Source of the DNA: a virus
Virus record (IMG/VR): IMGVR_UViG_3300029267_001855
Coordinates: 1 to 36,310 of that record
DNA: 36,310 nucleotides
Reading direction: 5' to 3' (one strand)
Positions 1-36,310 of the stretch are shown in pieces (the first letter of the stretch is position 1; the number at the start of each line of letters is the position of its first letter). A model generated the notes under the pieces. That model was not told where the DNA came from. It did no database searches and saw nothing but the letters and a program-made list of their open reading frames with translations. A program made the translations under genes and the position numbers.

Positions 1-65
1 TCTGCTGCCACCGTGGACTTGCCGCTGCCTGGTTGTCCGATTAGATAGATGAGTTCCTTCTTCAT
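1..65 (-). CDS. P-loop kinase, N-terminal fragment (probable 5-hmdU DNA kinase)
   Basis: Only the first 21 codons lie in the window; the gene runs off the left edge. It opens with MKKELIYLIG followed by the Walker A loop GQPGSGKST, so it is a small P-loop NTPase/kinase. A GGAGGAG ribosome site precedes the ATG, which overlaps the stop of the upstream transferase gene as ATGA, so the two are translationally coupled. In phages that hypermodify thymine, a P-loop kinase phosphorylates 5-hydroxymethyl-dU in DNA and the neighbouring amino acid:DNA transferase uses the product. The assignment to that kinase is inferred from the neighbour; only the Walker A motif is seen. Confidence 0.7.
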   Translation of the reverse strand, partial: MKKELIYLIGQPGSGKSTVAA

Positions 66-1045
66 TGCTCCTCCGATAGCCACCTCGGCTCGTATGTTTC
101 TCGTCGATAATCCCAAAGAACGGACCAATCAACTCCAGTTTGCACCTTCTGTTCTAGCTTCCGTATCTCGTTGGCCTGCCGATCCAGGTAGTAACCAACA
201 TACCGCTTTCCAATCCTGTACTTCTTGTACGCGCAGAGGGTAGTTTCCAGGCTCCACACTGACTCACTCGAGTCCCTCGCCTTATACTCCTTTACAAGCC
301 TGTCGAACTCGCTCTGGAGGTACCTAACCCACTTTGCCGGCAGCTTCTTCTTTTTGCCGTGAACACTCAGCTCGGGGTAGCCTATGGCGTAAGCCAAACC
401 GTTCCGGCTCGACTCCGAAGATCCTTCCTTCATGTCCATCGTTCTCGGCACCATCGGGAATCCGGTCGTCACGTTCACCGCTTCAAGGTACAGGAATAGT
501 CCGTACCTACCCATCTGATAGAGCTCCCCCATTTCCTCGTACAGACCATCGTAAGCAATGTGGGGATTCTTGGTGCGGTACCGGTCAAACGTTGATTCCT
601 GGTAAGACCCAGGCTCGCCGTGTTTCCCCATGTGAACGGTATAGGATCGTAGCATATCACACCACTGGTTTCTGCTACGAACCCAGCGTCTATCTGTCTG
701 AAAATAAAGAGCTTCACGGTTCGTAGCCCACCAACGCTCAAGTCTGCCGAAGTCGACGTTCTCAAAATCGGGAAACTCGTTGTAGATGTAGTACACTGTG
801 GGCCCGCAGTAGCAAGTAGCGAAGAGGTAGGCGAGCCAATATCGTTGCTCGGTGTTCAGCTCGAACCGATTGCAAACGTAGCGAAGCATGTCGTTCGCGG
901 GGTCGCAGTCCCCCACCTGGCGAGAGATCTCGTGGTAGGTTTGGTAGTCGACAGGGTTCTGAATGCCCGCGGTCATGGAACATGCCCGAGCTACGGTCTC
1001 GGGAGAAAACTGTTTGCCGTCTAACTGATACGGTGTGACATGCAC
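62..1045 (-). CDS. Putative amino acid:DNA transferase (alpha-glutamyl/putrescinyl thymine pyrophosphorylase family)
   Basis: 327 residues from a GTG start (GGAGGAGG ribosome site upstream); the gene begins inside the last 25 bp of the amidotransferase gene. The segment around residues 64-96 (RYWLAYLFATCYCGPTVYYI, then NEFPDFE) and the aromatic-rich WWATNRE/WVRSRNQW region resemble the phage family first predicted as alpha-glutamyl/putrescinyl thymine pyrophosphorylases, helix-hairpin-helix glycosylase relatives later shown to attach amino acids or amines to phosphorylated 5-hmdU in DNA. Recognition is by pattern, not by search. The coupled P-loop kinase at 1-65 is the partner expected for this family and is the main support. 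The substrate cannot be read from sequence. Confidence 0.62.
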   Translation of the reverse strand: MHVTPYQLDGKQFSPETVARACSMTAGIQNPVDYQTYHEISRQVGDCDPANDMLRYVCNRFELNTEQRYWLAYLFATCYCGPTVYYIYNEFPDFENVDFGRLERWWATNREALYFQTDRRWVRSRNQWCDMLRSYTVHMGKHGEPGSYQESTFDRYRTKNPHIAYDGLYEEMGELYQMGRYGLFLYLEAVNVTTGFPMVPRTMDMKEGSSESSRNGLAYAIGYPELSVHGKKKKLPAKWVRYLQSEFDRLVKEYKARDSSESVWSLETTLCAYKKYRIGKRYVGYYLDRQANEIRKLEQKVQTGVDWSVLWDYRRETYEPRWLSEEQ

Positions 1046-1677
1046 GGCTCAACCTCCTCCACTTCTCCGTCGAATTCAGCTCTCCGGAAGATGTCTTCTG
1101 TTGAGGCTATGAATATGGCACGCAGAGAGTAACCAAACCACAATGGGCGATTACGGTTTCTAATTGCATGCATTTGTCCCTTGTGCAGGAACGCGCCAGC
1201 GAAACTGAAGGAGCCATCGTCTACAAAGCCATGCCAATCTTCTCCATCAAGTACTTTGCGACAGAAGATCTCCCCGTCATTGTCTGTGGTGTACTTCTTT
1301 CCATAAGCCTGTTCGTACTCAGTACGGAGGCCCATGTGTATGCAACCATTGAACACGAGGGAGATCTCGTGTTTGTCGGGTCCAACGACATGAAGAGGTT
1401 GGTTGTTTCTGTGATCCTCCCAGTCGCCGCTGGTGGAATACCGCGTGTGCCCAATAATTTTCAGAGGTTTGCCCAGGTGGCTTTTGGCAAAAGGCATCAG
1501 TGAATGCTTTAGCTCATCTGTGTCAAAGAACTTCCGCGTGTTGATAACCTTACCATCTAAGAAGCTGTACCCGCAAGAATGGAGACCACGGATTCGGCTC
1601 TGCTCGAACAAGTTGCACAGCATCTCTATCCCACCATGCAAAACCTTCTCTGTCGCATATCCTATAACTCCGCACAT
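1021..1677 (-). CDS. Class II glutamine amidotransferase, stand-alone glutaminase domain
   Basis: 218 residues starting MCGVIGYA, so Met removal exposes the N-terminal nucleophile Cys2. Other class II (Ntn-hydrolase) landmarks are present: HTRYST at 77-82 (glutamine-binding Arg79), Asn110-Gly111 in LVFNGCIHM (oxyanion hole) and TDNDGE around 131-136. Such domains hydrolyse glutamine and pass ammonia to an acceptor enzyme. Here no synthetase domain follows, so the acceptor must be another protein. The next gene, a putative amino acid:DNA transferase, overlaps its end by 25 bp, which suggests ammonia delivery or amide formation during DNA-base modification (inference). Separated by 2 bp from the upstream GNAT gene; its ribosome site (GGGG) is weak. 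Confidence 0.85.
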   Translation of the reverse strand: MCGVIGYATEKVLHGGIEMLCNLFEQSRIRGLHSCGYSFLDGKVINTRKFFDTDELKHSLMPFAKSHLGKPLKIIGHTRYSTSGDWEDHRNNQPLHVVGPDKHEISLVFNGCIHMGLRTEYEQAYGKKYTTDNDGEIFCRKVLDGEDWHGFVDDGSFSFAGAFLHKGQMHAIRNRNRPLWFGYSLRAIFIASTEDIFRRAEFDGEVEEVEPCMSHRIS

Positions 1678-1679
1678 AG

Positions 1680-2097
1680 TTACCCCATGTAAAGGTTGAC
1701 GACCTTCCCCTTTTTGGTTTTCTTCTGTCCAACCCTCTTCATCCCGAGCCCCAGATAAAAGGCGTTGGACTCCTCATTCTCCGCGTCAGTCTTCAGTTCA
1801 ATTGGCCGAAGGGCAGGCCCTGGTCCGCGCATGTAGCCGATTAGAGCTCGTCCCATCCCCTTGCGTTTGGAGTCTTCGGCCACGGCTATTTCGTACAGCG
1901 TTACGATTCCATTCCGCTTTGCCCTGAAGTGGGCGAACGCGCTCTCGCCGATGGCAACCCAATGATCATTCTTCGCATGGCAACGAGCCCAGCGAACCAA
2001 GGGAAGTTTGCCGCCAAGGATTTTTTTGTTTAGCTCGAGCAAATCCCCAACCCACTCGTGGTCTTCTTTCGTGATGGGGTGCGTGACGTAAGCCATC
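1680..2097 (-). CDS. GNAT-family N-acetyltransferase
   Basis: 139 residues from the ATG at 2097, chosen because GGAG lies just upstream and the start falls 7 bp after the ParB-like stop. A longer open frame extends upstream but overlaps that gene. The acetyl-CoA pyrophosphate loop is visible at 78-83 (RKGMGR) after the beta-4 strand YEIAVAED, and the C-terminal half (ENEESNAFYLGLGMKRVG) is the usual GNAT strand-helix ending. An acetyltransferase acts on the base in at least one known thymidine-hypermodification pathway (acetylated 5-aminomethyl-dU), so a role in tailoring DNA bases fits the neighbours. Acetylation of a protein or small molecule is equally possible from the sequence alone. Confidence 0.8.
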
Positions 2098-2104
2098 GTT
2101 ACTC

Positions 2105-2779
2105 CTACTCTTCTTCGGTTTCCCCTTCTTCCTCCAGATCCGCCAGGGAGAACACCACTTGGTTGCTTGTGGCCCCGAGCCCTATCAGTTCGAGCCACTG
2201 GGCCCGTTCCTCCGGAGTCTCGTACACCAGGATGAGCTTCCCCATCGTGTCGTCCGGTCCCGTCTCCGGTGGGTCTGGAAGGTTGTCCGGGAGATGGCTA
2301 TCGTCAGGAGCCCAAGCCATCAGCTTTTCAAGATCGTCGCCGGCAAAGCCTGTCAATTCGAGATCTATCTCTCCGGTGTCAATCTCCTGTAGGATCTCGC
2401 GCACCTTGGGCATGGACAGTTCACTCAGCTCTGCAATCCGGTTGTCAGCGACCAGGTCCGCCCACTCCTCTGCTTCACTGGCGTAGTGCTGATAATCTAC
2501 TGGCACATTGACTCCCAGGGCTACTGCCGCCATGTACCTGCCGTGACCGCGCACGATGAATCCACTACGCCTGGATACCGTGATTGGTGCCCGCCACCCG
2601 TTTGTTTTGATGATCTTACCTAACAGCTCCACCTGGGAAGCAGGATGGTCATTAGGGTTTCTCGGGTTAGGGATCAAGGCCTCGGCCTCAATCTCTTCAT
2701 CAAAAGCACAGTAGACTTTGATTTCACTTATGACAGCGCGAGGAGCTCCCTCCTCCGGCTTTTCGTTGTTTGCGTTCAC
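2105..2779 (-). CDS. ParB/sulfiredoxin-fold domain protein
   Basis: 224 residues from a GTG start with AAGGAG 8 bp upstream. The N-terminal half is a ParB-type domain: NPRNPNDH at 38-45, IKTNGWRAPITV, and the nucleotide-binding motif GHGR at 78-81, followed by ADNRIAELSE and TGFAGDDLEKLM. No helix-turn-helix or methyltransferase domain is fused, so it is not a plasmid-partition ParB. The C-terminal third (LILVYETPEERAQWLELIG) resembles tails of phage ParB-like proteins that sit next to DNA-modification genes. ParB-fold enzymes include CTPases and kinases; here a role in the modification cluster is inferred from gene order. Confidence 0.75.
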   Translation of the reverse strand: MNANNEKPEEGAPRAVISEIKVYCAFDEEIEAEALIPNPRNPNDHPASQVELLGKIIKTNGWRAPITVSRRSGFIVRGHGRYMAAVALGVNVPVDYQHYASEAEEWADLVADNRIAELSELSMPKVREILQEIDTGEIDLELTGFAGDDLEKLMAWAPDDSHLPDNLPDPPETGPDDTMGKLILVYETPEERAQWLELIGLGATSNQVVFSLADLEEEGETEEE

Positions 2780-2807
2780 CTTGTACTCCTTATCGTTCAG
2801 ATGTTAT

Positions 2808-2822
2808 TGAGGGTCGCCCTCA
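2808..2822. other. Intergenic hairpin
   Basis: Perfect 6-bp inverted repeat (TGAGGG-CGA-CCCTCA on the minus strand) in the 47-bp gap between the 155-residue gene and the ParB-like gene. No U-tract follows, so it is not a standard intrinsic terminator. It may stabilise mRNA or mark the boundary upstream of the modification cluster. Confidence 0.4.
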
Positions 2823-2826
2823 TTGC

Positions 2827-3294
2827 TTACGGACCAACCCGCGTTGCCCTCAGTCTCAGCTTTATTGTCAGGACCGGATTGGTTTCGCCCAATTCACCCA
2901 CCGGTGCACGGTAATAGATCTTGATTGGAATGGCACTTTGTATGCAAGGCCTCCCGCCTTCTGGCCCTGGGACCTCATCGGCCTCGGCATTCAGCTCTAC
3001 TGCAACACGTTTCAGAAGGGTGGGCAGGACAGATTGCCCGACACTCTTTGGATCACTGAAAGCAATCTGGTCAGAAATTCCTATCTCGGCGATGAACTCC
3101 TTGGGCTCATATAGCTTGTCACAAACACCCATCCCGGCGAAGGGCTCTTCCCCCGGTCCGGATTCGCGGATCTCGTTAATGTGTTCTCGCTTCAGGTACC
3201 CGAAATACCCTTCGTCAACAAAGTCGTGAATCGGCTCATCAGTAAAAAGGTTTGATTCTTCCACAAACGTTTTCAACTTTTCTGCGTTCTCCAT
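2827..3294 (-). CDS. Hypothetical protein, 155 residues
   Basis: Strong ribosome site (AGGAGGA) 7 bp before the ATG. The protein is acidic and has no motif I recognise. The N-terminal 45 residues are mixed-charge and probably helical; the last 30 residues (IPIKIYYRAPVGE, then VLTIKLRLRATRV) look like two beta strands. It lies between the tRNA-Ile gene and the ParB-like gene and could be the first protein of the modification transcript. No function can be assigned. Confidence 0.7.
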   Translation of the reverse strand: MENAEKLKTFVEESNLFTDEPIHDFVDEGYFGYLKREHINEIRESGPGEEPFAGMGVCDKLYEPKEFIAEIGISDQIAFSDPKSVGQSVLPTLLKRVAVELNAEADEVPGPEGGRPCIQSAIPIKIYYRAPVGELGETNPVLTIKLRLRATRVGP

Positions 3295-3341
3295 CCGCCT
3301 ATTCCTCCTGCTGGCAATGCCAGCGGTTGTTCCCCTTCCGG

Positions 3342-3415
3342 TGGACGGGGCACGATTTGAACGTGCGACCTTCGCATTATCAGTGCGATGCTCTACCAGG
3401 CTGAGCTACCCGTCC
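3342..3415 (-). tRNA. tRNA-Ile(GAT)
   Basis: 74-nt cloverleaf: acceptor GGACGGG/CCCGTCC, D stem GCTC/GAGC, anticodon stem TCGCA/TGCGA around loop CTGATAA (anticodon GAU), T arm GCACG-TTCAAAT-CGTGC, discriminator A. The CCA end is not encoded. All four stems pair perfectly, so it is probably functional. Confidence 0.93.
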
Positions 3416-3651
3416 GGCTGCCGGTCTTTCCCGGCTGTCAACATCCACATTCGAAGGCCGGATGTTACTCCTGGTAATGCTGTGTCGGATTTAAAGTCCG
3501 GAGCATTGGTCCCCAGCCGTGAGCCCGTCAGCGCTTCTGGGGTGGGAGATTTAACCAAAACTCCTAAATTACCCACGCTGATTTCGAGCTGAATGTCATT
3601 GCGCACCACCTGGGTGACACAACCAACAAACACGGCCAGTACCGTTATCAT
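3406..3651 (-). CDS. Possible small lipoprotein or exported peptide, 81 residues
   Basis: The N-terminus (MITVLAVFVGC) resembles a short signal peptide with a lipobox-like Cys11; the rest is small polar and Pro/Gly/Thr-rich. A near-perfect anti-16S complement (AAGGAGGTGATC, 3672-3683) lies upstream but is ideally spaced for an ATG at 3668 that gives only a four-residue peptide (MRGF). That peptide stops 2 nt before this ATG, so the ORF would be read by termination-reinitiation. Its 3' end overlaps tRNA-Ile by 10 bp. Rz1-type spanins are similarly small lipoproteins, but no other lysis gene is nearby. Could be spurious. Confidence 0.4.
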   Translation of the reverse strand: MITVLAVFVGCVTQVVRNDIQLEISVGNLGVLVKSPTPEALTGSRLGTNAPDFKSDTALPGVTSGLRMWMLTAGKDRQPDG

Positions 3652-3653
3652 AA

Positions 3654-3683
3654 TTAAAAACCACGCATGAAGATCACCTCCTT
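3654..3683 (-). promoter_or_regulatory. Strong ribosome site with four-codon leader ORF
   Basis: AAGGAGGTGATC at 3672-3683 matches the 16S rRNA tail over 12 nt and sits 3 nt before ATG CGT GGT TTT TAA (3654-3668); the AGGAGG core is about 8 nt from the ATG. The stop is followed after 2 nt by the ATG of the 81-residue ORF. The layout looks like a leader peptide controlling a downstream frame, or a ribosome site orphaned by deletion. Confidence 0.45.
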
Positions 3684-3689
3684 TCCTTG

Positions 3690-3761
3690 AGCCTCCGAAG
3701 GGAATCGACCCCCAACATCCTGATTACAAGTCAGGTGCTCTGCCTGTTGAGCTACAAAGGC
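3690..3761 (-). tRNA. tRNA-Thr(TGT)
   Basis: 72-nt cloverleaf: acceptor GCCTTTG/CGGAGGC with two G-U pairs, D stem GCTC/GAGC, anticodon stem CCTGA/TCAGG with loop CTTGTAA (anticodon UGU, reads ACA). The T arm is irregular: the loop reads GTCGATT rather than TTCGATT, and the outermost stem pair is a T-T mismatch. Discriminator T; no encoded CCA. Probably a real but diverged phage tRNA. Confidence 0.85.
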
Positions 3762-3767
3762 CATCTC

Positions 3768-4127
3768 TTACCCATTATTCTGTATCATCGGCAGGTGCAC
3801 ATTCAGACACCTCTGCAGACTAGTCAGATCGCTCTTTATCTTTTCTATATTTTCAATCGCCGCACTGGCCGCGTCCTCCTCTGTTGCAAAGAACCTACTC
3901 GATGACTGCTTTGTGATAGAATCAGAATGATTATAAATAACCGTGACAACAGCGTCAGATTCCCTATTGACTATCCTACAGTCAATTACCATCGCACCAA
4001 CCACCTTCAACCGAACAGCTTCACCGTAATCGGACTCCCAGTAACAGGGTTCAACCTGGGTCAGCCAGGGTTCAACTGTGTAAACACGGTCACCTCGTTT
4101 CAGTTTCATTGCCTCTTCTGTTAACAT
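3768..4127 (-). CDS. Hypothetical protein, 119 residues, between tRNA genes
   Basis: AGGAGG lies 5 bp before the ATG. The N-terminal half (KLKRGDRVYTVEPWLTQVEPC, then EAVRLKVVGAMVIDCRIVN) reads as a small SH3/KOW-like beta barrel of the sort seen in many short phage proteins, and the C-terminal 40 residues form a probable amphipathic helix (EEDAASAAIENIEKIKSDL). It lies between tRNA-Asp and tRNA-Thr. No function is assignable. Confidence 0.72.
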   Translation of the reverse strand: MLTEEAMKLKRGDRVYTVEPWLTQVEPCYWESDYGEAVRLKVVGAMVIDCRIVNRESDAVVTVIYNHSDSITKQSSSRFFATEEDAASAAIENIEKIKSDLTSLQRCLNVHLPMIQNNG

Positions 4128-4144
4128 CTCTTCCTCCTAGTTCG

Positions 4145-4217
4145 CGGGACATAACGGACTCGAACCGTCACCATCTGGCTCGACAGGCCAGTGCCCTACC
4201 AATTAGACCAATGTCCC
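4145..4217 (-). tRNA. tRNA-Asp(GTC)
   Basis: 73-nt cloverleaf: acceptor GGGACAT/ATGTCCC, anticodon stem CTGGC/GCCAG with loop CTGTCGA (anticodon GUC), T arm GACGG-TTCGAGT-CCGTT, and discriminator G73, which is the Asp identity base. The D stem uses G-U pairs. CCA is not encoded. Confidence 0.93.
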
Positions 4218-4392
4218 AATGCTCCAAGAACCTCGGATTCCGCCGTGTCCCTCACGAGCGGAGCAGCCCGCACCATTTGTCTCAACAGAGTTACCAGCCG
4301 CTCTATGCGACCGGACAATATCACTGGGAATCCAACCCAGCTCCCTTCGCTACCTGCCCTCGGTGAACGAGCCGAGATTGAACCGGCCTTTG
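4218..4392 (-). other. tRNA-poor spacer with two tRNA-like T arms (remnants)
   Basis: 175 bp between tRNA-Met and tRNA-Asp without a convincing gene. Two T-arm-like hairpins occur: 4371-4387 (GCCGG-TTCAATC-TCGGC) and 4324-4340 (CTGGG-TTGGATT-CCCAG). Neither is followed by a 3' acceptor strand with a matching 5' partner, and no anticodon arm with a proper 7-nt loop lies at the right distance. They look like decayed tRNA genes. An in-frame stretch here reads as an amphipathic peptide (ERLVTLLRQMVRAAPLVRD), but it has no ribosome site and continues through the tRNAs, so I do not call it a gene. Confidence 0.4.
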
Positions 4393-4465
4393 TTGCGGGG
4401 GGCCGATTCGAACGGCCGACCTCTTGGTTATGAGCCAAGCAAGCTACCATCTGCTCTACCCCGCA
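4393..4465 (-). tRNA. tRNA-Met(CAT), initiator-like
   Basis: 73-nt cloverleaf: acceptor TGCGGGG/CCCCGCA, anticodon stem CTTGG/CCAAG with loop CTCATAA, T arm GGCCG-TTCGAAT-CGGCC, discriminator A. The body (GCGGGGTAGAGCAG, TGGTAGCT, GGCTCATAACC) closely follows bacterial initiator tRNA. Two initiator hallmarks are altered: position 1 is U, so it can pair with A72 instead of leaving C1 x A72 unpaired, and only two of the three G-C pairs below the anticodon loop are kept. It may therefore be an initiator-derived elongator or a modified initiator. Confidence 0.92.
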
Positions 4466-4479
4466 ATGTTTCCTCTTCC

Positions 4480-4962
4480 TCATACCTGGGCCAGTATCGC
4501 CGCCAACGTGTCCTTCACCTCGACATGAGGCGTTTCGTCTGCGAACTTCGCTACCCGGTTCTTCAGTGTCTGCAATTTCTCTCGCTTCCCCTCGATGATC
4601 CTCATGGCCTCGTAGTGGTGCTCTCTGACTTGCTTCAGCTCATTCTGCAACGTGGTAACGCGGTGGCACAGGTAATCCACTACTGAGGTTGAAGGCACCG
4701 TCCCATCCATTGCCCCGCGTTCGTCAAAGGAACTGTAGGCTATCTCTCCGTCATCCCTCATGTAGAGTCTGGCACCATCCGGCACTCCGCATACCTCTCG
4801 AAGGAATGAGTAGTCATCCTCCTGATTCCTCATGTGCTGTATGAATTCTGGCGTCCGCGTCAGCAGCTTGGCCGCCAGGTCGTCCCCGCATAATTCCCTG
4901 AGGACAGTTGTTATTTTGTCGGATGCATTCCATGCGCCATCGTTCATATTCGGATCATTCAT
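4480..4962 (-). CDS. Hypothetical protein with C-terminal coiled coil, 160 residues
   Basis: AAGG lies 7 bp before the ATG. The first 90 residues are acidic and globular-looking (DDYSFLREVCGVPDGARLYM); residues of roughly 98-145 form a heptad-like coiled coil (VTTLQNELKQVREHHYEAMR, then IIEGKREKLQTLKNRVAKF). It follows the TetR-type gene by 12 bp and precedes the tRNA cluster. Family unknown. Confidence 0.72.
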   Translation of the reverse strand: MNDPNMNDGAWNASDKITTVLRELCGDDLAAKLLTRTPEFIQHMRNQEDDYSFLREVCGVPDGARLYMRDDGEIAYSSFDERGAMDGTVPSTSVVDYLCHRVTTLQNELKQVREHHYEAMRIIEGKREKLQTLKNRVAKFADETPHVEVKDTLAAILAQV

Positions 4963-4974
4963 TGGCTTACCTTC

Positions 4975-5220
4975 CTACTCCTTGGACCAATCTCTCCAGA
5001 TTGGCATAAAGGGATTTACGCATCCCCTCATCTGTTTTGAGATCGCCACCAGCACAGCAATTTTCATATCCTTCGCCGTACCAAAGTGGTACCTGAGTGC
5101 CGTCCTGGAAACCCCGGCACACTCCGCCACTCGCCTCATGGTCACCCTTTTCCACCCGATTTCCCTGGCTATTTCTACTGCCGCCGCCAGGATCTCCTTG
5201 TACCGGTACCCATATCTCAT
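4975..5220 (-). CDS. TetR-type helix-turn-helix protein lacking a ligand domain
   Basis: 81 residues from the ATG at 5220, chosen because it overlaps the upstream stop as ATGA; an open frame extends further upstream without a ribosome site. The sequence is a TetR N-terminal domain: ILAAAVEIAREIGWKRVTMR then VAECAGVSRTALRYHFGTAK, with the characteristic Y-H-F after the recognition helix. TetR proteins are usually about 200 residues with a ligand-binding C-terminal domain; here the chain ends about 20 residues after the HTH. It is likely a small DNA-binding regulator; its target is unknown. Confidence 0.75.
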   Translation of the reverse strand: MRYGYRYKEILAAAVEIAREIGWKRVTMRRVAECAGVSRTALRYHFGTAKDMKIAVLVAISKQMRGCVNPFMPIWRDWSKE

Positions 5221-5480
5221 GATGATGGGAAATCCTTTTCCGTGGCTTCTCTTAGCAACCACATGATGCTATCGCCGAAGCCCCTGCCAGGGTTTGACAT
5301 AGCCGCATCCCACAACAGCTTGGCGAGCAGATCGTACTTCGCCTCAATCTCGGTCCTCCCCCTGCCGGAAGGGGGGTTCCCGGGAAGCTTGGTCGCATTC
5401 GCCGTGTAGGTCCCGGGACCACACTTGGGCCTTATCGCCTTGATGCCGAGTGCGTTATCTATGGTTGCACCGTAGCTCAT
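5217..5480 (-). CDS. Hypothetical protein, 87 residues
   Basis: Start at the ATG at 5480, preceded by AGGAG and 8 bp after the upstream stop. The N-terminal half is Gly/Pro/Lys-rich (IRPKCGPGTYTANATKLPG), the C-terminal half helical with Trp residues (LLAKLLWDAAMSNPGRGFGD). Its TGA overlaps the ATG of the TetR-type gene, so the two are co-translated. No family recognised. Confidence 0.65.
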   Translation of the reverse strand: MSYGATIDNALGIKAIRPKCGPGTYTANATKLPGNPPSGRGRTEIEAKYDLLAKLLWDAAMSNPGRGFGDSIMWLLREATEKDFPSS

Positions 5481-5488
5481 CCTATCTC

Positions 5489-5770
5489 CTATTTGATGGC
5501 CTTGTACCTCTTCTCGAAATCCTTGGCCGTCATGTACGCCTTGGCCCCACCCTGACATACAACATAGTACCCACCGGGTTCCGGGTTCATCTTCATGAAC
5601 TCAGCAGAAACTTCCACCGGAGCGAAGCCTATGTCTTCGACCTCGATCATGCGTCGACCGTATGGGGCACCGGCTGGTCTGGCGGCCATGATTTTTTTGA
5701 TCTTGAGAGCGTAAACCGCTTCCCTCTTTCCTGCCCTTGTTCTGTATTCCGGCATCATTGTATCTTCCAT
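5489..5770 (-). CDS. Hypothetical protein, 93 residues
   Basis: AAGGAA lies upstream of the ATG at 5770. Basic N-terminus (YRTRAGKREAVYALKIKKIM), then a probable beta-rich core, and a C-terminus of the form GGYYVVCQGGAKAYMTAKDF-EKRYKAI. Endings of this type (a displayed residue strand followed by an F-x2-Y/G-Y helix) recur in small phage proteins of unknown role. No function assigned. Confidence 0.68.
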   Translation of the reverse strand: MEDTMMPEYRTRAGKREAVYALKIKKIMAARPAGAPYGRRMIEVEDIGFAPVEVSAEFMKMNPEPGGYYVVCQGGAKAYMTAKDFEKRYKAIK

Positions 5771-5796
5771 CTTGTATTCCTTTCTGGGCTCGTGCC

Positions 5797-6051
5797 TCAC
5801 TGTTTCGCTTCCCGTGGCCCTATTTCCATTTCAAACTGCTTCCACGGTGGGAGCTTCCGAACTTTCATGGCAAATACCGCCGTGCCTCCGAATAACGAAT
5901 ATATCCACCCGAAGGCGATCTGAAGATAAACCACGAATTCCAACACCAGCGCTAACTTATATTTGGGCCAGACATCCATGGTATCCTCATTCATCCATAT
6001 CGGGCAGAAGGACATCCAGCCTTCGTGGGTTACTGTTATTTTATTCTTCAT
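5797..6051 (-). CDS. Small membrane protein, 84 residues
   Basis: GAGG lies 4 bp before the ATG. A hydrophobic stretch of about 25 residues (LALVLEFVVYLQIAFGWIYS, then LFGG) predicts one membrane helix, flanked by an aromatic N-terminus with Trp and Cys and a charged C-terminus. It is separated from the lysis genes by 17 kb. The role is unknown; small phage membrane proteins of this kind can act in superinfection exclusion or lysis control. Confidence 0.68.
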   Translation of the reverse strand: MKNKITVTHEGWMSFCPIWMNEDTMDVWPKYKLALVLEFVVYLQIAFGWIYSLFGGTAVFAMKVRKLPPWKQFEMEIGPREAKQ

Positions 6052-6074
6052 GCCGCCTCGCAGTTGAAAACCTT

Positions 6075-6377
6075 TTAGATGTCACTTGACCGCTGCGAAC
6101 AATCCTGGGGCCCTCCAGGCTTATCCCCTTCGCTCTCTTTGCTGCCGCGCTCAATCACCTTCGCAATCTCAGGGGCAGGAGGAGCGAGCACCTCAACACG
6201 GGTCACGTCGACCCAGAAGGGATCTCGGACCTTTCCATCCTTGTCGAGCTCCCTGCTCTTGATTGCTATCACGTCGCATCCGGTGAGGTGAAAAGTATAA
6301 GCCGAGCAAATACCCCTGTATCCGGTCAAGACATCTTTCACCTCGGAACCCATCTCAATTTTCATATCAACCTTCAT
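6075..6377 (-). CDS. Hypothetical SH3/KOW-like protein, 100 residues
   Basis: GGAGGA lies 6 bp before the ATG. Residues 5-75 (IEMGSEVKDVLTGYRGICSA, YTFHLTGCDVIAIKS, PFWVDVTRVEVLAPP) follow the pattern of phage proteins that begin with G-x-x-V-x-D-x-x-T-G-x-x-G, a small beta barrel related to KOW/SH3 domains. The last 30 residues are polar and probably disordered. Function unknown. Confidence 0.72.
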   Translation of the reverse strand: MKVDMKIEMGSEVKDVLTGYRGICSAYTFHLTGCDVIAIKSRELDKDGKVRDPFWVDVTRVEVLAPPAPEIAKVIERGSKESEGDKPGGPQDCSQRSSDI

Positions 6378-6389
6378 CCTTATCCTCCA

Positions 6390-7061
6390 TTATCTGGCGT
6401 GGTCCGGGACCTTCCCGGTAGCCATAAAGTCAATGATTTCATCGTCGGACCAGTTCTTGTACTTGTCCTCGCCTTCGGCCTTCAGTGTCATGTCCGGCCT
6501 GCCCAGCATGCGCTCCATCAGCTTGCACGCACGCTCATACGATTTGAGCGCTGAGGACATCGTCGCACCCGTCTCAATCTCCTTGCCGGCACTCGCCTTG
6601 AAGTTGTTAAGCCTACGAACAACCTCGGCTCTGACGAGCTTGAGCTCTCCCAGGGTGGTGCCCACAATCTCCTCCAGCTCCTTCACCTGGGCCTCCTGGA
6701 AGCGGACAAGGGTGAGCTGCTTCCGCTCCTGTGCCTCCACCTGGGCGTCCAGCCATAGCTGCTTGATTGGAACGAGTCCCACCTCCGGTTTGCCGGGGCC
6801 CTCGATGTAGTACTTCGCGGTCTTATTGGAAACCTTCGCCACCGTCGCCGCGTGGTTGACCGTCTGCCTCCCAAAGTACGCATCCTGCAATTTGTTGTAT
6901 GTTTCAGCAGTGATACGCGGCCCCTGCCTTTTTTTCTTTGGCTTCTTCGGGACTGCCTTCGCCGTTGGTTTCCTACCCTTTTGTAGCTTCCCTGGTTTGG
7001 TCGGTTTGTCCTTACCAACCACCTTGCGCTTCCTAACCACTTTCTTTTTTGGACTGGTCAT
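6390..7061 (-). CDS. Basic helix-turn-helix protein, terminase-small-subunit-like
   Basis: 223 residues with AGGGG upstream of the ATG. Residues 1-50 are extremely Lys/Arg/Pro-rich, as in nucleic-acid-coating tails. Residues 51-90 (ITAETYNKLQDAYFGRQTVN, AATVAKVSNKTAKYYIEG) form a helix-turn-helix that starts like phage DNA-recognition domains. The middle is a long helix, and the acidic C-terminus (WSDDEIIDFMATGKVPDHAR) resembles the tails of phage small terminase or scaffold-like DNA-binding proteins. No large terminase is next to it, so packaging is only a guess; a general DNA-binding role is safer. The ribbon-helix-helix gene upstream overlaps it by 4 bp. Confidence 0.6.
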   Translation of the reverse strand: MTSPKKKVVRKRKVVGKDKPTKPGKLQKGRKPTAKAVPKKPKKKRQGPRITAETYNKLQDAYFGRQTVNHAATVAKVSNKTAKYYIEGPGKPEVGLVPIKQLWLDAQVEAQERKQLTLVRFQEAQVKELEEIVGTTLGELKLVRAEVVRRLNNFKASAGKEIETGATMSSALKSYERACKLMERMLGRPDMTLKAEGEDKYKNWSDDEIIDFMATGKVPDHAR

Positions 7062-7255
7062 ACTACCCCTTCATCCCTCAGTCTACGGAGTGTGCCTCTG
7101 AAGTTCCCTCGTCTGATCTTGTCAAGGGTGGCCTGAATCATCAGTTCTGACACGGTGGTGTCGAGCACCTTGGCTGCCTCCCTGATCAGCTCCAAATCCT
7201 CTGAGGCGATGCGAACATTGTACTGCGCATCCTTGATCTTCTTCCGTATATACAC
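7058..7255 (-). CDS. Ribbon-helix-helix (CopG/Arc-type) repressor, probable leaderless GTG start
   Basis: 65 residues from GTG at 7255: VYIRKKIKDAQYNVRIASED then LELIREAAKVLDTTVSELMI. This is a typical RHH domain with one N-terminal beta strand (YNVRIA) and two helices. The open frame continues 12 codons upstream to a TTG, but those codons are the -35/-10 region of a promoter, so I place the start at GTG. With the -10 at 7262-7267, transcription would begin at about position 7255, giving a leaderless message. RHH proteins usually bind palindromes as dimers of dimers; twin palindromes overlap this start, so autoregulation is likely. Confidence 0.7.
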   Translation of the reverse strand: MYIRKKIKDAQYNVRIASEDLELIREAAKVLDTTVSELMIQATLDKIRRGNFRGTLRRLRDEGVV

Positions 7256-7291
7256 CCCTTGTATATACGCAGGGGTTTGGTGGTGTGTCAA
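7246..7291 (-). promoter_or_regulatory. Sigma70-type promoter with twin GTATATAC operators
   Basis: On the minus strand TTGACA (7286-7291, perfect -35) is followed after 18 bp by TATATA (7262-7267, -10-like). Two copies of the self-complementary octamer GTATATAC lie at 7261-7268 and 7246-7253, centres 15 bp apart, one over the -10 and one just past the start point. That is ideal placement for repression by the RHH protein encoded immediately downstream. It is the clearest promoter in the window. Confidence 0.65.
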
Positions 7292-7297
7292 GGATTA

Positions 7298-7693
7298 TTA
7301 TGAGAGGGGGGAAAGTCTTCTGTCGGAAATGTTTAGGGAGCCGTCTTCAATTGCGGCCACAATCAGTTGCTGGCACTCGCCTTTTGAGTTTTTGAAACAA
7401 GATAGGACACCCTTCCTGATGGTGTTCGACCCTCCGGCATGATCCATTATTTCTAGCGTGGGGATGTTGCCCTTGACTCGGTGGCTGTCATCGTAGAAGA
7501 AGCGAAGGCATCCATTCACCATGCCGATTGCGCCCTTCCGCGCTTCGCGGCGATGCTTCCCCCTTGGGTTGTTGGCTGTGGCCGCTGCTCTCTTCAGGTC
7601 GGAGAACGCACGGTGCACCACCGCCACCCACAGTTTTTGGCACTGCTCATAATCCGGCATGACTTCTTTCTCTGGGTTGGGTTCAGCGTTCAT
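7298..7693 (-). CDS. Conserved-type phage hypothetical protein, 131 residues
   Basis: Starts at 7693 overlapping the upstream gene by 11 bp; a second ATG at 7660 is an alternative. The pattern QKLWVAVVHRAFSDLKRA, then a basic linker, then GCLRFFYDDSHRVKGNIPTL matches a widespread small phage family built as L-W-x-A-V-x-x-x-A-x-x-D-L followed by an F-x-S/D-D segment. Members have no established role. It ends 7 bp before the promoter of the RHH gene, so it is the last gene of the upstream transcript. Confidence 0.7.
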   Translation of the reverse strand: MNAEPNPEKEVMPDYEQCQKLWVAVVHRAFSDLKRAAATANNPRGKHRREARKGAIGMVNGCLRFFYDDSHRVKGNIPTLEIMDHAGGSNTIRKGVLSCFKNSKGECQQLIVAAIEDGSLNISDRRLSPLS

Positions 7694-8018
7694 CTTCCGG
7701 GTGGGCCTTATTGGTCCCTAGGAACAGCATCCTGGCGACCTCCTTGGAAACAATGTAGTACCAACCCTTGAAGACAATCTGGCAGAGACCTGATTTTCCA
7801 TGCGGGGCTGGTATGAAATCGTCCAATATTACGTCGTCGCACTCCTCCGGATTGTAAAAATACCTACGCTTCATTCCGTCTTTCAAATGCTTGGACGCAT
7901 CTCCTTCGGTCATCTTCTTCCATAACTCACGAACATTGTCGTGCTGCGCGTCGTAAGTGGACTCCCACCCAGCGTCGTGTAGCGCATTCGTAAATTCCTT
8001 AAACGTCTGTAATACCAT
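7683..8018 (-). CDS. Hypothetical protein, 111 residues
   Basis: I choose the ATG at 8018 (GAGGTGAGACAG upstream) over an open frame that extends into the preceding gene. Composition is mixed and globular; the segment VILDDFIPAPHGKSGLCQIV-FKGWYYIVSKEVARML suggests a strand-turn-strand followed by a helix. No motif recognised. Its end overlaps the next gene. Confidence 0.65.
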   Translation of the reverse strand: MVLQTFKEFTNALHDAGWESTYDAQHDNVRELWKKMTEGDASKHLKDGMKRRYFYNPEECDDVILDDFIPAPHGKSGLCQIVFKGWYYIVSKEVARMLFLGTNKAHPEDER

Positions 8019-8023
8019 CTGTC

Positions 8024-8341
8024 TCACCTCTTCCTTAAATATACACGCGCCCTCTGGCCATCGTGCGATATGTGGCTGCAATGAAATCTGTATTGGTCTC
8101 TCAGTGTGTGCTCTGCCTCCTTTCTCATGATTGGAAACATGGTTCCCGTGTCGTCAGAAGAATGCGTCCGGATGAAGCAAAGGTGTGGGTTCTGCCCGTA
8201 CAGATAAATCATGGGTTCCTTCTGCTCGAGTAGCTGGTGCAAGTGCGCTGCCGAGTCAACCCGTGTTGGCTTCTTCGGAACCCGGATAGGTGTGACAACC
8301 TTCTTGGGCTTCGCCGTGAGATCTAGTGAGAGCTGGCTCAT
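8024..8341 (-). CDS. Small basic protein with N-terminal sliding-clamp-binding motif
   Basis: 106 residues-scale protein starting at 8341, where its ATG overlaps the upstream TGA as ATGA. The N-terminus MSQLSLDL fits the bacterial beta-clamp-binding pattern QLxLxL. The next 25 residues are Lys/Pro-rich, and the remaining domain (MIYLYGQNPHLCFIRTHSSD, FHCSHISHDGQRARVYLRKR) is probably a small alpha/beta fold with several His residues. It could tether to the host or phage clamp at replication forks; that is inference from a short motif. Confidence 0.65.
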   Translation of the reverse strand: MSQLSLDLTAKPKKVVTPIRVPKKPTRVDSAAHLHQLLEQKEPMIYLYGQNPHLCFIRTHSSDDTGTMFPIMRKEAEHTLRDQYRFHCSHISHDGQRARVYLRKR

Positions 8342-8559
8342 TGCCACCTAACCAGGTCTTTAGGATCTGTTGCCTGCGCCGTGTAAGGCTCGTCACCTGT
8401 AATCATCCGGCAATCAAGATTGTCGTACTTCACAAATACCCACGTGTCATTCTTCGACGAAACCACTCCGGTCTGGCAGTCCTTGTGATTCACATCGCCT
8501 TTGGCGTGGTGGGGGATGTACCTGACCCGATCTCCCTTGAAACAATCTTCTAGTTTCAT
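8338..8559 (-). CDS. Widespread small phage SH3-like protein, 73 residues
   Basis: GGAAGG lies 9 bp before the ATG. The whole protein follows a family seen in many unrelated phages: GDRVRYIPHHAKGDVNHKDC followed by TGVVSSKNDTWVFVKYDN, a compact KOW/SH3-like barrel. Its function is unknown in the family. The TGA overlaps the next ATG, so both are translated together. Confidence 0.8.
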   Translation of the reverse strand: MKLEDCFKGDRVRYIPHHAKGDVNHKDCQTGVVSSKNDTWVFVKYDNLDCRMITGDEPYTAQATDPKDLVRWQ

Positions 8560-8577
8560 TATGGTTTACCTTCCCTC

Positions 8578-8763
8578 TTAGATTTTGTATGGACACCAGA
8601 GTGGTGCACCATTCTGTAGGTATTTTTGGGGTATCTCGCGACCAATCTCCGATCTCACAAAACACCGGTAAACACGCCGCCGGTACCAACCAACGAGTCG
8701 TTCACCACTCTGTTCGCAATTAGAACACTTGTGGCACTGTCTTTTTTTATCCGCGGGCTTCAA
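8578..8763 (-). CDS. Cys-rich small protein, 61 residues
   Basis: CHKCSNCEQ near the N-terminus (residues 10-18) plus later Cys34 and Cys57 give a possible zinc site; the middle is strongly basic and aromatic (LVGWYRRRVYRCFVRSEI). The ATG overlaps the stop of the upstream 66-residue gene by 4 bp. It is one of several tiny zinc-type proteins in this stretch. Function unknown. Confidence 0.6.
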   Translation of the reverse strand: MKPADKKRQCHKCSNCEQSGERLVGWYRRRVYRCFVRSEIGREIPQKYLQNGAPLWCPYKI

Positions 8764-8960
8764 TGTACATCCTTCTCTGTTTTGTGAAAATTAGAATACA
8801 TATTGCCGGGAGGTTGGTCTTCTCCAGCGTCTTGCCATAAAGGAACGCCCATGGAAAAAGGACAGACCGGACTGGGGATTAGACTAAAGCTGGCCTCATC
8901 ACCAATAATTGTGCACCCTTCAGGAGTGCCACATTGATTGCAATTCCATTTGTGCCTCAT
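8760..8960 (-). CDS. Cys-rich small protein, 66 residues
   Basis: Starts at 8960 behind the recurrent box AAAGGTTGAGC. CNQCGTPEGC at residues 7-16 and VCPF at 32-35 suggest a zinc knuckle. The C-terminal half is polar. Overlaps the following 61-residue gene by 4 bp. Function unknown. Confidence 0.6.
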   Translation of the reverse strand: MRHKWNCNQCGTPEGCTIIGDEASFSLIPSPVCPFSMGVPLWQDAGEDQPPGNMYSNFHKTEKDVH

Positions 8961-8996
8961 GGTAGCTCAACCTTTCTATTTTAAAAGAGCAACGCC

Positions 8997-9188
8997 TTAG
9001 ATGTCGGTCTGGGCCAACTCACCTAAACACTTATCAGACAACTCAAGTTCCCTAATTCGTTTCTTGAGACGGGCGTTTTCTGCAATTAGTGTATCAATCA
9101 GATGATTGGACTCTAACTCGCCACATTTCTCACAGTAGGCATAGTCTGAAAAATCGTGGTTGCATTTTGGCTTTATTTCGTTAGTCAT
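8997..9188 (-). CDS. Zinc-knuckle/leucine-zipper mini-protein, 63 residues
   Basis: Cys9, His11, Cys19 and Cys22 (in KCNHDFSDYAYCEKCGE) make a probable zinc site, followed by a coiled coil at about residues 31-52 (LIDTLIAENARLKKRIRELE). Same architecture as the gene immediately upstream (9181-9441), which it overlaps by 8 bp, so the pair may be diverged duplicates or heterodimer partners. Function unknown. Confidence 0.65.
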   Translation of the reverse strand: MTNEIKPKCNHDFSDYAYCEKCGELESNHLIDTLIAENARLKKRIRELELSDKCLGELAQTDI

Positions 9189-9441
9189 TTTTCACAATCC
9201 CACCGATGCCGTCCTCGTGGTCTTTGATTATCACCTCGACGTTACGGATCATCACTGAGGTTGGAAGCTCCCCCACCCGTTTTCTCAACCGCTCGTTTTC
9301 TTCCCTGGCCTTGGCGAGTTCGGATTGGAGAGCTTTGTATTCCAAACAGAGCACACAGTATTGTGAGACCGCCGATGATTCGGTATTACTCTTAAACACA
9401 ATATTACAACGTAGACAGTTTTTGTATTTAATGTCACTCAT
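9181..9441 (-). CDS. Zinc-knuckle/leucine-zipper mini-protein, 86 residues
   Basis: CLRC at residues 9-12 and CVLC at 29-32 form a Cys4 site; a coiled coil follows (LQSELAKAREENERLRKRVG) and then a short beta-like tail (SVMIRNVEVIIKDHEDG). The ATG is 1 nt after the recurrent GGTTGAGC box. Like its neighbour at 8997-9188 it combines a small zinc module with a zipper, a layout suited to dimeric nucleic-acid or protein binding. Confidence 0.68.
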   Translation of the reverse strand: MSDIKYKNCLRCNIVFKSNTESSAVSQYCVLCLEYKALQSELAKAREENERLRKRVGELPTSVMIRNVEVIIKDHEDGIGGIVKND

Positions 9442-9456
9442 GGCTCAACCTTTCTG

Positions 9457-9903
9457 TTAATCCGCTCCCTTGGACTCTTGAACATACCTGAACACGTCAT
9501 AGTTACGGATCTCCGTGACCATCTTGTATGCCTGGAGCTTCTCCCCTCCTTCGCCGTAGTATTTTTTTCCCGTGCCCTTTTGCGGATCAAACAACTCAAG
9601 AACATCGCGAGCATCAACCACGATTGAATGCCCACCACCGATGTTGTTCAGTGAGGGTACATGCAAAACATATACGTTCCCCGCAATAAATGTCCGCTCC
9701 TCTGCCAGCGGAGAGCGCACATAGATAGCGCCAGCGCGGGACATAGCAAAGGAGGAAACCGTCGCCATTTGGTGCAGATAATCGCGGTTAAATTTCTGAA
9801 TTTCTTCATCCTCCACCGAGAGCCCCACCAGCATAGCTGCGGAAGTCATAACGCATGACATGTCATCCGGTTGCTGTTGGTGTTCTATTTTGTATTTCTC
9901 CAT
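9457..9903 (-). CDS. Papain-like (C39-type) cysteine protease-fold protein
   Basis: 148 residues from the ATG at 9903 (AAAGGTTGAGCTG upstream). The order of motifs is that of C39/papain-like peptidases: HQQQPDDMSCVMTSAAMLVG with Gln9-11 as oxyanion candidates and Cys17 as nucleophile at a helix start, GGGHSIVVDA with His92, and LFDPQ with Asp106. Family members cut leader peptides at double-glycine sites or act as bacteriocin, host-toxicity or transglutaminase-like enzymes. No transporter is fused or adjacent. In a phage it could process a phage or host protein; the substrate is unknown. Confidence 0.6.
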   Translation of the reverse strand: MEKYKIEHQQQPDDMSCVMTSAAMLVGLSVEDEEIQKFNRDYLHQMATVSSFAMSRAGAIYVRSPLAEERTFIAGNVYVLHVPSLNNIGGGHSIVVDARDVLELFDPQKGTGKKYYGEGGEKLQAYKMVTEIRNYDVFRYVQESKGAD

Positions 9904-9919
9904 CAGCTCAACCTTTCTG

Positions 9920-10192
9920 CTATGCATTCACTTGGGGTGGGTCTTTATGGGTTTCTTCAATATCCAAAATCATCCGCCCTTCGTTGAGCAAAGATATTGT
10001 TTCCTCGGTTTTAATTATTCCAATTACTTCATCCTCACTCTTTCCGGATTTTTTCGCATACCAAATTCTAACACATGCCACCGCAACTTCCGCCTGTTCG
10101 GAACCAGCAACAAGTTGTTCTAGGCGCGGAATTGGATTGTCTTCGGCGAACCTTACATTCACACGCCATCCCCCCGAGTTTTGCCTTTCCAT
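9920..10192 (-). CDS. Hypothetical acidic protein, 90 residues
   Basis: AAGGAAG lies 6 bp before the ATG. N-terminal strand-like region (WRVNVRFAED), a long helix (LEQLVAGSEQAEVAVACVRI) and an acidic C-terminus (LLNEGRMILDIEETHKD). No motif recognised; located between the cysteine-protease-like gene and a 133-residue unknown. Confidence 0.68.
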   Translation of the reverse strand: MERQNSGGWRVNVRFAEDNPIPRLEQLVAGSEQAEVAVACVRIWYAKKSGKSEDEVIGIIKTEETISLLNEGRMILDIEETHKDPPQVNA

Positions 10193-10207
10193 TATATTAC
10201 TTCCTTT

Positions 10208-10609
10208 CTAATCAAACTCCATCACGCGACCCGACTGTTTGGAGGTCGTCGCGAAGAAGGCTTCTCGCTCCCCGAGTATCTTCCAGGACCAGTAACACAC
10301 CGGATATTCCATGTCCTCAAATGGGCCTCCCTCAGATTCGAACAGAGCGTTCTCTCCGTAGGTCCCAACAAAGGTTATCGGCTGCCCTCGATACTCAATG
10401 AATCCCGCACTGGTCTTCCGGCCATTGCCGAACTCGGTGTACACCTTCCCAGGGATGAACTCGGTGCTCTTGATCTTCAGTGGCCGCCGCCGGATGTACT
10501 TGGCGAACTCCGTGGCCTTGAACGCCAGGATCTGCCAGTAGCCACCCGACGCGTCCGGCGCGATGATGTCGTATCCGTTTCCCCCTGGGTAGATTGTTAC
10601 TTTTCCCAT
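10208..10609 (-). CDS. Hypothetical beta-rich protein, 133 residues
   Basis: Starts 3 bp after the LexA-like gene with a weak GGGA site. Sequence is rich in Gly, Tyr and alternating strand patterns (KVTIYPGGNGYDIIAPD, ITFVGTYGENALFESEGG), suggesting a beta sandwich or barrel. No family recognised. Confidence 0.68.
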   Translation of the reverse strand: MGKVTIYPGGNGYDIIAPDASGGYWQILAFKATEFAKYIRRRPLKIKSTEFIPGKVYTEFGNGRKTSAGFIEYRGQPITFVGTYGENALFESEGGPFEDMEYPVCYWSWKILGEREAFFATTSKQSGRVMEFD

Positions 10610-10612
10610 AGT

Positions 10613-10933
10613 CTAATCCCAAAACATGATGTAACCACCCCGTCGCCCGCCATATACTATTTTCCTTTTGAATCCGGTTGTTCGGAGTGTACGCGCACAG
10701 TCGGCCTCCCACACTACCAGCCCTCTCTGCTTGAGCTTTTGGAGCATATGCCTCACGCCTTCCTTGCTGAGGTCACCCAGCTCTTTTGCAAGTTCTCGAA
10801 GGGTGGGAGCTCGCAGGTTCTTCCTGTGGAAAGAGTTGATTGCCTCAAGGTACTCATACTGCCTCTGGGTAATCATCTGGTGGCCCCACGGAATGTTGCG
10901 TCCGTAGGTGTAAATAACCTTTCCGTCCGTCAT
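10613..10933 (-). CDS. LexA-type winged-helix DNA-binding protein without protease domain
   Basis: 106 residues from the ATG at 10933 (AAAGG upstream, overlapping the previous stop region by 4 bp). Residues 20-85 match the LexA N-terminal domain: MITQRQYEYLEAINSFHRKN, RAPTLRELAKELGDLSKEGV, HMLQKLKQRGLVVWEADCAR. LexA continues into a Ser-Lys autoprotease domain; here the chain ends in a basic aromatic tail (GRRGGYIMFWD). It is likely a phage transcription regulator that may read LexA-like half-sites; which promoter it controls is not visible. Confidence 0.78.
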   Translation of the reverse strand: MTDGKVIYTYGRNIPWGHQMITQRQYEYLEAINSFHRKNLRAPTLRELAKELGDLSKEGVRHMLQKLKQRGLVVWEADCARTLRTTGFKRKIVYGGRRGGYIMFWD

Positions 10934-11268
10934 TCGGCTGCCTTTCCCCTGAAATCCCGATAAATCCATATGATGATTCTGCGCCCAGTTTGCGGACTGG
11001 GCCTTCTTCTGCCGCTGTCCTTGAGCAGTCCGTTGCGGCATAGTGTGTTCCGCCTCGGGACTTGCGTCTGTGGCGTCAGTCCGAGCTCGACCTGTATCTC
11101 GGCGTCTGTTGCTCCGTACTCACCTTTGCCGCGTATGAACTCCAACACCTTGCGCTCCAGAGTGTGGGCGAAAGGCATTGCTTGAACGGCTGCGCTGCGA
11201 CTGGTGTCGGGCCACTGGCTGGGGGCACCATCGTAGTTGAGCAAATCTAATTGTTCGCTTTTACTCAT
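10930..11268 (-). CDS. Phage winged-helix protein with clamp-binding N-terminus, 112 residues
   Basis: GAGGAG upstream; the ATG overlaps the previous stop as ATGA. The family pattern is clear: an N-terminal peptide ending near PDTSRSAAV, a helix (LERKVLEFIRGKGEYGATDA), a recognition region (EIQVELGLTPQTQVPRRNTL) and GLLKDSGRRR. Many phages carry such a protein, thought to bind DNA. The N-terminus contains EQLDLL, a good match to the beta-clamp motif QLxLF/QLDLL, pointing to replication forks. Confidence 0.72.
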   Translation of the reverse strand: MSKSEQLDLLNYDGAPSQWPDTSRSAAVQAMPFAHTLERKVLEFIRGKGEYGATDAEIQVELGLTPQTQVPRRNTLCRNGLLKDSGRRRPSPQTGRRIIIWIYRDFRGKAAE

Positions 11269-11504
11269 ATCGAAACCGCTCCTCTCGCCTCGGCCTCCAG
11301 CTCAGTTATGCAATCGGTTGGAACCTGTTGGCCTGCAGCCAGGTGTTCTCTCAGGTGTACCACCATCTCCTGAATATGCTCGGTCGTGTAATGTTTCCCC
11401 AAGACCGGGGGCCCATGTAGACAACACCAATGACAAATGAAAAATCCATCGGTGTGCTCATACACATAGACGTCAGAGTCTGATCCTTTTCTTGCGAAGC
11501 TCAT
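11265..11504 (-). CDS. Small Cys/His protein, 79 residues
   Basis: FICHWCCLHGP (residues 22-32) with His18 and His38 could bind zinc; a helix with His residues follows (TEHIQEMVVHLREHLAAG). It ends GAVSI exactly like the gene upstream because an 18-bp junction sequence is repeated at both gene ends (see repeat entry). Start and stop both lie in ATGA overlaps. Function unknown. Confidence 0.66.
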   Translation of the reverse strand: MSFARKGSDSDVYVYEHTDGFFICHWCCLHGPPVLGKHYTTEHIQEMVVHLREHLAAGQQVPTDCITELEAEARGAVSI

Positions 11505-11518
11505 ATCGAAACCGCTCC
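11266..11518 (-). repeat. Repeated gene-junction cassette (two copies)
   Basis: The sequence GGAGCGGTTTCGATATGA (minus strand) occurs at the stop/start junctions near 11265-11282 and 11501-11518. Each copy encodes the last residues AVSI of the upstream protein (GAVSI in both), supplies the GGAG ribosome site and contains the ATGA overlap for the next gene. The two copies are 236 bp apart. Confidence 0.8.
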
Positions 11519-11878
11519 CGTTATGGCATCGGTCTTCCTCATGTCCGGCAGGAAGTCGGGCTCATCGAGGTTCGCCCAAAGGTGCCGGCAAGTAGGGTGA
11601 TGGTTTATGTGTTGGCTCTTTGGCGCGTGGATCTCCACGGCCAGGGCCTCCTCGCCGAACCAGAACTTCTTCAGGTAACACATGTCGTCGTAAGTAGGCA
11701 TGCGCTTCGGATGCGACATTGAGACATGAAGCCAGCGCTGTCCCCCGTTCTCCTCGACTCCGGCCATTACCCTCAGTTTGCGCTTGGGATTTTCCCAGGT
11801 GGGGTTAGGCCCCCACGGGACACCATTAATCCACCCCGGAGGCTTCTTGCCGTAGCAGATCTCGAGTATGTCTGTCAT
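11501..11878 (-). CDS. DUF7694-like phage protein, 125 residues
   Basis: Start at 11878, behind GGTTGAGC; a longer open frame overlaps the upstream membrane gene. The block RWLHVSMSHPKRMPTYDDMC, then KKFWFGEEALAVEIHAPKSQ, then HHPTCRHLWANLDEPDFLPD follows a widespread phage family (W-x-H-V-S-x-S, P-x-Y, H-L-W-x-x-L-D). The family has no known function; its conserved His and Asp could indicate an enzyme or metal site. Domain name given from memory. Confidence 0.72.
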   Translation of the reverse strand: MTDILEICYGKKPPGWINGVPWGPNPTWENPKRKLRVMAGVEENGGQRWLHVSMSHPKRMPTYDDMCYLKKFWFGEEALAVEIHAPKSQHINHHPTCRHLWANLDEPDFLPDMRKTDAITGAVSI

Positions 11879-12048
11879 TGGCTCAACCATTCCACTAACT
11901 GGAACAATATTGAAGCGCCAATGAAACCTGCCGCAAACAAAGAAAGCCAGCGGCACCAGCGGATGTGCTCCTCTACAGCGTTCATCCAGTCTTCCATAGG
12001 AGCCTTCCAGTTGGTTTCGTATTCTCCAGGATGTCTTGGAAACTTCAT
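11875..12048 (-). CDS. Small membrane protein, 57 residues
   Basis: Start at 12048 with AGG-type sites upstream; an open frame to 12135 enters the lipoprotein gene. A cytoplasmic-looking N-terminus with several Trp (YETNWKAPMEDWMNAVEEHI) leads into one transmembrane helix (WLSLFAAGFIGASILFQLVE). Located directly downstream of the lipoprotein gene and ATGA-coupled to the next gene. It could help display or localise the lipoprotein, or act alone. Confidence 0.62.
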   Translation of the reverse strand: MKFPRHPGEYETNWKAPMEDWMNAVEEHIRWCRWLSLFAAGFIGASILFQLVEWLSQ

Positions 12049-12083
12049 TCTACCTGCCTCTTCCGTTAGAACAATGTTCCTGT

Positions 12084-13082
12084 TTACTGCCAATCCTCCC
12101 AACTCAGAATACAAACCGAGCGGAAGTAATACCAATTGGTCCCAGTGGTACTGACTCCGTACACTTGACCGAGTTCAAAATTAAGCGCATGCGTTTGGTC
12201 CACATCCGAATTCGGCTGCTTGGTCCAGAAAACCTTCCCCTCGCAATCGCCACCCCACACTGACTCGTCCCAGTAGCATCCCTGTGGGCCAGGTGAGTCA
12301 TTCATCATGCCGATCATCTCACCCCAATAGTACGGGAGCCTCCACCCTGAGTATCCGCCAAGCGAGAGCTCCTCGCACCTGGTTACTGAATACGGATAGA
12401 TGTCCGCTGGGTAAGTCGGGCCATTTAGTTCCCAAAGATTTCCCGATAGTGGATCACACCATATCTCAGGAAGTTCAGGAGCCCCCGAGCAGGGGTCTGT
12501 GTCCGTGTCGGTGTCGGTATCCGTGTCGGTGTCGGTGTCCGAATCAGTGTCGGCGTCCGCGTCTGTATCAGTATCTATGTCGGAATCTGCATCCGTATCC
12601 GAATCAGTGTCGGTGTCTGTATCCGTATCGGTGTCGGCATCAGTGTCCGTGTCAGTATCGGTGTCGCTGCCCGGCACCTCATCAGTAAGGCCATCGCAAT
12701 CCTCATCTATCCCGTTTGGCGGGTCATAGATTTCATCTTCGTTCGGATTGGCATCGGGGTTGTCATCATCGCAATCCTCTGGCGGGGACCAGCCATCGCC
12801 GTCCTCATCTACTTCCGTGTCGGTATCAGTGTCAGTATCAGCATCAGTGTCGCTGTCGCTATCAGAATCAGTGTCGGTATCTCCATCCGAATCGGTATCA
12901 GTGTCAGTGTCGGTATCGGTGCCTGTATCTGAATCAGTGGAGGGATCATAATCTGTATCAGAATCGGAATCAGAGCCAGTATCCACATTGGTGTCCGTAA
13001 CAGAATCCATCTCATATGAAAATCCCCTTGGGTCGGCAGAGCACGCGACCATAAAAGCTGCAATTAAAATTAGTCTACTCAT
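12084..13082 (-). CDS. Surface lipoprotein: Thr/Ser-Asp repeats, MopE-type Ca-binding motif, Lcl/DUF1566-like domain
   Basis: 332 residues with GGGAGG upstream. Residues 1-14 are a lipoprotein signal (hydrophobic core, lipobox MVAC, Cys14). Residues 35-90 and 139-196 are acidic Thr-Asp/Ser-Asp repeats. Between them, 91-135 ([20 protein letters not shown], then [12 protein letters not shown]) is the putative metal-binding motif abundant in Myxococcota and related secreted proteins. Residues 198-332 hold [22 protein letters not shown] and YYFRSVCIL, typical of Lcl/DUF1566 C-type-lectin-like domains that bind surfaces or glycans. It is unlike any other gene here and is probably a host-derived moron that remodels the infected cell surface, for example for superinfection exclusion (inference). 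Confidence 0.85.
12495..12995 (-). repeat. Low-complexity GAC-rich coding repeats (two blocks)
   Basis: Two blocks of imperfect 6-bp units (ACNGAC/TCNGAC on the minus strand), about 12495-12670 and 12810-12995, encode the Thr-Asp/Ser-Asp stretches of the lipoprotein. They flank the calcium-binding motif. Such tracts change length readily by slippage or recombination. Confidence 0.85.
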
Positions 13083-13087
13083 TAGAA

Positions 13088-13240
13088 TTACCTCCCTGTT
13101 ATCGGAGACCGTCTCCTGATTGATCTGTGCCGGAGGAATTGCGACACGGTCATTTTATATTGTTCCGCGAGTTCCTTTATCCTCTCCAGCTCCTCTTCGT
13201 TGACGCGAAACCGGATTATTTTATTTCTGGTTTTCTTCAT
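13088..13240 (-). CDS. Ribbon-helix-helix mini-protein, 50 residues
   Basis: ATG at 13240 overlaps the upstream TGA as ATGA; stop at 13088, inside the ribosome site of the lipoprotein gene. The product reads [20 protein letters not shown] then [20 protein letters not shown] and a basic tail. This is an RHH/CopG fold (strand IIRFRV, two helices, T-V-S-x-F-L-R), akin to MobC/Arc regulators. A 13-bp palindrome GGAGAC-G-GTCTCC lies within its 3' end (13104-13116) and could be its operator. It sits directly before the lipoprotein and may control it. Confidence 0.72.
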
Positions 13241-13494
13241 CGTCTGTAGCTCCTTCGTCTCCTGGTTCTCCCTGGTCTGATCTTCCAGCGGTTAGGGTGG
13301 GTTCCTATGCGCTTCTTGAGAATTTTCACCGCTTCGCCCTTCGCATCCTCGAACCCAACGCCTGCCGCGTCGAAGCGACTATCGCAAGGGAAGCATTTGG
13401 CGGAGAGATAAACGAGCCCTGCCTGTCGCTGCCTCTCGTCGGTAGTTTCACTAAACTCAATTCGGCCTCGGCAATGTGGGCAAGCTTGAATCAT
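13237..13494 (-). CDS. Zinc-ribbon protein with basic tail, 85 residues
   Basis: CPHC at 5-8 and CFPC at 34-37 give a Cys4 zinc ribbon; the C-terminus is strongly Arg-rich ([17 protein letters not shown]), suited to nucleic-acid binding. Both ends are ATGA overlaps, coupling it to the RuvC-like gene upstream and the RHH gene downstream. Function unknown. Confidence 0.7.
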   Translation of the reverse strand: MIQACPHCRGRIEFSETTDERQRQAGLVYLSAKCFPCDSRFDAAGVGFEDAKGEAVKILKKRIGTHPNRWKIRPGRTRRRRSYRR

Positions 13495-14057
13495 TTGCTA
13501 CCGCTCCTCATTATCCGGTATGCCGCTCGAACTGCCTCGTACCTTCCGATGATACAGGCATCCGCGGCGTTCTGGTTTACCCTGATGTTCCAAAGGCCAC
13601 GCACCTTGTTCGCGCATCGCCGCTTAACTTCCTTGCTATCAATCTTGCACGTGCCGAGTTCCGCCGACTGCCAGGTCTGGGTATTGATCCAGGCAACAGG
13701 GATACCCAGTCGACGAAAAGCCTCCTCCCACCGACCTCCGTTGCGAGAAAGCTTCTTCATGGAGTCGGGGTTCACGCTCAGGTACTGGTCCTCGATGGCC
13801 GCGCCAATGACAGTATGTCCTAACCGACTAAGCGCCTCAACCTCGCGCTCAACGACCGCACTCGGAGTGTTCGCCGGCAAGTCTTTCTTGCTGCCGGGTT
13901 TTGGCCAAACCACATGCTTGCAAAGGAGGAGTTTCGGGTTGACGGTGGCCGTCAATGCTGCATATCCCGACGTCGCTCCAGGGTCTATTCCCATAATTAC
14001 TTCCATGCAGATCAAGATAACATAATGTGTCCACAAAATATAGTAAAATGTAGACAC
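13491..14057 (-). CDS. RuvC-like Holliday-junction resolvase
   Basis: 188 residues from GTG at 14057, which has GGAGGAGG 6 bp upstream. The RNase H-like core has MGIDPGATSGYA (Asp25), GAAIEDQYLS (Glu89) and NQNAADACIIGRY (Asp166), the acidic residues expected of RuvC-type nucleases that cut four-way junctions. The first 18 residues of this start (FYYILWTHYVILIC) are oddly hydrophobic and their DNA is AT-rich with an imperfect inverted repeat (GTGTCTAC/GTGGACAC, about 14024-14057), so the ATG at 14006 may be the true start despite lacking a ribosome site. Serves recombination or resolution of branched DNA before packaging. Confidence 0.82.
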   Translation of the reverse strand: MSTFYYILWTHYVILICMEVIMGIDPGATSGYAALTATVNPKLLLCKHVVWPKPGSKKDLPANTPSAVVEREVEALSRLGHTVIGAAIEDQYLSVNPDSMKKLSRNGGRWEEAFRRLGIPVAWINTQTWQSAELGTCKIDSKEVKRRCANKVRGLWNIRVNQNAADACIIGRYEAVRAAYRIMRSGSK

Positions 14058-14069
14058 AGAAACCTCCTC

Positions 14070-14600
14070 CTATTGTGATCGGATCTGTGAAAGAACTCTC
14101 GACAATTCGGGGTCTTTGAGATCCCATAATCCCTGTTTGCCGCGAACCGCTACTGGCTCCTTTAGCACCTTCACTTTTTCCAGGATGTAGCCGTACTGAT
14201 CTCCCGCCCACCATGGCCAATCTCTTTCGGCCACAGCGCAAGATGTGCTCCCTGGCTCCAACAAGCCTGCGAAAATAGCAACCGCAACAACTGCCCCCTG
14301 CGGCATCATGTGAACTTTGTCCGAGAAGGTATTGTGCTTCTTGACACTATATCCGCGAATGGCGTTCTCGGCGATGTTCGCTTCGAATATCCACCCCGAG
14401 CGACGAGCCATAATAGCAACCGGTGAAAACACTTCGTCAATCTTGATGTATTTTTTACTCGAGCCACCGAACGCCATTCCAGCATGAATGGCAAGTTCAG
14501 TTCCTAATTCCATATTCATGCGTCTGGGTCGGTTCTCTACGTTCTTACCGAGGCGGCAAACCGCCCATGCAAATTCAGGATACAAAGTAATGGCTTTCAT
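14070..14600 (-). CDS. ASCH-domain protein (PUA-like fold)
   Basis: 176 residues from ATG 14600 (AAGGAA upstream). ASCH signatures: MKAITLYPEFAWAVCRLGKN with V-E-N-R at 21-24, ELAIHAGMA around 36-44, GAVVAVAIFAG in the middle, and YGYILEKVKVLKEPVAVRGK then QGLWDL at the end. ASCH domains bind RNA or modified bases, and versions in phage DNA-modification systems have been predicted to read modified DNA bases; some relatives are nucleases or N4-acetylcytidine amidohydrolases. Given the hypermodification genes at the left end, a reader or processing role for modified nucleotides is plausible. Confidence 0.78.
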   Translation of the reverse strand: MKAITLYPEFAWAVCRLGKNVENRPRRMNMELGTELAIHAGMAFGGSSKKYIKIDEVFSPVAIMARRSGWIFEANIAENAIRGYSVKKHNTFSDKVHMMPQGAVVAVAIFAGLLEPGSTSCAVAERDWPWWAGDQYGYILEKVKVLKEPVAVRGKQGLWDLKDPELSRVLSQIRSQ

Positions 14601-14622
14601 ACTAATAATTCCTTGGTAAAGG

Positions 14623-14796
14623 TTAGTTGGTTTCGTGTTCGTCTTTATATATTTCCACAAGATCATGTGATTTAAGCAGATCATCCTTGATCGCTTTGGC
14701 AGATTTCTGAGTCATTAAACCCGTTGTGTGCCATTCTCCATATTCCTCATTTATATTTACCCAATATCTTATTCTATATATCAGCCTATTTTTCAT
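14623..14796 (-). CDS. Hypothetical protein, 57 residues
   Basis: Start at 14796 with GGGGGAG 3 bp upstream; overlaps the preceding zinc protein by 11 bp. Sequence MKNRLIYRIRYWVNINEEYG then a helix with Lys/Asp (KSAKAIKDDLLKSHDLVEIY). Looks like a small beta-hairpin plus helix. No family recognised. Confidence 0.6.
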   Translation of the reverse strand: MKNRLIYRIRYWVNINEEYGEWHTTGLMTQKSAKAIKDDLLKSHDLVEIYKDEHETN

Positions 14797-14998
14797 CACT
14801 CCCCCCTTTAGCCTTGCGTCCAAATTGTCTTTCAACAATCATGATTTCTTTTCCGCACTCTGGGCATGTATGGTTTTCTGGGATTTCTTCATTAGTGTAA
14901 TTCAATTCACCATACATCGTAGTTGTTAAAAACGAGCAGCATTCCATGTGCCAAAGACCTTTGTAAATTGCCCACCTACACGCTGTCTTATCTTCCAT
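14786..14998 (-). CDS. Zinc-ribbon mini-protein, 70 residues
   Basis: ATG at 14998 with AAGG 7 bp upstream and a TGATG overlap with the preceding gene. CPECGK near residue 46 plus Cys residues at 7, 20 and 21 could form a zinc site; the C-terminus is basic (VERQFGRKAKGGSDEK). Function unknown. Confidence 0.66.
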   Translation of the reverse strand: MEDKTACRWAIYKGLWHMECCSFLTTTMYGELNYTNEEIPENHTCPECGKEIMIVERQFGRKAKGGSDEK

Positions 14999-15258
14999 CA
15001 CTTCACCTTCCGGATCGAGTTGCGCGAAACGATCTCGCGCTGCCCGTTGTCGACGAACTCAATCATGATGCTGTTCTTTTTTCCACGGGCCAGAACCTTG
15101 CAGAACCTGCCCTTCATCATCTTCCTCTTGGAATTATTACCCCATGCAAAATAGTACATTTGTTCCGCCATGCGCCTCGCCTTTTCTGTCCAGTTAATCG
15201 GCCTGCTGTTACACAGGATTAATTGGTTCTCTGGCCCACCGAATACCTGGCAGCCCAT
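14998..15258 (-). CDS. Small basic phage protein, 86 residues
   Basis: AGGAGGA 5 bp before ATG 15258; the start overlaps the upstream stop as TGATG. The C-terminal 35 residues (FCKVLARGKKNSIMIEFVDN then GQREIVSRNSIRKV) match a recurrent phage pattern, R-G-K-x-N-S-x-x-V-E-F followed by R-x-x-x-R, a beta-hairpin rich in Arg/Lys. Function unknown in the family. Confidence 0.72.
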   Translation of the reverse strand: MGCQVFGGPENQLILCNSRPINWTEKARRMAEQMYYFAWGNNSKRKMMKGRFCKVLARGKKNSIMIEFVDNGQREIVSRNSIRKVK

Positions 15259-16448
15259 CAATCCTCCTCATCTTCAGGCACATAAACACCTTTGAATTTC
15301 CCAATCTCTACGCCGTCCACCTTAACGGTAACACCGTCATATGTCTTGAACTTCATACTCCCAGAACCACGTGGAAAATCTGAAGTAGTGCACCTGCAAT
15401 TGTGATGTTGCGGACCCTTGGTTCTGGCCTCCTCGCAGTCCTCGTCGAATTTCTCTTTCACTTTTTGGCAGTGGTCACACCAGTTCCACTTGTCGCCGTT
15501 CAAGTGCATGAACACTTGGTCAACGGCATGCACCATATCCTCGCCGCTACCCAGTAATTCATCACCAATTTTCAGTTCCACAGGAGTGCTACACCTAGGA
15601 CATTTCCAGGAGAATATCAGGGTGCGCTCCTTCATATCCCTGGCGGTTTCAAACTCAAGTATGCGACCGAACCTGCCTGGGAATTTACCCTCGCACCATC
15701 TCTTCCACTGGCCTTTCCAACTGGGATCGTTTACTTCCGTGAACCTGCTACATCGGGGACATTTGTTATCAGAATGCCCGTTCCAAATTGTAAACAGTTC
15801 CTTGAGGAGCTGGTCCATGGCCGCTGGTTCTTTCCTCGCGTAACCAGCCTTCTTCCAACTAACCGTACGACTGACCTTCTCTCCACATTCACCGCAGCGC
15901 CAATTGAATACAGCATTGCCATGGTCCGCATCTGTGCCACCCGTTACATGACTCACTCGGCCATATGGCCCTGGTTCTTCTGGCGTTTGGTTTTCCCATT
16001 TCCTGACCACAAACCTGACGAAGTCACTCAGTCGGCGTCCAGTGAAGTGCCCATCTTCTTCAAATGGGTTTTCAGTGTTTACAAATGGTCGCTTAGGAAT
16101 ATCCCCCGTTCCATACTCATGGTACGGTGAGTAGTTTTCTGGCCATCGTCTGCGGGTGCGTTCCCGGTATTGAGCGCGAGAAGAGTTGGTAAAAACGTCC
16201 CCAACGTCTACCCCCATCTGTTCCGCCATATCCCTGAGAATGTCTGCCATCGAAGTACCGAATGGACCCCCCCTTGGGTCAGGGTAAGGAATACCAAACG
16301 GGGTCTTTTGTTGTTCCACTTCCTCGCCGTACTTCTCCTTCATCTCGGCGATTCGGGCCCTGGCATTTTCGCGCTCGTGCTCTGGCGTGTCGGGGTGGTC
16401 CACCAACCTCTGTAGCGCTGCAAATCTTTTTCTTTGCGAGTCGGTCAT
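15258..16448 (-). CDS. Multi-zinc-ribbon protein with DUF2786-like N-terminus
   Basis: 396 residues; the start overlaps the upstream stop as TAATG. Residues 7-36 (KRFAALQRLVDHPDTPEHER then ENARARIAEMKEKYG) resemble the helical DUF2786 unit found in nucleic-acid-associated proteins. Paired Cys motifs follow (WRCGECGEKV, DNKCPRCSRF, WKCPRCSTPVE, WNWCDHCQKV), giving at least two full zinc ribbons with similar spacing, so the middle may be an internal duplication. The C-terminus (MKFKTYDGVTVKVDGVEIGK) is a small beta domain. Likely binds DNA or RNA; no enzyme motif seen. Confidence 0.7.
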   Translation of the reverse strand: MTDSQRKRFAALQRLVDHPDTPEHERENARARIAEMKEKYGEEVEQQKTPFGIPYPDPRGGPFGTSMADILRDMAEQMGVDVGDVFTNSSRAQYRERTRRRWPENYSPYHEYGTGDIPKRPFVNTENPFEEDGHFTGRRLSDFVRFVVRKWENQTPEEPGPYGRVSHVTGGTDADHGNAVFNWRCGECGEKVSRTVSWKKAGYARKEPAAMDQLLKELFTIWNGHSDNKCPRCSRFTEVNDPSWKGQWKRWCEGKFPGRFGRILEFETARDMKERTLIFSWKCPRCSTPVELKIGDELLGSGEDMVHAVDQVFMHLNGDKWNWCDHCQKVKEKFDEDCEEARTKGPQHHNCRCTTSDFPRGSGSMKFKTYDGVTVKVDGVEIGKFKGVYVPEDEED

Positions 16449-16879
16449 TACATCACTTCAGGATCGTCCTGCCGGATAACCACCACGCGTGCGTTCTCTC
16501 CCTGGTACACTCGGCATCCGGGCTTGGCCCCCTTCTGTAGTGGCACAGCTATGACGCGCTCTTCGTCTACCCACTTTTGAACGTAGGCTCGGATGGCCTC
16601 GGCCTGAGCCGGATGCGTCGCCTCCACCTCCTGGACCGCAACCGAGAGCCCTTCCCTGTATTCTTCAATATCGCCGTTCTCCTTCAGTGTGAGGCGTGCG
16701 AGCGTGTACTTCTCCCCTGTTTCCCTGTCCACCTTTGTCAATCCGAGTATGTAGGCAGCCTGCTGTAATTGGCGCTGGGTATGCAAACGCTGATTGTGCT
16801 GAACGTTCCTATGCTGCTTGTGACCACGCACCTTCTTCGGTCGCCGCTTGCCCTCTGGTTTTATTTTTCTCCGGCTCAT
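16448..16879 (-). CDS. Basic hypothetical protein, 143 residues
   Basis: Start at 16879 in a TAATG overlap. Residues 1-45 are Lys/Arg/His/Gln-rich, nucleic-acid-binding in character. The rest contains a helical region (YREGLSVAVQEVEATHPAQA, EAIRAYVQKWVDEERV) and a beta-rich end (CRVYQGENARVVVIRQDD). Coupled by overlap to both neighbours. Function unknown. Confidence 0.68.
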   Translation of the reverse strand: MSRRKIKPEGKRRPKKVRGHKQHRNVQHNQRLHTQRQLQQAAYILGLTKVDRETGEKYTLARLTLKENGDIEEYREGLSVAVQEVEATHPAQAEAIRAYVQKWVDEERVIAVPLQKGAKPGCRVYQGENARVVVIRQDDPEVM

Positions 16880-17220
16880 TAGTTCTCTACCTCCATTGGT
16901 GGTTCCGCACACTCTTCGTCCAGTTTGTCGAGTGCGTCTTCAAATTCCCCTACTGTGAACGGGTAAAGGAGATCTTTGCCCGAGGGGATACCCGTGTTGT
17001 GATGAAACGCTATGATCTGAATGCCTCCCTCAATCAGGTTGATGGACAGCTCGGAAATGGTGCCTGCATTGATGTGGTCGGCTATCCGAGACAGCGCATC
17101 CTTGCCGTCGTACCTGAAGCTAGGCAGCCATCTAATCTGGTGAAAGTCATCGAGCTTGCTGACCACAACTGCGCGGTCCTTGGCCACCGCGTCATCGATT
17201 TCTTTCTGTGTCATACCCAT
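16879..17220 (-). CDS. Hypothetical protein, 113 residues
   Basis: ATG at 17220 has GGAG 7 bp upstream; ATG 17214 overlaps a TGA of a possible 57-residue ORF and is an alternative. Sequence begins MTQKEIDDAVAKDRAVVVSK; a strand-like middle (SELSINLIEGGIQIIAFHHN) precedes an acidic tail (EFEDALDKLDEECAEPPMEV). An open frame continues upstream through a tRNA-like T arm and is not part of the gene. No family recognised. Confidence 0.68.
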   Translation of the reverse strand: MGMTQKEIDDAVAKDRAVVVSKLDDFHQIRWLPSFRYDGKDALSRIADHINAGTISELSINLIEGGIQIIAFHHNTGIPSGKDLLYPFTVGEFEDALDKLDEECAEPPMEVEN

Positions 17221-17384
17221 GGGTTTTCTCCGTTCACTGGGAGAAGCTGCCGGAGTCGAACCGGCACGCAAAACATAACGCCTATGCCGCGTTTTTGCTG
17301 TGTGAAATATCTCATCGTCTTGCGCACTCCCTTCGAGTCAGCTCCCCGATGACCGACGAACATTAGTGTCCGTTCTGGTGTCAT
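17211..17384 (-). CDS. Possible small basic protein, 57 residues
   Basis: Open frame from ATG 17384 to TGA 17211 filling the 180-bp gap between flanking genes: MTPERTLMFVGHRGADSKGV then RKTMRYFTQQKRGIGVMFCV and PVRLRQLLPVNGENPWV. The stop overlaps an ATG of the next gene as ATGA, the usual junction here. Against it: no ribosome site at the ATG, and the same DNA carries a perfect tRNA-type T arm. Either a real small gene or a non-coding spacer. Confidence 0.35.
   Translation of the reverse strand: MTPERTLMFVGHRGADSKGVRKTMRYFTQQKRGIGVMFCVPVRLRQLLPVNGENPWV
17249..17265 (-). other. Orphan tRNA-like T arm
   Basis: GCCGG-TTCGACT-CCGGC is a perfect 5-bp T stem with a consensus T loop. Downstream the minus strand reads AGCTTCTCCCA, ending in a possible CCA; about 65 nt upstream, GGGAG (17327-17331) could pair with CTCCC. 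The intervening D and anticodon arms cannot be folded normally: the best 5-bp/7-nt hairpin (AACGC-GGCATAG-GCGTT) lacks U33, and 3 extra nt separate T stem and acceptor. Probably a decayed tRNA or tRNA-mimicking element. Confidence 0.4.
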
Positions 17385-17393
17385 CAACTAAGC

Positions 17394-17413
17394 AACAAAA
17401 GTGTCATTTTGTT
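17394..17413. other. AT-rich inverted repeat at a gene end
   Basis: Perfect 7-bp arms (AACAAAA-TGACAC-TTTTGTT, minus strand) covering the stop codon of the 100-residue gene. All arm pairs but one are A-T, so it would be a weak terminator at best; a protein-binding site is possible. It marks the start of the non-overlapping gap at 17211-17403. Confidence 0.4.
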
Positions 17414-17706
17414 TTGTGGTTCACCTCCTCTGTTTCGAATTCACCCTCGTGAATGATCCCACTTTCATCAATGAGCAGCTCGTCCACCAAAACCTGGCGG
17501 AAGTCGCTGTTCCATTCAGAGTTTTCAATCAACTCTGCGAGCCGGTCCAGCAATTGAAGATTTCTGCGCAGCGCCTCCTGGAATGCGGCCAACTCATCGA
17601 AGGTATGAACATCTCCGCCGCCACCAAAAACATTGAAGTGCCTCCTGCCTTCCTTGTACTCGGAAATCACGAAAGCTACTGCTCTAGCTTTTATTTTTTT
17701 GCCCAT
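17404..17706 (-). CDS. Hypothetical protein, 100 residues
   Basis: AAGGAG 7 bp before ATG 17706, which lies inside the last 23 bp of the methyltransferase gene. N-terminal strand (KARAVAFVISEYKEGRRHFN, VFGGGGDVHTFDELA), a helix (LRRNLQLLDRLAELIENSEW) and an acidic tail (ESGIIHEGEFETEEVNHK). No family recognised. A small gap follows, so this may be the last gene of its unit. Confidence 0.7.
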   Translation of the reverse strand: MGKKIKARAVAFVISEYKEGRRHFNVFGGGGDVHTFDELAAFQEALRRNLQLLDRLAELIENSEWNSDFRQVLVDELLIDESGIIHEGEFETEEVNHKTK

Positions 17707-18370
17707 CAGTTTTCTCCTTCGCTACTCGCACTCTCTTCTTCTTTTTGTTCCCCATGATATATCCGCTGTTGAGCCAATGGAGGTGCGTTTGCCTGAATCC
17801 CATAGAGTGGAGCACGTCGTCAGTTCCGTGACCGTTCCAAAATGTGAAGGCGTACTCCTGGGCAATATTGGTTTGCCCGTCTCCGGTAAATGAAGGACGA
17901 GCCCTCAAGATCCAGACCTGTGCCGGTGGCCGCTCCATGAATAGCTTCGAGCGCTCTTGTGTGCCAAGGAAGGCCACCTTCGTCAGGAATACCGCCACGC
18001 CGTGAGGGGCCAACATGTCTAGAGATCTTCTGACGACCTGCTCACCAATAATGAACGGTGGATTGGTCGCTATCACGTCAAAGAGATCCTGACGTTTTAC
18101 TTCCTTGATGTCATGGTTAGGCATGCAGTAGCCTGGTCCCTCGTAATCTCGCCAGACCGGAGGGTCCACATCCCGAACATCAAAACCGAAGGGGTTCATC
18201 CCGAACTCCGCGGCTGCCCGAGCAAACGGGGCATCGTCCCCACAGCACGGCTCAAGCATGTTGCCCTTGTCTGGAGCCTGGGGTAGGAGCGCCATTTGCA
18301 TCGCGTGTTTTACTGCCCACCGAGCGAGCCCCAGGTGAGTCCCGTAATTGTCATGTTCCTTCCTAGCCAT
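17684..18370 (-). CDS. Adenine-specific DNA methyltransferase
   Basis: 228 residues; start overlaps the upstream stop as TAATG. SAM-binding motif I is MLEPCCGDDAPFARAAA (around 38-54) with the acidic strand-2 end GFDVRDVD at 62-69; motif IV is NPPF at 103-106 in DVIATNPPFIIGE, the adenine-N6 catalytic tetrapeptide; HGVAVFLTKVAFL is the following strand. No target-recognition domain is obvious, so specificity is unknown. Likely protects phage DNA from restriction. The Lys-rich C-terminus (NKKKKRVRVAKEK) may bind DNA. Adjacent to a second methyltransferase-like gene. Confidence 0.82.
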   Translation of the reverse strand: MARKEHDNYGTHLGLARWAVKHAMQMALLPQAPDKGNMLEPCCGDDAPFARAAAEFGMNPFGFDVRDVDPPVWRDYEGPGYCMPNHDIKEVKRQDLFDVIATNPPFIIGEQVVRRSLDMLAPHGVAVFLTKVAFLGTQERSKLFMERPPAQVWILRARPSFTGDGQTNIAQEYAFTFWNGHGTDDVLHSMGFRQTHLHWLNSGYIMGNKKKKRVRVAKEKTDGQKNKS

Positions 18371-19323
18371 TATTTGTTTTTCTCCTTGTTTAGTACGCTG
18401 AACAGATCTCCCTGCCCATGGCGGTTGAACGTGTATTCCTCCCCCTTGGATATTGCGGGTGGATGCCCCTCCAAAATCCTGGCCTCATTCATGTTTTGTA
18501 CCAGCAAATCCCCCTGGCTTATGGAAGGACGATCTAGAATGCTACGGCCAATTGGTGTCATGTAGACTGCCCACGGAGCGAAGAGTGCCATATTAATGCA
18601 ACACGCATTCACCATCATTCTATCAACGTCCATACCTGAAAGATTCACCGAATAATTGCTGGCTTCCAGGAGCATCCTGCCAGTCCCAACACACGGATCA
18701 CATACGGACATCATTCTCGCATCCCGACCATCAGGCAGTACTTTTGATTCCGGATCAACGGTCATCCTGACCATCATATTGCAAATGCTGTGGGGTGTCG
18801 GGTAGAAGGCATGCGGGTTCCAACCAGCACCATGGCGCTCGGAAAGTATCCCCCCGAAAACGTCACTGTCGGCTGCCTGAAGGCGACCCAACTCAAAGTT
18901 GACATATAGGTATTCGTGCCACTTCTGTTCATAACGAGGTTCAGGAAATTCCTCAGTGCAGCCAACACCCAGGCTCCAGGAGAGCCACTCGATTAAATAG
19001 CTCAGGGCATCCCATCCGCCACCCATCCTGCTCACCAAATCCTCGAGGTGTTTTCTGGCACCAGATGCCGTCAAGGGTGGTCCCGTTTTCTTCCCTCTTG
19101 TCTTGGGTATAACAGGCAAGCCCTCCCTTAATCGATTGCTCGCGCCATGCTGGAACTCAATGTGTGGTATTGGCGTGTCGGGCAACTCGCCGGCACCAAT
19201 TACATCCATCCACCATTCGAGTCTTCCAGTGCCGAAAATCTTATCCCCTCCCAGAAGATATTCAATGGCCCAACCTTTCTCTTTCATCGCTTCAAACTTG
19301 GGCTCTGGCTGCTGATTATCCAT
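18370..19323 (-). CDS. N6-DNA-methylase-like protein lacking a clear motif IV
   Basis: 317 residues. FYPTPHSICNMMVRM (173-187) and SVCDPCVGTGRMLLEASNYS (206-225), then SGMDVDRMMVNACCINMAL, match the SAM-binding half of type I (HsdM-like) adenine methylases. I see no NPPY/NPPF; the position after strand 4 reads RSILDRPSISQGDLLV. Related phage proteins of this form also seem to lack it. It may be a catalytically altered subunit that pairs with the overlapping gene at 17684-18370, which has NPPF, or it may bind SAM for another purpose. Confidence 0.75.
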   Translation of the reverse strand: MDNQQPEPKFEAMKEKGWAIEYLLGGDKIFGTGRLEWWMDVIGAGELPDTPIPHIEFQHGASNRLREGLPVIPKTRGKKTGPPLTASGARKHLEDLVSRMGGGWDALSYLIEWLSWSLGVGCTEEFPEPRYEQKWHEYLYVNFELGRLQAADSDVFGGILSERHGAGWNPHAFYPTPHSICNMMVRMTVDPESKVLPDGRDARMMSVCDPCVGTGRMLLEASNYSVNLSGMDVDRMMVNACCINMALFAPWAVYMTPIGRSILDRPSISQGDLLVQNMNEARILEGHPPAISKGEEYTFNRHGQGDLFSVLNKEKNK

Positions 19324-19328
19324 TTACT

Positions 19329-19784
19329 CTAATCCTCCAACTTTCCGGTACCCCGGAGCCAATCCCAAACCTCGTGTGCTCGGCCAGTGAACACAACCCT
19401 GTTACCTTCTACAATCTCGTGGTCATAAAGATACCGGAGTCCGTCTTTGGTTTTGAATCCATACCGGTAGGTCCACCGCATCTTCTTTTCAATAGCCTCC
19501 CTCTTCACGCGCTGAACAACCTCGTTGCATTCTGCTCGGTTAGTGACAACGAACTGCTCATCCTCATAAAGTTCGGCGCGAAGAGTGAACTCTATCGCCA
19601 CGATCTCAACCTCACCCGTTTCTCCATCTTCCCAGATAACAGTTTCGCCGATCTGAGCATTAAGCTCAGGACCAATCTTCAGTACCTCATGGCGGCCATG
19701 ACCCTTACCCCAGGTCCTGTGCTCATAGCCGAGCTCGAATAGTGTGTCCGTAAGGGTTATAGGCCTGCCTTTCCGATTCAACAT
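19329..19784 (-). CDS. Hypothetical protein, 151 residues
   Basis: Strong AAGGAGG site 6 bp before ATG 19784; a longer open frame runs back into the SSB gene and is a shadow of its Gly-rich tail. Alternating strands (EVEIVAIEFTLRAELYEDEQ, FVVTNRAECNEVVQRVKREA, KMRWTYRYGFKTKDGLRYLY) suggest a compact alpha/beta fold. Sits between SSB and the methyltransferase pair. Function unknown. Confidence 0.7.
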   Translation of the reverse strand: MLNRKGRPITLTDTLFELGYEHRTWGKGHGRHEVLKIGPELNAQIGETVIWEDGETGEVEIVAIEFTLRAELYEDEQFVVTNRAECNEVVQRVKREAIEKKMRWTYRYGFKTKDGLRYLYDHEIVEGNRVVFTGRAHEVWDWLRGTGKLED

Positions 19785-19794
19785 GGGTACCTCC

Positions 19795-20268
19795 TTAGAA
19801 CGGGATGTCGTCCCCTTGTGGGCCATAACCACTAGCGCCATCCTGTGGAGGCTGTCCGCCTCCCTGTCCTCCTCCATCGCGGTTCCGGCCACCCTGGCCG
19901 CCTCCCCCTTGGCCGCCTCCTGACGAGGCCCCTGAGCGCGTATCAATGAAGATGACTTTGAATGCCTTTATTTCGGTGATGTACTTCTTCTGGCCGCTCT
20001 GCTGGTCATCCCAACTGCGCGTTTGAATCTTGCCCTTGACACAGATAAGAGCACCTTTACTGAGGTACTTGTCGCAGTTCTCTGCCTGCTTCCCCCACAC
20101 AATGATATTATGCCACTCGGTCTCCTCCTTCACGTCACCGCTCCTGTCTGCGTACTTCTCTGAGGTGGCGAGCGAGAATTTGCATTTTGCCGCTCCACTC
20201 TGCGTATAAGAAAGCTCCGGATCTTTCCCGAGCCTACCTATCAATGTTGCTTCATTCAATCCTGACAT
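19795..20268 (-). CDS. ssb: Single-stranded DNA-binding protein (SSB)
   Basis: 157 residues with AAGGAG upstream. OB-fold residues 1-110: NEATLIGRLGKDPELSYTQS, KCKFSLATSEKY, EWHNIIVWGKQAENCDKYLS, KGALICVKGKIQTRSWDD. A Gly/Gln-rich linker (115-148) leads to the acidic tip DDIPF, the usual peptide that recruits replication and repair partners. It coats single-stranded DNA for the RecT, exonuclease and DnaB proteins encoded to the right. Length is near that of bacterial SSB. Confidence 0.95.
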   Translation of the reverse strand: MSGLNEATLIGRLGKDPELSYTQSGAAKCKFSLATSEKYADRSGDVKEETEWHNIIVWGKQAENCDKYLSKGALICVKGKIQTRSWDDQQSGQKKYITEIKAFKVIFIDTRSGASSGGGQGGGGQGGRNRDGGGQGGGQPPQDGASGYGPQGDDIPF

Positions 20269-20399
20269 TTAGTTCTCCTTATTGGCGAAGGGTCCGCCAG
20301 GTAAAGGCCACTGGCCCGTTCTAGCTTTTCCATTCTGTGGGGGAGCTTCTGTGCCTCTTTGCTGGCCCAATTAATGGTGGCTGCGCCAGCCGGGTTCAC
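20256..20399 (-). CDS. Possible small protein upstream of SSB, 47 residues
   Basis: Open frame from GTG 20399 to TGA 20256, overlapping the SSB start by 13 bp: VNPAGAATINWASKEAQKLP then HRMEKLERASGLYLADPSPI. The sequence is protein-like and gives the usual overlapping junction, but its ribosome site (GGAG, 2 nt from GTG) is too close. An internal ATG is also available. Otherwise this 219-bp stretch is non-coding. Confidence 0.3.
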   Translation of the reverse strand: MNPAGAATINWASKEAQKLPHRMEKLERASGLYLADPSPIRRTKCQD

Positions 20400-20487
20400 T
20401 GCTCCACCAAGGAACGGTTACAAAAATAGCTTTACCCAATTACGCTGTCGTGACAATAAAATTTTCTCAACTGGGGGGATGTCCTAC
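20400..20487 (-). promoter_or_regulatory. Intergenic region upstream of ssb; candidate promoter
   Basis: The largest gap on this side of the genome. AT-rich minus-strand sequence with TTGAGA, then a short palindrome TGTC-AC-GACA, then TTGTCA followed after 16 bp by TAAAGC. None is close to consensus, so a promoter is only suggested by the gap and the base composition. Confidence 0.3.
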
Positions 20488-21144
20488 TTAGAGATGCTCT
20501 TCTTGTTCATCTTCGGTGAGAGCGTACGCTGCTTCTTCCAGGTGACTTCCCCTGTACGGGTCTTCGCCGCGCAGATACGCCTGGGCCAAACTTGCAAAAT
20601 ACCCAACGAGCCATGAGCCCAACCACGGCACTTCAAGTGCAAAGATGCAGTGCATGATTGATGATCCTGAGTGCAGTGCGATGACCGCCGATACGAGCCC
20701 GAGAATAAAACCAGCAAGCATCCTGGCCTCTCCCTGCTCTACGTGGTGCAACTCGTGAGGCAACGCCTTACGACCGAACCGGAGCATCCCTCCGTGGAGG
20801 AACGTGGTGCCTCCGTACCTTTTGTACCAGGTAAGCACTGGCCAGCAACGATACTTGAGCTCTACCCAAAGACCGTCGCGCCAGAATAGTGCACATCCCC
20901 AAAGGGCACGCAGTAACAGAACGATGAGAAAGGTAATCAGGTCGGCCTGCCAGGTCCAGATAAAGGTGAGCCACCAGCGCTTCGGTCTGGACTGTACCAG
21001 CACCGGCTCCGGCTGTGGCTTCCCGCTCATCACGGCAGTTATCCGTGCCCAATAACTTTCATCGGATTCCCTCGGAACCTTTGTAACTCCCCATTGTTTG
21101 CCAACATTTCTCACATCACGCTTTTGAGTTTCAGAACTCGCCAT
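20488..21144 (-). CDS. Membrane protein with HELHH zinc-metalloprotease motif
   Basis: 218 residues. A cytoplasmic-looking N-terminus (1-55), a membrane helix near 60-88 (LITFLIVLLLRALWGCALFW), then LPHELHHVEQGEARM with H130-E-L-H-H134, and two further hydrophobic stretches (AGFILGLVSAVIALHS; LGSWLVGYFASLAQAY). The HExxH motif plus a downstream Glu-rich segment (SHLEEAAYALTEDE) fits a gluzincin-type metallopeptidase; the HEL-x-H-x-x-Q form is also seen in DUF4157-like domains. Start overlaps the upstream stop by 1 bp. Target unknown; cell-envelope processing during lysis or exclusion is possible. Confidence 0.65.
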   Translation of the reverse strand: MASSETQKRDVRNVGKQWGVTKVPRESDESYWARITAVMSGKPQPEPVLVQSRPKRWWLTFIWTWQADLITFLIVLLLRALWGCALFWRDGLWVELKYRCWPVLTWYKRYGGTTFLHGGMLRFGRKALPHELHHVEQGEARMLAGFILGLVSAVIALHSGSSIMHCIFALEVPWLGSWLVGYFASLAQAYLRGEDPYRGSHLEEAAYALTEDEQEEHL

Positions 21145-21455
21145 TAGCTTTCCTTCCTGGCGAAGGACTGGAGGAAAACAAATAGAGCTTCCCCTTGCAG
21201 CTCGAGATGAACCGCTCCAGGGATTTCAAATAGGAACCTTGCTTCTTCGTCAGACTTCTCAGCATGAGTTAGCCTAGAGATCTCCTCGCTCAGCTCGGTA
21301 ACCACTTGGTTACGTCCAGAGATTACCGAGGAAACCTCTGCCTTCAGTCTCTCTACCTCTTCCAGTGCTCCCCGAAGCTCCTGGTTGAGCCTTTGATTTT
21401 CTGCCGCCAATTCCTCGCTGGTCATGACGTCCTCCTGTCCATTCTCGCCCGTCAT
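21144..21455 (-). CDS. Coiled-coil protein, 103 residues
   Basis: ATG 21455 overlaps the upstream stop as ATGA; ATG 21425 is an alternative. Residues 12-65 form a strong coiled coil (EELAAENQRLNQELRGALEE, VERLKAEVSSVISGRNQVVT). The C-terminus (VHLELQGEALFVFLQSFARK) is a short hydrophobic alpha/beta end. Co-translated with the membrane metalloprotease-like gene and may interact with it. Function unknown. Confidence 0.68.
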   Translation of the reverse strand: MTGENGQEDVMTSEELAAENQRLNQELRGALEEVERLKAEVSSVISGRNQVVTELSEEISRLTHAEKSDEEARFLFEIPGAVHLELQGEALFVFLQSFARKES

Positions 21456-21862
21456 TGTTTAGCCGCTATTCGCGTCTTGCCCAATGTGATCGGAACCAGG
21501 CTTGGGTCAATTCCGCGAGCGGTAACGAACTCGTGTGTTTCCCCTTCTGCCTTTGCCTTGTCGATGATTCGTTGGCGGGTTTCCTCCCTGGCCTGTTTGA
21601 CTTCGTCTGTTTCGGCCTTCGAGGTTTTGTTCTCACCTGAAACACACAACATCCCTCTGCATCGAGGACACCGTAGCAAGTGCCCGTCGCCGGACATCTT
21701 ACGCGGTAACCTGTATTCCTCTGTAACCGGCTGGAAACCATTCCAGATAAACCTGGAGCTAAGTAGAAATCCCTTTTTGTTTGTCGCCTCTGGGACTTCA
21801 ATGGTTCCCACTACCAAACCTTCATTCGCACACTTAATCTGCACCTTGACTTCACTAGCCAT
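21452..21862 (-). CDS. Hypothetical zinc-knuckle protein, 136 residues
   Basis: AAAGGAG 7 bp before the ATG. N-terminal strands (VKVQIKCANEGLVVGTIEVP), a CPRCRGMLC motif at about 65-73 that may bind zinc with a partner Cys, and a charged helix (ETDEVKQAREETRQRIIDKA). No family recognised. Overlaps the upstream gene by 8 bp. Confidence 0.68.
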   Translation of the reverse strand: MASEVKVQIKCANEGLVVGTIEVPEATNKKGFLLSSRFIWNGFQPVTEEYRLPRKMSGDGHLLRCPRCRGMLCVSGENKTSKAETDEVKQAREETRQRIIDKAKAEGETHEFVTARGIDPSLVPITLGKTRIAAKQ

Positions 21863-22403
21863 TGCCTGCTCCTTTGTTCTTTTTTGTGCCTGTTCCGTCG
21901 GCTGATGGAATTAATTTGGCCCGACCAAAGGCAGCCACCTCGGTCGGGCCGGAAGAGGCATCTCCGGGTTCGGCACCCGAAAGAAACGCTCTTATGGTAA
22001 CACCAAGTTCCTCTAAGGACAAGTCCTTCCCAGGGAACGCAATCCCGCGCCACATCCCTACCGCCATAGACAGCAGTACAGTGTGCCGAGCTTCGGGTGA
22101 ATTCGGGGCCAGCCAACCTTCGCCATCACACTTGGGGCACGGTCCCGAAATGCTCGGTGATTTCTCTCTCAGTTTCGCCATGGCCTTGCGGAAGCGCTCG
22201 TATTTAGCCTTGAATTTCGGATGGCATCCGTGACTGGGATGGTCGCAAGCAATCGCAACCAGGACACCATCTTTATAGCGGCAAACGTCTATCCCCTCAC
22301 ATTGGACCGTCCACGGACTAAGACCGACTTCGAATTTACCGGTAATGCAATCGGGTATGTCGCCTGCGGTAACTTCAGCGAAATTTTTGGGCCAATCATC
22401 CAC
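21855..22403 (-). CDS. Hypothetical Cys/His protein, 182 residues
   Basis: I place the start at GTG 22403 (GGGAGG 9 bp upstream), giving an 8-bp overlap with the preceding gene; an open frame runs 26 codons further. CDHPSHGCHPKF and CPKCDGEGW are possible metal ligands, the latter like a DnaJ-type CxxCxGxG half. A middle helix (ARHTVLLSMAVGMWRGIAFP) and a Gly/Lys-rich tail follow. Function unknown. Confidence 0.62.
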   Translation of the reverse strand: MDDWPKNFAEVTAGDIPDCITGKFEVGLSPWTVQCEGIDVCRYKDGVLVAIACDHPSHGCHPKFKAKYERFRKAMAKLREKSPSISGPCPKCDGEGWLAPNSPEARHTVLLSMAVGMWRGIAFPGKDLSLEELGVTIRAFLSGAEPGDASSGPTEVAAFGRAKLIPSADGTGTKKNKGAGNG

Positions 22404-23070
22404 AATTGCGTTCCTCCCAGATCTGTTCCAGCTTGGAGATCTGTCTCTCACTAAGGTGTGTTGTCTCGTTCTCGGCGTCAAGAGATTCGATGAAGTTTAC
22501 CTCAAACTCGGTGAACTCATCCGACCTATCATCAATAGCCTCCTTGCAATCGGAGAGCATCCGTTCAATCTCTTCCTCTTTGTATTCATGTGCCATCTGC
22601 TTTTCCCAATCCTCTCTTTTGATCTGGAATAGTTTGGCTGCTGCATCCAGTGGGCCATGTACTCGGTCACCCAGTTCATCCTTAACTTTTGGACATCGCC
22701 CTCGCGGTTCCATCTCTGTGACGCGCCACAGGTCGGCGAGCTCCAGCAGGGAACATCGCCGCGAAGACAAGAGCAACGAAGCTTCTCGGCAGACCAATTC
22801 CAGGTAGGCTCGTGAGTTGTCCAGAATTCTCCGCCTCAGATCAATGATCATCGGGAGCGCTGAACTGTGGACATCCAGTGTGTCATTGTTGGTGTTTGCC
22901 TTGTTGTCCATGCCAAGAGTTATGTCCACATGTACCGGCCTCCCGCGCCACCAACCCACCTTTATGTACAGATCGTGGTCGCGATCGCTGTCTTTGATTA
23001 TCAGCTTTGAGATTATAGTCCGAACCCCATCCCGACCCAGCTTCTCTTCTATTCTCTGCCAGTATTTCAT
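22396..23070 (-). CDS. Hypothetical protein, possibly TSCPD-like N-terminus, 224 residues
   Basis: Residues 30-130 (HDLYIKVGWWRGRPVHVDIT, then SALPMIIDLRRRILDNSRAY, then LELADLWRVTEMEPRGRCP) run in the order of TSCPD domains, small modules tied to B12-dependent ribonucleotide reductase, but the resemblance is weak. The C-terminus (FTEFEVNFIESLDAENETTH then LSERQISKLEQIWEE) is an ending frequent in phage replication proteins: a helix, L-S/T-E-R-Q, then a helix. Overlaps both neighbours. A nucleotide or DNA role is only a guess. Confidence 0.6.
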   Translation of the reverse strand: MKYWQRIEEKLGRDGVRTIISKLIIKDSDRDHDLYIKVGWWRGRPVHVDITLGMDNKANTNNDTLDVHSSALPMIIDLRRRILDNSRAYLELVCREASLLLSSRRCSLLELADLWRVTEMEPRGRCPKVKDELGDRVHGPLDAAAKLFQIKREDWEKQMAHEYKEEEIERMLSDCKEAIDDRSDEFTEFEVNFIESLDAENETTHLSERQISKLEQIWEERNCG

Positions 23071-23684
23071 TTTGCTCGTTCAACTCCCCAGGCCGCGGCG
23101 AACGCGGCAGTAGCGATGAGCGCACCGATTGTTCCGACGCGCCACATGACAAGCTCAAGACGTTCCCGCTTTACTAGTTTCAAGCGGTACCCATGTTCCT
23201 TGTTCAGCAACCCAGTCATGTCCGCGAGGCCGCGCTCCGCGTTCTCCGTGTTGTGCTTCCAGGTGGCCACTTGTTCCTGAAGGTTTGCGATCTGCAGCTC
23301 CAGTCTCTCAACCTTAGACTTCATTAGCATACCGTAATACCAGAGCCACCGGTAGTCCGTGATGAGATTTCCCATCTGGCCCCACTCGGGGGCAGGGAAA
23401 CATTTGTACTCCTGCTCCGGACGGAACACTGTTCTCCGGTTGTCCTCATCGCGTGGCCTGAGTATCATGCCCGGTGGAACCTCCAACATCTCTTCGGGTA
23501 TGACGCGACCTTGCACTTCCTCAGGGACTTCGTCCGCCTCGTCACCTCCCCAAGTAACCACGTGGGTCCCCGACTTGACTACATCTACACTCTCAGTTAC
23601 CCTTTCTTCCGCCAGTGCGGTAAGGGATACCGCGTTTAAGAATCCTATCAATGTCGTCAATCGAAGAAGCGTTATTAATCGCAT
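23067..23684 (-). CDS. Exported protein with C-terminal membrane anchor, spanin-like
   Basis: 205 residues. Residues 1-25 are a signal peptide (LLRLTTLIGFLNAVSLTALA, then EE); there is no lipobox Cys. The periplasmic part has an acidic region, then a coiled coil (SKVERLELQIANLQEQVATW), and the C-terminus has a membrane helix (VGTIGALIATAAFAAAWGV). Its first 92 bp lie inside the 3' end of the coiled-coil membrane gene at 23593-23991 in another frame, the arrangement typical of two-gene spanins. Without a lipobox it would be an unusual outer partner; a role in lysis is inferred from position. Confidence 0.58.
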   Translation of the reverse strand: MRLITLLRLTTLIGFLNAVSLTALAEERVTESVDVVKSGTHVVTWGGDEADEVPEEVQGRVIPEEMLEVPPGMILRPRDEDNRRTVFRPEQEYKCFPAPEWGQMGNLITDYRWLWYYGMLMKSKVERLELQIANLQEQVATWKHNTENAERGLADMTGLLNKEHGYRLKLVKRERLELVMWRVGTIGALIATAAFAAAWGVERAK

Positions 23685-23991
23685 CGTGTATCTCCTCTCT
23701 TTCTTCCGCGCTCTCCATGATCTCGGAGTCTATTATGTCCACCTGGAACTGGAGTTGGTTGAAACCCTCCTCCAACATTTGGATGCGAAGGTCATTCGCC
23801 TCGCGTTCCTTGCGGACGGATTCGAGTATTTGATTCCTGGCTTCTTCCAGGTAGTCCGGGTTATCGGCAACATGCGAACACTTTCTGGCCAGTAGTGTTG
23901 AGATCACTATGCTGGCAAAGGCCACCAGCACATAGGGCATAACTGTTTTCAGTGTCGCAATTACCACTGTTTTGGGAGGGGAGATAAGCAT
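23593..23991 (-). CDS. Inner-membrane coiled-coil protein, i-spanin (Rz)-like
   Basis: 132 residues. One N-terminal membrane helix (TVMPYVLVAFASIVISTLLA, about residues 17-36) and a long periplasmic coiled coil (DYLEEARNQILESVRKEREA, LRIQMLEEGFNQLQFQVDII). This is the topology and size of Rz-type i-spanins, which link to an outer-membrane partner to fuse membranes at lysis. The start overlaps the stop of the holin-like gene, and the next gene begins inside it. Identity rests on topology and context, not on a sequence match. Confidence 0.6.
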   Translation of the reverse strand: MLISPPKTVVIATLKTVMPYVLVAFASIVISTLLARKCSHVADNPDYLEEARNQILESVRKEREANDLRIQMLEEGFNQLQFQVDIIDSEIMESAEEREEIHDAINNASSIDDIDRILKRGIPYRTGGRKGN

Positions 23992-24344
23992 CAGATCTCC
24001 TCCTCTTCATCTTCAAGAGTTCCCCCACCTGTCCCCTTCGGGTTGGCACCAAACAGCTTTTCCATCAGGCTCCGGGGTGCCTCACCCGTCAGTGCCATGC
24101 CGCGCACATACATGTCCAGCTTGGCCTGGTATCCGTTGAACACCATGGCAATACTACCCATCGTAACGACGACACCAGTCATGAATGCGGCCAGTGGCCA
24201 GCCGAGATCCTTCTGGGTAATCAGCGCCGTGATTGCCATGCCGCACAAGAGAAATTCCATCAGCAAAAAGGCTACAAACTTCTTGCTACTAAAGTGACCC
24301 TTTTCAAAGCCTTTTGCCATTTTAATCCGCTGTTCGTTTGTCAT
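23991..24344 (-). CDS. Holin-like membrane protein, 117 residues
   Basis: AAAGGAAA 7 bp before ATG 24344. Two membrane helices (FVAFLLMEFLLCGMAITALI; PLAAFMTGVVVTMGSIAMVF) with charged ends (N-terminus KMAKGFEKGHFSSKK, C-terminus acidic DEEEEI), the layout of class II/III holins and similar phage membrane proteins. It is the first of three adjacent membrane genes. Holin identity is inferred. Confidence 0.58.
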   Translation of the reverse strand: MTNEQRIKMAKGFEKGHFSSKKFVAFLLMEFLLCGMAITALITQKDLGWPLAAFMTGVVVTMGSIAMVFNGYQAKLDMYVRGMALTGEAPRSLMEKLFGANPKGTGGGTLEDEEEEI

Positions 24345-25086
24345 CTTGTTTTCCTTTCTCGATCTCCATGCAACCACGGAGATCCATCTTGAGGTAGTAT
24401 TCCTTCCCGAGTTTATCGAGAAGATCTACCGCGTCGTGTCCGAATTTGTACCAGTCAATCTCCTTTGCTCGAGGATGATAGTTCAACTTTCCAACCTTGA
24501 AGAGATCAACAAAGGGGGCAGACATTTTTATTAGCTCGAGCGTCTGCTCAGGAAAAATGACCGGCTCCATGCTGGCCCAGGTGGTGATGCCAAACTTTTC
24601 CTTGGCAATTTTCAAGGACTCTATTCTCTCCCACGCTGGAGCTGACGCTGGTTCCCAAACTGTGAGGTCAACGTAGTTAAGCAAGGTCAGCGTCACCGCC
24701 AGACAGTCGCCTTCACTTAGAAGATCTAGATCGCGGACGGCCCGAAGGCCCCCCTTGGTCAGGATCTCAACATTAAGACCTCCATCCTTGATGATCTGTA
24801 TTGCCTCCCTGGTGATACCTAGATCGACATCCGCGTGCTGGTATGGATCAGTGGTAAAACTCATGAGCACGCGTCGATTGTCGCCTTTCAGCTTCGCCAC
24901 ATCTTTTTTCAGTTGTTCGATTGCCCCCTCTCTGACCGTCACATCTTCATGAAATGTAGCCCGGTGGCAATACAACACGTTTGGCGCGTAACAATAGGTG
25001 CAGCCATGAGAACACCCTTTGTAAATATTTGCCGCTAACGGGGCGTACTCAAGCGCCTTCCCCTTTGGCTCGTAAATGATCTTCAT
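24322..25086 (-). CDS. Radical SAM enzyme, SplB/photolyase-like family
   Basis: 254 residues from ATG 25086 (AAGGGG upstream); a TTG two codons earlier is possible. The cluster motif is YKGCSHGCTYCYAP with Cys25, Cys29 and Cys32 (CxxxCxxC). The partial TIM barrel shows MSFTTDPYQHADVDLGITRE, VEILTKGGLRAVRDLDLL and TTWASMEPVIFPEQTLELI. The closest general type is the SplB-like group (spore photoproduct lyase and relatives), which use a 5'-deoxyadenosyl radical on DNA or unknown substrates. It sits between the HNH-like and holin-like genes. DNA repair or modification is plausible; radical SAM enzymes take part in some thymidine hypermodifications. Confidence 0.85.
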   Translation of the reverse strand: MKIIYEPKGKALEYAPLAANIYKGCSHGCTYCYAPNVLYCHRATFHEDVTVREGAIEQLKKDVAKLKGDNRRVLMSFTTDPYQHADVDLGITREAIQIIKDGGLNVEILTKGGLRAVRDLDLLSEGDCLAVTLTLLNYVDLTVWEPASAPAWERIESLKIAKEKFGITTWASMEPVIFPEQTLELIKMSAPFVDLFKVGKLNYHPRAKEIDWYKFGHDAVDLLDKLGKEYYLKMDLRGCMEIEKGKQDDKRTAD

Positions 25087-25612
25087 CTTCAACCCCTTCC
25101 AAGTAGGCTTCCACTATTTCTGCAGCGCGGCGATCTGCCCACGCGAGAAGCCAGTCTCTTTGCTCATCCGGCCCAAGTCCTGGGCCCTCTGTGGCGAGCC
25201 ACAGGTTTAACTTTTCCAAGGCGCAGCCATTGATCGGCTCCACATGCTGTCCACATTCGGAACACCGTGATGCCGGCAAGCTCAAGAGCTTGGCCTTCTC
25301 GAGCTTCTCAATGTATGCGCGGTTTATTTTCAGCGCGTCATTCTGGTAGGACTCCAGCACATTCAGGTACTCGGGTGTCCCCTTTTTAATGAGCGCCAAC
25401 CGTTTAAAATCATACCGTTGGTGACAGCGTTGGCAAGTTCTTGCGACTTCATTATCCGAAGGCTTCAAACCTTTTCCCCCGTCATCACCGAAGTGGTGAA
25501 GCTGGGTCCATTGCCTTTCCCTGCAAACACAGCAAGGAGCTGGTGACATCTCCTCGTGGGCGAACTTCAACAGCTCTTTGGAGCGAAACGGTTTTGACTT
25601 TGGAAACATCAT
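25049..25612 (-). CDS. HNH/DUF968-like zinc nuclease-type protein
   Basis: 187 residues; ATGATG at the start overlaps the upstream stop. CCVCRERQWTQLHHFGDDGG (27-46), KPSDNEVARTCQRCHQRYD (50-68) give Cys-x2-Cys, His-His, and Cys-x2-Cys-His as in HNH-fold DUF968-type phage recombination proteins. A helical segment and a second CSECGQ site follow, then an acidic C-terminus. Likely a DNA nuclease or zinc DNA-binding protein of the recombination set. It overlaps the radical SAM gene by 38 bp. Confidence 0.65.
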   Translation of the reverse strand: MMFPKSKPFRSKELLKFAHEEMSPAPCCVCRERQWTQLHHFGDDGGKGLKPSDNEVARTCQRCHQRYDFKRLALIKKGTPEYLNVLESYQNDALKINRAYIEKLEKAKLLSLPASRCSECGQHVEPINGCALEKLNLWLATEGPGLGPDEQRDWLLAWADRRAAEIVEAYLEGVEDEDHLRAKGEGA

Positions 25613-25944
25613 GGTAGCGGAGTCACCGAGCTAGCAGTGGTCGGAACCGTGCCACTGTTGTAGTCGGTTCGCAACTGGTTGTATCCGGCAATCAGCTCAT
25701 TTACTTTACTTTTTATTGCTGCAATCTCCCCGATGCCTTGGCCGTCCAGCCAATCAGCTAACCCTTCAACAACCACGGGCCACGTTTTAGGCTCTGGCAC
25801 CCAAGCCGCTCCGGTTGGTTTACTCTTGCCCGCGCTATCCGCCACGTGACTCCCAGGAGCACCAAGCGAGATTCTGATGTTGCCACTGCCAGATGCGTCG
25901 GCCACCGATTGTATTGCGGTTATAATGTCGTCCTTTGTAGCCAT
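25609..25944 (-). CDS. Hypothetical protein, possibly head-decoration-like, 111 residues
   Basis: Low in charge, rich in Gly/Ser/Thr/Pro. The C-terminal part (AAIKSKVNELIAGYNQLRTD, then YNSGTVPTTASS) resembles the helical ending of head-fiber-like or minor virion proteins (I-x-x-K-V/I-N-E-L-I-x-x-Y-N-x-L). It is an isolated candidate virion protein among lysis genes. Weak assignment. Confidence 0.62.
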   Translation of the reverse strand: MATKDDIITAIQSVADASGSGNIRISLGAPGSHVADSAGKSKPTGAAWVPEPKTWPVVVEGLADWLDGQGIGEIAAIKSKVNELIAGYNQLRTDYNSGTVPTTASSVTPLP

Positions 25945-25965
25945 GTCTTATCCTCTCTCCGTGAG

Positions 25966-26802
25966 CTATTCGCGGATTTCTCTAAACGCATCCATGTACA
26001 GTTTGTTCCAAACACGGAGGTCGCTCCTTGTGGCCAGGTCCGCTCCTAAAAAGAATTTCTCGGCGATATACCCAACGTCAGAATCACGGGGCAGTTGATT
26101 TGGAAACAACCCTGCCCCCCACTTGCCAACACTGGTGCCGCTCACGCCGTTATGTTCCTTGGCCCAAAGCGTAGTCAGATATTTGTCGTCGCCGATTTTG
26201 GCGATGGTCACCATGTGCGTCGGGTTCCCCTTCTTGCCCCTGAATTTGCTCACCGTTTGCGGCGCAGCCTCCGGTGCAATTCCATGGGCTTCTTTCCCCG
26301 TTCCTTCCGTGACGTTTGAACCAGCGCCTCCACTAGAAGAACGAGTGTCACGAGTGCTGTCCCTATCATTAAACAGATCGCGAATATCTTCATCGGGTTT
26401 TTTCCTCTGTACACATCGTAGGTGATATGCCTTGTCATCTATTACTTCGACTTGGCCCTCCGGTATATCACCTCCGCACGCATCGCAAACGGACATGTCT
26501 ATGATTCGGTCACCAACATCCTTCAATGGAATGGCATTCCGGCTCAACTCAATCTGCTCCCCCGCTTCTGTTTCCAGAACCACTCGGGTAAGCCGGATGT
26601 CTTCTTCCCTGTCTCGCTCTGCCGCACTGGCAACGAGTTCAACCTGCTGGATCATGATCCTGCGAGGGTAAAGAATCTCCGCGTGCTCCACTTTCAGATC
26701 TGGATAAGGTGGCTTGGCTGCGTAGGTCTCACCGCCTTCTAAGTCCAACGGGAAATTGTAGGGCACGTCCGGAGAACCGAACATCTTCACCCAGTCGCTC
26801 AT
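25966..26802 (-). CDS. Hypothetical protein with LIM-like zinc site, 278 residues
   Basis: Residues about 103-130 (VCDACGGDIPEGQVEVIDDK, AYHLRC) look like one zinc finger of LIM type. Residues 135-185 are a polar Ser/Gly/Asp-rich linker, in whose DNA another frame encodes a membrane peptide. The C-terminal domain (NPTHMVTIAKIGDDKYLTTL, GKWGAGLFPNQLPRDSDVGY) is globular and unknown. Located between lysis-enzyme and radical SAM regions. Confidence 0.7.
   Translation of the reverse strand: MSDWVKMFGSPDVPYNFPLDLEGGETYAAKPPYPDLKVEHAEILYPRRIMIQQVELVASAAERDREEDIRLTRVVLETEAGEQIELSRNAIPLKDVGDRIIDMSVCDACGGDIPEGQVEVIDDKAYHLRCVQRKKPDEDIRDLFNDRDSTRDTRSSSGGAGSNVTEGTGKEAHGIAPEAAPQTVSKFRGKKGNPTHMVTIAKIGDDKYLTTLWAKEHNGVSGTSVGKWGAGLFPNQLPRDSDVGYIAEKFFLGADLATRSDLRVWNKLYMDAFREIRE
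26250..26393 (-). CDS. Embedded small membrane protein, 47 residues (overlapping frame)
   Basis: Starts at ATG 26393, with GAGGA about 9 bp upstream, wholly inside the 278-residue gene in a different frame. MKIFAICLMIGTALVTLVLL then VEALVQTSRKERGKKPMELH and a basic tail: one clear membrane helix followed by positive charges. The host frame here is a low-complexity linker, so there is room for a second reading. Phage lysis and exclusion peptides are often embedded this way. Could still be chance. Confidence 0.38.
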   Translation of the reverse strand: MKIFAICLMIGTALVTLVLLVEALVQTSRKERGKKPMELHRRLRRKR

Positions 26803-27176
26803 CGTTTACCCCTGGCAGCCTGTTCTTGCCGCCTCTTGTGTGCCATTGTTTTGCCCGTCTTTACGGGCCCGTCTTGCACTGAGCGCTTGCCAACCGTGGC
26901 CGCCTTGCGTTCGCCAAACCTGGGTGGCTTCCTGGTTACAGACACCACAATGTTGACATCGAGATCGGCATCGGAACCGTGAGCCACGCTAACAGAAAGA
27001 ACGTCGTAGCCCTCCTCCTTGATCTTGGCGATGACCGTCTCTTTCCAGCTTCGAGTTCGAAGCAGCTCTTTCTTTTCCACCCCGAGCGCTACCTTTTTAA
27101 CCAAGCGCGATTTGCCACTTTTGCTGCTCCGGTCATTCTCATGCCGGTAAAGTCCGAGTATAGCTTCTTCTTTCAT
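26799..27176 (-). CDS. Basic hypothetical protein, 125 residues
   Basis: GGGAGGG 6 bp before ATG 27176, which overlaps the upstream stop as ATGA. N-terminal half Lys/Ser-rich; residues of the middle (WKETVIAKIKEEGYDVLSVS then VAHGSDADLDVNIVVSVTRK) form a helix-strand-strand unit; the C-terminus is highly basic (KTGKTMAHKRRQEQAARGKR). Likely nucleic-acid or virion associated. Function unknown. Confidence 0.66.
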   Translation of the reverse strand: MKEEAILGLYRHENDRSSKSGKSRLVKKVALGVEKKELLRTRSWKETVIAKIKEEGYDVLSVSVAHGSDADLDVNIVVSVTRKPPRFGERKAATVGKRSVQDGPVKTGKTMAHKRRQEQAARGKR

Positions 27177-27490
27177 TGAACCCTCCCAATGGGATTGCCC
27201 TGCATTTGAGGGCGGTTTTTTTTGTACATTCCGCATTCGCGGTTGTCATCTACGTGGGTGCACGCCAGCTTGTTTTTGCGACACTTCCCTAGTTCGGTCA
27301 GGAACCTGCACTCAATGCTGATGTCATCAGCTTTGTACGCGAGCTGGCGTATATAGTTCATGACCGACGGACCGAGCATCACGTTCCGTGTGAGTTGGTT
27401 GCGGTACTTTAGTAACCTTTTGTGCGCCAACCCACCAGGACGTGCATGCTCAAGGAGCCTGTCGATTTTTGTTATCAATTCCGCGGACAT
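27173..27490 (-). CDS. Cys-rich helical protein, 105 residues
   Basis: GGGAGGA 6 bp before ATG 27490; the start overlaps the upstream stop as TAATG. Helical N-terminus (LITKIDRLLEHARPGGLAHK), then CRFLTELGKCRKNKLACTHV and ECGMYKK give four Cys and a His with spacing suited to a zinc or disulfide site. A longer open frame upstream lies within the transglycosylase gene and is a shadow. Function unknown. Confidence 0.67.
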   Translation of the reverse strand: MSAELITKIDRLLEHARPGGLAHKRLLKYRNQLTRNVMLGPSVMNYIRQLAYKADDISIECRFLTELGKCRKNKLACTHVDDNRECGMYKKNRPQMQGNPIGRVQ

Positions 27491-28320
27491 TATTCCTCCC
27501 AGTATTGCATCTTGTGATCGATTCTGGAGCGGAACATTCGTACTTTGTTTACTATTTTTTTCTTGGACTGAAACTGTGCGCAGGTTCCGTCCTTTTTGAT
27601 GGCCCTCTGCTCCCCCCCCCCGTAGACGGACAGTGGCCCAATCCAATCTGCGACCTCCCATTCGATTTGGTCGTCGAATATTCTCCCCGATTCCTTGCAT
27701 TTAGGAATATGGGATGTGAGCCACCGCGTTCCCAACAACAGGCAAAGACGGGGGTTGTTCCTGACCTTTTCCTTCGAATACCCAGCAAGGGCTTTGCCGT
27801 GTAGTTGCATGAGGCAAACTTCCCCGAGTCCATTGCTGTCCGTATTGACAATATCTGGGATCAGGGATGATTCCTTGGCCACAATATACGCGACCAGCAG
27901 GTGGTCATCTTTGTGCCCAGGTAGCTGGCCGCCGATGTCGGTAGGTGTCTGCTGATACATTATGACCGCATCGACCAAGTACTCGGCAAACTCTGTAAAA
28001 TTGCTACGCCGAGAATCGGATGGGCTCGCACCTTCGTCGTCAAACCATAGGTCCCAGAGAAGCTCAACCTCCTGGACCATCCTGTCCTGACTCATTTCGA
28101 ACTCTGCCTTGTCTGCCTGTTCTACTACCTCCTCGCATCCGTTCTGTTCCTCGTCGTCACAACTGCAGCAGTGTTCGTAAACAACTTCGGGAGCGGCATT
28201 GTCGGGAGATCTCTCCAGCCAAGGTTTTTCTTTGGCTTCGACGTTTCTGTCTGAAACAAACGCCGAGCCCAATACAGACATTGCGACGGCCACCAATACC
28301 AGTGCAATTAGATTTTTCAT
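27490..28320 (-). CDS. Exported lytic transglycosylase (SLT-like)
   Basis: 276 residues. Signal peptide 1-20 (LIALVLVAVAMSVLGSAF). A Cys/acid-rich spacer (EHCCSCDDEEQNGCEEV, 49-65) leads to the lysozyme-like domain: AYIVAKESSLIPDIV with catalytic Glu150, then GLGEVCLMQL, the usual G-x-x-Q-x-x-x-x substrate strand in altered form, NPRLCLLLGTRWLTSHI and PLSVYGGG. It cleaves glycan strands of peptidoglycan in the periplasm. Encoded next to an amidase; together they attack two bonds in the wall. May act at lysis or as an exported muralytic enzyme. Confidence 0.78.
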   Translation of the reverse strand: MKNLIALVLVAVAMSVLGSAFVSDRNVEAKEKPWLERSPDNAAPEVVYEHCCSCDDEEQNGCEEVVEQADKAEFEMSQDRMVQEVELLWDLWFDDEGASPSDSRRSNFTEFAEYLVDAVIMYQQTPTDIGGQLPGHKDDHLLVAYIVAKESSLIPDIVNTDSNGLGEVCLMQLHGKALAGYSKEKVRNNPRLCLLLGTRWLTSHIPKCKESGRIFDDQIEWEVADWIGPLSVYGGGEQRAIKKDGTCAQFQSKKKIVNKVRMFRSRIDHKMQYWEE

Positions 28321-29225
28321 ATTACCCTCCTTCTTTCAGAGTAGTTTTTCGAAAACTCCCAAAAGTAATCATGGGTAGCCTGTTCAGCAAAGTTCCATGG
28401 GAAACCAGCAGGATCTATTTTTCTGGGTGAACAATGAAGATGCCCTATAAGACCAATGTGTTCCTTTGCATTCTTAATTATCTTCTTGGGAATTTCTTTC
28501 TTAGCATTGCGCGGGAACCTGGGAGCATCGCAGAACATTGTTTCAAGCTCATCGGCGGGCCCAATCTCGTTGAGACGGTCTTTGTTTCTGAGATAGCACA
28601 GAGCGAACCAGAGCCCCGCAGCCCATCTGGCCACTGCCTCCACCTGGGCGTCCGGAAAACAAAAGACTTTCATTTTAGAACCCTGTAGTATCTCCACCTT
28701 CTTTTTGTGCGGCAAGTTACCTGTCCGCTTTCGATTGGCTGCTGAGTAATAGTTGGGTCTCTTAGCCGCCAAAGGATAAAGGCAACACTCAGTGCCGATA
28801 CTGATCTGGTTGTGGCTACCAGCATGCTTGGCCGCTTCGACAGCATCGAGGAATTGATAGATCCTGCCATCATCCTCATGGGCAAACTGAACCGACAGTC
28901 CGCGCTGGTTGTGAAGTACGTCGTGCATTATTTTGGGGCTCTCGCGATCTGCCCCCGAGTGGTGAATTAGGATCTGGCTAACTCCGAATATTCCCCTCTT
29001 CCTCTTCTTGTACCGCTTGCCCTGAATGGTCCTCGTCTTCACCTTCCCCGTGTCCATATCCTCAGTTTTAACGACAACCCTTTTGGTGCCGTACTGACTG
29101 AACCCCTCAGCCTCCCACCATTTGATAACTCGCGTACCAATATCAAAAGCCACACCGTCAATCACAAGCGCATTGTCACCATTGAAAGGCTGACCCGTTA
29201 GCGATATTCGCTTCTTTATTGCCAT
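28317..29225 (-). CDS. N-acetylmuramoyl-L-alanine amidase (endolysin)
   Basis: 302 residues from ATG 29225 (AAGGAG upstream). After an N-terminal basic module (1-78), the amidase_2/PGRP-type domain begins with SQILIHHSGADRE (zinc ligand His88 or His89), GLSVQFAHEDDGRIYQFLD, KHAGSHNQISIGTECC, and ends with LIGHLHCSPRKIDPAGFPW, which carries the second His, the Cys/His ligand and the Lys-x-Asp-Pro-G motif. It cuts the bond between MurNAc and the stem peptide. No signal peptide, so it needs a holin; a holin-like gene lies 4 kb downstream. Confidence 0.87.
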   Translation of the reverse strand: MAIKKRISLTGQPFNGDNALVIDGVAFDIGTRVIKWWEAEGFSQYGTKRVVVKTEDMDTGKVKTRTIQGKRYKKRKRGIFGVSQILIHHSGADRESPKIMHDVLHNQRGLSVQFAHEDDGRIYQFLDAVEAAKHAGSHNQISIGTECCLYPLAAKRPNYYSAANRKRTGNLPHKKKVEILQGSKMKVFCFPDAQVEAVARWAAGLWFALCYLRNKDRLNEIGPADELETMFCDAPRFPRNAKKEIPKKIIKNAKEHIGLIGHLHCSPRKIDPAGFPWNFAEQATHDYFWEFSKNYSERRRVI

Positions 29226-29261
29226 AGGATTTCTCCTTAGTTGTTGTGAATCATACCACAA

Positions 29262-29672
29262 CTAGTCTGTTTTTTGCGACTTTGCAGGGGCACCAGGGCT
29301 GGCCACCTTGTTCGCCAGGTCTCTTATATTGGGCCCAGGAGTTTTTTCTCCAGGAGTCCCTGCCCCCTTCTGACCTCTAACCATGTTGCCGATCTGTGCC
29401 GCAACTGCCGCAGTCTTCGCCGCCATCTCGATCTGTATCAAGGAGGTTTCCGCCTTGACTTTGATGGCTGCGATTGACTCAATCGCTTGACAGTAAGAAC
29501 GCGAACCCTGACCGTCGGGCATACGTTTCATCCTGGCAGCATAACCTTCGAGCCGGTCGATGTCGTCCTGAATGGAAAGAATGATTCGTGTTCGGATCTG
29601 TTCCTCCATCGGAATTGCCTTCGGCACCTCCTGCTCTTGTGCTTGTTCCTGTTTTGTTCTTTCGTCGTTCAT
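29262..29672 (-). CDS. Helical hypothetical protein, 136 residues
   Basis: Start overlaps the upstream stop as ATGA. Gln/Glu-rich N-terminus (TKQEQAQEQEVPKAIPMEEQ), long helices (IRTRIILSIQDDIDRLEGYA, AIKVKAETSLIQIEMAAKTA) and a Pro/Gly/Lys-rich disordered tail. Resembles scaffold or coiled-coil accessory proteins in composition only. Function unknown. Confidence 0.67.
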   Translation of the reverse strand: MNDERTKQEQAQEQEVPKAIPMEEQIRTRIILSIQDDIDRLEGYAARMKRMPDGQGSRSYCQAIESIAAIKVKAETSLIQIEMAAKTAAVAAQIGNMVRGQKGAGTPGEKTPGPNIRDLANKVASPGAPAKSQKTD

Positions 29673-30943
29673 ACTGTCTCCCTTCTGTCAGCAAAGTGGG
29701 GCTGCGGCCATTGGTCAATTTCGTCGTAGTCCGGTGGTAGTAATTCCACAACTTCTACAACACCATCACCAAGGATGTCATCGGTGGCATCATCATACTC
29801 AAGCCCGAAGTCGAGAGCGAGCTCGGCCGGTTCCGCTGCTACCCAGGCGCATACCGCTGCCCGTGTTTCATCGCCTCCGATTGTCCGCTCGTCGCCCAGT
29901 ATCCTGACCAGGTATCCGCCTCCGGATGTCCACTTCTCAACAAGCTCTTGGGAAGGCGTAGGACCGTCGCTTACGAGATACTCGGGAAGGCCATCCTCAT
30001 CCACCTCTGCGCCCGTTGCCTCCTCGAGGTATGTGGACAGGGTGGCCCGAACCGACTTCAGTAATCTACCCCCATCTGGCACAGGTTTGAATTCCCCTTC
30101 TCCATCTTCCTCGGTACCGTCATCTTCGCTCTCTTCTGTTCCGAACGCTACACCACACCCAGGACATTGCTCATCGTCTGTGGTCACCGTCGCATTACAC
30201 TCGGGGCATTGTAGCTGTTCTTCACCCTCTGGCTGCTCCTCTTCGGTGTCGCCTTCGGGGAGGTCCATCTGGCGGTCATCGTCGCTGCCGAAGAAGTCCG
30301 CTGGCAAAATGCCGCTCTCCTTCGCCAGCTTGTCCCTGACCTTCGCTCGGAGATCTCTAATCTTCCTGGCCGTGGGCTCCTTCTTGCCGTCCTTCTCTGC
30401 GAGTTTTACCATGTCTTCTTCCGCTGCCTCCATGGCGTCGAAGATCTGTAGTACTTCGTGGGGACAACCACTGAGGTAATCGGCGCAGATGAATTCCAGC
30501 GCGTGCCCCTGCCAGGTTTGCTCGCGGAACTTGTCATCACTACAGTTCTGAATCCGAATACACTCGAACGCCTTCCGCACAACGGTTTCAATGGTGTTCT
30601 TTGCTAGGCGGACTTTCCACATGCCGTATTTGTCAGGAGCCTGTGCAGTGCCACCACGTCCTCCCCCACCCTTGCCTGAAGATCCCCCAGTGGCCGCGCC
30701 GGGGTCTGGTGCCACCACTGTGTTCTGAATCGCGTACGCAATCTCCTGTTGGCGAACACGCACTGTGGCAATGTTGCCCTTCACGGAACATTTGAGCCCG
30801 CATTTGGCACAACTCAAACTTACCGAGGTGGCCGTCCTCTTCTTAACATCAAACGCGGTGGAACCGCACTGGCAGGTGAGTATCTTGGTTTCCTCTGTTG
30901 GAATTCCGTTCTTCCCTTCGTTCGTCTTCTTGTCATTTGCCAT
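29669..30943 (-). CDS. Acidic protein with three zinc ribbons, 424 residues
   Basis: Two Cys pairs near the N-terminus (LTCQCGSTAFD, LSCAKCGLKCSVKG) and a full ribbon at about 246-262 (QCPECNATVTTDDEQCPGCG). A Gly-rich linker (TGGSSGKGGGGRGG) separates the N-terminal ribbon from a helical domain (TIETVVRKAFECIRIQNCSD, DYLSGCPHEVLQIFDAMEAA). Long acidic stretches surround the third ribbon. It follows DnaB and could be a DNA-binding accessory factor. No enzymatic motif recognised. Confidence 0.68.
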   Translation of the reverse strand: MANDKKTNEGKNGIPTEETKILTCQCGSTAFDVKKRTATSVSLSCAKCGLKCSVKGNIATVRVRQQEIAYAIQNTVVAPDPGAATGGSSGKGGGGRGGTAQAPDKYGMWKVRLAKNTIETVVRKAFECIRIQNCSDDKFREQTWQGHALEFICADYLSGCPHEVLQIFDAMEAAEEDMVKLAEKDGKKEPTARKIRDLRAKVRDKLAKESGILPADFFGSDDDRQMDLPEGDTEEEQPEGEEQLQCPECNATVTTDDEQCPGCGVAFGTEESEDDGTEEDGEGEFKPVPDGGRLLKSVRATLSTYLEEATGAEVDEDGLPEYLVSDGPTPSQELVEKWTSGGGYLVRILGDERTIGGDETRAAVCAWVAAEPAELALDFGLEYDDATDDILGDGVVEVVELLPPDYDEIDQWPQPHFADRRETV

Positions 30944-30955
30944 TAGCTGTTTCTC

Positions 30956-32491
30956 CTAGTATTCGGCAGGGCCACTTCCCTTGCCGTTTCTTTCAGCCAC
31001 CTGAGATGGTGGGCCAGTGTTATTGAAAAAACCTTTTTGCATGTCGTTCTGTTTTTGGGTCTGTGCGTACATCTGATGAGGCTGCTCGTACTTGCCGGAA
31101 CCCTCTTCGGGGAATGGTCCGTCAGTGTAAATATCCCAAGCTCGAATGAACATCCTGGACAGATCGGACCATAGCTTAATCATGCCCGTCTTGCCATGCG
31201 AAGATTTGGAAACGATGAGCTGAGTATCAGGATCGTCCTCGCAATCTTGGTGATAGTATCCGCGCCGATAAAGAAACCACACTACTCGAGCAACTTGTTC
31301 TATGGCTCCGCTCTGCCTGAGGTCGTGCAGCGTAGGCCGCTTGTCCTGTCGGCGCTCCACTTCGCGATTCAACTGCGTTGCCAGAATCACTGGAATGTCA
31401 AGCTCCTTCGCAATATCGCGCAAACCCTTGGCTGCGTTTTCAGTAATCTCCGTTGGGGAGTTTCCCTTGTCGGTGAGCTCGCCCAGGTGGTCCACTACCA
31501 AAAGGTCGAGCCCGTGTACCTGTTTATGAAGCGCGGCAACCTGAGCAATCCGCTCGGAGGATAGTCCTGGTGTGTCGTCGACCCATAGCGGCAACTTTGA
31601 TATTTGGTTCGCTCCCTGAATGAGCCTAGGCCACGCATCATTGGGTACCTCTCTGAGCATGAGGTTGTTCAGATCCACATCAGCGAAACGGGCCAAGGCT
31701 CGCAGAACCTGGTACCGCGTATCGTCTTCCGTGGGAACATAGAGCACGTGCCTGTCTTGTATCGCAGCATTGGTGCAGATGTTTAAACACAATGCCGATT
31801 TCCCCATCCCTGGCCGCGCACCGATGGCCGTCAAGATCCCAGGCCACGCGCCACCAACCAAGTCGTCAATCTCGTGGATACCTGTTCTGACCAAGTTGTC
31901 CGGCATCTTGCCCTCTTCCAGATCTTTGAAGACCGGTATGATGGCCGAGCCTATTTTGACCGGTCCGTCATTCGAGCCCGTTGCGGAAGCCAGGGTGATA
32001 GCCCTTCGCGATTCTGCCAGATAATCGGAGGTGCCTTCGCCAATGTCAGTAAATCCGGTGGCAACTATTTCCTGTGCCGTGTAAATCATCCTACGGGTGA
32101 GTGCCTTGTCCCTCACAATCTTGGCGTAGTGTTCTACGTTCGCAATGGAAGCAACGGCGTCCGTGAGATTGGCGAGTGCCATGCCGCCACCAACCTTTTC
32201 GAGATCGCCACGCTTCTTTAGTTCGTCACCAAGCGTTACGTGGTCCACCGGGGCATAGCTGCTCTGCAGGGATACGATGGCCTCGTAAATTCGCCGGTAG
32301 GCTTCCACATAGAAATCCTCCGAGCCGGACAATATGGTCTGGAGTATGTTGAATGCCTCATTGTTTAAGAGCACCGCACCAATGCACGCGGCCTCGGCCT
32401 GCTGGTCGTATGGTGGAACTCGCCCTTCTGCAACGCGATGGGCTGAATCCCTCTGCGAATAGTGGCTCGAACCACCTCTTCCGTTATTCAT
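30956..32491 (-). CDS. dnaB: Replicative DNA helicase, DnaB family
   Basis: 511 residues, slightly longer than E. coli DnaB. N-terminal domain: PYDQQAEAACIGAVLLNNEA and VGGGMALANLTDAVASIANV. RecA-like C-terminal domain: Walker A GARPGMGKSAL at 224-234, the H1a-like EDD at 255-257, Walker B LDLLVVDHLGEL near 329-338, ATQLNREVERR (H3), and PTLHDLRQSGAIEQVARVVW with the end-region Arg. The Gln/Asn-rich C-terminal tail is phage specific. It unwinds DNA at the fork; the overlapping upstream gene is a likely loader. Confidence 0.95.
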   Translation of the reverse strand: MNNGRGGSSHYSQRDSAHRVAEGRVPPYDQQAEAACIGAVLLNNEAFNILQTILSGSEDFYVEAYRRIYEAIVSLQSSYAPVDHVTLGDELKKRGDLEKVGGGMALANLTDAVASIANVEHYAKIVRDKALTRRMIYTAQEIVATGFTDIGEGTSDYLAESRRAITLASATGSNDGPVKIGSAIIPVFKDLEEGKMPDNLVRTGIHEIDDLVGGAWPGILTAIGARPGMGKSALCLNICTNAAIQDRHVLYVPTEDDTRYQVLRALARFADVDLNNLMLREVPNDAWPRLIQGANQISKLPLWVDDTPGLSSERIAQVAALHKQVHGLDLLVVDHLGELTDKGNSPTEITENAAKGLRDIAKELDIPVILATQLNREVERRQDKRPTLHDLRQSGAIEQVARVVWFLYRRGYYHQDCEDDPDTQLIVSKSSHGKTGMIKLWSDLSRMFIRAWDIYTDGPFPEEGSGKYEQPHQMYAQTQKQNDMQKGFFNNTGPPSQVAERNGKGSGPAEY

Positions 32492-33447
32492 CTGTCACTC
32501 CTCCTTCCATTTCCCCTGACCTTGGCTGCAAGGTCGCTACCATGTTGGTACCCTGAGCTTACCGGCTGCTTCGACCTCGGGTTATCCTGTTCCCTCATCG
32601 CCGCATTCCAAACGAACCTCGCCAGATCCTTCTTCATCTTCTTCGGGTTGGCAAAGGTCCAACCTGAGAGCTTCGTAATGAGTCCAGGTACATCGACATT
32701 GGGGCAACTATCATCCAGTTTTTTTGCAAGCGGTTCTGGCCGTTTAACATTGTTCCACATCACCTGTTCGCCAACCCCAGCAACAAGGAACACCTGAGTC
32801 TGCATCGCTTTCCAAATAGCGGCAAGCCTTTGACTTGCGTCGGAAGGTGGTTCTGGGAAAGGCACATCCCCTGATGCTTCAATTTCCCGAAGGGAAAGAG
32901 GTTGCTGGGCCGATGGCGCACCCTGCGCCGAGGTGTCACCCCTATCTTCCTGTTCTTGATCCTGATCCTGATCCTGATCCTGATCTTGGCTTCGGAGGGG
33001 TATCGGAGGGGCTTCCTGTATTTTGCCAAAGTAACCTGGTTCTATGTTGTATGACACGGAATATTTTCTAACAAAAGAAGCCAATAGAGGTGTTGATGGC
33101 AAGCGAGAAAGTTCTTTAAGCATGCCTATGCGTCTCTTGTCTTTGATAGACAACTTTGTTCCAACTTGAATTCTCGCCATGTTTATTACAAACACAATCC
33201 TATTTTTCTCGTCATATTCGCAAAACCCCAATTTAATTAACTTAGAAAGGGCCTTGGATACCCCTTCTATGGGTATTCCTGTATCATCGGACATGTATAC
33301 TTTGGGACAGTAATAAAGCCCTGTCATGGATGAATGATTAGAACTTATTAAATAGGTGGCAAGCGTTTGAGAAACAGTATCTCCATGGAGTTTTCTGCCG
33401 GTTTCTCCAATCCAAAATTTAGCAGACAATATGCCGTAGTCCCGCAT
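32488..33447 (-). CDS. Replication initiation/helicase-loader-like winged-helix protein
   Basis: 319 residues, stop overlapping the dnaB start as ATGA. Residues 1-100 (KFWIGETGRKLHGDTVSQTL, ATYLISSNHSSMTGLYYCPK, GVSKALSKLIKLGFCEYDEK, NRIVFVINMARIQVG) form the N-terminal winged helix of phage replisome organisers (DnaD/DnaT-type). A Gln-Asp dipeptide linker (residues about 154-165) joins a C-terminal helical region (LAAIWKAMQTQVFLVAGVGE, ITKLSGWTFANPKKMKKDLA) that probably contacts DnaB. Position directly before dnaB supports a loading role. Confidence 0.75.
   Translation of the reverse strand: MRDYGILSAKFWIGETGRKLHGDTVSQTLATYLISSNHSSMTGLYYCPKVYMSDDTGIPIEGVSKALSKLIKLGFCEYDEKNRIVFVINMARIQVGTKLSIKDKRRIGMLKELSRLPSTPLLASFVRKYSVSYNIEPGYFGKIQEAPPIPLRSQDQDQDQDQDQEQEDRGDTSAQGAPSAQQPLSLREIEASGDVPFPEPPSDASQRLAAIWKAMQTQVFLVAGVGEQVMWNNVKRPEPLAKKLDDSCPNVDVPGLITKLSGWTFANPKKMKKDLARFVWNAAMREQDNPRSKQPVSSGYQHGSDLAAKVRGNGRRSDR
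32955..32984 (+). repeat. Hexanucleotide microsatellite (CCTGAT)n
   Basis: One CTTGAT followed by four exact CCTGAT units. On the minus strand it encodes alternating Gln-Asp in the linker of the loader-like protein. In-frame slippage would change linker length by two residues per unit. Confidence 0.9.
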
Positions 33448-33464
33448 GGGAAACTCCTCTTAAA

Positions 33465-34670
33465 TTAGACTTTTCTGTTTCCCTTGCGACCACTGTTTCC
33501 CGATTTGGGTTTAGTAACTTTTGGGGTAGCTTCCCCTTTGTCGCTGGTTCCGAAGAACTCTGCTGCCTCCTGCTTTTCTAAATCGAGCGCAGCCTGTTTT
33601 TCCTCTTCGGACATTTCACCACTGGACTCCTCGGCCGGAACTTTTTCCGCTGGTGGTTCTTCCGTCTCCGGAGGAGGTCCGTCCATTTCCCCCTGGCCTA
33701 CACCGGACTCGGCAACCATGCGCTCCTTCAAGGTCCCCATGGTGTTCAGGCTGGCAACCTGGGTACCCTGAGAGCCCGTGTCACGGGGTTGCTTCGCTTC
33801 CCCTTCACCATCTAGCATCTCCTTCGGTACGACCTGCTCAACACGCTTGAGCAAGCCCTGGTCGCGACCTGACTCAACCATTGCAACCAGGCCAGCAGCG
33901 CGGTCAAAATCAGGGGATAGATCCCAGAACTTCGCCGACCAACGTACCGCGGTCTTCTGAGCCATCGCCGGCAGGTAGGTGATCCAGGGAATCCTCCTAA
34001 TCTGTCCCGCGGTCATCAATTTCTCCGGCTCATTGTCATTCCATTTTTTGTAGAAGTTTTCGGTGCCGTTGCTGTGGGTCTCAACGCGGATTCTTTTGTC
34101 CCCTAATATCTGATCTCGGTGCTTGATGATTGCGTCCATCGGGTATGGCTGGCCGAAGTCATAGAATCCGTCATGATACCTGAGTGCCGCGTAAACTGCG
34201 ACTCCTTTTCCGCGAGGTTTTCGAACGTCCCACGTGTGATTTAAAAACTGATTGGAGCCCAATTGGTGTTCAAAAAAATCATTCTCGTGAACGATGATTG
34301 CCTCCACCTTCCGCACCAGAGGGTCGCGCCTTGCCAGCTTCATCAGCCCTCGATACTGAATCTGTAGCTGAGTCAGCTTGCGCCACTGCCAGTTGCCGTG
34401 CTCGTCTTTGTACTTTGATGAACGTGCCTCCAGGTAAGCCTCGCCTAGTGGACCCTCGAATCTAACACCAAGGGTGGCTGCTTCCAAAACGGAGCCCAGT
34501 GTCGACTGAGGGTCCGCCTCCAGTACATCCTTGTCAGAACCAATGTGAGTCTTCGCCGAATTGATCCACGCATCGGTATCAATCGATGACGGGAGCGAAC
34601 TCTTTATCATGTCGTGAATCCCTTCGGACTCCAACCATTCTTCAATCTTCCTGTAATTGGGGTGTGCCAT
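33465..34670 (-). CDS. recT: RecT-family single-strand annealing protein
   Basis: 401 residues from ATG 34670 (GGAAGAGG upstream). RecT core: LEADPQSTLGSVLEAATLGV, LGEAYLEARSSKY, LTQLQIQYRGLMKLARRDPL then VRKVEAIIVHENDFFEHQLG, and KKWNDNEPEKLMTAGQIRRI with PWITYLPAMAQKTAVRWSAK, matching the usual K-T-x-x-R helix. The last 120 residues are acidic and Pro/Glu-rich, longer than in typical RecT. It anneals single strands produced by the exonuclease encoded just upstream. Confidence 0.93.
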   Translation of the reverse strand: MAHPNYRKIEEWLESEGIHDMIKSSLPSSIDTDAWINSAKTHIGSDKDVLEADPQSTLGSVLEAATLGVRFEGPLGEAYLEARSSKYKDEHGNWQWRKLTQLQIQYRGLMKLARRDPLVRKVEAIIVHENDFFEHQLGSNQFLNHTWDVRKPRGKGVAVYAALRYHDGFYDFGQPYPMDAIIKHRDQILGDKRIRVETHSNGTENFYKKWNDNEPEKLMTAGQIRRIPWITYLPAMAQKTAVRWSAKFWDLSPDFDRAAGLVAMVESGRDQGLLKRVEQVVPKEMLDGEGEAKQPRDTGSQGTQVASLNTMGTLKERMVAESGVGQGEMDGPPPETEEPPAEKVPAEESSGEMSEEEKQAALDLEKQEAAEFFGTSDKGEATPKVTKPKSGNSGRKGNRKV

Positions 34671-34742
34671 TTGCCTCTTCCTGTTCCGTTCGGGTAATCC
34701 CCGAGCTGTAAACTTTTGGTAACCTATTCCGGACAACTTTCC

Positions 34743-34765
34743 AAACGGTACACAATATACCGTTT
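34743..34765. promoter_or_regulatory. Perfect 8-bp inverted repeat between exonuclease and recT
   Basis: AAACGGTA-TATTGTG-TACCGTTT (minus strand) in the 107-bp gap, the largest in the recombination block. The minus-strand copy is not followed by a U-tract, so a terminator for the leftward transcript is unlikely; on the plus strand it is followed by a short T run. An operator or mRNA stem controlling the exonuclease/RecT ratio is the better guess. Confidence 0.5.
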
Positions 34766-34777
34766 TTACTGGGAAAA

Positions 34778-36016
34778 TTATCCAAGTTTTTTGGTAACTG
34801 CCTCTGCTGCTTTCTCTATCCCGAGTCGTATTGCTCCGAGTTCCATCTCAAGCATGGCTGCATACAGATCTGCTCGAGCGCGGAGTTCGTCGAACTCTTC
34901 CATCCCTTCTTCCATATCCATCTTCTTGCCGGCAAACTCATCGAGTTCCACCTGGATGGTCATCACTTCGTTGTCTACCGTCTCATCCCCACTCTGCGGT
35001 CGCTCCTTCGGCCCATAATAGTTGAACTGGTCGTGCGGTTTGCCCTGTTTGGTGTATTTGCTGAGATCCAGGTCTGGGAAGTCTGCCTGAAGTGCCTTCT
35101 TGTCGAAGGTCTTTCTGCCGGCCACTTCGCGATAGAGGAACTTATGGGGTCCAACATTTACGGCCTCGTCTCCGCTTGTCTTCATCACCTGCGAGATGTG
35201 CTCTTTGGCAGCAGCCAATTTCATCTTCGCAACAAGCTCTCGCTCTTTCGCCAGCTTGAAAACATCCACCGCCTCCTGCCACGCCTTCCCTGTCATCTCT
35301 TTGTACTTGCCCTTGGTGGCCTTCTTGGTGACGGGTTGGTCGTATACCTTGTCCGCTGGGGGAACACCTGGCAGAACGTGGTCCTTCCAAAACCTCTTCG
35401 CGTTCTGCACGATGGCTTTAATCATGTCGGGGTCAATCGGTAGTTCAACAATCTGTAGCTGAACATTCTCCGGCTCGTAAACAACAAGGCGTGCACCCTT
35501 GATCTTACCGAGCCACTTCTTCGAGTCAGCACCGAGGAAAGGAAGTTCGCAAACGTTGGCACAGTGAACCAGGTGCATGCACTGAACCATGTAGTACTCC
35601 TTGATTCCCTGGCTCTTGAATGAGTCGCAAACGCGCTGCAATGGCGACTTAATCTCCAGCACCCAGCCGTCTTCGCAGAAGCCATCGAAGTCCGCGAACA
35701 GTGGCGAATCAGGGTCGCTTACCTGGAACCCCTTGAACCGCTCATAGTCGGTCTCCGGCGCGTACACTTTGATGCCCGTCTGCGCCTCGTACATTGCCGC
35801 GGCCAACGGTTCGTAGGTATGACCCCTGCGGAAGTTTGGGTTATCTCCCTCGGCCTCAATATCCTCCATTGTTATCGTGTGTTTCTTGCTGATATACAAA
35901 TCGACCGGAGTCTTCTTGAATACCTTTTCAGGTGGTAGTGCAAGCACTGGGGAGTCTGAAGATCCCACCCCGTTCTGTCTGCCCCTCAACCATTCTAAAT
36001 GCTGCTGCTTATCCAT
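34778..36016 (-). CDS. YqaJ/lambda-Exo-type recombination exonuclease
   Basis: 412 residues. The PD-(D/E)xK nuclease core is in the first 200: GVGSSDSPVLAL (18-29), HTYEPLAAAMYEAQTG with Glu69, SPLFADFDGFC with Asp109/Asp111, WVLEIKSPLQ with Glu121-x-Lys123, and YYMVQCMHLVHCANV. A long helical C-terminus (AKERELVAKMKLAAAKEHIS; LRARADLYAAMLEMELGAIR) follows, longer than in YqaJ. It resects double-strand ends so that RecT can load. Gene order exonuclease-RecT is the classical phage recombination pair. Confidence 0.92.
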   Translation of the reverse strand: MDKQQHLEWLRGRQNGVGSSDSPVLALPPEKVFKKTPVDLYISKKHTITMEDIEAEGDNPNFRRGHTYEPLAAAMYEAQTGIKVYAPETDYERFKGFQVSDPDSPLFADFDGFCEDGWVLEIKSPLQRVCDSFKSQGIKEYYMVQCMHLVHCANVCELPFLGADSKKWLGKIKGARLVVYEPENVQLQIVELPIDPDMIKAIVQNAKRFWKDHVLPGVPPADKVYDQPVTKKATKGKYKEMTGKAWQEAVDVFKLAKERELVAKMKLAAAKEHISQVMKTSGDEAVNVGPHKFLYREVAGRKTFDKKALQADFPDLDLSKYTKQGKPHDQFNYYGPKERPQSGDETVDNEVMTIQVELDEFAGKKMDMEEGMEEFDELRARADLYAAMLEMELGAIRLGIEKAAEAVTKKLG

Positions 36017-36031
36017 GCCTCTTCTCCTTTT

Positions 36032-36277
36032 TTACTTCGATGATTTTCTATTGCCGGAGCTAATACCTAAGGCTTTTTTTAGGCGCTTTTGGTCCGCAGA
36101 ATTCCCCATCCTTGCATAGTCTGTAGCACAGTCAATGCATTGATGTATCGTATATGGATGATCGCCTGGTTCTCCATAGCCAAATAAATCCACATGCCTA
36201 TCCAATAGCCTTATTCCACAGCCTGAACACCATTTTTGCTTCTTCGCTTTTTTAATAATTCGGGCACTTATTATCAT
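36032..36277 (-). CDS. Zinc-binding mini-protein, 81 residues
   Basis: GGAGGTGA 5 bp before the ATG. WCSGCG at 16-21 and a second pair Cys47/Cys50 (HQCIDCATDY) form a Cys4 zinc site; basic helices lie at both ends (IIKKAKKQK; DQKRLKKALG). Encoded 15 bp before the exonuclease gene and probably co-transcribed with it. Function unknown. Confidence 0.72.
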   Translation of the reverse strand: MIISARIIKKAKKQKWCSGCGIRLLDRHVDLFGYGEPGDHPYTIHQCIDCATDYARMGNSADQKRLKKALGISSGNRKSSK

Positions 36278-36310
36278 TACTCACCTCCATCGGATGAATT
36301 ACCTGATCCT

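Follow-up and report, generated by a model that had tools for sequence, protein, structure and literature searches.

The window (the whole 36,310-nt stretch of viral DNA that was analysed) carries at its left end a block of five genes within 2.8 kb, all on the minus strand. They encode a ParB-like protein, a GNAT acetyltransferase, a class II glutamine amidotransferase (GAT), an amino acid:DNA transferase (ADDT) and the start of a nucleotide kinase:

2105..2779, minus strand: ParB-like protein, 224 aa, at the head of the cassette (ParB-like PHROGs, 7.9e-28)
1680..2096, minus strand: GNAT acetyltransferase, 138 aa (PF13673, 4.5e-5; PF00583, 1.4e-4)
1021..1677, minus strand: free-standing class II (Ntn) GAT, 218 aa, catalytic Cys2 (PF13522, 4.3e-8)
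62..1045, minus strand: ADDT, 327 aa, GTG start (PF18724, 8.6e-22)
1..65, minus strand: 5' end of a Ploopntkinase3 P-loop nucleotide kinase, cut by the contig end (PF18751, 1.9e-5 over 21 residues)

As the sequence-only reading had described, the genes are co-directional and tightly packed: 8 nt separate ParB from GNAT and 2 nt GNAT from GAT, the GAT and ADDT genes overlap by 25 nt, and ADDT and kinase overlap by an ATGA. Its proposal of a thymidine-hypermodification-type island is likewise borne out, with PF18724 and Ploopntkinase3 matches marking the ADDT and kinase core alongside the GNAT.

The 21 kinase residues in the window, MKKELIYLIGQPGSGKSTVAA, align to positions 1-20 of PF18751. The leftward extension that had been suggested was obtained from a second IMG/VR contig (L139), which shares 117 identical bases with the window's left end. 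Besides completing the kinase (177 aa, PF18751 9.5e-28), L139 carries a terminase and, at its positions 1455-2705, a radical SAM (rSAM) gene. We propose that the kinase is a putative 5-hydroxymethyl-dU (5-hmdU) DNA kinase. At the other end of the block, the ParB-like protein had no Pfam match, and its N-terminal part also matches a methyltransferase PHROG (5.9e-34). The gene heads the cassette in most relatives, and its product is probably a DNA-binding or targeting partner. The best start of the GNAT is the ATG at 2096; its Acetyltransf_10 match is barely above cut-off.

The GAT match to PF13522 is above cut-off, and the protein keeps the N-terminal Cys nucleophile and the glutamine-binding residues. 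Cys2, Arg79, Asn110, Gly111 and Asp134 are invariant in the GAT family (~138 sequences). A phmmer search of the GAT against PDB gave no match until a profile was used, with PurF among the best profile matches. The AF2 model (pLDDT 95.8) has PurF as its top PDB fold (1ao0, E 3e-12), and PurF and GlmS are its best matches. The 218 residues comprise the GATase domain only, with no acceptor (synthase) domain in the same chain, which weakens the case for a classical GlmS/PurF-type enzyme but not that for a glutaminase-subunit-like function. A free-standing Ntn glutaminase had been singled out beforehand as an extra component; it is real, and it was not found in the M6 and PaMx11 stretches compared.

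This glutaminase is not a local addition, as its description as an added part had implied, but a near-obligate companion of one ADDT clade. Among uncultured phages we found 101 distinct GAT-linked ADDTs. A GAT was present in 57/57 loci of a first ADDT scan and in 70/71 new loci of a second, the exception (L113) starting inside the ADDT at a contig end. GAT and ADDT share a strand in each of the 129 pairs examined; in a set of 100 distinct pairs, the two genes overlap or abut in 55 and lie one gene-sized gap apart in 41. Because the pair recurs in ~100 distinct relatives, the association is far beyond chance. Among the carriers, L222-L224 belong to Prevotella/Phocaeicola MAGs. On the tree, 48 of 49 GAT-linked tips fall in one clade, and the GAT label changes 2 times, versus 20.5 in shuffles. 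Within that clade the GAT is constant while the presumed hydroxyl source is TET/JBP in some members, rSAM in others and a thymidylate-synthase homologue in yet others. One locus (L152) retains the MetK-ParB-kinase-GNAT-rSAM-TerL order of GAT-less phages, but a GAT and a long ADDT replace the short ADDT. There is thus strong evidence that the GAT–ADDT partnership is real. Open-licence full text held no report of a GAT paired with an ADDT, and the pairing is in no characterised pathway that could be checked.

Adjacency could also reflect operon convenience, with the GAT making a free small-molecule nucleophile other than bare ammonia, or serving nucleotide metabolism. The GAT is free-standing and no natural GAT–ADDT fusion occurs among the loci examined, as this explanation would have it. 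However, the pairing persists across differences in acyltransferase, kinase subfamily and hydroxyl source, the other parts being exchangeable, and no synthase partner except the ADDT recurs with the GAT. We therefore regard convenience as improbable.

The ADDT scores 78 bits against PF18724 (cut-off 26). Its AF2 model (pLDDT 93) matches 8z2n, with Z 18.5 over 256 residues. This structure is PaMx11 gp46, a 5-PmdU glycinyltransferase that is itself a PF18724 member, and the structural match to the transferase family anticipated for 62-1045 was thus found. With phmmer the ADDT had no match in PDB; the relation to 8z2n emerged on fold comparison. In a column-wise comparison of the tree set, N89-E90-F91-P92-D93, R101, W105, Y135 and Q149 are invariant in GAT-linked ADDTs and unconserved in GAT-less ones, as would fit a partner surface or channel. 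The literal string YNEFPDF proved too strict as a GAT marker, being varied in many GAT-linked ADDTs.

The ADDT also retains the family core residues and might therefore still use glycine or a different amino acid as its substrate. The enzyme might then attach glutamine, asparagine, glycine or serine, and the GAT might later trim the adduct as an Ntn amide hydrolase (Gln to Glu, or acyl removal). Stand-alone GAT-II-type amide hydrolases exist and provide a precedent. The Pseudomonas phages LUZ24 and tf, moreover, have a homologous GAT-II domain whose companions are ATP-grasp, amidoligase and AIG2-like proteins, no ADDT match occurring in the stretch; unlike the GAT of the window, it sits in a longer protein. 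The amidoligase beside the GAT in such GAT-II/Amidoligase_2 systems was not found in the window or L139. Yet an enzyme that trims adducts would have no need to follow the transferase this closely in gene order, overlap and phylogeny, and the GAT keeps the glutamine-handling residues of PurF/GlmS-type glutaminases. Trimming is unlikely on balance, though it deserves serious consideration.

We favour a post-replicative hypermodification in which GAT-derived ammonia is used by the ADDT to make 5-aminomethyl-dU, which is then acylated; for this explanation as a whole we estimate a probability of roughly 0.5. Thymine in phage DNA would gain a 5-hydroxymethyl group, and the kinase would phosphorylate the resulting 5-hmdU to 5-phosphomethyl-dU. 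In complex with the ADDT, the GAT would split glutamine and pass on ammonia, as PurF does for PRPP, and the ADDT would displace the phosphate with it, giving 5-aminomethyl-dU in one step. The GNAT would acylate the amine (acetylation), an Amidoligase_2-like enzyme taking this part instead in some relatives without a GNAT, and ParB would guide the modification enzymes to DNA. The transfer of glutamine-derived ammonia from GAT to ADDT, taken by itself, has about even odds in our judgement. The PurF precedent supports it, because PurF is the GAT's best fold match and in PurF glutamine-derived ammonia displaces a phosphate-type leaving group. PurF is a single chain that includes its PRTase acceptor domain, whereas here a helical DNA enzyme on a chain of its own would be the acceptor. 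A point against is that the reaction might run on free ammonia, with no need for a glutaminase.

Ammonia supply was one of two ideas in the sequence-only reading; the other, amidation of an attached amino acid, fits less well. Under amidation, the GAT would give ammonia to the carboxylate of a base-attached amino acid, yielding an amino-acid amide. Class II GATs do serve asparagine-synthetase-type reactions, and an Amidoligase_2-like gene occurs in six distinct GAT–ADDT loci (that of the window's nearest relative, L004, and five others). Glutamine-derived ammonia has also been proposed, though not shown experimentally, as the nucleophile of phage 5-carboxymethylcytosine ligases that include a glutamine amidase domain (PMC12783734). 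Those systems resemble the present one in that proposed nucleophile for base hypermodification, but differ in acting on cytosine, through a carboxyl handle and an AMP-forming ligase of which the amidase is a domain. Amidation needs an ATP-dependent ligase, however, and 95 of the 101 distinct GAT-linked ADDTs lack an amidoligase match in the stretch examined, as do the window and L139. Since most cassettes are without a visible ligase of this kind, we prefer ammonia supply and consider amidation quite unlikely.

The hydroxyl source is the weakest link of the proposed pathway. The thymidylate-synthase homologue expected by the sequence-only reading was not found in the incomplete 36-kb window record, or in the nearest relative's record of 99.6 kb. 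A TET/JBP gene lies near 85/101 distinct GAT-linked ADDTs, but searches of the window and nearest-relative records gave none, and none was seen in L139. The window lineage instead has the rSAM gene where most relatives carry TET/JBP, and perhaps this rSAM is its 5-hydroxymethyl source, the role that TET/JBP or a thymidylate-synthase homologue would have in relatives. A bolder version holds that GAT and ADDT form a glutamine-dependent amidotransferase acting directly on DNA (a 'DNA PurF'), with a spore-photoproduct-lyase-like rSAM replacing TET/JBP to functionalise the thymine methyl group oxygen-free, so that 5-(acetyl)aminomethyl-dU could be made by an entirely anaerobic pathway; we put this forward tentatively, as a minority prospect.

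To our knowledge, the known acceptors of glutamine amidotransfer are small molecules and amino acids linked to tRNA, not DNA. If the ammonia pathway is correct, a classical glutamine amidotransferase would here act on DNA itself, and a gene pair found in ~100 distinct uncultured phages would be explained. It would also allow amine-bearing DNA to be made enzymatically in one step, which would be of use in labelling, and the rSAM variant would suggest how phages might form 5-hydroxymethyl-type bases without oxygen.

Several known systems share parts with this cassette. The 5-NmdU pathway of PaMx11 comprises the glycinyltransferase gp46, a FAD enzyme (gp47), an acetyltransferase (gp48) and a thymidylate-synthase homologue (gp51). 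Lee, Wen and their colleagues are said to have found that its aminomethyl group is made from a glycine adduct by the FAD enzyme. The window shares the GNAT and a transferase of the same fold and family, and possibly a similar end product (acetylated aminomethyl-dU), but has a GAT in place of the FAD enzyme and no thymidylate synthase was found in it. A DAO-family enzyme is present both in PaMx11 (ADDT-FAD enzyme-GNAT) and in Microbacterium phage Kozie, whose genes 1-4 are TET/JBP-ADDT-DAO-Ploopntkinase3. Kozie has the same kinase and ADDT families in a compact terminase-adjoining cassette, but with the DAO enzyme and TET/JBP, and no GAT. With the DAO profile (PF01266), 0/29 GAT records had a match, the incomplete window record included, while both controls were positive; this absence counts in favour of the ammonia pathway. 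Sequence searches of the GAT loci likewise gave no M6-type rSAM or PLP protein and no PaMx11-type FAD enzyme. In the ParB-TET/JBP thymidine hypermodification module formed by genes 1-5 of Rhodococcus phage Tonitrus, ParB, oxidation enzyme, transferase and 5-hmU DNA kinase are adjacent, as here, but no GAT is reported, and the window lineage has rSAM instead of TET/JBP (PMC11955845).

A GNAT lies near 54/101 distinct GAT-linked ADDTs. Because one also lies near 31/54 distinct GAT-less ADDTs, a GNAT alone is no pointer to a primary amine. Among the GAT loci, and in keeping with the proposed acylation, 54 have a GNAT versus 6 with the Amidoligase_2-like gene, and none has both (Fisher p 0.008, uncorrected for kinship).

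The cassette at the left end of the window is real and of the thymidine-hypermodification type. Its five co-directional genes, all encoded by the minus strand, lie where the sequence-only reading had placed them, spaced by 2–8 nt or overlapping by at most 25 nt:

2105-2779, minus, ParB-like protein (ParB-like PHROGs matched; no Pfam match)
1680-2096, minus, GNAT (marginal Pfam match)
1021-1677, minus, class II glutamine amidotransferase, GAT (good match, PF13522, 4.3e-8)
62-1045, minus, amino acid:DNA transferase, ADDT (strong match, PF18724, 8.6e-22)
1-65, minus, 5′ end of a kinase (21 residues at the window edge, aligning to the first positions of Ploopntkinase3)

Four tRNA genes (Ile, Thr, Asp, Met) adjoin the cassette at 3340-4465 (minus).

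The proposed membership of 62-1045 in the transferase family held at the level of fold. Compared with the PDB, the ADDT model (pLDDT 93) had one clear match class, 8z2n, the 5-phosphomethyl-dU glycinyltransferase gp46 of Pseudomonas phage PaMx11 (Foldseek 1.1e-3; VIA-align Z 18.5 across 256 residues, the next row being a DNA glycosylase at Z 7.6). PaMx11 gp46 also belongs to PF18724, and so shares both family and fold with the window ADDT. The GAT model (pLDDT 95.8) best matched PurF, then GlmS, in agreement with the profile search, and its catalytic cysteine and remaining glutaminase residues are invariant family-wide.

The truncated kinase could be completed by leftward extension, as had been suggested. 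A scan for radical SAM relatives returned L139 (IMGVR_UViG_3300017989_002574), whose bases 1-117 match window 1-117 exactly when one of the two is reverse-complemented, whereas L004, the next relative, has just 78% identity across 54 bases of this stretch; the two records thus very probably come from one phage or from nearly identical phages, the join being based on overlap between two separate records. L139 gives a kinase of 177 aa (Ploopntkinase3, 9.5e-28), followed by ORFs of 89 aa and 199 aa (the latter weakly MmcB-like), a radical SAM protein of 416 aa and a gene resembling the large terminase, this last called from sequence appearance and position.

The unusual trait of the cassette is GAT as a near-obligate partner of ADDT. 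Scanning IMG/VR with ADDT alone returned 57 loci, all 57 with a GAT homologue; a second, profile-based scan added 71, with GAT in 70, and the record of the single exception (L113) starts within ADDT. After removal of duplicates, 101 GAT-linked ADDTs remained. Of 100 cases measured, 55 have the two genes touching or overlapping and 41 have one gene-sized gap between them, shown in many to contain GNAT. A third scan, querying with ADDTs of radical SAM loci, found chiefly GAT-less ADDTs. In the ADDT tree, GAT-linked members formed one clade, except L058, beside which a GAT-less Vibrio sequence (L221) was placed on a long branch. Most clade members have TET/JBP as the presumed hydroxyl source, yet radical SAM occurs at several separate places (L004 and the window, L152/L222, L029/L132, L041/L050, L056) and a thymidylate synthase (TS) homologue in L039 and L043; since the hydroxyl source varies while GAT stays, ADDT is the one gene that GAT follows. 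L152 (MetK-ParB-GAT-ADDT-kinase-GNAT-rSAM-TerS-TerL) is laid out like L143 and other GAT-less relatives, but with GAT and a long ADDT in place of a short ADDT. Several ADDT columns, among them N89-D93, R101, W105, Y135 and Q149, are invariant if GAT-linked and variable otherwise, while E267, C271, K275, R281, Y286 and R289 are common to nearly all. We put the probability that GAT and ADDT act together at roughly 85%. GAT-containing neighbourhoods may already be listed in Iyer 2013 or Lee 2021/22. The pair was also present in MAGs of Prevotella and Phocaeicola (contigs L222, L223, L224), pointing to Bacteroidales as hosts for part of the clade.

Besides ParB and a hydroxyl source, GAT cassettes typically hold GAT, ADDT and kinase, and often GNAT; most of them showed no ATP-dependent ligase able to amidate a carboxylate. 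In PaMx11, whose pathway has been characterised, the aminomethyl group is reportedly released when an FAD enzyme cleaves a glycine adduct (Lee et al., Wen et al.); the gene content of PaMx11 was established here. The cultured Microbacterium phage Kozie carries TET-ADDT-DAO-Ploopntkinase3. A search in which both controls scored found no DAO-family enzyme in the window record or in 28 other GAT records. GAT and the FAD enzyme thus look like alternative routes to the same aminomethyl group. In the PurF reaction, ammonia displaces a phosphate-type leaving group, a chemical precedent for the proposed ADDT step. Ammonia would then be the nucleophile and aminomethyl-dU the product, a proposal we regard as evenly balanced. 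Acetylation of the amine would fall to GNAT, as it does in PaMx11. An Amidoligase_2-like protein occurs in six distinct GAT loci without GNAT (L004 10082-11002, L006, L043, L050, L058, L126), Pfam confirming L050 alone and the L004 protein having no Pfam match; GNAT and this type of protein occurred together in none (Fisher p 0.008, uncorrected for kinship), which suggests amino-acylation in place of acetylation. The general idea of glutamine-derived ammonia has precedent, having been proposed for carboxymethylcytosine, another phage base modification (PMC12783734, 2025).

The radical SAM family (SPL-like motifs, weak PF04055; L139 1455-2705, L142, L143, L152, L158, L217, L140) sits in ParB-led cassettes with ADDT/kinase/GNAT or with TET-associated (TAGT) or other glycosyltransferases, in many cases with a phage SAM synthetase nearby and rarely with TET/JBP. 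No sampled ADDT locus combined it with TET. Where radical SAM records were searched over their full length (20-140 kb), TS was found in no phage record (controls PaMx11, M6, L039 and L043 all positive; the one other positive, G042, is an entire bacterial genome that encodes its own ThyA) and TET in 0 of 24, in a search without a positive control of its own, although the same model scored in another run; the records being fragments, such genes may be hidden. Of the 80 loci retrieved by the radical SAM protein itself, 3 contained TET (L169, L177, L178). Companions of the gene also include glycosyltransferases of the TET-associated type (PF20691), another glycosyltransferase and SAM synthetases. 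Because a hydroxylated base is what kinase and glycosyltransferase require, and the SAM for a radical SAM enzyme would come from a SAM synthetase, we tentatively suggest, by exclusion and with somewhat less than even confidence, that this protein supplies the hydroxyl group; the family is a candidate oxygen-independent base-functionalising enzyme.

Phage S-adenosylmethionine synthetase genes lie upstream of ParB-ADDT-kinase-GNAT-rSAM cassettes in L143 (840-1877; PF00438, 1.7e-20) and L151 (4195-5232). L169 carries, at ~8-13 kb, ParB, TET, a second ParB, rSAM, a TAGT-like glycosyltransferase and a second radical SAM-like protein, so that here, as in L177 and L178, both putative base oxidisers occur in one phage. 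In L193, an uncultured phage, close homologues of gp52 (PLP-type) and gp53 (rSAM) of phage M6 stand side by side (3520-6112). A PHROG DNA methyltransferase has a match among the proteins of the window. Elsewhere in the window are a radical SAM protein of a different family (24325-25092, minus; PF04055, 8.7e-12; motif CSHGCTYC), a neighbouring pair of proteins bearing the methyltransferase-like motifs LEPCCGD and DPCVGTG (17687-19323, minus), and a protein with long Asp/Thr/Ser-Asp repeats and a signal-like N-terminal stretch (12087-13082, minus).
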